Shown in pieces: positions 1 to 44,843 of a DNA stretch of 44,843 nt. The stretch's first letter is position 1. Each line of letters begins with the position of its first letter. The position numbers were made by a program, and so were the translations under genes. The notes under the pieces were generated by a model that was given only the letters and a program-made list of their open reading frames with translations, did not search any database and was not told the DNA's origin. This DNA is from Opitutia bacterium (GTDB taxonomy: Bacteria > Verrucomicrobiota > Verrucomicrobiia > Opitutales > Opitutaceae): contig JACPIT010000012.1 of NCBI GenBank assembly GCA_016187945.1, positions 1 to 44,843 of the forward strand, written 5' to 3'.

Positions 1-114
1 CGGTTGGAAGACCACCTCTTCGCCGCCTCCCGGCAATGGACTCCACCGGCCAAAGTGGCGGGCCTCATCCACCACTGGCTCGCGGCCCAGGTAAACTCTG
101 GCGCTCCAGTCTAA
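1..114 (+). CDS. C-terminal fragment of an unidentified protein (cut by window edge)
   Basis: An open frame enters from the left edge and stops at 112-114, giving 37 residues (…RLEDHLFAASRQW…HHWLAAQ…). It begins before the window, so only the tail is visible. I do not recognise the family. It lies 24 bases before the decayed integrase tail, so it may be part of a mobile element, but nothing in the residues proves this. Confidence 0.3.
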   Translation, partial: RLEDHLFAASRQWTPPAKVAGLIHHWLAAQVNSGAPV

Positions 115-138
115 AGTCCATAAGCTAGGGGACGTTAG

Positions 139-474
139 TATAACGAGGTGCGTCCGCATCAGCGCTTGGGGCAGCGTTGTCCCGCGGAGTATTACCGGCC
201 CGGCGCGCGCGTCTATCCGGCGTCGCTGGCCGGGTGGACTTACCCGCGAACGTGGGCCACGCTTTGCCCGGGCCGCAACGGACGGGCGTGGTGGGGCGGG
301 CGACAACGCATGATCGGTCGCGCGTACGCCGGCGAACGCCTCGGCCTGCGTCCGCTTCGCGGCGGCGGGGTGGCGGTTTGCCTCGGCAAACTGCTCATCG
401 GCTCACTGCACTTGTCCGATCGCGCCGGCCTGCGCCCCGCACGCTGGTCACGCTCGCGCCGCCGACACCTGTAA
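139..474 (+). pseudogene. rve/DDE integrase C-terminal remnant (IS3/IS481-like)
   Basis: The frame reads YNEVRPHQRLGQRCPAEYY and continues through YPRTW…RAWWGGR…IG.AYAGERLGL…LLIGSLHLSDRAGLRP. This is the typical end of rve-core integrases, where the YNxxRPHxxLGxxxPAExY block follows the catalytic Glu helix and a small beta domain closes the protein. A stop codon (136-138) precedes it directly, and no N-terminal zinc/HTH region or DDE core is present. It is therefore a 5'-truncated remnant rather than a working transposase. A GTG at 148 could start a 108-residue peptide, but I consider this unlikely to be a gene. What truncated it is not visible. Confidence 0.7.
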
Positions 475-505
475 ACAAGGTCTGCGCAAATGCCTCCCAC
501 CTGCG

Positions 506-1882
506 CTACACCGCCACTTCGAACGGCGCGCCGGTTTTCGCGCGGACTTCGTCGAGCGTCACGCCGGGGTGCAGCTCGATCAGGCGCAGGCCGCCGGACG
601 CGCTGCCGCCCGGTCCGCCGGCGTTCGGTTTCACTTCGAAAACGCAGAGGTCGGTGATGATGAGGCTGACGACGCCTTTGCCGGTGAGCGGAAGCGTGCA
701 TTGTTTCAGGATCTTCGGACTGCCGTCTTTTGCGGTGTGCTCCATCACGGCGACGACGCGCTTCACGCCGGCGACGAGGTCCATCGCGCCGCCGGGGCCT
801 TTCACCATTTTGCCCGGGACCATCCAGTTCGCGATGTCGCCGTTGTCGGCGACTTCGAGCGCGCCGAGGATCGAGAGGTCGATGTGTCCGCCGCGGATCA
901 TCGCGAACGAGTCGGCACTGGAGAAAAACGCGGATCCGGGAATCGTCGTGATCGTCTGCTTGCCGGCGTTGATGAGGTCGGGATCGACTTTGTCGTCAGC
1001 GGGAAACGGGCCGATGCCGAGCAGGCCGTTCTCCGACTGGAGCGTGACGTTCATGCCGGGCGGGATGAAGTTCGCGACGAGCGTGGGGATGCCGATGCCG
1101 AGGTTGACGTAGTAGCCGTCGCGCAACTCGCGCGCGGCACGGCGCGCCATGAGTTCGCGGATGGGCGTTTCCTTCTTCGAGGCGGCGGCGCCTTGCACCG
1201 TGCGAAACTCGATGCGCTTCTCGTAGCGCGGGCCTTGGACGATGCGGTCAACGTAGATGCCGGGCGTGTGGATTTGGTCGGGCTCAAGTTGGCCGACCTC
1301 GACGAGTTCCTCGACCTCCGCGACGCACACGGCGGCGCACGTGGCGATCATCGGGTTGAAGTTTCGCGCGGTTTTCCGGAAGACGAGGTTGCCGGACTTG
1401 TCGCCCTTCCACGCTTTCACGAGCGCGACGTCGGCGCGGATGCCGCGCTCGAGCACGTATTCCTTGCCGTCGAAAACTTTCGTCTCCTTGCCGTCGGCGA
1501 GCTTCGTGCCGAACGCGGTGCGCGTGTAGAAACCGGGGATGCCCGCGCCGCCCGCGCGCAGGCGCTCGGCGAGCGTGCCTTGCGGGATGAGCTCGAGTTC
1601 GAGTTCGCCGGCGAGCACCTGGCGCTCGAACTCTTTGTTTTCGCCGACGTAGGAGGCCATGACCTTGCGGATCTGGCGCGTCTTCAGGAGGAGGCCCATG
1701 CCGAAGTCGTCCACGCCGGCGTTGTTGCCGACGATGGTGATGCCTTTCACGCCGCTGTCGCGCAGCGCGAGGATGAGATTTTCCGGAATGCCGCAGAGGC
1801 CGAAGCCGCCGGCGGCGAGCGTCATGTTATCGTGGAGCAGGCCGTCGAGCGCGGCCGCGGCGGAGGGGTGGACTTTGCTCAT
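506..1882 (-). CDS. 3-oxoacid CoA-transferase, fused A and B subunits (SCOT-like)
   Basis: This is a 458-residue CoA-transferase with both halves in one chain. The A half (about 1-230) has the glycine-rich N terminus ([15 protein letters not shown]) and [16 protein letters not shown]. The B half (about 240-458) has [14 protein letters not shown] and [11 protein letters not shown], whose Glu284 is the expected thioester-forming catalytic residue. Enzymes of this family move CoA from succinyl-CoA to acetoacetate. Most bacteria use two genes (scoA/scoB or atoD/atoA), whereas the single-chain form is like mitochondrial SCOT. Downstream of thiolase, HGD and HPPD on the same strand, its likely task is to activate acetoacetate released by tyrosine breakdown. 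The ATG at 1882 is a natural family start. Confidence 0.9.
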
Positions 1883-1924
1883 GGCGTGGGGAACGGAGCG
1901 TTTGGGGTGGACGAGAAGAGTTGG

Positions 1925-2015
1925 GACACAGAGGAAAGGCAGGAGGTGGCACAGAGGTCACAGAGGCTTTTTCTGTCTCTGGTTTTTCTCTGTGGCTCTC
2001 CGTGTCCTCTGTGTC
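1925..2015. repeat. Inverted repeat of the CACAGAGG type
   Basis: The sequence has GACACAGAGG…CACAGAGGTCACAGAGG on one side and CTCTGTGG…CCTCTGTGTC on the other, so the arms pair around a short pyrimidine loop. The 3' end of the GNAT gene (minus strand) runs into it. Related CACAGAG words occur near 14150 and 38130. Confidence 0.6.
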
Positions 2016-2557
2016 GTGGATCGGGCAAATGGGAGGGCCCGCGTCCTCGCGGGCCGCGGCTCGCGGGGACGCGAGCCCTCCAACGTCGAAAGCGGGCCAA
2101 GTGTTTTGCGCATCAGGATTTCGTCGTGACCGGCTACGACGTAGTCGCGCAAGCGGCCGACGACCTCGTAGCCGGCGCGGCGGTAGAGCCGCTGCGCGTC
2201 ACGGTTGAACGACGAGACGCAGAGCAGGACGTTGCGGTGGGTTTTGAAAATGCGCGCCTCGGCCCAGCGAAGTGCGGCGCTGCCGACGCCGCATCCGCGC
2301 ATCTCCGGCGCGACGCCGATGGTCTGGATGTAGCCGCCGAGCGGGCCGTTGAGGTCGAGCACGAGAAACCCCGCGCGTTCGCCGCCGGAGCGGACGATGA
2401 AGCACTGCTTGCGGCGATTGCGAAGGAGCTTGAGCGCGTCGGCGCGTCCGCGACGAAGCGTGAGCCAGGGCTCGGAACGCGCCATGATGTCGGCAGCCCA
2501 TGCTCCATCGAGGGCACGCATCGACCGAATATCGATTTCGTCGGCTTCCGCACTCAT
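1958..2557 (-). CDS. GNAT-family N-acetyltransferase with a repeat-derived tail
   Basis: This is a 199-residue protein. The GNAT core (about 10-150) shows the acetyl-CoA pyrophosphate loop in IGVAPEMRGCGVGSAALRWAE (R-x-x-G-x-G/A pattern) and the C-terminal strand region FNRDAQRLYRRAGYEVVGRL. The acceptor cannot be predicted. The last ~50 residues (SRPREPRPARTRALP…) are basic and low in complexity. They are encoded by two intergenic-type inverted repeats (2032-2081 and 1925-2015), so the original stop was probably lost or displaced. The gene starts 8 bases after the stop of the upstream zincin-like gene on the same strand, suggesting co-transcription. Confidence 0.8.
   Translation of the reverse strand: MSAEADEIDIRSMRALDGAWAADIMARSEPWLTLRRGRADALKLLRNRRKQCFIVRSGGERAGFLVLDLNGPLGGYIQTIGVAPEMRGCGVGSAALRWAEARIFKTHRNVLLCVSSFNRDAQRLYRRAGYEVVGRLRDYVVAGHDEILMRKTLGPLSTLEGSRPREPRPARTRALPFARSTTQRTRRATEKNQRQKKPL
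2032..2081. repeat. Inverted repeat GGAGGGC…GCCCTCC
   Basis: Arms GGAGGGCCCGCGTCC and GGACGCGAGCCCTCC bracket a hairpin-prone GC core. The element lies inside the 3' part of the GNAT reading frame. A related hairpin pair occurs at 4662-4741. Confidence 0.6.
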
Positions 2558-2564
2558 CGCGTTT

Positions 2565-3131
2565 TCAGAGAGCTTTGAAAGACTCGCATAGAAACTCTGC
2601 TTTTCTGACCGGAAAACCCGGGCGAAACTTCAACAAGAGAGCAGGAGTAAAATCGGCAAAGATGGGTTCCTCCAATCGCATACTCCGAATTATCGAGTCG
2701 TCCGCGGCAAAGTCCCTCACCGCATCTCTCGCCGCCCGGAAATTCGGAGGCGGATTTAAGAACACAATGCCAGTCGCCGCTTCGGCATATTGCTCAGCAA
2801 AGAGAGTCGCGAGCCCCTCTTCGAAATTCGTGGGCCTTGCTGGATGCCGAGGTCCCAACAAATGGACGACTTCGTGCGCCGCTTGATGGATTTCGATCGG
2901 CTCGTTCCCTCGATATTTCTCTACGAGGTAGATTGTGGCCGCTCTCGCGTCGTGATCGATGTCGATCTGGGGGTGCTCCTCGTTCCAATACTCGTAACCT
3001 GAAAGCTCAAACGAGCCATGACGCCCACCATATCGGCTTTCCGCTTCCGCGAGCGCGTCAGCGATACGCGTGGAAAGTATCCACTCGCCTCTTCCGACTT
3101 CATCCGCAGTTCGTAGCCGAATAGCTTCCAT
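2565..3131 (-). CDS. Uncharacterised protein with a zincin-like HExxH motif
   Basis: This is a 188-residue protein with no family I can name. It contains HQAAHEVVHLLGP (His86, Glu87, His90), a canonical HExxH zinc-peptidase motif, followed about 14 residues later by FEEGLATLFAEQ, where Glu104 or Glu105 could be the third zinc ligand in the gluzincin manner. No signal peptide or membrane segment is apparent, so it would act in the cytoplasm. It lies between thiolase (22 bases upstream) and GNAT (7 bases downstream), in the middle of a catabolic operon. The DNA is visibly less GC-rich than its neighbours, which fits recent acquisition. The start ATG at 3131 is the first in frame. Confidence 0.7.
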   Translation of the reverse strand: MEAIRLRTADEVGRGEWILSTRIADALAEAESRYGGRHGSFELSGYEYWNEEHPQIDIDHDARAATIYLVEKYRGNEPIEIHQAAHEVVHLLGPRHPARPTNFEEGLATLFAEQYAEAATGIVFLNPPPNFRAARDAVRDFAADDSIIRSMRLEEPIFADFTPALLLKFRPGFPVRKAEFLCESFKAL

Positions 3132-3153
3132 ACTTAGGTGGCATTCAACCTAA

Positions 3154-4332
3154 TCACACTAGCTCCACGCACGCCGCCAAACCCTCGCCGCCGCCGATGC
3201 AGATGGCGGCGACGCCGCGTTTCAGGCCGCGCTCTTTCAGTGCGGCGATGAGCGTCACGAGGATGCGGGCGCCGGAACAGCCGATCGGGTGACCGAGCGA
3301 AATCGCGCCGCCGCGGACGTTGAGCTTGTCGTGCGGGATGCCGAGTTCCTGCGCGAAGGCCATCGGCACGACGGCGAAGGCTTCGTTCACTTCCCAGAGG
3401 TTCACGTCGCTGACTTTCCAGCCGGCGGCGGCGAGCGCGCTCTGCGTGGCGGGCACAGGCGCGGTCGTGAACCACACCGGGTCTTGCGCGTGGCCGCCGA
3501 AGGAGACGAGGCGCGCGATCGGTTTCAGGTTCTTCGCTTTCGCGTGATCGGCGGTCGTCACCACGAGCGCGGCGGCGCCGTCGTTGATCGTCGACGCGTT
3601 CGCGGCAGTGACAGTGCCGGCTTTGTCGAAGACGGGGCGCAGCGTCGGGATCTTGTCGTATTTCACCTTCGCCGGGCCTTCGTCGTGCTCGACGCGGGTG
3701 ACGTTGCCTTTCGCGTCGGCAATTTCGACGGGCGTGATCTCGGCGGCGAAGCGACCGTCCTTCTGCGCGGCGTTGGCGCGCTTGAAACTCTCGATGGCGA
3801 ACGCGTCCTGCTGCTCGCGCGTGAAGCTGTATTTCGCGGCGCACTTCTCGGCGCAGTTGCCCATGTGGATGTTGTTATACGGGTCCCACAGGCCATCGGA
3901 GATCATCGAGTCGATGAGCTGGCCGTGGCCCATGCGATAGCCGTCGCGCGCTTTCGGGAGGAGATACGGCGCCTGCGTCATGTTTTCCATGCCGCCGGCG
4001 ACGAAGAGCGTGCCCATGCCCGCGCGGAGTGCGTGCGAGGCTTGCATCACGGCTTGGAGACCGGAGCCGCAGACTTTGTGGATCGTGACGGCGCGCGCGG
4101 ATTGCGGCAGGCCGGCGTGGATCGCGGCTTGGCGCGCGGGGGCCTGGCCTTGGCCGGCTTGAAGGACGTTGCCCATCAGGACGTCGGTGACATCGGCGGG
4201 CGAGACGCCGGCTTGCGCGAGCGCGCCTTCGATGGCGGTGGCGCCGAGCTTGGCGGCGGGAACGGAAGCGAGCGCGCCTTGGAACGAGCCGAGCGGCGTG
4301 CGCGTGGCGGAGAGAATCACGATCTCTGGCAT
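3154..4332 (-). CDS. Acetyl-CoA C-acetyltransferase (thiolase)
   Basis: This 392-residue protein is full length for thiolase II. The N-terminal nucleophile is Cys88 in HKVCGSGLQAV. NVRGGAISLGHPIGCSGAR carries the catalytic His, and CIGGGEGLAACVEL near the end carries the second catalytic Cys (about 378). The last motif is usually CIGGGMG, and here Met is Glu. The enzyme cleaves acetoacetyl-CoA to two acetyl-CoA, or does the reverse. In this block, with the CoA-transferase and homogentisate genes on the same strand, the degradative direction is the natural reading. Assignment to the biosynthetic or degradative subtype is inferred from context only. Confidence 0.92.
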   Translation of the reverse strand: MPEIVILSATRTPLGSFQGALASVPAAKLGATAIEGALAQAGVSPADVTDVLMGNVLQAGQGQAPARQAAIHAGLPQSARAVTIHKVCGSGLQAVMQASHALRAGMGTLFVAGGMENMTQAPYLLPKARDGYRMGHGQLIDSMISDGLWDPYNNIHMGNCAEKCAAKYSFTREQQDAFAIESFKRANAAQKDGRFAAEITPVEIADAKGNVTRVEHDEGPAKVKYDKIPTLRPVFDKAGTVTAANASTINDGAAALVVTTADHAKAKNLKPIARLVSFGGHAQDPVWFTTAPVPATQSALAAAGWKVSDVNLWEVNEAFAVVPMAFAQELGIPHDKLNVRGGAISLGHPIGCSGARILVTLIAALKERGLKRGVAAICIGGGEGLAACVELV

Positions 4333-4372
4333 GGCGAAGAGCGGGGTTGGGGGTTGGAGGGAGACCAGGAAA

Positions 4373-4467
4373 TCTTTCTCTTTCCTCTTTCTCTTAATCT
4401 TTCTCTCCCGAGTCGCATCGCAACCTCCGGAACGGGAGAAAGAGAAAGAGTAAGATTAAGAGAAAGA
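4373..4467. repeat. Inverted pair of the CTCTTTCTCTTAATC element
   Basis: A pyrimidine-rich arm (4373-4410, TTTCTCTTAATCTTTCTCTC) is answered by a purine-rich arm (4433-4467, GAGTAAGATTAAGAGAAAGA), separated by about 22 bases. Single pyrimidine-strand copies occur at 19489-19526 and 22319-22343, each just before a start codon. Confidence 0.65.
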
Positions 4468-4661
4468 CCTGCTGCATTGCCTTATGGGTTGGGAGCGATC
4501 GCCGGATGCGATGGGAACGTGGCGCGGTTTGTGGGCGGGGTGCCCTCACCCCGCGGTTTTTCGGATTCGAAACCGGCGCCTCGCACTCGGCGGGCCCAGC
4601 GGTCCCGCCCTACCCTCGGTGCGCACGCGGCGGCGAAGGATCTCGCAACGGACCGTGTCGA

Positions 4662-4741
4662 ATGGAGGGCCGAGCTCCCGCGAGGCCGCGCGGGCGAATG
4701 CGGCATGACGTTCTCGGCCTCGCGGGAGCTCGGCCCTCCAT
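4662..4741. repeat. REP-like inverted pair GGAGGGCCGAGCTCCCGCG
   Basis: Arms ATGGAGGGCCGAGCTCCCGC (from 4662) and GCGGGAGCTCGGCCCTCCAT (to 4741) are almost perfect reverse complements around a 26-base loop. Each arm also carries its own inner dyad (GAGCTC). Confidence 0.75.
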
Positions 4742-4759
4742 TTGATGCGGCGACGGCGG

Positions 4760-5389
4760 CTACCCGCGCAGCGCCGAGCCGCCGGCGGGGCGCTCGATTT
4801 TGAAGACGTCGCCAGTGCGCATGTAGAGGTCGCCGCCGAGGCGGGCGACGAGGTCGAGCTTCTTCGGGTCGACTTTGCCATCGGCGCCGAGCACGGATTC
4901 GGCGACGTGCATCGCGACGACGCGGCCGATGACGATGTTGCCGGCACCGACACCGCTGCCGACATTCACGACGCGGTCGAGCGTGCACTCGATCGACACG
5001 GGCGCGGCGGCGACGCGCGGCGGACGCACCTTCGCCGACGGCGCGGGCGCGAGGCCGGCATGGGTAAACTCGCTCTCGCCGTAGGGCAGCGGAGCGGACG
5101 TGGAGTTCATCGCCTCGGCGAGCGCGAACGGCACGAGGTTCACGACGAATTCGGGCACGGCCTCGATGTTGCGCAGCGTGTCCTTCTTGCCGCCGTCGCG
5201 GTTGTTCGTCGGCACGAAGAGCAGCGAGGGCGGATTCGAGCAGACCCCTTGGAAAAACGAAAACGGCGCGAGGTTGGGCTTACCGTCGGGCGAGATGGTC
5301 GAGACCCACGCGATCGGGCGCGGCGTGATCGTCTGCGTCATCCACGCGTAGCCGTCGCGCGGAGCGAGTTTTTCGAAATCCAGAAGCAT
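4760..5389 (-). CDS. Flavin reductase-like FMN-binding split-barrel protein
   Basis: This 209-residue protein has the flavin reductase-like (DIM6/NTAB) pattern: a conserved TPRPIAWVSTIS.DGKPNLAPFSFF block at about 20-48, then NRDGGKKDTLRN and FVVNLV. These proteins bind FMN in a split barrel and act as flavin reductases or FMN-dependent oxidoreductases. The true substrate is unknown. It sits between homogentisate dioxygenase and thiolase on the same strand. Neither maleylacetoacetate isomerase nor fumarylacetoacetase is found nearby. A role in the same pathway is possible but only inferred. The ATG at 5389 gives the usual family N terminus. Confidence 0.82.
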   Translation of the reverse strand: MLLDFEKLAPRDGYAWMTQTITPRPIAWVSTISPDGKPNLAPFSFFQGVCSNPPSLLFVPTNNRDGGKKDTLRNIEAVPEFVVNLVPFALAEAMNSTSAPLPYGESEFTHAGLAPAPSAKVRPPRVAAAPVSIECTLDRVVNVGSGVGAGNIVIGRVVAMHVAESVLGADGKVDPKKLDLVARLGGDLYMRTGDVFKIERPAGGSALRG

Positions 5390-5453
5390 GAACAGGAGGT
5401 AACGGAGAGAGCGGAGGAAGGCAAAGGCGGGAAGAACTCGAACGTGCGAGACG

Positions 5454-5524
5454 TAGCGCCGGTCTGTGACCGGCGAACGGCAACGTGACTCGAAACGGAC
5501 GACGCCGGTCGGAGACCGGCGCCA
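5454..5524. repeat. GTAG-type REP inverted pair (GCGCCGGTC family)
   Basis: GTAGCGCCGGTCTGTGACCGGC (its GTAG starts at 5453) is answered by GCCGGTCGGAGACCGGCGCC. Each arm is a hairpin in itself. The same family recurs at 32717-32810. Confidence 0.75.
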
Positions 5525-5525
5525 C

Positions 5526-6713
5526 TCAACCCAGCCAGCTCAGCGGGTAGTTCGCGTCGTCCATCGCGAGGGCTTGCTCGGTGAGCTCGAGCGGGAATTG
5601 CGTGTCGAACATCACGGCGAGTTCCTCCGTGCGCGTGGCGTCGAAGCTCTTCAGCGTCGTGCCGGGGTGCGGGCCGTGCGGGATGCCTTGCGGGTGCAGC
5701 GTGAACGAGCCGGGCTCGACGCCCTTGCGCGAACCGAACTGGCCGCGCACGTAGAAAAGCACTTCGTCGGCCTCGGTGTTGTCGTGCGCCCACGGGACCT
5801 TGATCGCCTCGGGGTGGTGATCGAGCCAGCGCGGCGCGAACGTGCAGATGACGTAGCCTTTGATCTCGAAGGTCTGGTGGATCGGCGGCGGCAGGTGGAC
5901 GGTGCCCGTGATGGGCTCAAAATCGTTCGCGTTGAACGTGAATGGATACAGCGCACCGTCCCAGCCCACAACGTCGAACGGATGCGACGCCATGATGTTG
6001 CGGGTGAAACGCGCGCCGCGATCCTTCACGAGGATCGCGTAGTCGCCGTCCTTGTCCTCGGCGATGATTTCGGTCGGGCCGTGGATGTCGCGCTCGCTGT
6101 AAGGCGCGCCGAGGCGCATCTGGCCTTCGGGGTGACGGTAGCGCTCGGGGATGCGGACCGGGTGCGTCGACTCGAGGATGAGGTAGTCTTCCTGCGCGAT
6201 GTCGTCGGGCACGAGGCGGTAGATCGTGCCGCGCGGGATGACGATGTAGTCGTCCTGCTTGTAGCGCAGGCGGCCGAAGTTCGACTCGAGCCAGCCGCCG
6301 CCGGAGAAGACGAAGATCACATCGTCGTTCTGGCCGTTGCGGTAGAATTCGTAGCCGTCCTCCATCGTCTTCGCGGGCCGGCAGCGCGAGCAGGTGATGT
6401 CGGCATTGAACATCAGCGGCACGCGACCGGTGTAAGGATCGCCGGCGCGCGGCATCGTGGCGGACTTCAGGTGGTGGTGGCGCAGCGGCAGGTGCGCGGC
6501 GACTTTGGTCGGTTGCTCGCGGAAGAGTTCGACCTTCTTCACCATCGTCGGCGGGCGCAGGTGGTAGACGATCGAGTAGGCGCGATCGAAGCCTTCGGTC
6601 GTGATGATGTGCTCGTAGTGCAGGCCCTCGCCCTTGAAGCTCGTCGCCTTGTCGCGCGGGAACTTGAGGTGGTGCTTGCGGGGCATCGCCCCGAGGGTGC
6701 GGTAGAAGGGCAT
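5526..6713 (-). CDS. hmgA: Homogentisate 1,2-dioxygenase
   Basis: This 395-residue non-heme Fe(II) enzyme opens the homogentisate ring to maleylacetoacetate. Family marks include the N terminus MPFYRTLGAMPRKHHLKFPR, the central SNFGRLRYKQDDYIVIPRGT and a C-terminal cupin region with PWAHDNTEADEVLFY and LHPQGIPHGPHPGT, which carry the likely iron-binding His and Glu residues. I chose the ATG at 6713 because an upstream in-frame extension to 6800 encodes only repeat DNA (SKIENRESQIENP). At 395 residues it is somewhat shorter than the ~430-residue classical enzyme. It follows HPPD on the same strand and would take its product directly. Confidence 0.88.
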   Translation of the reverse strand: MPFYRTLGAMPRKHHLKFPRDKATSFKGEGLHYEHIITTEGFDRAYSIVYHLRPPTMVKKVELFREQPTKVAAHLPLRHHHLKSATMPRAGDPYTGRVPLMFNADITCSRCRPAKTMEDGYEFYRNGQNDDVIFVFSGGGWLESNFGRLRYKQDDYIVIPRGTIYRLVPDDIAQEDYLILESTHPVRIPERYRHPEGQMRLGAPYSERDIHGPTEIIAEDKDGDYAILVKDRGARFTRNIMASHPFDVVGWDGALYPFTFNANDFEPITGTVHLPPPIHQTFEIKGYVICTFAPRWLDHHPEAIKVPWAHDNTEADEVLFYVRGQFGSRKGVEPGSFTLHPQGIPHGPHPGTTLKSFDATRTEELAVMFDTQFPLELTEQALAMDDANYPLSWLG

Positions 6714-6720
6714 CGTGGGA

Positions 6721-6822
6721 TTTTCGATTTGGGATTCTCGATTCTCGATTTTCGAGCCGATGTCTCGCGCGTCGGATTTCCAAAGGCAGATCCCGACCAA
6801 TCGAAAATCGAGAATCGAAAAT
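6721..6822. repeat. Inverted repeat GATTTTCGATT / AATCGAAAATC
   Basis: The left arm (6721-6755, GATTCTCGATTCTCGATTTT) pairs with the right arm (6801-6822, TCGAAAATCGAGAATCGAAA) across about 45 bases, upstream of hmgA. The same AATCGAGAATCG words recur inside the SCO gene near 19785-19840. Confidence 0.65.
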
Positions 6823-6833
6823 TCAGCAGAGGT

Positions 6834-6919
6834 CGTCGCAGGCGAGAGCCGAGGGTGTTGTGTGTGTTCTCTTGCTTGGGTTCGGGGTAGCTGCGACGGA
6901 CGCGGCTCCCGCCTGCGAC
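6834..6919. repeat. Inverted repeat GTCGCAGGCGAGAGCCG
   Basis: GTCGCAGGCGAGAGCCG and CGGCTCCCGCCTGCGAC are near-perfect reverse complements about 50 bases apart, between hmgA and hpd. Confidence 0.7.
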
Positions 6920-6926
6920 GAAAATT

Positions 6927-8042
6927 TCAGAGTGTGCCGCGCCTCATTTGCTCGCGCTCGATGGCTTCGAAGAGCGCGCGGAAATTGCCTTCGCCGAAGC
7001 CCATCGAGGTGCCTTTGCGCTGGATGACCTCGAAGAACAGCGTCGGACGCGCGAAGACGCACTTCGTGAAGAGCTGGAGCAGGTAACCGGTCTCGTTGTC
7101 GCGATCGACGAGGATGCGGAGCGGACGGAGCGTTTCCTTGTCTTCGTCGATCTTGCCGACGCGCTCCTCGAATTGCTCGTCGTAGTAGCTGTCCGGCACG
7201 TCGAGGAATTCCTGGCCCATGCGGCGCATCTCCTCGATCGTCGTGATGATGTTCGGCGTGAGCAGCGCGATGTGCTGCACGCCGGGGCCGTTGTATTGAT
7301 CGAGGAATTCCTGGATCTGCGAATTGGCGGACGACGGCTCGTTGATCGGCATCTTGATCCAGCCGTCGGTCGAGCTGACGACCTTCGACATCAACGCGGA
7401 GCGACCGGTATTGATGTCGAAGTGCATGAACAGATCGAGGCCGAACACCTGCTCGTAGAACGTCACCCACTCGTCCATGCGCTCCACGTTGGCGACGATG
7501 TGGTCGATCATCGCGAAGTTGATGTCGCGATCGTCGATGCCGCCGGCGACGTTGCGCATACCCGGCAGGAAACCGCCCGGCTGCTTGCGCTCGATGAAGC
7601 TGTGGATCGTGTCGCCGTAGGCTGCGATCGCCGCGCCGACGACGCTGTCGTCTTCGAACAACTCCTTCGCGGGATGCGCGCCGCGCCGCTGCGCCTCGGC
7701 GAACGCGTGCTTCGCGTCCTTCACGCGGAACGCCACGTCGCGCACGCCGCAGCCGTGCTTCTCGAGGTGCGCGCGCACGGCGTCGGCCTCGGCGCCGCCG
7801 CCTTGCGACTCGACGACGAGAAAGTTCACGCGCCCCTGGCCGACGAGGTGCGCGCGGCGACCGCGCAAGCCGGTCGAGTTGTCGCCGTAGGCGCGCGGCA
7901 CCATGCCGTATTTCTGCACGAAGAAATCGCGCCACTGGTCGGCGTTATCGACCCAGAATTCGATGTGATCGAATTGTTTCAGACCGAGCGGATTCGCGGC
8001 GGTTTTCCGCTCAACGGGTTTGTCGAAGAAAGTTCTGCTCAT
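6927..8042 (-). CDS. hpd: 4-hydroxyphenylpyruvate dioxygenase
   Basis: This 371-residue VOC-fold enzyme converts 4-hydroxyphenylpyruvate to homogentisate. Two VOC repeats are visible: GLKQFDHIEFWVDNADQWRDF at the N terminus, and the catalytic half with MIDHIVANVERMDEWVTFYE (first iron His), GVQHIALLTPNI (second His) and LFFEVIQRKG (Glu ligand). The GFGEGNFRALFEAIEREQ end is typical of HPPD. The ATG at 8042 (MSRTFFDKP) is preferred, since the upstream extension to 8120 encodes non-homologous residues. HPPD and HMGA are adjacent, the standard tyrosine-degradation order. Confidence 0.93.
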   Translation of the reverse strand: MSRTFFDKPVERKTAANPLGLKQFDHIEFWVDNADQWRDFFVQKYGMVPRAYGDNSTGLRGRRAHLVGQGRVNFLVVESQGGGAEADAVRAHLEKHGCGVRDVAFRVKDAKHAFAEAQRRGAHPAKELFEDDSVVGAAIAAYGDTIHSFIERKQPGGFLPGMRNVAGGIDDRDINFAMIDHIVANVERMDEWVTFYEQVFGLDLFMHFDINTGRSALMSKVVSSTDGWIKMPINEPSSANSQIQEFLDQYNGPGVQHIALLTPNIITTIEEMRRMGQEFLDVPDSYYDEQFEERVGKIDEDKETLRPLRILVDRDNETGYLLQLFTKCVFARPTLFFEVIQRKGTSMGFGEGNFRALFEAIEREQMRRGTL

Positions 8043-8198
8043 AGGAAACGACGATGAGGCAGGCGTGGAGGCTTGCGTGGGGGTGCCGTCACCATAGCCG
8101 CGAAGCCGCGCGCGGTCCATAGCCCGAACGGAGTAATCGCCCTTGCCGTCGTCCGCACTCTTAGCTGTAAGCTCTCAACTCTCAGCTCTTCCGTCCTC

Positions 8199-8789
8199 AT
8201 GTCCTCCCCTGCTCCCGCGCTCCTCGATCACGTGCTCACGATGCTCGAAGACGTGCCCGTCGGCCTGCTGCTGCTCGACGCCGATTGCCAGCCGCTCTGG
8301 TTCAACGAAGAAGCCGCGCGCGCCTGCGCCGTGTGGAATCACGGCGAGCGCCACGCCGCCGCATTGCGCGCGCGCTCGGCGTTCAAGGTGCCGCCGGTGC
8401 TCGCCGAGGCCTGCGCGCAACTGCGCGACGACCCGACCGCCGAGCCGGTGAAAGTCGTCTCGGAAAACGCCCGCGGCCTCCACGCGCGCATCAAGCTCCA
8501 GCACGCCCGCACCACCGACGTCGGCCACGCCTTCCACATTCAGCTCGATTACCGCCGCCCGCGCGGCGACCGGCACCGCCCGCTTTCGCCGGGCGCCGTC
8601 GCGTTGCTCGCGCGCCTTTCCGAGCGCGAGCGCGAGGTCGCGATGCGGGTGCGCGAAGGCATGCGCACCGCCGAGATCGCCGCCGAGTTGCGCCGCAGCC
8701 CGCTCACGATCAAGACGCAGCTCGCCGCCATCTTCACCAAGCTCGGCGTCCGCGGCCGCACGCGCGTCGCCGCCCTGCTGAATCGCTGA
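8199..8789 (+). CDS. PAS-like/LuxR-type HTH transcriptional regulator
   Basis: This 196-residue protein has a PAS-like N terminus (DHVLTMLEDVPVGLLLLDADCQPLWFNEEA) and a C-terminal LuxR/GerE helix-turn-helix (about 135-196: LSEREREVAMRVREGMRTAE, then LRRSPLTIKTQLAAIFTKLG and RTRVAALL). It has no receiver domain with a phosphorylatable Asp. It is divergent from hpd with about 157 bases between the starts, so it could control the tyrosine-degradation block, but this is positional inference. The ATG at 8199 is preferred over an in-frame 42-codon extension that covers repeat-like DNA (8164-8190, CTCTCAACTCTCAGCTCT). Confidence 0.82.
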   Translation: MSSPAPALLDHVLTMLEDVPVGLLLLDADCQPLWFNEEAARACAVWNHGERHAAALRARSAFKVPPVLAEACAQLRDDPTAEPVKVVSENARGLHARIKLQHARTTDVGHAFHIQLDYRRPRGDRHRPLSPGAVALLARLSEREREVAMRVREGMRTAEIAAELRRSPLTIKTQLAAIFTKLGVRGRTRVAALLNR

Positions 8790-8826
8790 GTGTGCGCGTC
8801 GGCGCGCGCCCATTCCCCGGAAAAAC

Positions 8827-9855
8827 CTAGAGCGGCGACGGCCCGCCGGCGCCCGCCGCCGCGCGCTGCACCGCTAAAATAAACGCGCGCGCCTCGGCTT
8901 GCAGGCGACGCACCTCGTCGCGCGACGCCGCGGCGCCGAACACCAGGTGCGGCCGCGGCTGGCGATCGATAGTCTCGCCGACGAACAACGGCGAGAGCAC
9001 GCGACGCTGCTCGGGATGCGCAACGAGCGCCCACGAAAAACCGCGCCGCTGCGCCTCGAGCGGCACGCGGATCGTCAAGCGCTCGCCGCGACGGTGGGTC
9101 TGCGCGATCAGCGCGGGCATCGTCGGCGGCGAGAGCAACGTCGGTTGCGCGCGCAACACCGGGCTCGCAAGCACGCGCTGCTGCGCGTCCGCGAGCGCGC
9201 GCTGGAGTTGAAGATACGCTTGCGCGCCGTTCGAGTCCGCCGGCGCATAGAGCGGCGCGCGCAGCTCGAGCGTGACGAGCACGTGAAAATTCGCGCGCCC
9301 CTTCTCCGGCGCCTCGACGAACTCGGCGCGCGCCGACGCCAGCGCGATCGACTGGCCGGGCGCCGCGTATTGCCGGAGCATCGCTGCGCCGACGCGCTCG
9401 GCTTCGGCGCTCAATCGCGCGTCGGCCGGCCGGTCGTTGGCGAGCGCCTGCACGAGTTCGAACGCGAACACGATCGCGATTACCGCCGCCAGGCCGATGC
9501 TCAACACGCGCAGGAGCGACACCGCGTCGTGCACGCGCCGCGCCTCCGTTTCCACTTCGGTCCGCTGTTGCGCGGCGGCATCGATCAGCTCCACGAGCGG
9601 CACTTCGTTCCAATCGATCTTCGTCGTCCCGCTCGCAACCTTCGGCTCCGCTTCCGCGGCCGGACTCGTCTCGGACGCCGGCACGGGCGTCGCCGGCGGC
9701 ACGATCGGATTCGCCGCGCGCGGATGCGCCGCGCTCTTGCGCGCCGACGGCAGTGCCGCGCCCCCACGAGTGACGCGCATCTGCTCCACCCGCTCGCGCC
9801 CCTGCGCGGCGTAGTAGCGCTCCCACGGGTGGTTGATCTCTTCTTTGTCGCTCAC
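8827..9855 (-). CDS. Uncharacterised single-pass membrane protein
   Basis: A protein of 342 residues results if the GTG at 9855 is used (MSDKEEINHPWERYYAAQGR). The in-frame ATG at 9915 adds 20 residues rich in Ser/Arg that look like intergenic repeat. I do not recognise the family. It has a charged, proline-rich cytoplasmic stretch (about 45-95), one transmembrane helix (about 130-155, LSIGLAAVIAIVFAFELVQA) and a C-terminal domain of about 190 residues outside the membrane. It is divergent from the minor-pilin genes, so a pilus-associated role is possible but unsupported by sequence. Confidence 0.7.
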   Translation of the reverse strand: MSDKEEINHPWERYYAAQGRERVEQMRVTRGGAALPSARKSAAHPRAANPIVPPATPVPASETSPAAEAEPKVASGTTKIDWNEVPLVELIDAAAQQRTEVETEARRVHDAVSLLRVLSIGLAAVIAIVFAFELVQALANDRPADARLSAEAERVGAAMLRQYAAPGQSIALASARAEFVEAPEKGRANFHVLVTLELRAPLYAPADSNGAQAYLQLQRALADAQQRVLASPVLRAQPTLLSPPTMPALIAQTHRRGERLTIRVPLEAQRRGFSWALVAHPEQRRVLSPLFVGETIDRQPRPHLVFGAAASRDEVRRLQAEARAFILAVQRAAAGAGGPSPL

Positions 9856-10063
9856 GCTCGTTCGCGGCGAGCGGCTCGTAGCGTCGCTCGCCGCAAAAAG
9901 GTGGGACCGCGTCACCGCGCGAAGCGAGTGCGCGAGCGAAGTAAATCGTCCCTAGCGCTCCGGGGCGAACGGACCTAGCGCGCGAACTTTCTTTGAAAAT
10001 CGTGTCGCCGCGCGCCGCTCGTTTGACGGTAACAGCGCATCGTGGTTCGCTTCACTCGCCGAA

Positions 10064-10564
10064 ATGTTTTTTCCCGCTCACACCGATGACCGGCTGGCTG
10101 GCGCGCCGCGCTCAGGCTCGCGACGCGGGGCCACCATCGTCGAGGTCGTCATCGCGGCCACGCTGCTCTCGTTCATCATCCTCGGCGCGCTCGCGGCGAT
10201 CTCGCGCGGCATGACGCTGATGAATCACGCGCGCATGATCACGCTTTCGAGCCAGGTGCTCCAATCCGCCGTCGAGGACTTGCGGCTGAAAAACTACGCC
10301 GTCATCGGCAACTACGCCGCCGCGACGCAGCCGGTCGATTTCACGTCCACGATCACGAGCGAGCTGCTCAGCAGCAGCTTCACGCGCACGATGACGCTCC
10401 AGGCGCGCTTCACCACGCTGCAGGCCTCCACCGCCACGCAGCTCGGCCTCGTCAGCGTCGAGCTCACGGTGTCGTGGCAGGAAGGCACGGTGCCGTTCTC
10501 GCGCACGTCGCGCACGTATTTCTCCGAGAAAGGGCTCTCGGACTACATCTATGTGGGTTTTTAG
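10064..10564 (+). CDS. Type IV prepilin-like minor pilin (PilV-like)
   Basis: This 166-residue protein has a prepilin signal: RRGATIVEVVIAATLLSFII, with expected cleavage after Gly and the conserved Glu at +5 (ATIVE) before a long hydrophobic helix. The rest is a short beta-rich pilin head with LQSAVEDLRLKNY. It belongs to the minor-pilin/pseudopilin class processed by PilD. It is the first of three consecutive genes of this type, and the next start overlaps or lies within 125 bases. The leader before the signal is long (about 22 residues), so a later start is possible. Confidence 0.82.
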   Translation: MFFPAHTDDRLAGAPRSGSRRGATIVEVVIAATLLSFIILGALAAISRGMTLMNHARMITLSSQVLQSAVEDLRLKNYAVIGNYAAATQPVDFTSTITSELLSSSFTRTMTLQARFTTLQASTATQLGLVSVELTVSWQEGTVPFSRTSRTYFSEKGLSDYIYVGF

Positions 10565-10685
10565 CGCACTTTCGGAAACCGCCCGATCGCAAGATCGGCC
10601 AGGGCGGGCGCGGACTCCGCTTCGCGCCGCAGCGGCGACGAGTGCGTCAGCCGCGGCGGCGACGAGTGCGCCAGCCTCGGCGGCA

Positions 10686-11231
10686 ATGGGACTCGCCGCT
10701 CCACCCCGCCGCGATTCGCGCGCCGGCCTTTCGCTCGTCGAGGTGCTGGTGGCGACGACGTTGCTCGGCATCCTAATGACGGCGGTGATGTCGTCGTTCG
10801 TCTTCATGCTGCGCGGCCAGACTTCGCTCACGAACTACGCGTCGATGAACTCCGATTCGCGCGCGCTCCTCGAGTTGCTGAGCCGCGACGCGAAGAGCGC
10901 GACCGCCGTCACCAATTTCACCACCACGAGCCTCACGCTCTCCGTCCCGCAAAACACGAGCGGCACCACGCAGGACGTCACCTACGAATACGATGCGGCC
11001 GCCAAGAGCCTCGTGCGCGAGACCGGCGGCACGAGCACGACGCTCGTGAGCAGCGTCGACTCGTTTTCCTTCCGCTATTTCAACAGCAACAACGCCACCA
11101 CGACGTCGCTCGCCGAGCTGAAACAGGTGCAGCTCTCGCTCCGCATCGTGCGCTCCATCGCATTCGCCTACTCGTCGCAATATGTCATCTCCGCGCAATA
11201 CACGCTCCGCGCGAAGCCGACCGCGCACTGA
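10686..11231 (+). CDS. Type IV prepilin-like minor pilin (PilW-like)
   Basis: A 181-residue protein results from the ATG at 10686 (MGLAAPPRRDSRAGLSLVEV). The prepilin motif is RAGLSLVEVLVATTLLGILM, with processing at G|LSLVE. The head resembles PilW-type proteins (MNSDSRALLELLSRDAKSAT…VTYEYD). An in-frame start at 10551 would add 45 residues encoded by a direct repeat (GCGACGAGTGCG… around 10630-10685) and would overlap the previous gene. I consider the shorter form correct. Confidence 0.8.
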   Translation: MGLAAPPRRDSRAGLSLVEVLVATTLLGILMTAVMSSFVFMLRGQTSLTNYASMNSDSRALLELLSRDAKSATAVTNFTTTSLTLSVPQNTSGTTQDVTYEYDAAAKSLVRETGGTSTTLVSSVDSFSFRYFNSNNATTTSLAELKQVQLSLRIVRSIAFAYSSQYVISAQYTLRAKPTAH

Positions 11232-11234
11232 GCC

Positions 11235-12734
11235 ATGATCACGCCGACGAAATCCACGCAGCGACGTAGCAGCCGAGGTGACGAGGCTGCTGCCGCTTCG
11301 ATCGCGAAACCGGCCCGGCCACCAACTCCGGCCTTACACCGCCAGATCGCTTCGGCCGAGCGCGGCTCGGCCATCGTCGCCGTCCTCCTCATCGCCGCGG
11401 TCGCCGCGATCGTGGCGTCGTATCTGCTCAGCAGCGCGATCAACGAGCAAAAGCTCGCCACGCGCTCCTATTACCAGAGCGCCGCGGCCAACCTCGCCGA
11501 AGCCGGCATCGAGGAGGCGATGTGGGCCGCCAACAATTCCTACTTCGACACCACGCACGGCTGGAGCGACGCCTCCGACGGCACCGGCGCAAAGACCCGC
11601 ACCGTCCTCACCGGCCTCGCGCTCGCCCAAGGCTCCGGCGAAATCTACACCCGCGTCGACTCCGCCAGCACGACCAACCCGATCATCTACGCCCTCGGCG
11701 TCGTGCGTCTGCCGAGCCAGCCCGTCATCTTCAAACAACTCCGCGTCAAACTCGACCGCCGTTCGATCTACGCCAACGCCGTCGTCGCGAAAGGCACCAT
11801 CACTTTCAACGGCAACACCATTTCGATCGACGCCTACGACTCGAGCCAGGGCAACTGGAACTCCTCCACCAACCGCCTCGACAAAGCCACCGTCTCGACC
11901 AACGCCACCTCCAACGCCGATCTCAGCGTCAACAACGCCGACATCTACGGCTCCGTCGCCACCGGCGGCGGCGAGCCCATCGTCGGCCCCAGCGGCAGCA
12001 TCCTCGGCGCCACCTCGCCCAGCGGTCTGGCCAACAATATCGATCCTGCGAACGTCCGCCGCGATTTTTCCTACAACATCCCCGACATCACCACGCCCAC
12101 CGCCACCGTCTCGCTCGGCGCGGTGTCCGACGACCTCTCGCTCCCGCGCTCCGGCGACACCCCCGACGCTTCCGGCCGCTACATCTACTCCGCCACCAGC
12201 CTCTCGCTGAACAACAAAACCCTCACCGTCACCGACAAGGTCAGCCTCGTCGTCAGCGGCGATGTTTCCATCGGCGGCGGCAGCGGCTCGATCGTCGTCA
12301 CGAACGCCACCGACTCCGCCCTCTCGCTCTACGCCGCCGCCAACGTCTCCATTTCCGGCAACGGCGCGATCAACCAAACCTCCTCGCCGCCGAAGATGAC
12401 GCTCTATGGCACCCGCTCGCAAACCGACGTCGCCACTCTCGGCAAACAGGAGTTCGATCTCCGCGGCGACGCGAGCTACTACGGCCTCGTCTACGCGCCC
12501 AACGCCGACGTCTCGCTCCGCGGCGGTGGCAGCAGCGGCACCTTCAACGGCGCCATCATCGGCAGCACCGTCACCTTCAACGGCAACTACAACTTTCATT
12601 ACGACATCCAGCTCGGCTCGCTCCAGAGCGACCGCTATTTTCGTCCCGTGACCTGGATCGAACTCACCGCCCCCGCCGGCAGCGGCGCCGCCCTCGCCCG
12701 CGACAATCGCTCGCCCTTCAACGCGGTGCTGTGA
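11235..12734 (+). CDS. PilX-like protein with long beta-rich adhesin-type domain
   Basis: This is a 499-residue protein. After a 40-residue leader comes ERGSAIVAVLLIAAVAAIVA, the PilX-type prepilin helix (the +5 Glu is absent, as in many PilX/GspK-like proteins). Then follow LAEAGIEEAMWAAN and a large Ser/Thr/Asn-rich region (about 160-480) with repeated turns such as VSLVVSGDVSIGGGSGS and LYGTRSQTDVATLG, resembling the beta-helix/DUF7305-like exported domains found with PilX. It starts 3 bases after the PilW-like stop, so one operon is likely. Codons 10-23 (RRSSRGDEAAAAS) coincide with a dispersed GTAGCAGCC repeat, so the real start may lie later. Confidence 0.78.
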   Translation: MITPTKSTQRRSSRGDEAAAASIAKPARPPTPALHRQIASAERGSAIVAVLLIAAVAAIVASYLLSSAINEQKLATRSYYQSAAANLAEAGIEEAMWAANNSYFDTTHGWSDASDGTGAKTRTVLTGLALAQGSGEIYTRVDSASTTNPIIYALGVVRLPSQPVIFKQLRVKLDRRSIYANAVVAKGTITFNGNTISIDAYDSSQGNWNSSTNRLDKATVSTNATSNADLSVNNADIYGSVATGGGEPIVGPSGSILGATSPSGLANNIDPANVRRDFSYNIPDITTPTATVSLGAVSDDLSLPRSGDTPDASGRYIYSATSLSLNNKTLTVTDKVSLVVSGDVSIGGGSGSIVVTNATDSALSLYAAANVSISGNGAINQTSSPPKMTLYGTRSQTDVATLGKQEFDLRGDASYYGLVYAPNADVSLRGGGSSGTFNGAIIGSTVTFNGNYNFHYDIQLGSLQSDRYFRPVTWIELTAPAGSGAALARDNRSPFNAVL

Positions 12735-12756
12735 AGTGAGCCGAACCGCGCGCCAA

Positions 12757-12836
12757 TTGTAGGAGCGGCTTTACGCCGCGACCCGACGGCGGCGCGCGCT
12801 TCGCGAACCAATCGCGGCATAAAGCCGCTCCTGCAA
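12757..12836. repeat. GTAG-type REP inverted pair (GGAGCGGCTTTACGCCGC family)
   Basis: TTGTAGGAGCGGCTTTACGC and GCATAAAGCCGCTCCTGCAA are reverse complements with one or two changes around 30 bases. Each arm folds on itself (GCGGC…GCCGC). Confidence 0.78.
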
Positions 12837-12938
12837 CTCACGCCGGCCACCTGCCTGGCGCGCCCCGTCCCTCGCGGCCCGCCGCCTCAGCGCACTGCCG
12901 GCATTGCAACCCGCCTCGATTCTGCCTTGCTCGCGCGC

Positions 12939-13874
12939 ATGAGCGCCGCGCCCCACCCGTCCTCGCCATCCGCCCCGCCGACATTTCGTCAATGGCTGCG
13001 CCACGAAGCGATGCTCGAGCTGCGCCTCACCGCCGTGTTCCTCGTCGCCGGTCTCGTCGCCGTGTTCGCCGCCGACCGCCTCTCCCCGCGCTTCGGCCCC
13101 GCGTGGATGCGCCTCAATTACCAACTCACCAACACCGCGCTCGAACAGCATCCCACCGCCCTGCTCGACGCTTTCGCGACGCGCCTCTCGCACACGCAAT
13201 ACGGCTGGGGCTTCTTCTCCGTCACCGAGCCGTTCAACGTCACCGCCGCCCGCGAACGCCTGCACGCCGATTTTCCGGATTTCGCCGGCGTCGATAAAAA
13301 CGGCCAGCCGGTTCACGTCCGCAGCTCGTCTCTGCACCGCAGCGAAGCCTCCGCACGCGACGCCCGCGCCGCCGCCTACCTCGCGCGTCACCGCGCGATC
13401 GAGTTGCGCCGCTTCGACCGTCTCTACACCGACGATTCGCCCTTCGAGGTTCCACCCGCGAGCGTGCGTCTCGGCCGCCTCGTCACCAAAATCCTCGGCC
13501 TGCCCGACGCCGCCCTGCATCTCTTCCGCCGCACTCTCGCCGCCGGCACGGTGAGCTTCCTGCTCTTCAGCGGCATGTTCGCGCTGTCGGCGGTCGCGTT
13601 GTTCACTTCGGCGCGTCCGGCGCGCCGCTGGTTGAAGGCGCTGCTGTGTCCGTTCCTCGCCAGCGCGCTCGCGTGGGTCGCGATTCTGTTCATGTCGATC
13701 TCCGCCGCGCTCTTCAGCGGGCTCACGCCCAACACATCCGCGCTCGCCGTCTTCGCCGGCGCGCCGCTGATCTATCTCGCCGCAAAAATCCCGCTGCGCT
13801 TCCTCCAGGAACTCCAGCTCAGGCCCAAGCCCTGGGACGGCGTCGAACGCCGCAAAACCCCGCGCCCGGTCTGA
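12939..13874 (+). CDS. Uncharacterised multi-pass membrane protein
   Basis: This is a 311-residue protein of no family I recognise. There is one N-terminal transmembrane helix (about 32-54, LTAVFLVAGLVAVFAADRLS), an extracytoplasmic region of about 140 residues and then three hydrophobic helices (about 203-285: TVSFLLFSGMFALSAVALF, LLCPFLASALAWVAILFMSI, LAVFAGAPLIYLAAKI). The tail is cytoplasmic and ends with WDGVERRKTPR. It lies downstream of the pilin genes, separated by a REP pair, so it is probably a separate unit. The ATG at 12939 is preferred over an upstream TTG at 12927. Confidence 0.7.
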   Translation: MSAAPHPSSPSAPPTFRQWLRHEAMLELRLTAVFLVAGLVAVFAADRLSPRFGPAWMRLNYQLTNTALEQHPTALLDAFATRLSHTQYGWGFFSVTEPFNVTAARERLHADFPDFAGVDKNGQPVHVRSSSLHRSEASARDARAAAYLARHRAIELRRFDRLYTDDSPFEVPPASVRLGRLVTKILGLPDAALHLFRRTLAAGTVSFLLFSGMFALSAVALFTSARPARRWLKALLCPFLASALAWVAILFMSISAALFSGLTPNTSALAVFAGAPLIYLAAKIPLRFLQELQLRPKPWDGVERRKTPRPV

Positions 13875-13904
13875 CGAGCGGACGCCGTCGCACGCGCCGA
13901 CCAG

Positions 13905-13973
13905 CTCACACGACGGCAGCAAAGAGAGCGAAGGTCGCATCGGCCTTGGCTATCTTCGCTTCCTTCGTGTGAG
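13905..13973. repeat. Inverted repeat CTCACACGA…TCGTGTGAG
   Basis: CTCACACGA at 13905-13913 is matched by TCGTGTGAG at 13965-13973, with inner GCGAAG/CTTCGC also pairing. The element is about 69 bp and lies downstream of the membrane protein gene. Confidence 0.6.
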
Positions 13974-14374
13974 CCTGTCCCCCCAGCCGAACTCACGCCG
14001 AGGATCTCCCGCGAATGGCGCGAAGTGTCGCGAATTCAAAGTGAAGAATTCCCTCCCGTCCCCCCGATCGACGGCACCGATCAGCGGCCTCGGAGAGCGC
14101 GGTTTTCATCCCAAAAAACACAGTTAAAACGCAGAAGATGCGGAGAGCACAGAGGAGAAACGCCGATCGTTCCGCTCCGCAGCCCTCCACCTGGCAGGTG
14201 AGTTCTTCGGGGGCCGGATTTTCCCACGTTCTACTCCGCGTCCTCCGCGCTCTCCGCGTTTCAACTGCGGAATTTAGATTCATTCGCGCGAATTCGCGAA
14301 ATTCGCGGGCGATTGCCTGAGTCCGTATCGATGTCCTCGTCTGCATCCGTGTCGAAGTGAGATCAACCGGCACG

Positions 14375-14448
14375 AACCACCGAGGCACAAAGGCACGGAG
14401 AAATACCCGCCTCGCCGTTTTCTCTGTGCCTTGGTGCCTCGGTGGTTT
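14375..14448. repeat. Inverted repeat ACCACCGAGGCACAAAGGCAC
   Basis: AACCACCGAGGCACAAAGGC (from 14375) is answered by GCCTTGGTGCCTCGGTGGTT (to 14447) around a loop of about 28 bases. It lies upstream of phenylalanine hydroxylase. Confidence 0.72.
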
Positions 14449-14600
14449 CCCGGTTTTCCCGCTTGGAGCTTCTCTGGAGCTTGGCGATTGGAGCTTGGAG
14501 CTTCCTCCCCTCTCGATCCCACTTTCCTCCTTTCGGCCTACCGCTTTCCGTTGGTGTCATAAGCGCCGTTGGATAAATCAGGGAGCAACCAAACTCCCCC

Positions 14601-15413
14601 ATGACCCCAACGGCCTCCACGACCGACCACCCCGAAACTCCGACCCAAGACGGCAGCGATCCACGCTGCATCCCGCACAAGCTCGTCAAACCGCTCCCCA
14701 TCGGCGCCGAGTGCAAATACCCGAACTATTCCGCCGAAGAGCAGGACGTCTGGCGCACGCTCTACGCGCGCATGGAGACGCTCCTCCCCGGCCGCGCCGC
14801 CGACGAGTATCTCACCGGCCTCCGCACGCTCGACCTCGAGCACGACCGCATCCCGGCGCTCGCCGATGTCTCGCGCAAACTCGAACGCACCACCGGCTGG
14901 CGCATCGCGCGCACGCCCGGTCTGCTCGACGCGCACGATTTTTTCACCGCGCTCGCGAACCGTGTCTTCCCGTCCACCGATTACATCCGCGCTCGCAGCG
15001 AACTCGACTACACGCCCGCGCCCGACTGTTTCCACGACATCTTCGGCCACACGCCGATGATCGTGCACCCGCGCTTCGCGGATTTTTATCAGAAGATCGG
15101 CCAGGCCGCCCTCGCCTGCAAAGACGCCGCCACCGAGGAAGGCCTCACGCGCATCTACTGGTTCACGGTCGAATTCGGCCTGATTAAAAACCCGTCCGGC
15201 CTCCGCGTCTACGGCAACGGCATCATCTCCTCCTCCGGCGAGACGCAGCACTGCCTCACCGACAAGGTGACCAAAATCCCCTACACGCCCGAGCGCCTCG
15301 CTGCGCAGCCCTACGACATCTGGCATTTCCAGAATCCGCTCTTCGTCATCGACTCCTTCGACCAACTCGAAACCGAATTCGTCCGCTGGTCGAAAGAGCG
15401 CGGCCTGCTCTGA
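14601..15413 (+). CDS. phhA: Phenylalanine 4-monooxygenase
   Basis: This 270-residue monodomain enzyme has the bacterial pterin-dependent aromatic hydroxylase fold. Iron ligands are visible: His145 and His150 in PDCFHDIFGHTP, and Glu191 in YWFTVEFGL. The N-terminal ACT regulatory domain of animal enzymes is absent, as is usual in bacteria. It hydroxylates phenylalanine to tyrosine using tetrahydropterin. Together with hpd and hmgA in the same window it completes the entry of phenylalanine into the homogentisate route. It is transcribed alone on the plus strand, flanked by repeats on both sides. Confidence 0.95.
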   Translation: MTPTASTTDHPETPTQDGSDPRCIPHKLVKPLPIGAECKYPNYSAEEQDVWRTLYARMETLLPGRAADEYLTGLRTLDLEHDRIPALADVSRKLERTTGWRIARTPGLLDAHDFFTALANRVFPSTDYIRARSELDYTPAPDCFHDIFGHTPMIVHPRFADFYQKIGQAALACKDAATEEGLTRIYWFTVEFGLIKNPSGLRVYGNGIISSSGETQHCLTDKVTKIPYTPERLAAQPYDIWHFQNPLFVIDSFDQLETEFVRWSKERGLL

Positions 15414-15450
15414 GCCGACGCGCGCCGCGATCCACAGCACGCTGTCACCT

Positions 15451-15510
15451 CGTAGCAGCCGACGTGGGGAGGCTGGGAACCAGAACAGCCTCCTCACGTC
15501 GGCCGCTACG
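15451..15510. repeat. GTAG-type REP inverted pair (GTAGCAGCCGACGTG family)
   Basis: CGTAGCAGCCGACGTGGGGA is answered by TCCTCACGTCGGCCGCTACG around 20 bases. Single arms of the same family occur at 11265-11300 and 33627-33651, and a related pair at 41581-41632. Confidence 0.75.
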
Positions 15511-15688
15511 TCCGCCCGCGACGCGTCTGATCACGACGCGTGCGCCTTCGTCCGCCACGACCGCAGCTTCCCCGTCTTTTGCGCACTTCGCCGCAATCTG
15601 TGTCACGCGATTGCCGGCCGCGGATTTCGCGCGCTCCGTTTGACCCATCTCAAGGCGGACCGCTCCGCCGTCACGCATACTCCGCCGC

Positions 15689-16519
15689 ATGTCCACGCCC
15701 ACGCCCACAACCGCCACTGCCGCCGCGACCTCCTCCTTCCGCTCGCTCGTGCTGCCGCGCGAGCACGGCAGTTGGTCGCTCGCACTCGAACCCGTCGCGC
15801 TCGGCCTGCTCATCGCACCCTCGCGCGCCAGCCTCTTCCTCGCGCTCGCCGTCGTCGCCGGTTTCTTCACGCGCCGACCGCTGAAACTCGTCGCGATACT
15901 CTCGTCCGCCGACCCGCGCCGCGCCGCCGCGTTGCGTTGGACACTCGTCTTCGTCGCGATCGCTCTCGCGGCGCTTCTCGCCAGCGCGCTGCTCGGCAAT
16001 GTTCCTATTAAGCAACAATCCTCCTTCGCTCCACTCTGGCCGCTCCTGCTCGCGGCGCCGTTCGGCGGCGCGTTCCTGTGGTTCGATCTGCGCGGCGAAA
16101 TGCGCGAAGCCGAGGCCGAACTCGCGGGCAGCACCGCGTTCGCGCTCGTGCCGGCGACGTTCGCGACGCTCGCCGGCTGGTCCGCCGCGCCGGCGCTCGC
16201 CCTCGCGGCGCTGATGCTCGCCCGCAGCGCACCGACGGTGCTCACGGTCCGCGCCTACTTGCGCCTCGCGAAAAACAAACCCGCGCACCCGGCGTCCGCT
16301 CTCGCGAGCGCACTGCTCTCGTTCGTCGGCGTCGCCGCCCTCGCGGCTTCCGGACTCGCGCCGCTCACAGCCTGCGCGTTGGTCGCGGTGCTCGCGGCGC
16401 GCAGCGCGTGGCTGCTCTCGCCGTTGGCCCCAACGTGGAGCGCCCGTCACGCCGGCATGCTCGAGGCGGCGCTCGGACTCGTTTACCTCGGCGGACTCGC
16501 GCTCGCTTATCGCGCGTAG
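15689..16519 (+). CDS. YwiC-like membrane protein
   Basis: This 276-residue protein has about eight hydrophobic helices and the YwiC-family signature LPREHGSW at residues 22-29, followed by [13 protein letters not shown]. The biochemical role is not established, but members are often found beside nitrate or nitrite respiration genes. Here it directly precedes the nirK-type nitrite reductase on the same strand. Because the FNR/DNR-type promoter of nirK lies between them (16544-16585), the two are probably separate transcripts. The ATG at 15689 gives a natural N terminus. Confidence 0.8.
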
Positions 16520-16543
16520 CGCGGGGGCGGATGCGCGCGGGGC

Positions 16544-16585
16544 TTGATGCGCGTCAAGGCACGCGCCCGCGATCGGCGTTATCCT
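16544..16585 (+). promoter_or_regulatory. FNR/DNR-type box and -10 for nirK
   Basis: TTGATGCGCGTCAA (16544-16557) matches the TTGAT-N4-ATCAA consensus with one change. TATCCT (16580-16585) begins exactly 22 bases after the box, so the box centre would be at -41.5 relative to a start near 16592 (class II activation geometry). The box is followed by GGC. The same spacing occurs at three other promoters in the window. Confidence 0.85.
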
Positions 16586-16617
16586 TTCGGGAGAAACTCC
16601 CAGACAAAACTCACGCC

Positions 16618-18201
16618 ATGAACCGCAAACCCCACGACGCCACCCGCCCCGCGCGCCGCTATGCTCCGGGCTCCACGATGAAAAATCCACGCCTCACCGT
16701 CCTCGCGACGGCCGGCCTCGCCTTGGCCGCCGCTCTCTTCACCGCCACGCTCGCCGGCGCCAACGAAGGCCCGACCGACGCGAAGGGCCCCGTCATCCTC
16801 CCGCCTGAAGTGCAGGCGATGCCCGTCGAGCAGGCCATCCTCACCGCGCCGCCGCACGTGCCGCCGCCGATCACCCGCAAGCACGCGGCGCGCGTCGTCG
16901 TGAATCTCGAGGTGCGCGAAGTCGTCGGCCGCCTCGCCGACGGCGTCGAATACACGTTCTGGACTTACGGCGGCAGCGTCCCCGGCTCGTTCATCCGCAT
17001 CCGCGAGGGCGACGTCGTCGAGTTTCACCTGAATAACCACCCGTCCTCGAAGCTGCCGCACAACATCGATCTCCACGCCGTCACCGGCCCCGGCGGCGGC
17101 GCGGCGTCGACGTTCACCGCGCCGGGTCACAGCTCGCAGTTCACCTTCAAGGCGCTGAATCCCGGCCTCTACGTTTATCACTGCGCCACCGCGCCCGTCC
17201 CGATGCACATCGGCAACGGCATGTATGGCCTCATCCTCGTCGAGCCGAAGGACGGCCTCCCGCCCGTCGACAAGGAATACTACGTGATGCAGGGCGAGTT
17301 CTACACCACCGGCAAATACGGCGAGGAAGGGCTGCAATCCTTCGACATGGCCAAGGCCATCGACGAACGCCCGCCCTACATCGTGTTCAACGGCGCCGTC
17401 GGCTCGCTCGTCGGCGACAAGGCCATCACCGCCAAGGTCGGCGAACACGTCCGCATCTACTTCGGCGTCGGCGGCCCGAACGTCACGTCGTCGTTCCACA
17501 TCATCGGCGAGATCTTCGACAAGGTTTACCCGGAGGCCGGCCTCAGCCTGCCCAACGCCAACGTCCAAACCACGCTCGTCCCCTCCGGCGGCGCCACCGT
17601 CGTCGAATTCAAGGTCGATGTCCCCGGCACGTTCGTGCTCGTCGACCACTCGCTCACGCGCGCCTTCAACAAAGGCGCCCTCGGCATGATCAAGGTCACC
17701 GGCCCCGAAGACCGCGTCATCTACTCCGGCAAGGAGATCGACGCCGTGTATTTCGGCGCCGCCGCCGACTCTGATTCCGGCAAGCGCGCCGCCGAACTCA
17801 AAGCCAAGATCGCCGCCGAGATCGCCAGCAACCCGACCATCGCCGGCCTCACGAAGGAGGCGCAGATCGAGAAGGGCAAACAGGTCTACATGGGCCTCTG
17901 CTTCGCCTGCCACCAACCCGACGGCAAAGGCATGCCCGCCGTCTTCCCGCCGCTCGCCGGCTCCGACTTCATGCTCGCGGACCGCGACCGCGCCGTCCGC
18001 ATCGTGCTCAAAGGCCTCACCGGCCCCGTCACCGTCAACGGCCAGACGATCAACAGCGCGATGCCGCCGCAGGAAGCCGCGCTCACCGACCAGCAAATCG
18101 CGGACGTCCTCACCTACGTCTTCAACTCCTGGGGCAACACCGGCGACGCCTTCAAAGCCGACCACGTGAAAGCCATCCGCAACGAAGCCCGCAGCAACTA
18201 A
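16618..18201 (+). CDS. nirK: Copper nitrite reductase fused to C-terminal cytochrome c
   Basis: This 527-residue periplasmic enzyme reduces nitrite to NO. Two cupredoxin domains carry all expected residues. [10 protein letters not shown] has His148 (type 1 Cu), catalytic Asp151 and His153 (type 2). [17 protein letters not shown] has His188 (type 2), Cys189, His197 and Met202 (type 1). SSFHIIGE has catalytic His294, and VDHSLTRAF has His344 (type 2). A class I cytochrome c follows (CFACH at 428-432, with Met482 in SAMPP as likely axial ligand), as in three-domain NirK proteins that carry their own electron entry. A Sec-type signal ([20 protein letters not shown]) ends near ANE. The ATG at 16678 is an alternative start, directly before this signal. 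A DNR-type promoter precedes the gene. Confidence 0.95.
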
Positions 18202-18448
18202 CCGCGACCGTCGTCGCGCGAGTTTCAGAGGTGGTCGCGGCCGACCCGGCGGCGACAAACACCCCCGAAACCCAACCGCCGAAGCGCCGTCCGCCAAGTT
18301 CCGCTCTTCCCTCGAAACCCTCGCCGCCGTGTCCACGAACATCACCCGTCCGCGCCGCAACACACCTGCCCTGGCCCCAGCCAGCGCGGGCGCGGCGACG
18401 CGCCGGGCGGACACGGCGGTCTCTTTTTGCATTCGGGAGAACCACGGC

Positions 18449-19486
18449 GTGCCACCCGCAGCGCAGCGCCGCAACCTCCCGCCCTCCCGCCCCATCGCAC
18501 TCGCGGCCCCGTGGTTTTGTAACCTAATAGGTTACACTTTCCGCGCGCCCCCAGCGGCCGCTCGCGCGATTTGTAACCTATTAGGTTACAAGTCGCCTTT
18601 GGCCGTCATGGCACTCTACGCGTGCGCGACCAGCGCGTGCGCCGTCGAAGCGCTGTCTGGAAACCTCGCGGCCTCGCCGGCGTCACTCCGCACTCCGCAC
18701 TCCGCGATTCGCAATTCCGCCGCGATCGCCGCCTCAATCCAAAATCCAAATTCCAAAATCCAAAATTCAACCGACGCCCCCGCGTCGGTCCTGATTCCCG
18801 CCGGCACCTACATCCCGCTCCAGCGCTCCGTCAAAGACCTCGCCGCCGTGCCCGTCGCCGCGTTCCGCCTCGACGTCGCGCCGGTCACCAACGCGCAATT
18901 CCTCGCCTTCGTCCGCGCGAATCCGAAGTGGCAGCGCTCCCACGTGAGTCCGCTCTTCGCCGACTCCTCCTATCTCGAAACCTGGGCCGGCGATCTCGAA
19001 CTCGGCCCGCGCGCACCCGCCGACGCGCCCGTCGTCCGCGTCTCGTGGTTCGCCGCGCGCGCCTACGCCGCCTGGGTCGGCCAGCGCCTGCCCACCACCG
19101 CCGAGTGGGAACTCGCCGCCGCCGCCGGCTACACGCGCGCCGACGGCAAGAACGACGAGCAACTCAATCGCGACCTCTACGCCTGGCTTGCGCGCCCCGT
19201 GCCCGCCGTGCTCCCGGGCGTCGCGACCGCGCGCGCGAATTTCCACGGCGTCCGCGGCCTGCATGGCCTCGTCTGGGAATGGGTCAGCGATTTCAACACC
19301 GCGCTCGTCACCGGCGAATCGCGCGCCGACTCCGGCCTCGAACGCGATCTCTTCTGCGGCGCCGGCTCCGTCGGCGCCAAGGACACGACCGACTACGCGG
19401 CCTTCATGCGCCAGGCGCTCCGCTCCTCCCTCCGCGCCAACAACACCACCTCCTCGCTCGGCTTCCGCTGCGCGCGGGATCTCTAG
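18449..19486 (+). CDS. nirV: NirV-like formylglycine-generating-enzyme-fold protein
   Basis: This protein has the sulfatase-modifying (FGE) fold: VLIPAGTYIPLQ, VAPVTNAQFLAFVRANP, APVVRVSWFAARAYAAWVGQ, RLPTTAEWELAAAAGY, LVWEWVSDFN and a closing SLGFRCARD. NirV proteins of this type sit beside nirK in denitrifiers, and their function is unsettled. Start choice is open. I give GTG 18449, which follows GGGAGA at 18435 and supplies a basic segment (AQRRNLPPSRP) ahead of a signal-like core (SPLAVMALYACATSACA). Alternatives are GTG 18329 and ATG 18608. With the first two starts, a palindrome pair (18518-18591) lies in frame before the signal core and reads CNLIGY…CNLLGYK. A further stretch (SIQNPNSKIQNS, near 18735-18770) is also repeat-derived. 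Confidence 0.75.
   Translation: MPPAAQRRNLPPSRPIALAAPWFCNLIGYTFRAPPAAARAICNLLGYKSPLAVMALYACATSACAVEALSGNLAASPASLRTPHSAIRNSAAIAASIQNPNSKIQNSTDAPASVLIPAGTYIPLQRSVKDLAAVPVAAFRLDVAPVTNAQFLAFVRANPKWQRSHVSPLFADSSYLETWAGDLELGPRAPADAPVVRVSWFAARAYAAWVGQRLPTTAEWELAAAAGYTRADGKNDEQLNRDLYAWLARPVPAVLPGVATARANFHGVRGLHGLVWEWVSDFNTALVTGESRADSGLERDLFCGAGSVGAKDTTDYAAFMRQALRSSLRANNTTSSLGFRCARDL
18518..18591. repeat. Palindrome pair 1 (centres 54 bp apart)
   Basis: The first dyad has arms TGTAACCTA and TAGGTTACA around A18527. The second has arms TTGTAACCTA and TAGGTTACAA around T18581. The 54-bp centre spacing is identical to pairs 2 and 3, while the DNA between the palindromes is unrelated. Both palindromes are strikingly AT-rich for this genome. 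They lie in or just before the nirV N terminus. Confidence 0.9.
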
Positions 19487-19488
19487 GT

Positions 19489-19526
19489 CCTCTTTCTCTT
19501 TCCTCTTTCTCTTAATCTTTCTCCCG
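19489..19526 (+). repeat. CTCTTTCTCTTAATC pyrimidine tract
   Basis: This is a plus-strand copy of the element that forms an inverted pair at 4373-4467. It ends 9 bases before the SCO start codon at 19535, in the place where a ribosome-binding site would be expected. No Shine-Dalgarno is present. Confidence 0.6.
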
Positions 19527-19534
19527 CACCGACC

Positions 19535-20335
19535 ATGAAACCCACGCACCTCCTCCGTTCAGTCGCCCAATCCGTTTGTAGTCTATTAGACTACAAACTT
19601 CGCGCGACTCACTCGGAGCCCGATCCTGTTTGTAGTCCAATAGACTACAAACGCGCCGCCGGATTCGTGACCTTCTTGGCGGCCGTTCTGGCGCTCGCGG
19701 TGGCACCGGCAGTGGCGCACGCCGGCTCTTGCTGCAAACCCGAGCCGAAACCGGAGCCGAAAGACGCGTGTTGCGCTGCCGCCGAAATCGAGAATCGAGT
19801 TCAGCCCGAAGGGCCTCAGCCATCCAAAATCGAAAATCCTTTCACCCGCCTCTCGCTCTACCAAGCCGACGGCGTCTTCACCGACGACTCCGAAAAAACC
19901 TTCCGCCTCGCCGAGCTGCGCGGCCGGCCGGTCGTGGTGAATCTGTTCTTCGCCACCTGCGGCTACGCCTGCCCGCTCACCGTCACCGATCTGCTCGCCG
20001 TCCAGGCGCGCCTCTCGCCCGCGCTGCGCCGCGGCGCGGTGTTCGTGCTCGTCTCGTTCGATCTCGAGCGCGACACCGTCGCCGCACTCGCCAATTACCG
20101 CGCCGCGCGTCAGCTCGACGCCAATTGGATTCTCCTCCGCGGCGACGACGCCTCCGTCCGCGAACTCGCCGCGCTCCTCGGCGTGAAATACAAGCAGGAG
20201 GCCGACGGCTCTTTCGCGCACTCGAATCTCTTCACCATCCTCAACCGCGAAGGCGAAATCGTCCACCAGCGCACCGGCCTCTCCGGCGGCCTCGACGCCG
20301 CCCTCGCCGCGCTCGAAGCGACCGCCGCGAAATAA
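19535..20335 (+). CDS. SCO1/SenC-family copper chaperone/thioredoxin-like protein
   Basis: This is a 266-residue SCO protein. The thioredoxin fold carries FFATCGYACPLTV (Cys142, Cys146, the CxxxC copper site) and the distal His229 in SFAHSNLF. SCO proteins deliver copper to CuA centres, and a CuA subunit lies at 26097. The N terminus is odd. MKPTHLLRSVA looks like a signal n-region and FVTFLAAVLALAVAPAVAHA like its core and cleavage site, but residues 13-39 between them are encoded by palindrome pair 2 (VCSLLDYK…VCSPIDYK). If GTG 19667 were the start, the pair would lie just upstream instead. Residues 85-102 (IENRVQPEG…KIENP) also come from dispersed GAGAATCG-type repeats. The mature start has extra Cys pairs (GSCC, ACC). 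Confidence 0.85.
   Translation: MKPTHLLRSVAQSVCSLLDYKLRATHSEPDPVCSPIDYKRAAGFVTFLAAVLALAVAPAVAHAGSCCKPEPKPEPKDACCAAAEIENRVQPEGPQPSKIENPFTRLSLYQADGVFTDDSEKTFRLAELRGRPVVVNLFFATCGYACPLTVTDLLAVQARLSPALRRGAVFVLVSFDLERDTVAALANYRAARQLDANWILLRGDDASVRELAALLGVKYKQEADGSFAHSNLFTILNREGEIVHQRTGLSGGLDAALAALEATAAK
19574..19652. repeat. Palindrome pair 2 (centres 54 bp apart, variant arms)
   Basis: The first dyad (19574-19598) has arms GTTTGTAGTCTA and TAGACTACAAAC around T19586. The second (19628-19652) has the same arms with one mismatch (CCA) around A19640. Centre spacing is again 54 bp. Compared with pairs 1 and 3 the arms differ at two positions, and both changes are matched in the opposite arm, so the symmetry is kept. 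The pair lies in frame in the signal-peptide region of the SCO gene. Confidence 0.9.
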
Positions 20336-20336
20336 C

Positions 20337-20420
20337 GGTGGAGCGCGTTGACCCCAACGCGCTCAAGCGTCCGTTCGCCAGCGGAGCTTCTAGAACGCGT
20401 TGAGGTCAACGCGTTCCACC
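20337..20420. repeat. REP-like inverted pair, GCGTTGACC family (copy a)
   Basis: GGTGGAGCGCGTTGACCCCA and its counterpart GAGGTCAACGCGTTCCACC face each other about 30 bases apart. Each arm is itself a dyad (AACGCGTT/GCGTTGA…TCAACGC). Other copies lie at 23856-23917, 25358-25442 and, as a single arm, 38983-39010. Confidence 0.8.
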
Positions 20421-20515
20421 TCGACGAGCGGCGTGCCCGGATTTTTCGCTCCGCCCACGGCGTCAGACGCCCCGCGCTAATCGCTCCCAGTGCCGCCCGT
20501 TATACGCCGCGCGGC

Positions 20516-20557
20516 TTGATCCAAATCAAGGTCCGCTCTCGCTCGCACCGGTAATCT
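20516..20557 (+). promoter_or_regulatory. FNR/DNR-type box and -10 for the porin-nrfHA unit
   Basis: TTGATCCAAATCAA (20516-20529) is a perfect TTGAT-N4-ATCAA box, followed by GGT. TAATCT (20552-20557) begins 22 bases later. The inferred transcription start is near 20564, giving a leader of about 43 bases to the ATG at 20607. Confidence 0.9.
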
Positions 20558-20606
20558 TCCCGCGTCACGGCGTCCACGGGCCGAGTCAGTCCCTCCCCCG
20601 TTTCTC

Positions 20607-21809
20607 ATGAAATCAGCCGCCGTGCTCACTCTCGCCTCTCTGCTCGCCACCGCCGCGATCGGAGCCGAACCCGCCTCGCTCGCCGACGCCGTCGCGCAAA
20701 GCAAGGTCTCGCTCAACGCGCGCCTCCGCTACGAAGGCGTCCAACAAACCGGCCTCCTCGACGCCAACGCGCTCACGCTCCGCACGCGCCTCGGCTTCAC
20801 GACCGCGAAGTTCGCCGGCTGGCAGTTCTCCGCCGAGGGCGAGAACGTCGCCGCGTTCGACGGCGACGCCTTCAACCAGTCCGGCCTCAACCCCGCCGCC
20901 GCCCGCCGCGCCGTCGTCGCCGATCCCGAAACGACCGAGCTAAACCAGCTCTGGCTCGCCTACTCGCACGACAAAACCACCGCGACGCTCGGCCGCCAGA
21001 AGCTCATCCTCGACAACGCCCGCTTCGTCGGCGACGTCGGCTGGCGGCAAAATCAGCAGACGTTCGACGCGTTCGTCGTGCAGGACAAATCGCTGAAAAA
21101 CACGACGCTCACCTACGCCTACCTCGACCAGATCAACCGCGTCTTCTCGCGCCGCCACGCGCAGGGCCGATGGGATTCCGAGTCACACGTCGTCAACGCC
21201 GCCTACACCGACGCCACGCTCGGCACCGTCACCGGCTACGCCTACCTGCTCGACTTCGCCAACTCCGCCGCGAATTCCTGCGCCACTTACGGCGTCAGCC
21301 TCGTCGGCGCGCAAAAACTCAGCGATGCCCTCAAGTTCACTTACCGCGCCGAGCTCGCCACGCAGGCCAACTACGGCTCGAGCACGCTGAACTACTCCGC
21401 GCTCTATAACTGCGTCGAAGCCGGCCTCGCCGGAAAGCCCGGCAGCGTCACGCTCGGCCACGAGCTGCTCGGCAGCGACAACAACGTCGGTTTCAAAACT
21501 CCGCTCGCCACGCTGCACGCGTTCAACGGCTGGGCCGATCTCTTCCTCGCCACGCCCGCCGCCGGCCTGCGCGATGTCTACGTGAAAGGCACCGCCGCGC
21601 TCCCGCAGGCCGTCGTGCTCACGGCGTTCCACCACTGGTTCGAAGCCGCGAAAGGCGGCGCGGACTTCGGCACCGAGACCGACGTGATGCTCTCGCGCAA
21701 GTTCGGCAAATATATCACCGCCACCGCCAAGTTCGCCGATTTCCGCCGCGACAGTCTCGCGTTTCCCGACGTCCGCAAAGTCTGGCTTCAAGTCGAGTTC
21801 GTCTACTAA
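20607..21809 (+). CDS. Outer-membrane beta-barrel porin (alginate_exp/OprD-like)
   Basis: This 400-residue protein has a signal peptide (MKSAAVLTLASLLATAAIGA) and then alternating amphipathic strands typical of an outer-membrane barrel (RLRYEGVQQTGL, LTLRTRLGFTTAKF, ATLGRQKLILDNARFVGDVGWRQ). It closes with a C-terminal aromatic residue (WLQVEFVY) as a BAM recognition signal. The ARLRYEG…TLRTRLGF start resembles the alginate-export-like porins. It is the first gene after a perfect FNR-type box and is followed 21 bases later by nrfH, so it may admit nitrite or another small anion for NrfA. That substrate is an inference. Confidence 0.82.
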   Translation: MKSAAVLTLASLLATAAIGAEPASLADAVAQSKVSLNARLRYEGVQQTGLLDANALTLRTRLGFTTAKFAGWQFSAEGENVAAFDGDAFNQSGLNPAAARRAVVADPETTELNQLWLAYSHDKTTATLGRQKLILDNARFVGDVGWRQNQQTFDAFVVQDKSLKNTTLTYAYLDQINRVFSRRHAQGRWDSESHVVNAAYTDATLGTVTGYAYLLDFANSAANSCATYGVSLVGAQKLSDALKFTYRAELATQANYGSSTLNYSALYNCVEAGLAGKPGSVTLGHELLGSDNNVGFKTPLATLHAFNGWADLFLATPAAGLRDVYVKGTAALPQAVVLTAFHHWFEAAKGGADFGTETDVMLSRKFGKYITATAKFADFRRDSLAFPDVRKVWLQVEFVY

Positions 21810-21830
21810 GCTGCGCCGCGCGCCTCCCCC

Positions 21831-22307
21831 ATGAACCTACCGACGCCGCGCCTCCGCTTCTGGCTCGCCCTCGCGCTCACCGGCGTGGTCGGGCTCTTCC
21901 TCGGGCTCGGCACCTACACGTTCACCTACGCCCACGGACTCTCGTATTTTTCCAACGACCCGAAGGCGTGCATGAACTGCCACGTGATGCGCGAGCACTT
22001 CGACGGCTGGCAAAAATCGCCGCACCACGCCGTCGCGACCTGCAACGACTGCCACACGCCGCACGACTTCATCCGGAAATACCTCACGAAGGCCGAAAAC
22101 GGTTACTGGCACTCGAAGGGTTTCACGCTCCAGGACTTTCACGAGCCGATCATGATCCGTCCGAAGAACGTCGCCGTGCTCCAGGAAAACTGCGTCGGCT
22201 GCCACCAGCAGATCGTCGACGGCATCAACACCCACCCGGGCGATCCGCAAAAGATGCTCGATTGCCTCCATTGCCACCGCGACGTCGGCCACGGCCCCGT
22301 GCGGTAA
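21831..22307 (+). CDS. nrfH: NrfH tetraheme cytochrome c quinol dehydrogenase (NapC/NirT family)
   Basis: This 158-residue protein has one N-terminal membrane anchor (about 10-33, FWLALALTGVVGLFLGLGTY). Four heme-binding motifs follow: CMNCH (47-51), CNDCH (71-75), CVGCH (121-125) and CLHCH (145-149), the usual number and length for NrfH. NrfH takes electrons from menaquinol and hands them to NrfA in a membrane-bound complex. It lies immediately upstream of nrfA (49 bases) and shares the FNR-type promoter ahead of the porin gene. Confidence 0.95.
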   Translation: MNLPTPRLRFWLALALTGVVGLFLGLGTYTFTYAHGLSYFSNDPKACMNCHVMREHFDGWQKSPHHAVATCNDCHTPHDFIRKYLTKAENGYWHSKGFTLQDFHEPIMIRPKNVAVLQENCVGCHQQIVDGINTHPGDPQKMLDCLHCHRDVGHGPVR

Positions 22308-22318
22308 CGAATCCCGCT

Positions 22319-22343
22319 CCCCTCTTTCTCTTAATCCTTCTCG
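22319..22343 (+). repeat. CTCTTTCTCTTAATC pyrimidine tract (second plus-strand copy)
   Basis: The tract CCCTCTTTCTCTTAATCC lies 13 bases before the nrfA start codon and matches the tract before the SCO gene at 19489-19526. No Shine-Dalgarno is present here either. Confidence 0.6.
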
Positions 22344-22356
22344 TCCCTCCCTCGTC

Positions 22357-23838
22357 ATGAACTCCCGTCTCAACAGCCAACGCGGCCTCGCCATCGCCGG
22401 CTACCTCGGCCTCCTCGCCCTGTTCGCCGCCGCCACGTTTGGCGTGCTGCTCCTCTACCAAAACATCGTCGCCCGCAAAGCGGAGGCGACCAAGGACGTC
22501 TTTCGCGTCGTCGAAGTCAGCGACAAGACGATCGATCCCGCCGTCTGGGGAAAAAATTACCCGCGGCAATACGACAGCTACAAGCGCACCGTCGACACCG
22601 AGCGCACGACGCACGGCGGCAGCGAAGCGTTCCAGCACCTCGACGCCGATCCGGCCTGGCGGCGCATCTTCGCCGGCTACGCCTTCGGCATCGATTACCG
22701 CGAGGATCGCGGCCACGCCTACATGCTCAGCGACCAGCGCGAGACCGAACGCGTCACCAAGCGTCCGCAGCCCGGCGCGTGCCTCCAGTGCCACGCCTCC
22801 ACGCTCAATCTCTACATCGACCAAGGCATCAAGGCCGGCGTCCCCGCCGACAAGGCGCATTGGGAAGAGCAAATCCAGAAGGGCTTCGAGATCGTCTGCA
22901 AGATGCCCTACGCTGAGGCCACGAAGCTCGTCGAGCATCCCGTCTCGTGCATCGATTGCCACGAAGCCGAGACGATGGCGCTGCGCGTGAACCGCCCCGG
23001 TTTCCTCAACGGCATCCGCGCGCTCGCGCGTTCCGATTACCCGACGCCGCACCTGCCGAGCATCGAGCGTTGGCGCAAGGACGGCCGCAAAGGCCAATAC
23101 GAACCGAACAAGGACGCCACGCGTCAGGAAATGCGCTCGATGGTCTGCGCACAGTGCCACGTGGAGTATTACTTCAAGGGCGAGGGCAAGCTCGTCACCT
23201 ACCCGTGGGACAAGGGCCTCAAGGTCGAGCAGATCGAGACCTACTACAACGACGTCGGCCACAAGGACTGGGTGCACAAGGAAACCGGCGCCGCCGTGCT
23301 CAAGGCGCAGCACCCCGAGTTCGAAATGTGGAGCCAGGGCATCCACGCGCGCAGCGGCGTCGCCTGCGCCGATTGCCACATGCCCTACGTCCGCGAAGGC
23401 GCGGTGAAGATCAGCAACCACCACGTCCGCTCGCCGCTGCTCAACGTCGCGCAAGCCTGCCAGACCTGCCACCGCGTCCCCGAGCAGGAAATCAAGGCCC
23501 GCGCCCTCACCGTGCAGGACCGCAACGCCGCACTCCTCACCCGCGGCGAAAAAGCCATCGTCGGTCTGATCGACGCCATCGTCGCCGCGCAAAAGACCGG
23601 CGCGACCGACGCCCAACTGAAAGCCGCGCGCGAACTCCAGCGCCAGGCGCAATGGCGCCTCGACTTCGTCTCCGCGGAAAACTCGATGGGCTTCCACGCG
23701 CCGCAGGAAGCCGCCCGCATCCTCGCCGAAGCGATCGACTACGCCCGCCAAGGCGAACTCGCCGTCGCCCGCGATACGAAGACCGCCGCGCCCGCTGCGG
23801 CAGCGGCGAGCAGCGCCGCCCCCACCGGCATACCGTGA
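22357..23838 (+). CDS. nrfA: NrfA, ammonia-forming cytochrome c nitrite reductase (all-CxxCH type)
   Basis: This 493-residue pentaheme enzyme reduces nitrite to ammonium. The five heme motifs are CLQCH (142-146), CIDCH (198-202), CAQCH (264-268), CADCH (337-341) and CQTCH (368-372). The first, active-site heme usually has CxxCK. Here it is CxxCH, as in the Campylobacter-type variant, so His146 would replace the lysine ligand. Other active-site features are kept: the Tyr in CHVEYYF and the His in ISNHHVRSP. The N terminus is an uncleaved-looking helix (YLGLLALFAAATFGVLLLY), which suggests membrane anchoring. An Ala-rich tail closes the protein. A terminator follows at 23944. Confidence 0.94.
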   Translation: MNSRLNSQRGLAIAGYLGLLALFAAATFGVLLLYQNIVARKAEATKDVFRVVEVSDKTIDPAVWGKNYPRQYDSYKRTVDTERTTHGGSEAFQHLDADPAWRRIFAGYAFGIDYREDRGHAYMLSDQRETERVTKRPQPGACLQCHASTLNLYIDQGIKAGVPADKAHWEEQIQKGFEIVCKMPYAEATKLVEHPVSCIDCHEAETMALRVNRPGFLNGIRALARSDYPTPHLPSIERWRKDGRKGQYEPNKDATRQEMRSMVCAQCHVEYYFKGEGKLVTYPWDKGLKVEQIETYYNDVGHKDWVHKETGAAVLKAQHPEFEMWSQGIHARSGVACADCHMPYVREGAVKISNHHVRSPLLNVAQACQTCHRVPEQEIKARALTVQDRNAALLTRGEKAIVGLIDAIVAAQKTGATDAQLKAARELQRQAQWRLDFVSAENSMGFHAPQEAARILAEAIDYARQGELAVARDTKTAAPAAAAASSAAPTGIP

Positions 23839-23855
23839 TCGATCACGACTGACGA

Positions 23856-23917
23856 GGTGGAACGCGTTGACCTCAACGCGTTCACGTCCGAGCGCGTTGG
23901 GGTCAACGCGCTCCACC
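23856..23917. repeat. REP-like inverted pair, GCGTTGACC family (copy b)
   Basis: GGTGGAACGCGTTGACCTCA and GGGGTCAACGCGCTCCACC face each other with only about 20 bases between. It is downstream of nrfA. Confidence 0.8.
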
Positions 23918-23943
23918 CAAAGTCAGCATCTCCGCATCGCTAA

Positions 23944-23977
23944 GGCGCGGCTCTCCCCGAGCCGCGCCGTTTTCTTT
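23944..23977 (+). terminator. Intrinsic terminator after nrfA
   Basis: A perfect 10-bp stem (GGCGCGGCTC / GAGCCGCGCC) with a 5-base loop is followed by GTTTTCTTT. It ends the porin-nrfH-nrfA unit. Confidence 0.8.
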
Positions 23978-23999
23978 CCGCACCGCGGCAGTCGCCGCT

Positions 24000-24065
24000 G
24001 TAGGGCCTGCTTGCAGGCGATCTGGTCCATGGCGAAACGCTCATCGCCTGCAAGCAGGCTCCTAC
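24000..24065. repeat. GTAG-type REP inverted pair (GGCCTGCTTGCAGGC family)
   Basis: GTAGGGCCTGCTTGCAGGCG and CGCCTGCAAGCAGGCTCCTAC (written in two arms) face each other about 25 bases apart. Each arm is a hairpin (GCCTGC/GCAGGC). Confidence 0.8.
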
Positions 24066-24112
24066 ACTTCGTTTCGGCAGACGCTTATTGAGTCTCGCCT
24101 ATCAGACTGACC

Positions 24113-24186
24113 GGTAGGGCGCACCGGCCCGGTGCGCCGCGAAAACCACATCGCACTCGCGGCGGAGCGGGCCGCTCCGCCCTACC
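24113..24186. repeat. GTAG-type REP pair (two different hairpin arms)
   Basis: GGTAGGGCGCACCGGCCCGG at the left and GGGCCGCTCCGCCCTACC at the right share the GTAGGGC…GCCCTAC ends, but the inner hairpins differ (GCACCGGCCCGGTGC and GGAGCGGGCCGCTCC). Confidence 0.7.
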
Positions 24187-24288
24187 ACCGACAAATTGCC
24201 CGTCGGTCTATTGGGCGAGCTTCAACAGACTGCGAAGTAGCCGCGTTGGAGCGCAGCGACAACGTGGCCAATCGCGCCCGCGCAAACC

Positions 24289-24330
24289 TTGACCCCCGTC
24301 AAGGCGTCGCGCGCGCGCTTCGGCTAAAAC
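24289..24330 (+). promoter_or_regulatory. FNR/DNR-type box and -10 for the oxidase cluster
   Basis: TTGACCCCCGTCAA (24289-24302) is a symmetric variant of the box, followed by GGC. TAAAAC (24325-24330) begins 22 bases later. The geometry puts the transcription start near 24337, which is the A of the first in-frame ATG, so the first gene may be translated from a leaderless transcript. Confidence 0.8.
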
Positions 24331-24336
24331 CGAGCC

Positions 24337-25938
24337 ATGCCCCCGTCCACGGCCTCGCTCGTTCCCGCCTCCGCGCGCCCATCGCGTCCGGAGTCCGCCG
24401 CGCGCACCGACGCAAATTCCGTAATACGGAGTTTGGCCGACGCGACTTCTCCTGAACTCGGCGCGATCGCACGCGGGCTGACTGAAAACGCGCGCGCCGT
24501 CCGCGTCTCGATCGCACGCGGCTGGTTCCTCTTCGCCATCGGCAGCCTCGTGCTCGCGGGCCTGCTCTCGCTCCTGCTCGTCGTCGGGCGCCTGCCGTTC
24601 CTCGGCGCGGTGTTCACCGACCCGCTCTTCTTCAAGCGCGCCCTCGTCGTCCACGTCGATCTCGCGCTCGTCGTCTGGTTTCAGGCCGGCACGCTCGCGT
24701 TCCTCGCGCTCGCGCTTGGCGATCGCCTGCCGCGGCGCGTTGTCGGACTCGCCTTCGCGCTCTGCGGCGCCGGCATCGTGGGCCTGCTCGCCGGCGCGCT
24801 CATGCCCGGCGCGCAGCCGATCCTCTCCAATTACGTGCCGGTGATCGACCACCCGGTGTTCCTCACCGGACTCGCCGCGTGGTTCGCCGGCGCCGGGATT
24901 TTCTTCGCCACCGCGCTCGCCGCGCCCGCGCCGCGGCGTTCCGCTCTGCCCGACGATGCGCTCGTCGCGCTGCGTGTCGCCGCGCTGGGCAATTTGATCG
25001 CGCTCGCCACCTTCGTCGCGGCGTGGCGCACGACGCTGCCCGGCCTGCCGGCGATCGGTTACTACGAGCTGCTCATGTGGGGCGGCGGTCATGCGCTCCA
25101 AGCGGCCAACGTCGCCGCGATGCTCGGCCTGTGGCTCGCGCTGCTGCATCGCTGGTCCGGCGCGAGCGTGCTCTCGCCGGCCGCCAGCCGTTGGCTGCTG
25201 ACCGCGCTCGTGCTGCCGCACGCGAGCCTGCCTTTCGTCGCGCTCCTCGGCACGTCGAACGGCGCCTACACCGAAATCGCCACGGCGCTCATGCGCTGGA
25301 CGATTTTCCCCGTGCTGCTGATCGTGCTCGGTCTCGGTGTCCGGCACGTCGCGCAGCGGTGGAACTCGTTGACCCCAACGCGTTCTTCGCTCCCGCACGC
25401 GAGCGAGAATTCCGAGCGCGTTAAGGTCAACGCGCTCCACCTCGAGCCCTCTCGCCTCGACCGTCGCCTCGTCGGCCTCGCCGGCAGCGCGACGCTGGCG
25501 GTGCTCGGTCTCGTGCTCGGCGCGTTCATCCGCGGCTCGAACACGCTCGTGCCCGGCCACTATCACGCCGCCATCGGCGCCGTGACGCTCGCGCTGATGA
25601 CCGCCGCCTACGATCTCGTCGACGCCGTCTCTCCACGCGCACCGTTCGCACTCGCGGCCGATCTCGCGCGGCGCGGCCGCGCGCAGTTGCTCACGTTCGG
25701 CGTCGGCCAGGCGACGTTCGCGCTCGGTTTCGCCATCGCCGGCGTGCACGGCCTCGGGCGCAAGCAATACGGCGTCGAGCAGCACGTGCGTTCGCTCGGC
25801 GAATACGTCGGGCTCGGCGTGATGGGCCTCGGCGGAATTTTGGCCGTGGCCGGCGGACTCCTTTTCCTCGCCGTGATGTTGCGCGCCGTCGGCTCGTGGC
25901 GTCGCGGCGCGATCGCAACCGCACCTTCGCACCCATGA
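24337..25938 (+). CDS. Heme-copper oxidase subunit I-like membrane protein (divergent paralogue)
   Basis: This 533-residue protein has about 12 membrane helices. It keeps some heme-copper landmarks: His106 in VVHVDLALVVWF (helix II), GGGHALQAAN with His252, Gln255 and Asn258 (helix VI), and GHYHAAIG with His408/His410 (helix X). The double-His of helix VII is not seen (only LPHASLPF). The helix VI motif aligns with GHQSQQVN of the 26691 gene, so the two are homologues. It may be a companion subunit rather than a second catalytic one. Residues about 341-371 are encoded by an inserted REP pair (25358-25442). The start ATG coincides with the predicted transcription start. The stop overlaps the next start by 4 bases. 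Confidence 0.75.
   Translation: MPPSTASLVPASARPSRPESAARTDANSVIRSLADATSPELGAIARGLTENARAVRVSIARGWFLFAIGSLVLAGLLSLLLVVGRLPFLGAVFTDPLFFKRALVVHVDLALVVWFQAGTLAFLALALGDRLPRRVVGLAFALCGAGIVGLLAGALMPGAQPILSNYVPVIDHPVFLTGLAAWFAGAGIFFATALAAPAPRRSALPDDALVALRVAALGNLIALATFVAAWRTTLPGLPAIGYYELLMWGGGHALQAANVAAMLGLWLALLHRWSGASVLSPAASRWLLTALVLPHASLPFVALLGTSNGAYTEIATALMRWTIFPVLLIVLGLGVRHVAQRWNSLTPTRSSLPHASENSERVKVNALHLEPSRLDRRLVGLAGSATLAVLGLVLGAFIRGSNTLVPGHYHAAIGAVTLALMTAAYDLVDAVSPRAPFALAADLARRGRAQLLTFGVGQATFALGFAIAGVHGLGRKQYGVEQHVRSLGEYVGLGVMGLGGILAVAGGLLFLAVMLRAVGSWRRGAIATAPSHP
25358..25442. repeat. REP-like inverted pair, GCGTTGACC family (copy c), inside a CDS
   Basis: GGTGGAACTCGTTGACCCCA and AAGGTCAACGCGCTCCACC lie about 43 bases apart in frame within the HCO-like gene, in what should be a loop between helices. 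The translated insert is hydrophilic (NSLTPTRSSLPH…VKVNALH). Confidence 0.8.
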
Positions 25939-26084
25939 AAAACGAAACCGAAAAACATCCCTGGCAGAAGCTCCTGGACAACCCGTGGCTCCTGCTCGCC
26001 CTCGGCGTCATCGTGCCGTTCCTCTCCTACACCGTCTGGGGCTGGATCGAGCTGCTCATGACCAAACCCGCGCTGCTGCCCTGA
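25935..26084 (+). CDS. Small single-helix membrane protein of the oxidase cluster
   Basis: This is a 49-residue protein (MKNETEKHPWQKLLDNPWLL then one helix, ALGVIVPFLSYTVWGWIELL). Its ATG overlaps the preceding stop (ATGA), so translation is coupled. Heme-copper oxidase operons often carry such small one-helix subunits. I cannot assign a named family. It lies 12 bases before the CuA subunit gene, supporting its being real. Confidence 0.75.
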   Translation: MKNETEKHPWQKLLDNPWLLLALGVIVPFLSYTVWGWIELLMTKPALLP

Positions 26085-26096
26085 AATTTCCCTCCC

Positions 26097-26648
26097 ATGA
26101 GCCTGCGTCCCCTCACCTCCCCTTGGTTCCACGCGCCCGCCGGCCACGAGAAACTCTGGCTCGGCGTCGCCATTCTCTGGTGCTTCGTGATGTCGCTGAT
26201 GATGCCGTATTGGCATTTCCGCGGTAAACAAAACAGCCGCGGCGAAGCCTACACCGTCAAGCCCGCCGATTTCCTCGCGCGCACCGAGAAATTCGTCGAA
26301 GCCAACCGCGTCGGCACCTTCAAGAATCCCGTCGCGAACGCCTTCGCGCCCGAGCTGCCGATCGTCGAGCCCGCGCCGGGCGGCGACGCCTACCTCACCG
26401 CGCGCATGTGGCAGTGGTATCCCGCGCTGCGCCTCCGCGTCGGCGAGACCTACCGCCTGCACCTCTCGTCGCTCGACCTGCAGCACGGCTTCTCGCTCCA
26501 GCCGCTCAACATGAACTTCCAGGTTCTCCCCGGCTACGACCACACGCTGACGATCACACCGACCTCGAAGGGCGAGTTCACGATCGTCTGCAATGAATTC
26601 TGCGGCATCGGCCACCATGCCATGACCGGAAAAATCTTCGTCGAATAA
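26097..26648 (+). CDS. Heme-copper oxidase subunit II with CuA site
   Basis: This 183-residue protein has one membrane helix (about 20-38, LWLGVAILWCFVMSLMMPYW) and a periplasmic cupredoxin domain. CuA ligands are complete: His130 in LDLQHGFS, and Cys165, Glu167, Cys169, His173 and Met176 in CNEFCGIGHHAM. A single N-terminal helix and short length match the B-family (ba3-like) subunit II. It would accept electrons from a cytochrome c or cupredoxin and pass them to the 26691 subunit I. Two SCO proteins that could assemble CuA flank the cluster. Confidence 0.9.
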   Translation: MSLRPLTSPWFHAPAGHEKLWLGVAILWCFVMSLMMPYWHFRGKQNSRGEAYTVKPADFLARTEKFVEANRVGTFKNPVANAFAPELPIVEPAPGGDAYLTARMWQWYPALRLRVGETYRLHLSSLDLQHGFSLQPLNMNFQVLPGYDHTLTITPTSKGEFTIVCNEFCGIGHHAMTGKIFVE

Positions 26649-26690
26649 CCGCGCCGCTCCTCCCGCCCCTCCCGCCCGCCCCTCTCCGCC

Positions 26691-28418
26691 ATGACCACCG
26701 CCACTTTCAACTCCGCGAGCGACTCGCATGCGCTCGCCGCGCCCGGCGTGCCGAAGCGCGTTTGCGGCACCACCGGCCTCAGCGTCTGCTTCGACGCGCA
26801 GCGCTTCATCAAGCTCAACGCCGTCGCCGCCGTCGTGTTTCTCCTCCTCGGCGGCATCGCCGCGCTGCTGCTCGCGCTCACCCGCTGGCAGACCGTGCAC
26901 CTGCTGCCGACCGACTGGTTCTACCGCGTGCTGACCTTCCACGGCCTGAACATGCTGATCCACTGGATCCTGTTCTTCGAAATCGCCGTGCTCTACTTCG
27001 CCTGCACCACGCCGCTCAACGCCCGGCTCTTCTCCCGCAAGGTCGCGTGGACTTCGTTCGGCATGATGCTCACCGGCGCACTGATGGTGGACTACATCAT
27101 CCTCGCCGGCAAAGCCGACGTGCTGATGACGTCCTACTTGCCGCTGCTCGCGCACCCGGCGTTCTACCTCGGCATCATCCTCGTCGCCGTCGGCACGCTG
27201 ATCGGCGTGTTCAATTTCTTCGCCACGCTCTACGTCGCCAAACGCGACGGCGCCTACGAAGGCTCGATGCCGCTCGTGACGTTCGGCGCGCTCGCCGCCG
27301 CGATCATCGCCGTCATCACGCTGCTCCACGGCGCGATCGTGATGATCCCGACCTTCACCTACTCGATGGGCTGGACCCCGCAGCCCGACCCCGCGTGGTA
27401 TCGCCTGATCTGGTGGGGCCTCGGCCACCAATCGCAGCAGGTCAACGTCTGCGCGATGGTCGCGATCTGGTATCTCATCGGCAACGTCACGCTCGGCGCC
27501 CGTCCGATCAACGAGGCCGTGTGCCGCACCGCCTTCGCGCTCTACGTGCTCTTCATCAACGTCGCCTCCGCGCACCACCTGCTTGTCGATCCAGGCGTCG
27601 GCTCCACTTGGAAAATCTGGAACACGTCCTACGCGATGTATCTCGCCGTGCTCGCATCGATGGTCCACGGCTTCACCGTGCCGGCCGGCGTCGAACTCGC
27701 GATGCGCGAGAAGGGCTACACGCGCGGCCTGTTCGGCTGGGTCACCGCGCTGCCGTGGAAAAACCCGGCGTTCGCCGCCGCCGCGCTCTCGGTCGGCATC
27801 TTCGGTTTCATCGGCGGCATCACCGGCGTCACCCTCGGCACGCAGCAGATCAATATCATTGCGCACAACACGCTGCGCATCCCCGGCCACTTCCACGCCA
27901 CCGTGGTCGGCGGCACGTCGCTCGCGTTCATGGGCCTGACCTACTACGTCATCCCGCTGATCTTCCAGCGCGACTTCATCGGCCGCGGCTGGGCGCGCGT
28001 GCAACCGTATCTGTTCGCCGCCGGCATCACGATGCTCTCGTTCGGCATGTCGTTCGCCGGCTCGATGGGCGTCGCGCGCCGCTCGTGGGACATCGACACC
28101 CAAGGCATCTACAGCCCCGCCGCGCACCTCTGGCTCGGCCTCGTCGGCATCGGCGGCATCCTCGCGTTCACGAGCCTGCTGATCTTCGTGCTGCTCTGCG
28201 TCGGCACGCTGCTCTTCGGCAAAAAAATCCCGAACGGCCAGCCGATCTTCAACTGGGGCACGCCGCCCGTCCTCGCCGGCGCGAGGGAAGGCTCGCTCGC
28301 CGACAACCACACCGCGACGAAAGGCACCATCGTGCTGACGCTCGTGTTCCTCGCCTGCTTCGCGGTCTACTACTTCGCCAACTGGAAAGCGCTCGCCGAC
28401 GTCTGGCCCGTGCGCTGA
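26691..28418 (+). CDS. B-family-like heme-copper oxidoreductase subunit I, Tyr-less (candidate NO reductase)
   Basis: This 575-residue protein has about 13 helices. Ligands are His84 (LTFHGLNML) and His402 for low-spin heme, His400 (IPGHFHAT) for the active-site heme, and His246 (GLGHQSQQVN), His295 and His296 (SAHHLLVDP) for the second metal. In O2 reductases the helix VI motif is HPxVY, whose Tyr is cross-linked to His. Here the position is Gln250 (HQSQQ), so the redox Tyr is missing. Loss of this Tyr is a hallmark of NO reductases in the superfamily, including CuA-containing eNOR/sNOR-like groups. The NirK neighbour and DNR-type promoter support NO reduction, and no NorB/NorC is visible. 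Assignment to a named NOR subgroup needs a phylogeny. Confidence 0.82.
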   Translation: MTTATFNSASDSHALAAPGVPKRVCGTTGLSVCFDAQRFIKLNAVAAVVFLLLGGIAALLLALTRWQTVHLLPTDWFYRVLTFHGLNMLIHWILFFEIAVLYFACTTPLNARLFSRKVAWTSFGMMLTGALMVDYIILAGKADVLMTSYLPLLAHPAFYLGIILVAVGTLIGVFNFFATLYVAKRDGAYEGSMPLVTFGALAAAIIAVITLLHGAIVMIPTFTYSMGWTPQPDPAWYRLIWWGLGHQSQQVNVCAMVAIWYLIGNVTLGARPINEAVCRTAFALYVLFINVASAHHLLVDPGVGSTWKIWNTSYAMYLAVLASMVHGFTVPAGVELAMREKGYTRGLFGWVTALPWKNPAFAAAALSVGIFGFIGGITGVTLGTQQINIIAHNTLRIPGHFHATVVGGTSLAFMGLTYYVIPLIFQRDFIGRGWARVQPYLFAAGITMLSFGMSFAGSMGVARRSWDIDTQGIYSPAAHLWLGLVGIGGILAFTSLLIFVLLCVGTLLFGKKIPNGQPIFNWGTPPVLAGAREGSLADNHTATKGTIVLTLVFLACFAVYYFANWKALADVWPVR

Positions 28419-28444
28419 CCGCCCGCCTTGTCCGTCAATGGGTC

Positions 28445-28479
28445 GCGGGGCGGTCGCAAGCGCGCCGCCCCGCTTTTTT
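28445..28479 (+). terminator. Intrinsic terminator after the oxidase cluster
   Basis: The stem GCGGGGCGG / CCGCCCCGC, with an 11-base loop, is followed by six T residues. It lies 27 bases after the subunit I stop. Confidence 0.85.
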
Positions 28480-28516
28480 CTAAAAACGAAGAGACTTCGC
28501 GCCCGCACCCGACGCA

Positions 28517-28606
28517 GGGCCGGCTTCAGCCGGCCCAAACGAAGCCTCGCTCGAAAGCCGAATCCGCGAACCACATCCGACGGGACCGGCTGAAGCCGGC
28601 CCTACC
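28517..28606. repeat. GTAG-type REP inverted pair (GGGCCGGCTTCAGCCGGCC family)
   Basis: GGGCCGGCTTCAGCCGGCCC at 28517-28536 is answered by GGCTGAAGCCGGCCCTAC up to about 28605. The family recurs at 31944-32033 and 34868-34959. Confidence 0.8.
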
Positions 28607-28617
28607 ACCGCCCGCCC

Positions 28618-29718
28618 ATGCTCGCCTCGCCTTCATCCATCGCCTCGCCGCCGGCCGCCCCGCAACCAGGCAGCCCGCGACCTCCGGGCGCGGGTGCTCC
28701 CTTCGCGTCCGCCGAACCCGTCCTCGGAGAGGTCGGGCTCCCAGAAGCGACGACCCGCGCCGCACGCGCGAGCCGCTTCTTCACCGGCGCAGGCCTGCTC
28801 GTGTTTCTCTTCACCGCGCTCGCCACCTACGAGGCGTTCCTGCTCTTCACGCTCCTGTGGCCGACCGACGCCGCGTGGCTCGGCGGCTTCGTCCGCGATT
28901 TCCAGCTCTGGTGCTACCGCGCCGATCCGCGCACCGGCGGGATGTCGTGGACCGCCGTGAGCATCATGCTGCTCGAACCGCTCTTCGTCGTCGGCGTCGC
29001 CACGATCCTCTGGCGCGGCACCGTCGTCCAACTGCGGCGCCTGTCGCTCTGGCGCGCCCACGCCAGCACCGCCGTCGTTGCCGCGCTCGCCGTCGCCGGC
29101 GCGATCGCCGGCCTCGTCGCCTACGCGTGCGCCGACGCCGCGCGCGCGGAAGCGCTGCCGCCGTTCCCCGGCGAATCGATCCGCGTCGCACTCGCGTTGC
29201 CCGACGTGCCGCTCGTCGACCAAAAGGGCGCGACGTTCCGCTTCGCCGATCTCCGCGGCCAGGTCGTCCTCGTCACCGGCGTCTACGCCGCGTGCTCCAC
29301 CGCGTGCCCCGCGATCTTCGAGGAAGTTCACCAACTCCTCGGCGAATTCACGCCCGCCGAGCGCGCGTCGCTCCGCGTCGTCGCACTCTCGCTCAACCCC
29401 GAATACGAGACCCGCGAACTCATGGACGCCGTCGCGACCGCCCGCGGCTTCACGCACCCGGAGTTCCGCTACGTGAACGGCGAGAAACCCGCCGCGATGC
29501 TCGGTCTGCTCTCGCAACTGAACTTCGCCCGCGTGCGCAATCCCGAGACCGGCGTCATCGACCACGTGAACCTCTTCCTCGTCGTCGATCGCGCCGGCCG
29601 CATCGCCTACCGCTTCAATCTCGAGCCGCGCCACCGCCCCTGGCTCCGCGCCGCCCTCCGCTCCCTCCTCCAAGAAAATGCCACCGCAATCACTCGCGCC
29701 CACCCCTCTGGTTTGTAA
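28618..29718 (+). CDS. SCO1/SenC-family protein with N-terminal multi-helix membrane domain
   Basis: This 366-residue protein is longer than ordinary SCO (~200). Residues 50-175 hold three membrane helices (FFTGAGLLVFLFTALATYEA, SIMLLEPLFVVGVATILW, TAVVAALAVAGAIAGLVAYA). The SCO/thioredoxin domain follows, with VYAACSTACPAIF (Cys226, Cys230) and His316 in IDHVNLFLVV. It probably handles copper for the CuA centre encoded just upstream. The stop codon TAA at 29716 lies inside the left arm of palindrome pair 3, so the last residues may have been altered when the palindrome arose. The first ATG at 28618 follows a REP pair, and no SD is seen. Confidence 0.85.
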   Translation: MLASPSSIASPPAAPQPGSPRPPGAGAPFASAEPVLGEVGLPEATTRAARASRFFTGAGLLVFLFTALATYEAFLLFTLLWPTDAAWLGGFVRDFQLWCYRADPRTGGMSWTAVSIMLLEPLFVVGVATILWRGTVVQLRRLSLWRAHASTAVVAALAVAGAIAGLVAYACADAARAEALPPFPGESIRVALALPDVPLVDQKGATFRFADLRGQVVLVTGVYAACSTACPAIFEEVHQLLGEFTPAERASLRVVALSLNPEYETRELMDAVATARGFTHPEFRYVNGEKPAAMLGLLSQLNFARVRNPETGVIDHVNLFLVVDRAGRIAYRFNLEPRHRPWLRAALRSLLQENATAITRAHPSGL

Positions 29719-29787
29719 CCTAATAGGTTACAAGTCGTCCGCCCGCCCCTCTGAAGAGAATGCAATTTGTAACCTATTAGGTTACAA
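29713..29787. repeat. Palindrome pair 3 (centres 54 bp apart)
   Basis: Arms TTGTAACCTA and TAGGTTACAA surround A29723 in the first dyad and T29777 in the second. Both are followed by GTCGTCCG. The spacing equals that of pairs 1 and 2. The pair spans the end of the membrane-SCO gene and finishes 27 bases before the next start codon. Confidence 0.9.
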
Positions 29788-29814
29788 GTCGTCCGTGCGC
29801 GGGAGGGCTTGAGG

Positions 29815-31947
29815 ATGGGTGCGCATTCTCATCCGGAGCCGGACTGCGAGGCGCTGGCGGAGACGCTGGGCGGCGGATCGGGCGTTGCAGCAGGTGCGGT
29901 TCTTCCGCCGGTGGCACCAACACGTTTGGCGCGCGCGCTCGCGGCGGGCGAGGGGGTCTTCGTGCGCGCGGACGCGTGGATCGAGCGGGCGTTGCCGCGG
30001 GAGTTCAACCCGCTCGCGCAACTCGGCACGCTCGCCAACGCCGCGCTCGTGCTCGCGACGCTCTCGGGCGTGCTGCTCCTCGTCTGGTATTCGCCGAGCG
30101 TGCAGTTCGCGTGGACCTCCCTCGCCGACCTCGGGCCGCGCTCGCCCGGCGGCGTCGTGCGCAGCGTGCACCGCTACGCGTCGGATCTCGCGATGCTGTT
30201 CATCGTGCTGCACGCACTGCGCACGTGGCTCGGCCGCAAGTTCGCCGGCGCACGTTGGCTCGCGTGGACGAGCGGCATCGCCCTGACCGCGCTCGTGTGG
30301 TTCATCGGCTGGACCGGCTATTGGCTCGTGTGGGACGTGCGCGCGCAAACGCTCGCGCTCGACAGCATGCGCGCCCTCGACGTGCTGCCGATCTTCGGCG
30401 AGCCGATGGGGCGACTCTTCACCGCGGACCACACGGTGCCGTCGCTGCTGTTCTTCGTCGTGTTTTTCCTGCACATGCTGCTGCCGCTCGCGATCGCGGG
30501 CGGGCTTGCCATGCACCTGGCGCGATTGAGCCGCTCGAAACTGCTGCCGACGCGCGCCGTGAGCGCGTGGCTCGTCGCCGCCGTGGTCGTCGCCGCGTTC
30601 GTATTGCCGGCAACGAACGCCGCGCCCGCGCACATGGCGGTGAAGCCGGAGGCGTTCACGATGGACTGGTGGTTTCTCTGGCCGCTGAACCTCTCCGCGC
30701 GTCTCTCCGGCGGCGGCGTGTGGCTCGCTGCGGCGCTCGTGTTGCTCGGCACGGCGACCGTGCCGTGGTGGCTCGGGCAGCGGCGTCCGCGCGAAAGTTA
30801 TCAGGCGACCGTCAACACCTCGCGCTGCTTCTCGTGCACGCAGTGCTCGCAGGACTGCCCGTTCGGCGCGATCACGATGGTCCCGCGCACCGACGGGAAA
30901 CCGTTTCCGTCGCAGGCGCAGGTCGATCCCGATCGCTGCATCGGCTGCGGCGTTTGCACCGGCTCGTGCGACACGCAGGCGATCGGCATGGCGTGGTTCG
31001 ACGCCCGCAACGTCACGCGAGAACTCAACGATTTCGTCGTCGCCGCCGTCGGGCGCGGCGAATCGCCGGCGCTCGCGCTCGTGTGCGCGCAAGCCGACGG
31101 CGGCTGGGATTTTTTCCAACACGCCGCGTGGCGCGCCCGCTTGCCCGGCTACGAGGTGCGCCCCGTGCCGTCGTCCGGTTGGGTCGAGCCGAAGGTGCTC
31201 GAAAGTCTCGTCGCAAAAGGCGCGCGCGCCGTGCTCGTCGTCAGCACGGTGTCGGCCGATCCGTTTTGCCGCGAGGGCGACCGCTGGCTGCCACTGCGCC
31301 TGCGCGGCGAACGCGAGCCGAAGTTTCGCCCGAATCGAGCCGATCCGAAAAAGGTCGCGCACGTGCGCTACGATCCCACTCGGCCGCTCGAACTCACGCG
31401 CGCGGCGGGGCGGCTGCTTTGCGGCGACGCGCCGGTGCCGCGACGCGAGCGACGGCCGCTCGCGCGTTGGGGAGCGGGCCTCGCGCTCACGGCCGCGCTT
31501 CTCGCGCCCGTTCTCGCCGTCAGCGTCGCGCCTTTCCGCCACCCGACGGCGGCGCAACCGGAATTCGTGCTCACGTTCCGCGCGTTCGGCGACTGGCTCG
31601 ATGCGACTACGGTTACCGCGGCGGCGCAGGACAATCGCCCCGTGCACATGCGCGCGGCCGGTGTGCACGTGAACCGCACGCGCGCGTCCGTCGTCGTGCG
31701 CCTCACCGTCGACGGCGCGACGCAGCAACACGTGTTTCGCCCCAAAGGCCTGAAATCCGACGGCGCCTCGATTGGCGAACTCCGCGTGCCGCTCGCGCCG
31801 GGCGCACATCGCGTGGCTGTCAGCGTCGCCACGCGCGAAGGCGATGACGCACCGCGCGTCGAGTGGAGCGAAGAGGTGCTCGCGCAGCGCGGCCGGTTGG
31901 CCGTGCTGACATTCGAGCCGGGCGTGGGGTTTCGCGTCGAGAAGTAG
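29815..31947 (+). CDS. Cytochrome b / double [4Fe-4S] / MvhD-like fusion protein
   Basis: This is a 710-residue protein, with the ATG at 29815 supported by GGGAGG at 29801. Residues 65-265 resemble the N-terminal domain of bc-complex cytochrome b, with two His pairs 14 apart for two b hemes (His119/His133 in VHRYASDLAMLFIVLH, and His206/His220). After another helix come two ferredoxin-type clusters (Cys338, 341, 344, 348 and 375, 378, 381, 385). Residues about 405-520 resemble the hydrogenase iron-sulfur (MvhD) domain (LVCAQADGG, VPSSGWVEPKVL, GARAVLVVS, REGDRW) but lack its cluster cysteines. A last helix (about 550-572) leads to an extracytoplasmic beta-rich domain. It is probably a membrane electron-transfer module between quinone and an iron-sulfur partner. 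The partner is unknown. Confidence 0.8.
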   Translation: MGAHSHPEPDCEALAETLGGGSGVAAGAVLPPVAPTRLARALAAGEGVFVRADAWIERALPREFNPLAQLGTLANAALVLATLSGVLLLVWYSPSVQFAWTSLADLGPRSPGGVVRSVHRYASDLAMLFIVLHALRTWLGRKFAGARWLAWTSGIALTALVWFIGWTGYWLVWDVRAQTLALDSMRALDVLPIFGEPMGRLFTADHTVPSLLFFVVFFLHMLLPLAIAGGLAMHLARLSRSKLLPTRAVSAWLVAAVVVAAFVLPATNAAPAHMAVKPEAFTMDWWFLWPLNLSARLSGGGVWLAAALVLLGTATVPWWLGQRRPRESYQATVNTSRCFSCTQCSQDCPFGAITMVPRTDGKPFPSQAQVDPDRCIGCGVCTGSCDTQAIGMAWFDARNVTRELNDFVVAAVGRGESPALALVCAQADGGWDFFQHAAWRARLPGYEVRPVPSSGWVEPKVLESLVAKGARAVLVVSTVSADPFCREGDRWLPLRLRGEREPKFRPNRADPKKVAHVRYDPTRPLELTRAAGRLLCGDAPVPRRERRPLARWGAGLALTAALLAPVLAVSVAPFRHPTAAQPEFVLTFRAFGDWLDATTVTAAAQDNRPVHMRAAGVHVNRTRASVVVRLTVDGATQQHVFRPKGLKSDGASIGELRVPLAPGAHRVAVSVATREGDDAPRVEWSEEVLAQRGRLAVLTFEPGVGFRVEK

Positions 31948-32033
31948 GGCCGGATTTATCCGGCCCGAAAGAGCCTTCTTCGCGGGTGACGAGTGCGAAC
32001 GTGGCTTCGTTTGGGCCGGCTGAAGCCGGCCCA
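31944..32033. repeat. GTAG-type REP pair (GGGCCGG family)
   Basis: GTAGGGCCGGATTTATCCGG at the left, overlapping the stop of the fusion gene, and TTGGGCCGGCTGAAGCCGGC at the right. The left hairpin is a sequence variant (GATTTATC) of the common arm. Confidence 0.75.
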
Positions 32034-32080
32034 ACTGTCGACTGCGGTCGCCCATTTCGTTTCGCAAATCCGGGGGGCGC

Positions 32081-32122
32081 ATGATTTGCGTCAAGGCGCC
32101 GGCGCCGATGATGCGCTAAGGT
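32081..32122 (+). promoter_or_regulatory. FNR/DNR-type box and -10 for the DUF2249-cupin pair
   Basis: ATGATTTGCGTCAA (32081-32094) matches the box with two changes and is followed by GGC. TAAGGT (32117-32122) begins 22 bases later, the same spacing as the other three promoters. The inferred start is near 32129, 17 bases before the ATG. Confidence 0.75.
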
Positions 32123-32145
32123 GACACCACTTTCCCACGACTCTC

Positions 32146-32385
32146 ATGAAACCGAAAACTTTCAAAGTCCTCGACGTTCGGCCGATCATCGCCGAGGGCA
32201 CCGAGCCGTTCAGCGCGATTCGCGAGCGCATCGACGCGCTCACGCCCGGCCACGGCCTCACCGTCGTCGCTCCGTTTTTGCCGGCGCCGCTCATCGAATT
32301 GCTCAAGAGCGAGGGCTTCGAATCGACCATGGAGCGCCGATCCGACGGCGCTTGGACCGTGAACTTCTGGAGGGAAAATTCATGA
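32146..32385 (+). CDS. DUF2249 domain protein
   Basis: This 79-residue protein has the DUF2249 pattern VLDVRPIIAEGTEPFSAIRE at the start, GHGLTVVAPFLPAPLIELL in the middle and WTVNFWR at the end. DUF2249 proteins are commonly found in anaerobic and nitrogen-oxide gene sets, with no firmly established reaction. It is the first gene after a DNR-type box, and its stop overlaps the cupin start (ATGA), so the two are translationally coupled. Confidence 0.85.
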   Translation: MKPKTFKVLDVRPIIAEGTEPFSAIRERIDALTPGHGLTVVAPFLPAPLIELLKSEGFESTMERRSDGAWTVNFWRENS

Positions 32386-32723
32386 AAGCTGTCCTCAACC
32401 ACGACACCCCGGGCATCGCCCCGCTCGCATTGCCCGACCGCGCACCCGATCACGGCATCGTCTCGCAGGCGCTGCTCACCGCGCCCGGGCTGCGCGTGAC
32501 GCTCTTTCGCTTCGCCGCGGGCCAGGAACTCTCGGAGCACACCAGTCCCGCGCGCGTGCTCGTGCAGGTGATGGCCGGCGAGTGCGAGTTCTCCGTCGCG
32601 GGCCAGCCGCGCACGATCCGACCGGGTGAATTGCTGCATCTGCCGCCGAGCGCGCCGCACGCGGTGAAGGCGGTGACGGAGCTGACGCTGATGGTGATCC
32701 AGGCGACGACGACGAAGCCGTAG
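32382..32723 (+). CDS. Small cupin-domain protein
   Basis: This is a 113-residue single-domain cupin. LFRFAAGQELSEHTSPARVL corresponds to motif 1 (with an EH pair as metal-ligand candidates), and RPGELLHLPPSAPHAVKA to motif 2 with the second His. No catalytic activity can be assigned. Such small cupins may bind a metal or act as sensors. The overlap with DUF2249 and shared DNR-type promoter suggest a joint role in nitrogen-oxide metabolism or stress. Confidence 0.85.
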   Translation: MKAVLNHDTPGIAPLALPDRAPDHGIVSQALLTAPGLRVTLFRFAAGQELSEHTSPARVLVQVMAGECEFSVAGQPRTIRPGELLHLPPSAPHAVKAVTELTLMVIQATTTKP

Positions 32724-32810
32724 CGCCGGTCTTTGACCGGCGGAAGACCGGCACGCACGCCGAACTCGCGCGCGAGGCTGCACGGGCCGCCGGTCGGAGA
32801 CCGGCGCTAC
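32717..32810. repeat. GTAG-type REP inverted pair (GCGCCGGTC family)
   Basis: GTAGCGCCGGTCTTTGACCG and CGGTCGGAGACCGGCGCTAC face each other about 50 bases apart. It is the same family as 5454-5524. It lies between the convergent cupin and phosphatase genes and overlaps the cupin stop. Confidence 0.8.
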
Positions 32811-32811
32811 C

Positions 32812-33465
32812 TCAAACCTCCCGCGCGTGCTCGCGATAGACCGCGCGCAGGCCGCGCTCGCCGGCGCGGAAGGTCACGCCGTCGAGGAACGTCAGCCAGC
32901 CGGCGTCCTCGTGGCGCACGCCGACGAGGTGCTCGCGCAGGATGATGATGTTCCAATCGTGCGAGACGTGGAGGTCGAGCGAGCCGGGCGCGGCGGCGGC
33001 GAGTTGCGCGCGCACGAAATCGAGTTTTAGCGCCGCGAGTGCCGGAATGGGGTCGATCACGGCCGGCGGCACCCGGCCTTCGAACCACAGGCGCACGAAG
33101 TGTTCGCCGTGCTGCACGGTCAGGCGGCCGGCTTCCGCGAGATCGCGGATGTAGTCGATGCCGAGCGCCGGATGCGCGCCGACCAACTCGACGCTTCCGC
33201 CGGCAACCTGCACGCCGCGCGCGATGCACTCGGCCGTTTGCTGGCAGCGTTTCACCGGGCTGTGGAAGAGCCGCACGCGAGAAAAACTCCCGAGCTGCGC
33301 GCCGAACGCCTCGGCTGCCGCGCAGCCATCGGTCGTCAGCTCGGCGATTTCCGGGCGCTGCGGATCGGCGATCGGGTGGCGGGCGGCGTGACGCATCACG
33401 GCCGCCACCGGCCGGCCGGCGCGCGCCTCGGCGTGCAACGTTGCCAGAAGTTCTTCTCCACGCAT
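32812..33465 (-). CDS. Histidine phosphatase superfamily protein
   Basis: This 217-residue protein has AVMRHAARHPI near residue 22, the RHG-like motif in which His26 would be the phosphorylated nucleophile. SPVKRCQQTAECI follows (the Arg of the phosphate pocket), and LHVSHDWNIIILREH carries the second catalytic His. The third residue after RH is Ala rather than Gly, a tolerated variation. The substrate cannot be predicted. I start it at the ATG at 33465. An in-frame extension to 33963 runs through intergenic sequence and into the divergent regulator gene, so it is rejected. Confidence 0.8.
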   Translation of the reverse strand: MRGEELLATLHAEARAGRPVAAVMRHAARHPIADPQRPEIAELTTDGCAAAEAFGAQLGSFSRVRLFHSPVKRCQQTAECIARGVQVAGGSVELVGAHPALGIDYIRDLAEAGRLTVQHGEHFVRLWFEGRVPPAVIDPIPALAALKLDFVRAQLAAAAPGSLDLHVSHDWNIIILREHLVGVRHEDAGWLTFLDGVTFRAGERGLRAVYREHAREV

Positions 33466-33626
33466 CGCGTCAGTGAGCAGCGGCGGTGCGCGAAGCGTCA
33501 AGACAGGTTCTGAGGCGCGGCATCGTTCGCCGCGACCAGGTGGGTTGATTGCTGGCGGGCGGCTAGAGAATGCCCGGTCGCGAAAGCCGCGCAGCGGGCG
33601 CGCGACTGAATGGGTGCGCAAGCCGA

Positions 33627-33651
33627 CAGCCTCCTCACGTCGGCTGCTACG
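33627..33651. repeat. Single GTAGCAGCC-family REP arm
   Basis: CAGCCTCCTCACGTCGGCTG and then CTACG is a lone arm of the family seen as a pair at 15451-15510. It lies in the divergent spacer before the Crp/Fnr gene. Confidence 0.6.
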
Positions 33652-33708
33652 AAGACAGCGTCTCGATCGGGTTTGCTCGCGGCGCGAGATCGCGCAGATT
33701 TGCGGCCG

Positions 33709-34431
33709 ATGCCGACCACGACTCCACGCCCCGCCGACCTCAAGCTCACCGGCCTCATCGGCACGTTGCGCTGCGCGCAGTTGTTCAGCGGGCTGTCCGG
33801 CGAGGATCTGACGACGATCGCGAGTTTCACGCAGACCGTGACGCTCGCGAAAGACGATTATCTGTTTCACGAGGGCGAGCCCTCGCGCGGCTGCTACCTC
33901 GTGCAAAGCGGCGCGATCAACGTCCACCGCGTCAACGCCGCCGGCAAGGAGCAGGTCATCCACGTGTTTCGCCCCGGCGAATCGATGGCGGAGGCGTCAC
34001 TCGCCTCGCCGACCGGCTATCCGGCGAACGCGCGCGCCGTCGAGCCGAGCGCGGTGCTCTTGATTCCCAAAGCGCCGCTGCTGGAGCTGATCGGGCGTCG
34101 ACCGGACCTCGCGTTGCGCATGCTCGGTTCGATGAGCGTGCACCTGCGCGTGCTGGTCGGCATGCTCGACGACCTGACGCTCAAGGATGTGGAGACGCGC
34201 CTGCTGAACTGGCTGGTGAAACACGCGCGCGACGCGAAGGACGGTGTCATTCAGCTGCGCGGCACGAAGCGCGTGCTCGCCGCGGAACTCGGCACGAGCA
34301 GCGAAACGCTCTCGCGCACGCTCGCCCGCCTGCGCGACCAGCAGCTCATCACGGTCGAGGCGAAGAGCATCGCGGTGCACGACGCCGCGAAGCTGGCGGC
34401 GATGCTGCGGCACAATCTGGGCGAGGAGTAG
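33709..34431 (+). CDS. Crp/Fnr-family regulator, DNR-like (no Fe-S cysteine set)
   Basis: This is a 240-residue protein. The N-terminal cyclic-nucleotide-binding-type barrel (about 22-125) has LFHEGEPSRGCYLVQSGAIN and VFRPGESMAEASL. A dimerisation helix follows, and then the winged HTH (about 160-235). The recognition helix GTSSETLSRTLARL carries E199-x-x-S202-R203, the pattern that reads TTGA half sites in FNR/DNR/NNR proteins. Only two Cys are present (22 and 62), so an FNR [4Fe-4S] sensor is unlikely and a DNR-like NO sensor is more plausible. It is the natural candidate for the four boxes upstream. The ATG at 33709 is chosen because the upstream extension covers a REP arm. Confidence 0.88.
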   Translation: MPTTTPRPADLKLTGLIGTLRCAQLFSGLSGEDLTTIASFTQTVTLAKDDYLFHEGEPSRGCYLVQSGAINVHRVNAAGKEQVIHVFRPGESMAEASLASPTGYPANARAVEPSAVLLIPKAPLLELIGRRPDLALRMLGSMSVHLRVLVGMLDDLTLKDVETRLLNWLVKHARDAKDGVIQLRGTKRVLAAELGTSSETLSRTLARLRDQQLITVEAKSIAVHDAAKLAAMLRHNLGEE

Positions 34432-34434
34432 CCG

Positions 34435-34653
34435 TTACTCGAACAATAGAAACCCGGCCGCCGCGACGCCTGAAAGCGCGCAGAGGATACCGAGAATCGA
34501 AATCGCACGACTCCACTTTGCGATCAGGGTCCGCTGTTCCTCGGTCTTTTCGCTGAGATCGCATCGACCGGTTCCGATTCTCCAGAGATACACTCCCAGA
34601 GTGACCGGGATCACGCTTTGAGTGACGAGAGCGATCCAAAAGGCGAGGGTCAT
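34435..34653 (-). CDS. Small two-helix membrane protein
   Basis: This is a 72-residue protein with two hydrophobic helices (FWIALVTQSVIPVTLGVYLW and ISILGILCALSGVAAAGFLL) joined by a charged cytoplasmic or external loop (GRCDLSEKTEEQRTLIAKW). There is no family I recognise. It is convergent with the Crp/Fnr gene, with 3 bases between the stops. The composition is less GC-rich than its neighbours, but the clear two-helix design argues for a real gene. Confidence 0.6.
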   Translation of the reverse strand: MTLAFWIALVTQSVIPVTLGVYLWRIGTGRCDLSEKTEEQRTLIAKWSRAISILGILCALSGVAAAGFLLFE

Positions 34654-34981
34654 ATCGGCGCGACAGTGTCGGTTTTCATTCGTGAGTGAAGCGGAAAGGA
34701 ACGGAACATGGAGGACTCGGCTCCAGCCGAGTCGCTCGACATTCGCGGCGTGATAACACGGGTGCGGCGCGGCAGGAGAGGTGCCCTCCAGAAAGGCGTT
34801 GCCGGCGGATTTTCACGGCCGGGTCGTCTTCTCGATGGGTTCGCTCTCGCAACGCGCGATGCGTGCGGTAGGGCCGGCTTCAGCGGGCCCGTCGAAATCC
34901 CAATCGCCCGCCGCATCCGCGAGCATCGCCGCACTTGGGCCGGCTGAAGCCGGCCCTACCGCGATCCGCACGCGGTGTCGC
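34654..34981. other. 328-bp gene-free region with REP elements
   Basis: It contains a hairpin GAGGACTCGGCTCCAGCCGA at about 34711-34733 with a matching GCCCTCC near 34790, and the GTAG-type REP pair 34868-34959. It separates the small membrane protein gene and the end of the ribonucleotide reductase gene. No credible coding frame is present. Confidence 0.6.
34868..34959. repeat. GTAG-type REP inverted pair (GGGCCGGCTTCAG family)
   Basis: GTAGGGCCGGCTTCAGCGGG and GGCTGAAGCCGGCCCTAC face each other about 50 bases apart. It lies just beyond the stop of the ribonucleotide reductase gene. Confidence 0.78.
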
Positions 34982-37468
34982 TTACGTCAACTCGCAAGCG
35001 CCGCCTGCGCAGGCGACGATCTCCTTCAACTTCGTCTCGTCGGTGTGCTCGATCAGCTCGGTGTAGTTCACCGGAGTGTAGCGGAGGCGGTTCCACTTCG
35101 CGACGTCGTCCTCGGTCGTCACCGCCTCGCGCGGGGCCTGCGGGTAGCGTTTGTCGCCGTCGTGGCCGAGCAGCGAGACGCCGGTGAAGTGCTCGCGGTG
35201 TTTCCAGATGAAGTCGGCAACCGCGCTCCACTCGTCGTTCTTCACCGTGCAGGTGTTGGAGACGTTGTGGTGCAGGCCGGGCGAACGCGAGAGCGGCGCC
35301 TCGCCGTTGAGCACCCAGTGTTGCTGCACGAGCTGGACGAAGTGCAGGAAGTCCACCGCGCCGATCTCGTCACGCAGGATGGCGTGCGCCGGCGCTTCGA
35401 CGGCGAACGTGATCACGTCGTCTGTCTCGGGGCGATAGACCGACGATTCGGTCATGTGCGGATTGAGGTCGCGAAAATGCCGGTAGATCGGGTCCTTGCG
35501 GTTCGCCTGCACGCGGCGGAAGTAGTGCCGCGCGTGGTGCGGGTGGATGCCGGAAGCGGCACCGAGCAGGAGTGACGCCGTGCCTTCCGGTTTCACGCAG
35601 GTAACGCGCGCCGCCGGACGGATGCCGATGACTTTCGCGACGATCTGGTTCGCCGCGCGGCAAAGGCGGGCGCCGCGCTCGAGCACCTCGGGATTGAAGA
35701 GGATTTCCGGGTTGTCCATGAACCCGCAAATCGAGACGCCGAGCAGCGCGTCGCGCTCGTTGAGGTAGCGCGAGACGGGCCCGAGATACGGAATGTGCGT
35801 GTAGGAGGCCTGGAGCGTGCCGATGACCGCGGCTTGAATGCAGGCGACGAGGAAATCGTCGACCGTCTGCAGCGCGGCGCCGTTGATCGTGCTGAGATTG
35901 CACATCTGCCAGCCGGAGAGGCGCGTGCCGGGCTCGACGGAGCCGGTGTAGCCGAGAGCGCGGAGAGCAGCGACTTCGACCTCGTCGTCGAGTTCGCCCT
36001 TGATGACCGGATGCAGGCCGATTTCGCAGCAGGGATTGCAGCCGTAGTCGGGATGATCGGCGAAATAGAAGCCCGGCTCGCCAAATTCCTTTTGCGCAAC
36101 GAAGAGGCGGCGGAAGAGCGTGTCGTCCTGCGCGAGGCGCGGGAGCACGGCGGAGTTGTTCGAGGCGGAACGCTGCGGGTGCTTCTCGAACCAGTTGCCG
36201 GTCTTCGCGGACATCATCTCCTCGTCGTCGGGGGAGAAGAGGCAGATCGTGGCCGAGCGGCGGATGCCGCCGCTGAGCACGGCGCGCGCGGTGAACATGC
36301 AGATGTCGTAGACCTCGATCGGGCGGAGCTTGCGGCCCGACGCGGCGGTGAGCACGGCATCGACGTCGATCAGCGCGGCCTTGAGCGGCAGATGGCCGGG
36401 GGCCTTGCCGCCAGCGGTGACGAGCGCCGCGCCGCGCGGACGGATTTTCGAGAAGTTGAACTCGGCCTTGAAGCGCTCGAAGTGGCTGCGCAGGAGGAAA
36501 TGCAGCGCGTCCGACCAGCCTTCGATCGTGTCCTCGATCGTGAAATGTTCGACCGGCAGCTCCATCTCCTCGCCGCGCACGGACAAGGCCGGGAGCATGT
36601 CGACGTGGTGCTTTTGCACCGAGAAGCCGCAGCCGGTGCCCGCGAGGAGCAGGAAGAAGTATTCGCGGAAGAACTCGACGCGGTCGATCGGGCTGAACGA
36701 GCAATTGAAGAGGCGCGCGTGGTTCTTAAGGATCGCGTCGCCGCCGAACTGCAGCGAACGCATCGAGGGCAGCACGCGCTTCATGGCCACGGCGCCGAAC
36801 GCACGGTGAATCGCATCCTGCAGCGTGCCGCCGGCGAGCCATTCGGCGAGGAAACGGCGGTCGCCGGGCGCGGCGGGGGAATCTTCGGTCGGCGCAGGGA
36901 TCCTCTGCGTGAGCCGATCCTTGAAATGCTCGAGATGCATCGCCATCACGCGGCGCGCCGCTTCGGGGAACGACTCGCGACGGCCGAGATCGCGGCGGTA
37001 GCGGGCGTATTTCGCGGTGGCGATGTAATCGCTGAGGCCGTTCTCGGTGTAGTGATTGAGGCGGTTGGCGGATTTCTTCGCGCGGTAGATGATGTAGCTG
37101 CGCGCGACTTCCCACTCGCCGTCGGCGGCGATGGCCTTTTCGACGGTGTCCTGGACCTCCTCGATCGACGGATGGCGGCCCTGGCGGTAGACGAGTTCGA
37201 TCATGCGGCCGACGCGCGCCGCAATCGCTGAGCAGCGCGCGAAAGTGTCGGCATCGAGTCCGTAGCGGGCGTCGACGTCGTTGCGCGCGGGATTTTCGAC
37301 GGCGCCGTTCTTCACTTCGAAGAACGCGAGCGCGACGGCGCGGGTGACCTTGGCGAGATCCCAGGGCGAGGTGGTGCCGTCGCGTTTGACGACACGGCGA
37401 TCGGCCGGAGCGATCGCGGACACGTGGTGACGAGCGGAAAAACGAGCCAGCAAAGTTGCAGCAGTCAT
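34982..37468 (-). CDS. nrdJ: Class II (adenosylcobalamin-dependent) ribonucleotide reductase
   Basis: This is an 828-residue protein. An ATP-cone lies at the N terminus (VVKRDGTTSPWDLAKVTRAV). The catalytic barrel has LFNCSFSPID, AGTGCGFSVQKHH, NPCCEIGL, QMCNLSTING and VTCVKPEGTASLLLGAASGI, and the tail CAGGACELT (Cys820, Cys825) is the redox-active pair that re-reduces the site. The pattern matches the adenosylcobalamin-dependent reductases, which work with or without oxygen and need no radical-generating partner gene. None is present next to it. This suits a facultative anaerobe. No cobalamin riboswitch is apparent upstream. It is transcribed alone. Confidence 0.88.
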   Translation of the reverse strand: MTAATLLARFSARHHVSAIAPADRRVVKRDGTTSPWDLAKVTRAVALAFFEVKNGAVENPARNDVDARYGLDADTFARCSAIAARVGRMIELVYRQGRHPSIEEVQDTVEKAIAADGEWEVARSYIIYRAKKSANRLNHYTENGLSDYIATAKYARYRRDLGRRESFPEAARRVMAMHLEHFKDRLTQRIPAPTEDSPAAPGDRRFLAEWLAGGTLQDAIHRAFGAVAMKRVLPSMRSLQFGGDAILKNHARLFNCSFSPIDRVEFFREYFFLLLAGTGCGFSVQKHHVDMLPALSVRGEEMELPVEHFTIEDTIEGWSDALHFLLRSHFERFKAEFNFSKIRPRGAALVTAGGKAPGHLPLKAALIDVDAVLTAASGRKLRPIEVYDICMFTARAVLSGGIRRSATICLFSPDDEEMMSAKTGNWFEKHPQRSASNNSAVLPRLAQDDTLFRRLFVAQKEFGEPGFYFADHPDYGCNPCCEIGLHPVIKGELDDEVEVAALRALGYTGSVEPGTRLSGWQMCNLSTINGAALQTVDDFLVACIQAAVIGTLQASYTHIPYLGPVSRYLNERDALLGVSICGFMDNPEILFNPEVLERGARLCRAANQIVAKVIGIRPAARVTCVKPEGTASLLLGAASGIHPHHARHYFRRVQANRKDPIYRHFRDLNPHMTESSVYRPETDDVITFAVEAPAHAILRDEIGAVDFLHFVQLVQQHWVLNGEAPLSRSPGLHHNVSNTCTVKNDEWSAVADFIWKHREHFTGVSLLGHDGDKRYPQAPREAVTTEDDVAKWNRLRYTPVNYTELIEHTDETKLKEIVACAGGACELT

Positions 37469-37584
37469 AGCGGTGGAGCGGGGAAAGCTGCGGATAATAT
37501 CGATGCGAACGCGCGCGCGCTAACCATCGGTTGCGAAATGTCGCGACTGACGCAGAAAAAATTCTTTCGCGCCGTTTGCGTCGA

Positions 37585-37602
37585 AAAATTTTGCAAAATT
37601 TT
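37585..37602. promoter_or_regulatory. Perfect AT-rich palindrome upstream of nrdJ
   Basis: AAAATTTTGCAAAATTTT is an exact 18-bp palindrome about 117 bases before the nrdJ start, in a locally AT-rich stretch (37551-37630). It could be an operator or an upstream promoter element. It does not resemble the NrdR box. Confidence 0.35.
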
Positions 37603-37630
37603 CGGCGGTCTGTTCGCCAAGTGAATTTTT

Positions 37631-37740
37631 CTCAGCTCTCAGCTCTCAGCTCTCAGCTCTCAGCTCTCAGCTCTCAGCTCTCAGCTCTCAGCTCTCAGCT
37701 CTCAGCTCTCAGCTCTCAGCTCTCAGCTCTCAGCTCTCAG
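37631..37740. repeat. Tandem heptamer array (CTCAGCT, about 15.7 copies)
   Basis: It is a perfectly regular 110-base run of a 7-bp unit, without a single substitution that I can see. It lies between nrdJ and the 3' end of the next minus-strand gene, outside any credible gene. A degenerate relative (CTCTCAACTCTCAGCTCT) occurs at 8171-8189 before the PAS/LuxR-type gene. The purity suggests recent slippage, so copy number is likely to vary between strains. Confidence 0.95.
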
Positions 37741-37744
37741 CCAT

Positions 37745-38053
37745 CTACGCCCAGCGCAACAGCACCGCTTGCACCGCGAGCGCGAGCACGACCGCGTAGC
37801 CGGCAACGAAGCCGAACGACACCGCATCCCAGCGCCCGAACCAATCGCGCACGCGAGCCGCGCGGAGCGCGCCATACCAACCGAGCCAGAAAACTCCCGC
37901 GGCCGGCGGCACCGCGAACGCGATCTGCGTTTCGAACGCCCGCCCGAGCAACACGAACGCCGCCGCAAACGCCACGGCGTGCCCCGCGCCCTCATGCGCA
38001 CCGACGCGCCGCAGTGGCGGCGTGCGTGTGAGGGTGATGGTCTCGTCGTCCAT
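37745..38053 (-). CDS. Small multi-helix membrane protein
   Basis: This 102-residue protein has three or four hydrophobic segments (GHAVAFAAAFVLLGRAFETQ, VPPAAGVFWLGWYGALRAA, VSFGFVAGYAVVLALAVQAV). There is no family I recognise. The stop lies 4 bases from the heptamer array. Strong hydrophobic periodicity and an ATG start favour a real gene. Confidence 0.6.
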   Translation of the reverse strand: MDDETITLTRTPPLRRVGAHEGAGHAVAFAAAFVLLGRAFETQIAFAVPPAAGVFWLGWYGALRAARVRDWFGRWDAVSFGFVAGYAVVLALAVQAVLLRWA

Positions 38054-38162
38054 GCGCGGGAGAATAGCGCGCGCCGCGAGCGCGAGCCATACGCAGGGCT
38101 GCGTAGGAGCGCGAACGAAAACCGTTCAACACAGAGAGCGCCGAGACAACGGACCTCGTAGT

Positions 38163-38639
38163 TCAGAGCGGTGCGGCCGCTTCGATCGACAGAATTCGCT
38201 TCACCTCGGCGTCGTAAACGACCGTGAAGGACAGTTTCCCGCCGCCGAACGGCTTCAAGCGCAGGTTCCCAGGACGCGCGTTTTCTTGCCGTAAATCCTC
38301 GAGGCTCTGTTGCGACAGGTGAGTTCCCTCACCGACGATCGTTCGGCGGCCATCAAGCACGGTCCCGTAATACCGCACGCCATATTCGGACAATTTCGCG
38401 CGCTCCATCCCGACTACACGCGAGTCCGTCGAGCCGATCAAACGCGCCATTTCTTTCTCCAAGCCTCGCACGTCCTCCTCAGTCGGTCGCCAGTAATTGG
38501 AGACGATCGCAAGCTCGCGATCTAGGATCACATGTCCCGCCGACGGTTGCAGTTTGATCGTGGAACAACCGGCAAGCGGAAGCCAAACTAGGAGCAAGCA
38601 ACGCCACGGCGATCGCGCGAGATTCGTCATTCTAGGCAA
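38163..38639 (-). CDS. Uncharacterised lipoprotein
   Basis: This 158-residue protein has a lipoprotein signal: basic start, hydrophobic core (CLLLVWLPLAG) and lipobox LAGC, so it would be lipid-anchored in the envelope. The mature part is a small alpha/beta domain (RELAIVSNYWRPTEEDVRGL, KLSFTVVYDAEVKRILSIE) of no family I recognise. DNA composition is less GC-rich than the neighbours. An internal ATG four codons on (MTNLARSP) is an alternative start. Confidence 0.65.
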   Translation of the reverse strand: MPRMTNLARSPWRCLLLVWLPLAGCSTIKLQPSAGHVILDRELAIVSNYWRPTEEDVRGLEKEMARLIGSTDSRVVGMERAKLSEYGVRYYGTVLDGRRTIVGEGTHLSQQSLEDLRQENARPGNLRLKPFGGGKLSFTVVYDAEVKRILSIEAAAPL

Positions 38640-38816
38640 AACATCGATTCGTCTCGGCGAAAACCTCGCCGCGGGTGGCCCGGCGGTGACGGAGCCAGAA
38701 ACGGTTCAGCGGCTCAAGGCGGAACGCGGCGTGACGGTTCGAGGTGGGCGCCGGCGTCCCGACGGCACCTGCGAAGGTCGCGCGTGCTGCGCTCGAAGAT
38801 TTATCTTTGCCACGGA

Positions 38817-38906
38817 TGGCACGGATCGGGGCGGATTCCACGGATGCCGCATCGTTCACGATCCGTCATCCGGGCAATCCGTCTGCATCCGGGTAATCCG
38901 TGGTAA
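38817..38906. repeat. Inverted repeat TTGCCACGGAT…ATCCGTGGTAA
   Basis: The outer arms pair, and the interior is made of repeated ACGGAT/ATCCG words. This is similar in style to other intergenic patches in the window. Confidence 0.55.
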
Positions 38907-38982
38907 AAAACAAACTCTCACCGGCGGCGCGGCGAGCGCAGCAATCGCTGCGACTCGGCGTTGCTTCGCGAGCGGGAGTCTC

Positions 38983-39010
38983 GAGCGCGTTGGGGTCAAC
39001 GCGCTCCACC
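38983..39010. repeat. Single GCGTTGACC-family arm (copy d)
   Basis: GAGCGCGTTGGGGTCAACGC followed by GCTCCACC is one arm of the family that forms pairs at 20337, 23856 and 25358. Confidence 0.75.
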
Positions 39011-39053
39011 TCGGCGAATCCGCCTTTCCGCCTCTGTCCTCTGTCCTCCGAAA

Positions 39054-41537
39054 TCAGCTCGCGCGGCCGCTGCGGAGGTTTTGTGCGAGGCGCAGGATGT
39101 CGGCGAGCACGCCGGCTGCCGTCACGTCGCCACCGGCGCCGGCGCCGCGGACGACGAGCGGATATTGGCTGTAGCGCTCCGTGTGGAACGCCACGAACGC
39201 CTCCGCTCCACGCAGGCTGGCCGCCGGGTGCGAGGCGTCGACGCCGATGGGCGCGACCGTCACCTTTGCTCCCTCAGCAGCGGGTTCGATGCGCGCGAGG
39301 TAGCGGAGCAGTTTGCCCTCCGACTTCAGCTTCGCGATGCGCTCGACGAACGCCGCGTCGGCCGAGGTGAGTTTCTCGATGAACTTTTCCGGATCGTCCT
39401 CGCGCAGGTGTTCGGCGGGCACGAAGGGCTCGAGCCTCACGTCGGCGAGGTCGAGCGACAGGCCGAGTTCGCGCGCGAGGATCAGCGCCTTGCGGGCGAC
39501 GTCGAGGCCGGAGAGGTCGTCGCGCGGGTGCGGCTCGGTGTAGCCGAGGTCCTTCGCCTTGCGGACGGCGGCGGAGAGCGGGATGCCTTGCGTGAGCTGT
39601 TCGCAGAGGAAACCGAGCGTGCCGGAGAACGCGCCTTCGATGCGCACGACGACGTCGCCGGTGCGCACGAGGTTTTTCAACGTCTCGATCACGGGCAGCG
39701 CGGCGCCGACGGTCGTCTCGTAGTGATAGGCGCGGAAATGCCGGCGGGCGGCGCCGTGCAGCGCCTCGCATTGCGGGCGCGGGAGCGCGAGCGGCTGCTT
39801 GTTGGCCGAGACGACGTTGATGCCGAGGTTGAACGCCTGCACGTAGAGCTGCTCCATGCCGGCGGAGGCGGAGCAGTCGACGAGCACGGGATTGGGCAGG
39901 CGCGCGAGTTCGGGCAACAGCTCGGCGACGGCGCGCGGCGATTTCGCTTCCGTGAGCGTCTTCGCCGCCGTCGCAGGCGGGAAACCGGCGGCGGAGAACA
40001 TGCCGCCCTGGCTGCCGCCGAGGCCGACGAGGCGCACGTTCACGTCGTGCTGCGAGCGGAGGGCGTCGCCGTGCGCGGCGAGTTGTTTCAAGAGGCTGCC
40101 GCCAACGATGCCTTTGCCGAGGAGCAACACGTTCAGCTCGGCGTGCGCGAGGTTGAAGGCCGCATGCACGGTGCGGACGGCGAGCGCGGTGTCGGTGGCG
40201 TCGACGACGACCGAGATGCTGCGCGCCGAAGCGCCCTGCGCCATCGTGCGCACGGGCACGCCGACGGTGCCGATGGCGTGGAGCATACGGCCGGCGACGT
40301 TCGGGCGGCGGCCCATCGACTCGGCGACGAGCGTCACGAGCGACACCGGCGAGAGCACCGGGCCGAGCGTGAGATCGCCGCGCATCAGATCGGCGGCGAG
40401 CGTTTGCTGGAGAATTTCCTTCGCGCGCGCCTCGTCGGCGATCGGCACCACGACGGAGAACGTCTGGCCGAGCGTCGATTCGGTGCTGAGCCACACGCGC
40501 ACGCCCTCGGCGTCGAGCGCGGCCACGGCGCGGCTGACGACCGGGCGGCCGATGCCGGTGCGACGCGATTGCACGCCGATGAGCGAAAGGTTTTCCAGGC
40601 TGGTGACGCAGGTCGGACGCGCGGGATCGGGATTGCCCGTGGCGTCGATGCGCGTGCCGGGCGCGTCGGGATGCGTGGTGCTGCGGATGACGAGCGCCGC
40701 GCCGCACTCGCGCAGCGGAATGATCGTCCGCGAGTGGAACATGCGCGTGCCAAAATAGGCCAGCTCGAGCGCCTCGTCGTAGGAGAGCCGGTCAACCGGC
40801 GACGCCTCGCGCACGAGGTTCGGGTCGGCGGTCATGACGCCGAGCACGTCGGTCCAAACGGTGACGGCCTCGGCCTTGAAGAGCGAGGCGAGCAGCGTCG
40901 CGGTGTAGTCGGAGCCGTTGCGGCCGAGCGTGGTCGTGTGACCGTCGCGCGTGCGACCGATGAAACCGGTGACGATCGGCGTCAGGCCGGCATACGACGG
41001 GAGCAGGGCGTTGAACTTGTCCGTCGTGGCGGCGCGGTCGACGGTGGCGGCGCCGAAGGTGGCGTCGGTGACGACGAAGTCGCGCGCGTCCACGGCCTTC
41101 GCCGGGCAGTTGCGCTCGCTGAGCGCGCGAGCGACGAGAGCGACGGAAATGCGTTCGCCGGCGCTGATGACGGCGTCGAGCGAACGCGGCGAGCATTCGC
41201 GGGTGAGTTCGATGCCGGAGAGCGTGCGCTCGACGGGCAGCAGGACCTCGTCGAGGTCGGCCTTGAAGGCGCGCAGGCCGTGCGACGTGAGCACGGGGCG
41301 CGCGATGGTGGCGGCGAGTTCGCGCACGCGGGCCAGTTCGCCGCGGGCTTGGGCGATTTCTCCGTCGGCGGCGGAGTGCGCAGCGAGGATGAGCCAATCC
41401 GTCGTGTCGCCCGGCGCGGAAACGACCACCGCGACCGGTTTCGGGGCGGCGGCGATCAGATCGAGCACGCGCGGCAGGCGGCCGGGCGTGCCGACCGAGG
41501 TGCCGCCGAATTTGTAGATCTGCCAGGAGGCGTTCAT
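39054..41537 (-). CDS. thrA: Bifunctional aspartokinase / homoserine dehydrogenase
   Basis: This is an 827-residue fusion. The kinase half begins IYKFGGTSVGTPGRL and has GFIGRTRDGHTTTLGRNGSD (ATP/aspartate site). ACT-type regulatory segments occupy about 310-455. The dehydrogenase half (about 460-820) has the NAD(P) loop VLLLGKGIVGGSLL, then INVVSANKQPLAL, YHYETTVGAALPVI and GYTEPHPRDDLSGLDVARK. It catalyses the first and third steps from aspartate to threonine and methionine. It lies downstream of metX on the same strand (124 bases, with a REP pair between), so homoserine made here would feed MetX directly. Confidence 0.95.
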   Translation of the reverse strand: MNASWQIYKFGGTSVGTPGRLPRVLDLIAAAPKPVAVVVSAPGDTTDWLILAAHSAADGEIAQARGELARVRELAATIARPVLTSHGLRAFKADLDEVLLPVERTLSGIELTRECSPRSLDAVISAGERISVALVARALSERNCPAKAVDARDFVVTDATFGAATVDRAATTDKFNALLPSYAGLTPIVTGFIGRTRDGHTTTLGRNGSDYTATLLASLFKAEAVTVWTDVLGVMTADPNLVREASPVDRLSYDEALELAYFGTRMFHSRTIIPLRECGAALVIRSTTHPDAPGTRIDATGNPDPARPTCVTSLENLSLIGVQSRRTGIGRPVVSRAVAALDAEGVRVWLSTESTLGQTFSVVVPIADEARAKEILQQTLAADLMRGDLTLGPVLSPVSLVTLVAESMGRRPNVAGRMLHAIGTVGVPVRTMAQGASARSISVVVDATDTALAVRTVHAAFNLAHAELNVLLLGKGIVGGSLLKQLAAHGDALRSQHDVNVRLVGLGGSQGGMFSAAGFPPATAAKTLTEAKSPRAVAELLPELARLPNPVLVDCSASAGMEQLYVQAFNLGINVVSANKQPLALPRPQCEALHGAARRHFRAYHYETTVGAALPVIETLKNLVRTGDVVVRIEGAFSGTLGFLCEQLTQGIPLSAAVRKAKDLGYTEPHPRDDLSGLDVARKALILARELGLSLDLADVRLEPFVPAEHLREDDPEKFIEKLTSADAAFVERIAKLKSEGKLLRYLARIEPAAEGAKVTVAPIGVDASHPAASLRGAEAFVAFHTERYSQYPLVVRGAGAGGDVTAAGVLADILRLAQNLRSGRAS

Positions 41538-41580
41538 TCGTTGATGGATCAGATGGCCCGAAGCGCGCGGGCGCCTGGAC

Positions 41581-41632
41581 GTAGCAGCGGCGGTAACGCC
41601 GCTGGCGCCAGCCGTCTCACGACGGCTGCTAC
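41581..41632. repeat. GTAG-type REP pair (GTAGCAGC family)
   Basis: GTAGCAGCGGCGGTAACGCC at the left and CACGACGGCTGCTAC at the right share GTAGCAGC…GCTGCTAC ends around differing hairpins. It lies between thrA and metX. Confidence 0.7.
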
Positions 41633-41661
41633 GACGAAATCGGCGAAGCGGCCGGAGGCGT

Positions 41662-42702
41662 TCATGACGGGGAGAGAGCGAGCGCGCGGCGGAGGAGCTT
41701 GGTCAACTGTTCCCATTCGAGCAGGAACGCGTCGTGGCCGTGCGGGCTGCGCAGCGTGGCGCGCTCGACGCGGGTGCCGTTGGCGCGGAGGGCGGCCGCG
41801 AGCGCCTCGGATTGCGCGGGCTTGAAAAGCTGGTCGGTGTCGACGTCGACGACGAGCACCGGCGCCTTGATGCGCGCGAGCGCCGGGCCGCGCGTGCCGG
41901 GCAACGGCTCGGTGAGGTCGTGGTAATTCATCGCGTCGAGCTGCGATTCGTAGCAACCGGCCGTGAAACGTCCGTGCAATTTCTTGCCGTGGTGCTCGAG
42001 GTAGCTGCCGATCGTGCGCGCGGTCTGCTTTTGCCCGAGGCCGGGCTCGGCGCGGTAGGTGAGCATCGCGATCTGGCGCGCGACTTCGAGGCCGCGCGCG
42101 GCGTGGTGCGGGTAACCGGGATCGACGCGCAGCGCGGCGCGCGCGACGTGATTCCAGCCGACGGTCCACGCGGTCGCGGTGGCGCTCGTGGCGATCGGCA
42201 TGATCGCGGCGAAGCGCTTCGGATCGCGCGCGGCGAGGGCGAGCACGACCATGCCGCCGAGCGAGCCGCCCGCGGCGAGTTGCACGCGTTTCAAGCCGAG
42301 GGCGTCGAGGCCTTGGAGAATGGCGCCGGCGAGGTCGACGCTGGTGAGCTGCGTCTTCTTCGACTTCGGCCACCCCGGCATGCCCGGCGCGCTGCTGCCG
42401 TAGAACGAGCCGAGGTTGTTGAAACAGAGAATGCGGTGCGTCGACGAATCGAGCGCGCGGCCGGGGCCGATCAGCGGCTCCCACCAACCGTCCTTGCCGC
42501 CCGCGAGCGCGCCGCCGGTGAGCGCGTGCACGAGGAGCACGGTCGGCACGTCGGCCAGCGGCTCGGCCGGCGTGTCGTCCGCGCGGCTCCACCACCACGC
42601 CGCGATGCGGTGCCGGCGCACGACTCCACCGCGCGCGAGCCGCAGATCCGGCAGCGCGAGGATGAAGTGCTGCGGGGCAGCGGGGGCACATCGGTCGACC
42701 AT
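41662..42702 (-). CDS. metX: Homoserine O-acyltransferase (MetX family)
   Basis: This is a 346-residue alpha/beta hydrolase. VLLVHALTGGALAGGKDGWW, FNNLGSFYGSSAPGM and the nucleophile elbow AAGGSLGGMV (Ser147) are typical of MetX. VVDVDTDQLF gives the catalytic Asp, and SPHGHDAFLLEWEQL the His. It activates homoserine as an O-acetyl or O-succinyl ester, and the acyl specificity cannot be decided by eye. The ATG at 42702 is chosen because the upstream extension crosses the divergent promoter region. It is divergent from a cystathionine gamma-synthase that would use its product. Confidence 0.92.
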   Translation of the reverse strand: MVDRCAPAAPQHFILALPDLRLARGGVVRRHRIAAWWWSRADDTPAEPLADVPTVLLVHALTGGALAGGKDGWWEPLIGPGRALDSSTHRILCFNNLGSFYGSSAPGMPGWPKSKKTQLTSVDLAGAILQGLDALGLKRVQLAAGGSLGGMVVLALAARDPKRFAAIMPIATSATATAWTVGWNHVARAALRVDPGYPHHAARGLEVARQIAMLTYRAEPGLGQKQTARTIGSYLEHHGKKLHGRFTAGCYESQLDAMNYHDLTEPLPGTRGPALARIKAPVLVVDVDTDQLFKPAQSEALAAALRANGTRVERATLRSPHGHDAFLLEWEQLTKLLRRALALSPS

Positions 42703-42750
42703 GACGTGAGAGCGCACCAAAGGCGACGCACGCTCACAAACTTCCTCCAA

Positions 42751-42790
42751 GTCATAGCTCGTGGGCCGGTCGGCCCATTCGCCATATGAC
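42751..42790. promoter_or_regulatory. 40-bp dyad between divergent metX and CGS genes
   Basis: The outer arms GTCATA and TATGAC (42751-42756, 42785-42790) and the inner arms TGGGCCG and CGGCCCA (42762-42768, 42771-42777) form an almost symmetric dyad centred at about 42770. It lies 49 bases from the metX start and 67 from the opposite start. The position suits a shared operator for methionine control. The binding protein is unknown. Confidence 0.5.
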
Positions 42791-42856
42791 ATGGAAACCG
42801 AGCCGGTGACCGGCGCTCGTGTTGCTGTGCTGCGGCGCTTGCGCGCGAATCGCGGC

Positions 42857-44362
42857 ATGTCCGTTTTTCGCCCTCTGCCGCTCGGCACGCCCATTCCCGG
42901 CTCGTTGCATTCCGTCTCGTGCAGCCTGCCGACGATGGCCGACGTGATCGGCTACGAGGAACGCGACGCGCGCGTCGTCGGCGCGATGCGCGCGGGCTAT
43001 CCGCGCTTCGCGATCCATCCGCTCGTGCAGGAACTCATCCGCGCGCTCGCCGCAGAAATTGCACAGCCCGGCGAACAACTTTGGCCCGTTCTCTCCGCGC
43101 GCGCCGCCGCCGCGCTCGTGGCGCAACTCGGCGCCGCGCGCGCCCGCGCCACGGCGCACGCCGGCGTGGCGATCGTCATCCACGCGACTGACCCGCACCT
43201 CGCGCAGCTCGCGAAACTCTGGCTTCAGCACACCGGCGGGCTGCTCAGCTCGCGCGGCGCGGAGGATGCGCTCGTGCGTCTCGGCCAGCGCGCGACGGTG
43301 GCCGCCGAAACGACTTTCGCCGGCGACGCGCGCGCGGAAATCGAGCGCGTGCTGCTGCCGCTCTTCGCCGGCGCGTCGCGCGAAGACCTTTCGCTCGCCG
43401 GCAGCGGCATGGGCGCGATGCACGCGGCGTTTCGCGCCGTCACGCGCGTGCAGGCCGCGCGCGGCCGCACGGCGTGGGTGCAACTCGGCTGGCTCTACCT
43501 CGACACGATCGCGCTGCTGAAAAAATTCACGCCCGACCCGGCGCGCGATCACCTCGTGCTGCACGACGTCACGAATTTCGCCGCGCTGGAAAAACTCTTC
43601 GCCGAGCACGGCGCGCGCATCGCCGGCGTCATCACCGAGGCGCCCACGAATCCGCTGCTCCAGACCGGCGACCTTGCGGCGATCAAAGCCCTGGCGCACC
43701 GGCATGGCGCGCGCGTGATCGCCGATCCGGCGATCGCGTCGCCGTTCAACGTCGACGTGCTGCCGCACGCGGACATCGCAGCGTTCAGCCTCACGAAATA
43801 CGCTTCGCACGAAGGCGACGTGATGATCGGCGCCGCGGTCGTGAATCCCGCCGGTCCCGACGCCGAGGCGCTGCGCGCCTCGATCGCCAGCGAACTCGAC
43901 GCGCCCTACCCGCGCGACCTCGCGCGGCTGGCGGCGGAAATCCGCACGGCGCCGGATGTCGTGCGCCGCATCAATGCCACGACGCCGCTCGTCGTGTCGT
44001 TTCTCGAGCGATATCCGCGCGTGGAGCGCGTGTGGTGGTCGGGTCAGCGCGCGACGGCGGCGAACTACGCGCAGCTCGCGCGCACGCCGGAATCGGTTGG
44101 CGCGGTGGTGTCGTTCACGCTGCGCGGATCGCTGGCGAGTTTCTACGACCGGCTGACGCTGCCGAAGGGCCCGAGCTTCGGCATGGCGACGACGTTGATC
44201 TGCCCCTACGTCTACCTCGCACACTACGATCTGCTGCCGAACCGCAGCAGCGGCGCGGTGTTGCGCGAGGCGGGTTTGCCCGCGGAGCTGTTGCGACTCT
44301 CGGTCGGCACGGAGCCGGCGAGCGAAATCATCGCGGCGCTCGGGGCCGCGCTGGAAGGGTGA
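42857..44362 (+). CDS. Cystathionine gamma-synthase-like PLP enzyme (fungal Str2-like)
   Basis: This is a 501-residue Cys/Met-metabolism PLP enzyme, about 100 residues longer than typical bacterial MetB (~390). The PLP lysine is Lys314 in AFSLTKYASHEGDVMIGA, with VITEAPTNPLLQTGDL and IADPAIASP before it. The N-terminal part (GSLHSVSCSLPTMADVIGYE, then AMRAGYPRFAIHPLVQEL) resembles fungal cystathionine gamma-synthases such as Str2. It probably joins an activated homoserine with cysteine. O-acylhomoserine sulfhydrylation is an alternative. It is divergent from metX across a dyad that may be a common operator. The ATG at 42857 removes an upstream extension through the dyad. Confidence 0.82.
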   Translation: MSVFRPLPLGTPIPGSLHSVSCSLPTMADVIGYEERDARVVGAMRAGYPRFAIHPLVQELIRALAAEIAQPGEQLWPVLSARAAAALVAQLGAARARATAHAGVAIVIHATDPHLAQLAKLWLQHTGGLLSSRGAEDALVRLGQRATVAAETTFAGDARAEIERVLLPLFAGASREDLSLAGSGMGAMHAAFRAVTRVQAARGRTAWVQLGWLYLDTIALLKKFTPDPARDHLVLHDVTNFAALEKLFAEHGARIAGVITEAPTNPLLQTGDLAAIKALAHRHGARVIADPAIASPFNVDVLPHADIAAFSLTKYASHEGDVMIGAAVVNPAGPDAEALRASIASELDAPYPRDLARLAAEIRTAPDVVRRINATTPLVVSFLERYPRVERVWWSGQRATAANYAQLARTPESVGAVVSFTLRGSLASFYDRLTLPKGPSFGMATTLICPYVYLAHYDLLPNRSSGAVLREAGLPAELLRLSVGTEPASEIIAALGAALEG

Positions 44363-44406
44363 ACGGCGCGCGACGGCGCGCAGTTTTGGGTGGCGTGGAG
44401 CGTTAG

Positions 44407-44843
44407 GAGTCTGTCGGACTTTTTTCCAACCGCTGTGATGCGCGGCACAGGGCGTGCAGCAGGGGGGGGTATGGCGCATCGTTTCAAGAACATCGACCGC
44501 AACACCCCCATGCTTCTGCCCCCGGACCTGCGCGACTGGGTGGCGGAGGACGATCTGGTGCACTTCGTCATCGCGGCCGTCGAGCGGTTGCCGCTCACGC
44601 AGTTTGCGGTGAACCACAAAGGCAGCGGCGACGAACAATATCCCCCGCACCTGCTGCTGGCGCTGTTGATCTACTGTTACGCCAACGGCCTGTTCAGCTC
44701 GCGCCGCATCCAGCGCGCCACCTACCGCGACATCGCCGTGCGCCACCTCTGTGCCGACACGCACCCCGACCACGACACCATCTGCACCTTCCGCCGCCAA
44801 AACCTCGCGGCCATCGCCGCGGCGTTCGTCGACACCCTCGAAC
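44407..44843 (+). mobile_element. IS1182-family insertion sequence, left part (cut by window edge)
   Basis: The GC pattern changes at GAGTCTGTCGGACTTTTTTC (44407 onward), a plausible terminal inverted repeat, and the transposase starts 64 bases later. The TTAG just before (44403-44406) could be a 4-bp target duplication. The right end is outside the window, so neither end repeat nor duplication can be confirmed. Confidence 0.6.
44471..44843 (+). CDS. IS1182-family transposase, N-terminal part
   Basis: An open frame runs from the ATG at 44471 past the window edge (124 codons). It reads MAHRFKNIDRNTPMLLPPDL, then LRDWVAEDDLVHFVIAAVE, YPPHLLLALLIYCYANGLFS, SRRIQRATYRDIAVRHLCAD and THPDHDTICTFRRQN. 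This is the standard N-terminal domain (DUF772-type) of IS1182/IS5-like DDE transposases. The catalytic DDE core lies beyond the window, so integrity cannot be judged. An AGGGGGGGG run precedes the start. Confidence 0.9.
   Translation, partial: MAHRFKNIDRNTPMLLPPDLRDWVAEDDLVHFVIAAVERLPLTQFAVNHKGSGDEQYPPHLLLALLIYCYANGLFSSRRIQRATYRDIAVRHLCADTHPDHDTICTFRRQNLAAIAAAFVDTLE

Follow-up and report, generated by a model that had tools for sequence, protein, structure and literature searches.

Dispersed twin palindromes in Opitutaceae vary with a small Cro-like helix-turn-helix gene and may form a REPIN-like repeat population

The stretch of DNA analysed here (the window, 44,843 nt, from the genome labelled G000; other G labels denote compared genomes) raises the question of what the paired palindromes in it are and what maintains them. 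The three palindrome pairs described in the initial annotation are real (Table 1): their centres lie at 18527/18581, 19586/19640 and 29723/29777, 54 bp apart in each pair, with A at one centre and T at the partner's centre in all three. TGTA-N11-TACA was found at these six sites only, in agreement with the claim that the window holds no further copies, and the number of perfect odd 19-bp palindromes, whatever their sequence, is seven in the window versus seven summed over 20 mononucleotide shuffles. The idea that the pairs sit just before start codons applies to pair 3, which precedes the next gene and also supplies the stop codon of the ORF before it, and fails for pairs 1 and 2, which are read in phase as part of ORFs 18329..19486 and 19535..20335, the starts of which align with those of relatives. 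An FGE-sulfatase domain was detected in the 18608-19486 part of the ORF hosting pair 1, and the ORF hosting pair 2 is SCO1/SenC.

Table 1. Palindromes and filler motifs in the window
Feature	Positions	Strand	Basis or remark
Palindrome TGTAACCTAATAGGTTACA, type A, pair 1 left	18518..18536	.	in phase within ORF 18329..19486
CGCTC in the pair 1 filler, weak version of the motif	18559..18563	+	sequence and motif statistics
Palindrome TGTAACCTATTAGGTTACA, type A, pair 1 right	18572..18590	.	sequence
Palindrome TGTAGTCTATTAGACTACA, type B, pair 2 left	19577..19595	.	in phase, reads CSLLDYK
CACTCGG, filler motif, halfway between pair 2 centres	19610..19616	+	motif statistics
Palindrome TGTAGTCCAATAGACTACA, type B, pair 2 right	19631..19649	.	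one mismatched base pair
Palindrome TGTAACCTAATAGGTTACA, type A, pair 3 left	29714..29732	.	gives TAA stop of ORF 28618..29718
CCTCTGAAG, pair 3 filler	29748..29756	+	similar to other fillers; without CRCTC
Palindrome TGTAACCTATTAGGTTACA, type A, pair 3 right	29768..29786	.	sequence

A whole-genome scan of G000 returned 49 palindrome sites, with none in the reversed control, and two main families, TGTAACCTAnTAGGTTACA and TGTAGTCTAnTAGACTACA. The sites are spread over the genome and, contrary to the earlier proposal, are not tied to the nitrogen-oxide island. After removal of three loci with weak matches (L032, L035 and L036), they form 33 clusters, 15 of which consist of a single palindrome, and 54 bp accounts for 10 of the 23 gaps between neighbours, the remaining gaps being 45-99 bp. 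The fixed 54-bp spacing therefore did not survive the genome scan that the initial annotation had itself named as its refutation, and we dropped it as a general rule, also because neighbours less than 200 bp apart in Opitutus terrae are separated by 66 to 183 bp. The central bases are opposite, i.e. the orientation is inverted, in 12 of the 15 two-palindrome clusters of G000. Nine of the 33 clusters lie deep in genes, all nine reading in phase as do window pairs 1 and 2; 16 lie at gene ends, across a stop codon or within about 70 bp of one, and only one lies in a divergent intergenic region. This placement used purpose-built codon-model gene calls, the later starts of which put window pairs 1 and 2 before genes and were overruled by the ORFs and the relatives. 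The places that tolerate copies are protein loops and a signal peptide, where they are in-frame, or gene ends.

These distributions bear on two simple explanations. A pair of co-operatively bound operators regulating nitrogen-oxide genes would explain why three pairs lie close to genes of a single island and why their spacing in the window is constant; given the genome-wide placement, the position of pairs 1 and 2 within reading frames and the sister species that have the same genes without the sites, we consider this very improbable. Even harder to credit are transcription terminators or mRNA-stabilising hairpins: the 16 clusters at stop codons would suit them, whereas the nine clusters deep in reading frames would not, and a hairpin needs no sequence matched to a DNA-binding protein of the kind described below.

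The filler DNA between twin palindromes had been called unrelated. Overall this is correct: among 17 G000 fillers the mean identity is 0.36 versus 0.32 when shuffled and the maximum is 0.60 versus 0.57, and no recently copied whole pair was found among them. The absence of near-identical fillers within G000 speaks against any recent duplication of complete pairs. What the description missed is a short motif common to many fillers: CRCTC or its complement occurs in 24 of the 32 fillers of 54/66-bp pairs at all loci examined (shuffle mean 5.7), and in 32 of 55 when every spacing is counted. The signal for an inverted repeat in the middle of the fillers is suggestive only (mean 5.09 of nine paired positions versus 4.75, sd 0.14, in shuffles with a maximum of 5.16). 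Of the earlier notion of a mobile element defined by its ends, relatives without an insert at the same place speak for it and the lack of any recently copied pair against it.

Each of types A and B also flanks a gene for a Cro-like helix-turn-helix (HTH) protein of ~120 aa (118 aa for type A and 123 aa for type B in G000). G000 contains four such paralogues, three with clear flanking palindromes of three types and the fourth with a repeated imperfect one. In a set of 53 distinct HTH proteins (defined by a PLWN-type motif and a long enough core, with identical cores merged, L139 excluded for its internal stop and the flanks of L049, L130 and L137 added manually), a flanking TAnTA palindrome is present at 44 and absent by the criterion used at nine; the palindrome is on one side only at seven loci of a 38-locus set. 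As a control for this association, palindromes are found near the HTH gene at 18 of 23 loci, compared with one hit in 115 windows taken from other parts of these loci. In named genomes, 34 HTH relatives were found, with record titles of Opitutaceae, Opitutia, Opitutae, Opitutus, Lacunisphaera, Candidatus Didemnitutus or Verrucomicrobia. The HTH gene is present in 18 of 57 genomes and in none of 20 outside the family, and all nine of the 57 genomes that contain the exact TGTAnnCTAnTAGnnTACA have an HTH gene. The type A HTH locus is syntenic in six genomes, and dN/dS values of 0.07-0.20 indicate purifying selection; the L048-type locus is syntenic in G000, G008, G003 and G009.

The predicted structure of the HTH protein is all-helical and Cro-like. 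Pfam, NCBIfam, the structure model and the fold matches revealed no recognised catalytic domain, no transposase was among the best 50 of 305 PDB fold matches of the model, and Y1_Tnp gave no match at E <= 1 in four members. No family assignment could be retained: Pfam matches were below the cut-off, the best being to YdaS_toxin (E 0.0019, three of four members) with others to HTH_3 and one weak match to an I-HmuI NUMOD-like domain (E 0.23); NCBIfam matched single members only, at E 0.017 or worse, once to a serine-recombinase model; and PHROGs matched one or two of 37 members only, to transcriptional regulators, unnamed families and a family named DNA transposition protein (two of the 37, best E 0.0073). 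YdaS_toxin is a Cro-like HTH family, and a toxin by name. A phage origin was likewise rejected, as none of 32 pattern-matching stretches in viral_contigs encodes an HTH relative.

Across the 53-protein set, the palindrome sequence tracks the recognition helix (Mantel r 0.613, partial 0.588, p 0.0002): Arg or Lys as the second helix residue is associated with G as the second palindrome base, and residues 5 and 7 of the helix are associated with palindrome positions 4, 6 and 7. Because the palindromes flank HTH genes and follow recognition helices, their role as probable protein-binding sites of the HTH proteins is well supported by sequence comparison. In this respect the original proposal of two co-operatively bound operators was partly right, in that the HTH flanks and the helix correlation point to protein-binding sites, and wrong in that the cluster placement does not fit island operators. 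The HTH protein would bind the DNA directly and the sites would depend on it. Perfect palindromes are 1 of 7 without the HTH gene versus 36 of 61 with it (Fisher p 0.04), which may reflect decay when the gene is missing; G008 and G010 have HTH genes yet few perfect palindromes (1 of 4 and 0 of 5).

Comparison of the same places in sister species reveals both presence and absence of sites and a change of their type. The place of the right palindrome of pair 1 holds an A pair in G001, a single TGTCACC in G007 and a single TGTCATA in G005, and no palindrome in G003, G004, G006 or G012. The SCO1 position of pair 2, of type B in G000, holds an AGTAACC/GGTAACC pair in G001 and G007 and no palindrome in G003, G004, G005, G006, G009 or G012. 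The pair 3 place holds a GTAACC-type pair, 66 bp apart, in G012 and G003; there is none in G005, and none was found in the G004 and G009 stretches. Eight of the nine deep in-gene sites, fmt-like and cas3-like genes among them, were followed across relatives (L045 was omitted). Because the palindromes were scanned on DNA, the result does not depend on the accompanying translations, some of which are out of frame (the fmt-like gene in G003, G009 and G012, the cas3-like gene in G003, G004 and G012). The same gene loops hold other palindrome types in sister species, and the type goes with the genome and not with the place: for 82 palindromes at 11 places (one with G000 only; the set omits the pair 3-place palindromes of G012 and G003 and the nadR palindrome of G001), the half-site distance is 0.81 within the same genome at other places versus 1.48 at the same place in other genomes (permutation p 0.0005). 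O. terrae displays the same pattern with its own type, having 37 exact copies of its HTH palindrome TTTCACGTAnTACGTGAAA. At four pairs shared by G000 and G007, identity is 0.23-0.69 in fillers, 0.89-1.00 in palindromes and 0.71-0.95 in flanks, and many sites hold their position in part of the genus despite the divergence of fillers. The match between genome and HTH gene has exceptions: G032 has TGTCACG copies, yet its one detected HTH gene shows TGTCACC; in G012 (86% complete), GTAACC-type and B-type sites occur and only a B-type HTH gene was found; and G000 has a few TGTCACC sites, with no TGTCACC-type HTH gene found.

Combining the distribution, flanking and recognition data, we suggest, with a probability of roughly 0.62, that the palindromes make up a population of REPIN-like repeats and co-evolve with an HTH protein in which no transposase domain is recognised. 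In this model, (i) the palindromes would be scattered sites cognate to small Cro-like HTH proteins encoded on the chromosome, every HTH gene being bracketed by its own 19-bp palindrome, (ii) an HTH dimer would read each palindrome through its recognition helix, (iii) dozens of extra copies, often twins that enclose a short motif and are spaced by 54 or 66 bp, would persist at tolerated places, and (iv) the copies of one genome would tend to one type and change in concert with that genome's HTH gene, so that the same gene loop comes to hold different palindromes in sister species. The system would work like a REPIN-RAYT population kept in step with its partner gene, with no recognisable transposase. 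Sequence comparison establishes the sites, their association with HTH genes, their presence or absence in relatives, the concerted change of type and the correlation with the recognition helix; direct binding, dependence on the HTH protein and a selfish, not host-selected, spread or overwriting of the palindromes are inferred. As the HTH protein lacks a recognised catalytic domain, there is no known mover.

Alternatively, the sites may constitute a host-selected binding network, in which the HTH protein organises the chromosome or acts as a global regulator, its specificity drifts and the sites follow by point mutation. Sites that stay put over part of the genus though fillers diverge, a vertically inherited HTH locus under purifying selection, the absence of recently copied pairs and the presence of a palindrome about 15 bp or less from the start codon chosen for several HTH genes, including those of types A and B, reminiscent of autoregulation, are all in line with this proposal. 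It is less easily reconciled with sites inside reading frames that are missing from a number of sister species, or with the spacing at shared places, which is 54 bp in G000 and G007 and mostly 66 bp in G001, G002 and G003 and would need an indel at each place. In addition, the nadR-like position holds TGTAACC in G007 and, at the same base, TTTGCCG in G001, the type of another HTH gene. We therefore regard a host network as doubtful.

A classical REPIN or MITE moved in trans by a host Y1 (HUH) transposase, with the HTH protein a mere regulator or passenger, appears improbable. Y1 matches exist in 12 of 13 genus genomes (eight in G000), perfect palindromes could form hairpins and the inverted orientation of most two-palindrome clusters is as expected; the nearest Y1 match in G000, however, is 12.8 kb from any palindrome, the counts are discordant (14 Y1 matches and 0 exact A/B palindromes in G006, 3 and 21 in G012), and the palindromes track the HTH recognition helix. 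Y1/RAYT was accordingly rejected as the partner, being unlinked to the palindromes and discordant in number.

Within the repeat-population model, a more speculative and on balance unlikely mechanism is that the nuclease-less HTH protein overwrites existing palindromes, rival HTH families converting sites in place and genome-wide ("palindrome homing"). If so, the 19-bp sequence of a site would be swapped without any shift of its base position, and the nadR-like and SCO1 positions would be captured switches.

The usual example of repeats that live as a population alongside a single domesticated transposase is the REPIN, and a transposase-less partner would separate two questions confounded in that case, whether repeats persist by copying or by being bound. 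The HTH family also provides a natural DNA-recognition code, with dozens of proteins each having its target beside its gene, and it presents repeat-derived peptides (CNLLGYT, CSLLDYK) that are fixed inside enzymes and switch type while staying in place. The palindromes described here resemble the REPIN-RAYT system in their dispersed, mostly inverted doublets, in a cognate gene that is inherited vertically and has the palindrome at its flanks, in the several types per genome, and in the joint change of gene and repeat. They differ from it in that the partner is a Cro-like HTH protein without a recognised Y1/HUH domain, copies number in the tens, fillers differ between copies, and there is no GTAG/GTGG tag 5' of the hairpin, since the type A context reads GTAA and type B has GTAG inside the palindrome. 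Cro/CI-type and XRE repressors are similar in predicted fold and probable mode of DNA reading, as judged from the model and weak matches, whereas here there are about 50 sites, many of them coding, and the gene has a palindrome on either side. CopY/BlaI-type operators have TACA/TGTA half-sites, and the outer half-site letters are similar; these operators were rejected, as G000 (95.7% complete) has no Penicillinase_R (PF03965) match and 7 of 14 control genomes do. Rickettsia palindromic elements, which are not known to have a partner gene, and intragenic REPs are also palindromic inserts in-frame in unrelated proteins. The abstract of PMC2817692 gives REPs as usually more than 100 per genome, and PMC3733652 reports intragenic REPs in O. 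terrae as GTAG-tagged hairpins; compared with the latter as described there, the present palindromes are perfect over at least 19 bp, have TAnTA centres and are tied to an HTH gene. No HTH partner of dispersed palindromes was described in a literature search conducted mostly outside subscription journals. Systems of repeats with a partner gene are already known, and the difference here is a partner without a recognised transposase.

The positions that the initial annotation assigned to the six palindromes of the window were matched exactly on re-examination, and five of them are perfect over 19 bp, the sixth having a single mismatch. A joint type A and type B pattern gave 49 sites at up to two mismatches in the window's genome (G000; 5.47 Mb, 16 contigs), and the reversed pattern gave none there at the same threshold. 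Separate searches of this genome distinguish two main families: (i) type A, TGTAACCTAnTAGGTTACA, to which window pairs 1 and 3 belong and which is accompanied by a smaller TGTCACC form and by GGTAACC and AGTAACC half-site variants, and (ii) type B, TGTAGTCTAnTAGACTACA, to which window pair 2 belongs. The sites form 33 clusters, a set that excludes loci L032, L035 and L036 with weak matches only. The fixed 54-bp spacing proposed earlier holds in the window pairs and not genome-wide, where it accounts for only 10 of the 23 gaps between neighbouring palindromes, the others being 66 bp (4), 67 bp (2), 68 bp (2) and 45, 47, 55, 69 and 99 bp (one each), and where 15 of the 33 clusters hold a single palindrome. 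The array at L023 consists of layers of different palindrome families side by side. The methyltransferase place of L021 holds a 66-bp AGTAACC/GGTAACC pair in the congener G001 and a 54-bp TGTAACC pair in the congener G007.

Palindrome sites and other repeats with their coordinates
Location	Feature	Details
Window, ORF 18329..19486	Pair 1	In phase, N-terminal part of ORF; later part is FGE-sulfatase domain (Pfam)
Window, ORF 19535..20335	Pair 2	Inside ORF, signal-peptide region; SCO1/SenC protein (Pfam)
L021:3962-4100	AGTAACC, GGTAACC, TGTAACC palindromes	Gaps 66 and 54; in frame within one methyltransferase gene
L023:3908-4211	Five palindromes of types TGTCACC, GGTAACC, TGTAACC	Gaps 66, 99, 66, 54; one intergenic stretch
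Window, 20334-20429, 23853-23928, 25356-25459	Separate dispersed repeat	Paired GC-rich inverted repeats, e.g. GGTGGAACGCGTTGACCTCAACGCGTTC
Window, 24079-24282	140-200-bp repeat	Hairpins GTAGGGCGCACCGGCCCGGTGCGCC and GGCGGAGCGGGCCGCTCCGCCCTAC
O. terrae, e.g. 309443, 2976572	TTTCACGAAnTTCGTGAAA, at least five places	Changed-centre variant beside main TTTCACGTAnTACGTGAAA population

With genes called by our own codon model, nine of the 33 clusters lie deep within reading frames, 16 lie across a stop codon or within about 70 bp of one, and one is in a divergent region. All nine deep clusters are translated in the sole frame that the palindrome leaves open, yielding CNLLGYT-like peptides from type A and CSLLDYK-like peptides from type B. 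Every in-gene pair has a gap that is a multiple of three, and gaps of 47, 55, 67 and 68 bp are confined to sites outside genes. The suggestion that the window pairs stand just before start codons is contradicted for pairs 1 and 2, which lie inside ORFs whose starts align with those of relatives.

The window stretch has strong matches in 10 of 12 congeners and weak ones only in G010 and G011. At the SCO1 place the palindrome is absent from six of nine genomes, and the type B pair of G000 corresponds to an AGTAACC/GGTAACC pair in G001 and G007; the FGE place holds a type A pair in G000 and G001, single palindromes of other types in G007 and G005, and no palindrome in G003, G004, G006 and G012; and the third place is occupied in G012 and G003 by a pair with 66-bp spacing. 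Orthologues were retrieved for eight further in-gene sites of G000, with gene names read off translations and Pfam-based only for SCO1/SenC and FGE-sulfatase. A palindrome is present in the methyltransferase loop in 10/10 genomes, the fmt-like loop in 7/12, the nadR-like loop in 6/12 (counting the G001 palindrome), the cas3-like helicase loop in 4/10, the epimerase loop in 7/11, the trmA-like loop in 5/12 and the two remaining sites in 3/3 and 3/3; the trmA-like gene has a bare loop without insert in G004, G005, G009 and G011.

At two loci of G000 palindromes of one type enclose a small ORF. The ORF at the type A locus encodes 118 aa and has a pair on each side; that at the type B locus encodes 123 aa, with a pair on one side and a single palindrome on the other. 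Two more paralogues in this genome are flanked by TATGGCGTATTACGCCATA on both sides and by a repeated imperfect palindrome, respectively. The predicted model combines a Cro-like helix-turn-helix (HTH) domain of four helices with a long helix at the N terminus (mean pLDDT 86.8, pTM 0.56). Matches in Pfam and PDB are weak, the majority being to Cro/XRE-type proteins, and neither a nuclease nor a transposase domain was recognised by comparison with Pfam, PDB and PHROG; two of 37 HTH members matched a PHROG annotated as DNA transposition protein (best E 0.0073). All 34 relatives in named genomes come from records of Opitutaceae, Opitutia, Opitutae, Opitutus, Lacunisphaera, Candidatus Didemnitutus or Verrucomicrobia. 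The gene occurs in 18 of 57 related genomes and in none of 20 genomes outside the family, and all nine of the 57 genomes with exact TGTAnnCTAnTAGnnTACA sites carry at least one. A TAnTA palindrome (at least seven of nine pairs) lies near the HTH gene in 18 of 23 long named loci, compared with one of 115 windows from other parts of these loci. Of the 13 genus genomes, 12 contain Y1 transposases, considered as an alternative partner, but these track neither the place nor the number of palindromes.

A flanking TAnTA-centred palindrome accompanies 44 of 53 distinct HTH proteins. Recognition-helix distance correlates with palindrome distance (Mantel r 0.613, p 0.0002), also with the rest of the HTH domain removed (partial r 0.588, p 0.0002), which alone gives r 0.224. 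Position 2 of the palindrome is G for 38 of the 39 proteins with Arg or Lys at helix position 2 and never G for the five with Pro, and mutual information links helix position 5 to palindrome position 4 and helix position 7 to positions 6 and 7. The code is best illustrated by the near-twin helices RQRLQDFL, RQRLHNFL and KQRLNDFL, associated with TGTAACC (L046, L177), TGTCACC (L163) and GGTAACC (L109), respectively. The exceptions are L181, which violates the Arg-G rule, and L167, which has mixed flanks.

For 82 palindromes (11 genomes and 11 places, one of the latter represented by G000 alone), half-sites from different places within one genome have a mean distance of 0.81 and those from one place across genomes a mean of 1.48, the value for unrelated pairs also being 1.48; thus, palindrome type goes with the genome and not with the place. 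None of 2000 permutations of genomes within places gave a mean as low as 0.81. Site type agrees with the HTH genes in several genomes, with TGTAACC in G000 and G007, GGTAACC in G003, and TGTCACC and TGTAACC in G002; G001 is mixed in both. In four pairs common to G000 and G007, identity is 0.89-1.00 for palindromes, 0.23-0.69 for fillers and 0.71-0.95 for flanks. At the base position of the nadR-like gene where G007 has TGTAACC, G001 carries TTTGCCGTATTACGGCAAA, which is the type flanking a different HTH gene (L166, G007). Synteny of the type A HTH locus extends to both flanks in G000, G001, G007, G003, G002 and G034, the last from another genus, and the locus is under purifying selection in five of these genomes (dN/dS 0.07-0.20, with dS saturated). 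Combining this synteny and selection with the genome-wise site type, we conclude that the specificity of one inherited gene changed and that the dispersed sites changed along with it. Alternatively, the palindromes could constitute a host-selected binding network. Given that sites lie within reading frames, come and go among sister species and switch HTH family in place, we favor a REPIN-like repeat population co-evolving with the HTH protein.

With the sites, their HTH association, the recognition correlation, the concerted change and the presence/absence pattern demonstrated at the level of sequence, we suggest for this REPIN-like population that an HTH dimer would bind each palindrome and that twin sites around a CRCTC-like motif, present in 24 of the 32 fillers from pairs spaced 54 or 66 bp apart versus 5.7 in shuffles, may hold a larger complex. 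Palindromes lacking a cognate HTH protein would decay: one of seven is perfect, compared with 36 of 61 with a cognate (p 0.04), a weak test as G008 and G010 also have few perfect palindromes despite HTH genes. Filler identity in G000 is barely above that in shuffles (mean 0.36 vs 0.32; maximum 0.60 vs 0.57) and no fillers within this genome are near-identical, arguing against recent copying of whole pairs; many sites may be old and subsequently rewritten in place.

Opitutus terrae (G015) has one HTH gene, with helix PPQRVHEFL, flanked by TTTCACGTAnTACGTGAAA, and its genome contains 37 exact copies and 51 sites at up to three mismatches, some with an altered centre. At this threshold, G000 has one site, G007 two and G016, which has no HTH gene, eight; the reversed control gave none in these four genomes. 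The O. terrae gaps are variable and longer than in G000, so that the 54-bp spacing is a local habit. The same search gave 21 sites in the single-contig genome G032 (loci L285, L290, L294; reversed control 2), 17 of which are TGTCACGTAnTACGTGACA. Its sole detected HTH gene is flanked by TGTCACC and not by the type of these 17 sites; a further HTH gene of greater divergence may have escaped detection.

Both in G000 and in congeners, further copies of the window's GC-rich paired repeat occur at several other places, and this repeat resembles a more conventional REP/REPIN family. The 140-200-bp hairpin repeat is present several times in G000 and also in relatives, and its GTAG/CTAC ends are like those of GTAG-tagged REPs. 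Intragenic REPs have already been described in O. terrae as GTAG-tagged hairpins (PMC3733652), and in this they differ from the palindromes analyzed here. An HTH partner of such palindromes was not described in the literature searched. Tested for the HUH/Y1 partner and the GTAG tag of REPIN-RAYT systems, the palindrome system showed neither and, therefore, we do not class it as a member. REPIN-RAYT systems, too, have a single-copy partner gene with vertical inheritance (PMC8049555), and more than one repeat type per genome is possible (PMC6006769). In both systems the repeats flank the partner gene, and the system described here works like REPIN-RAYT.
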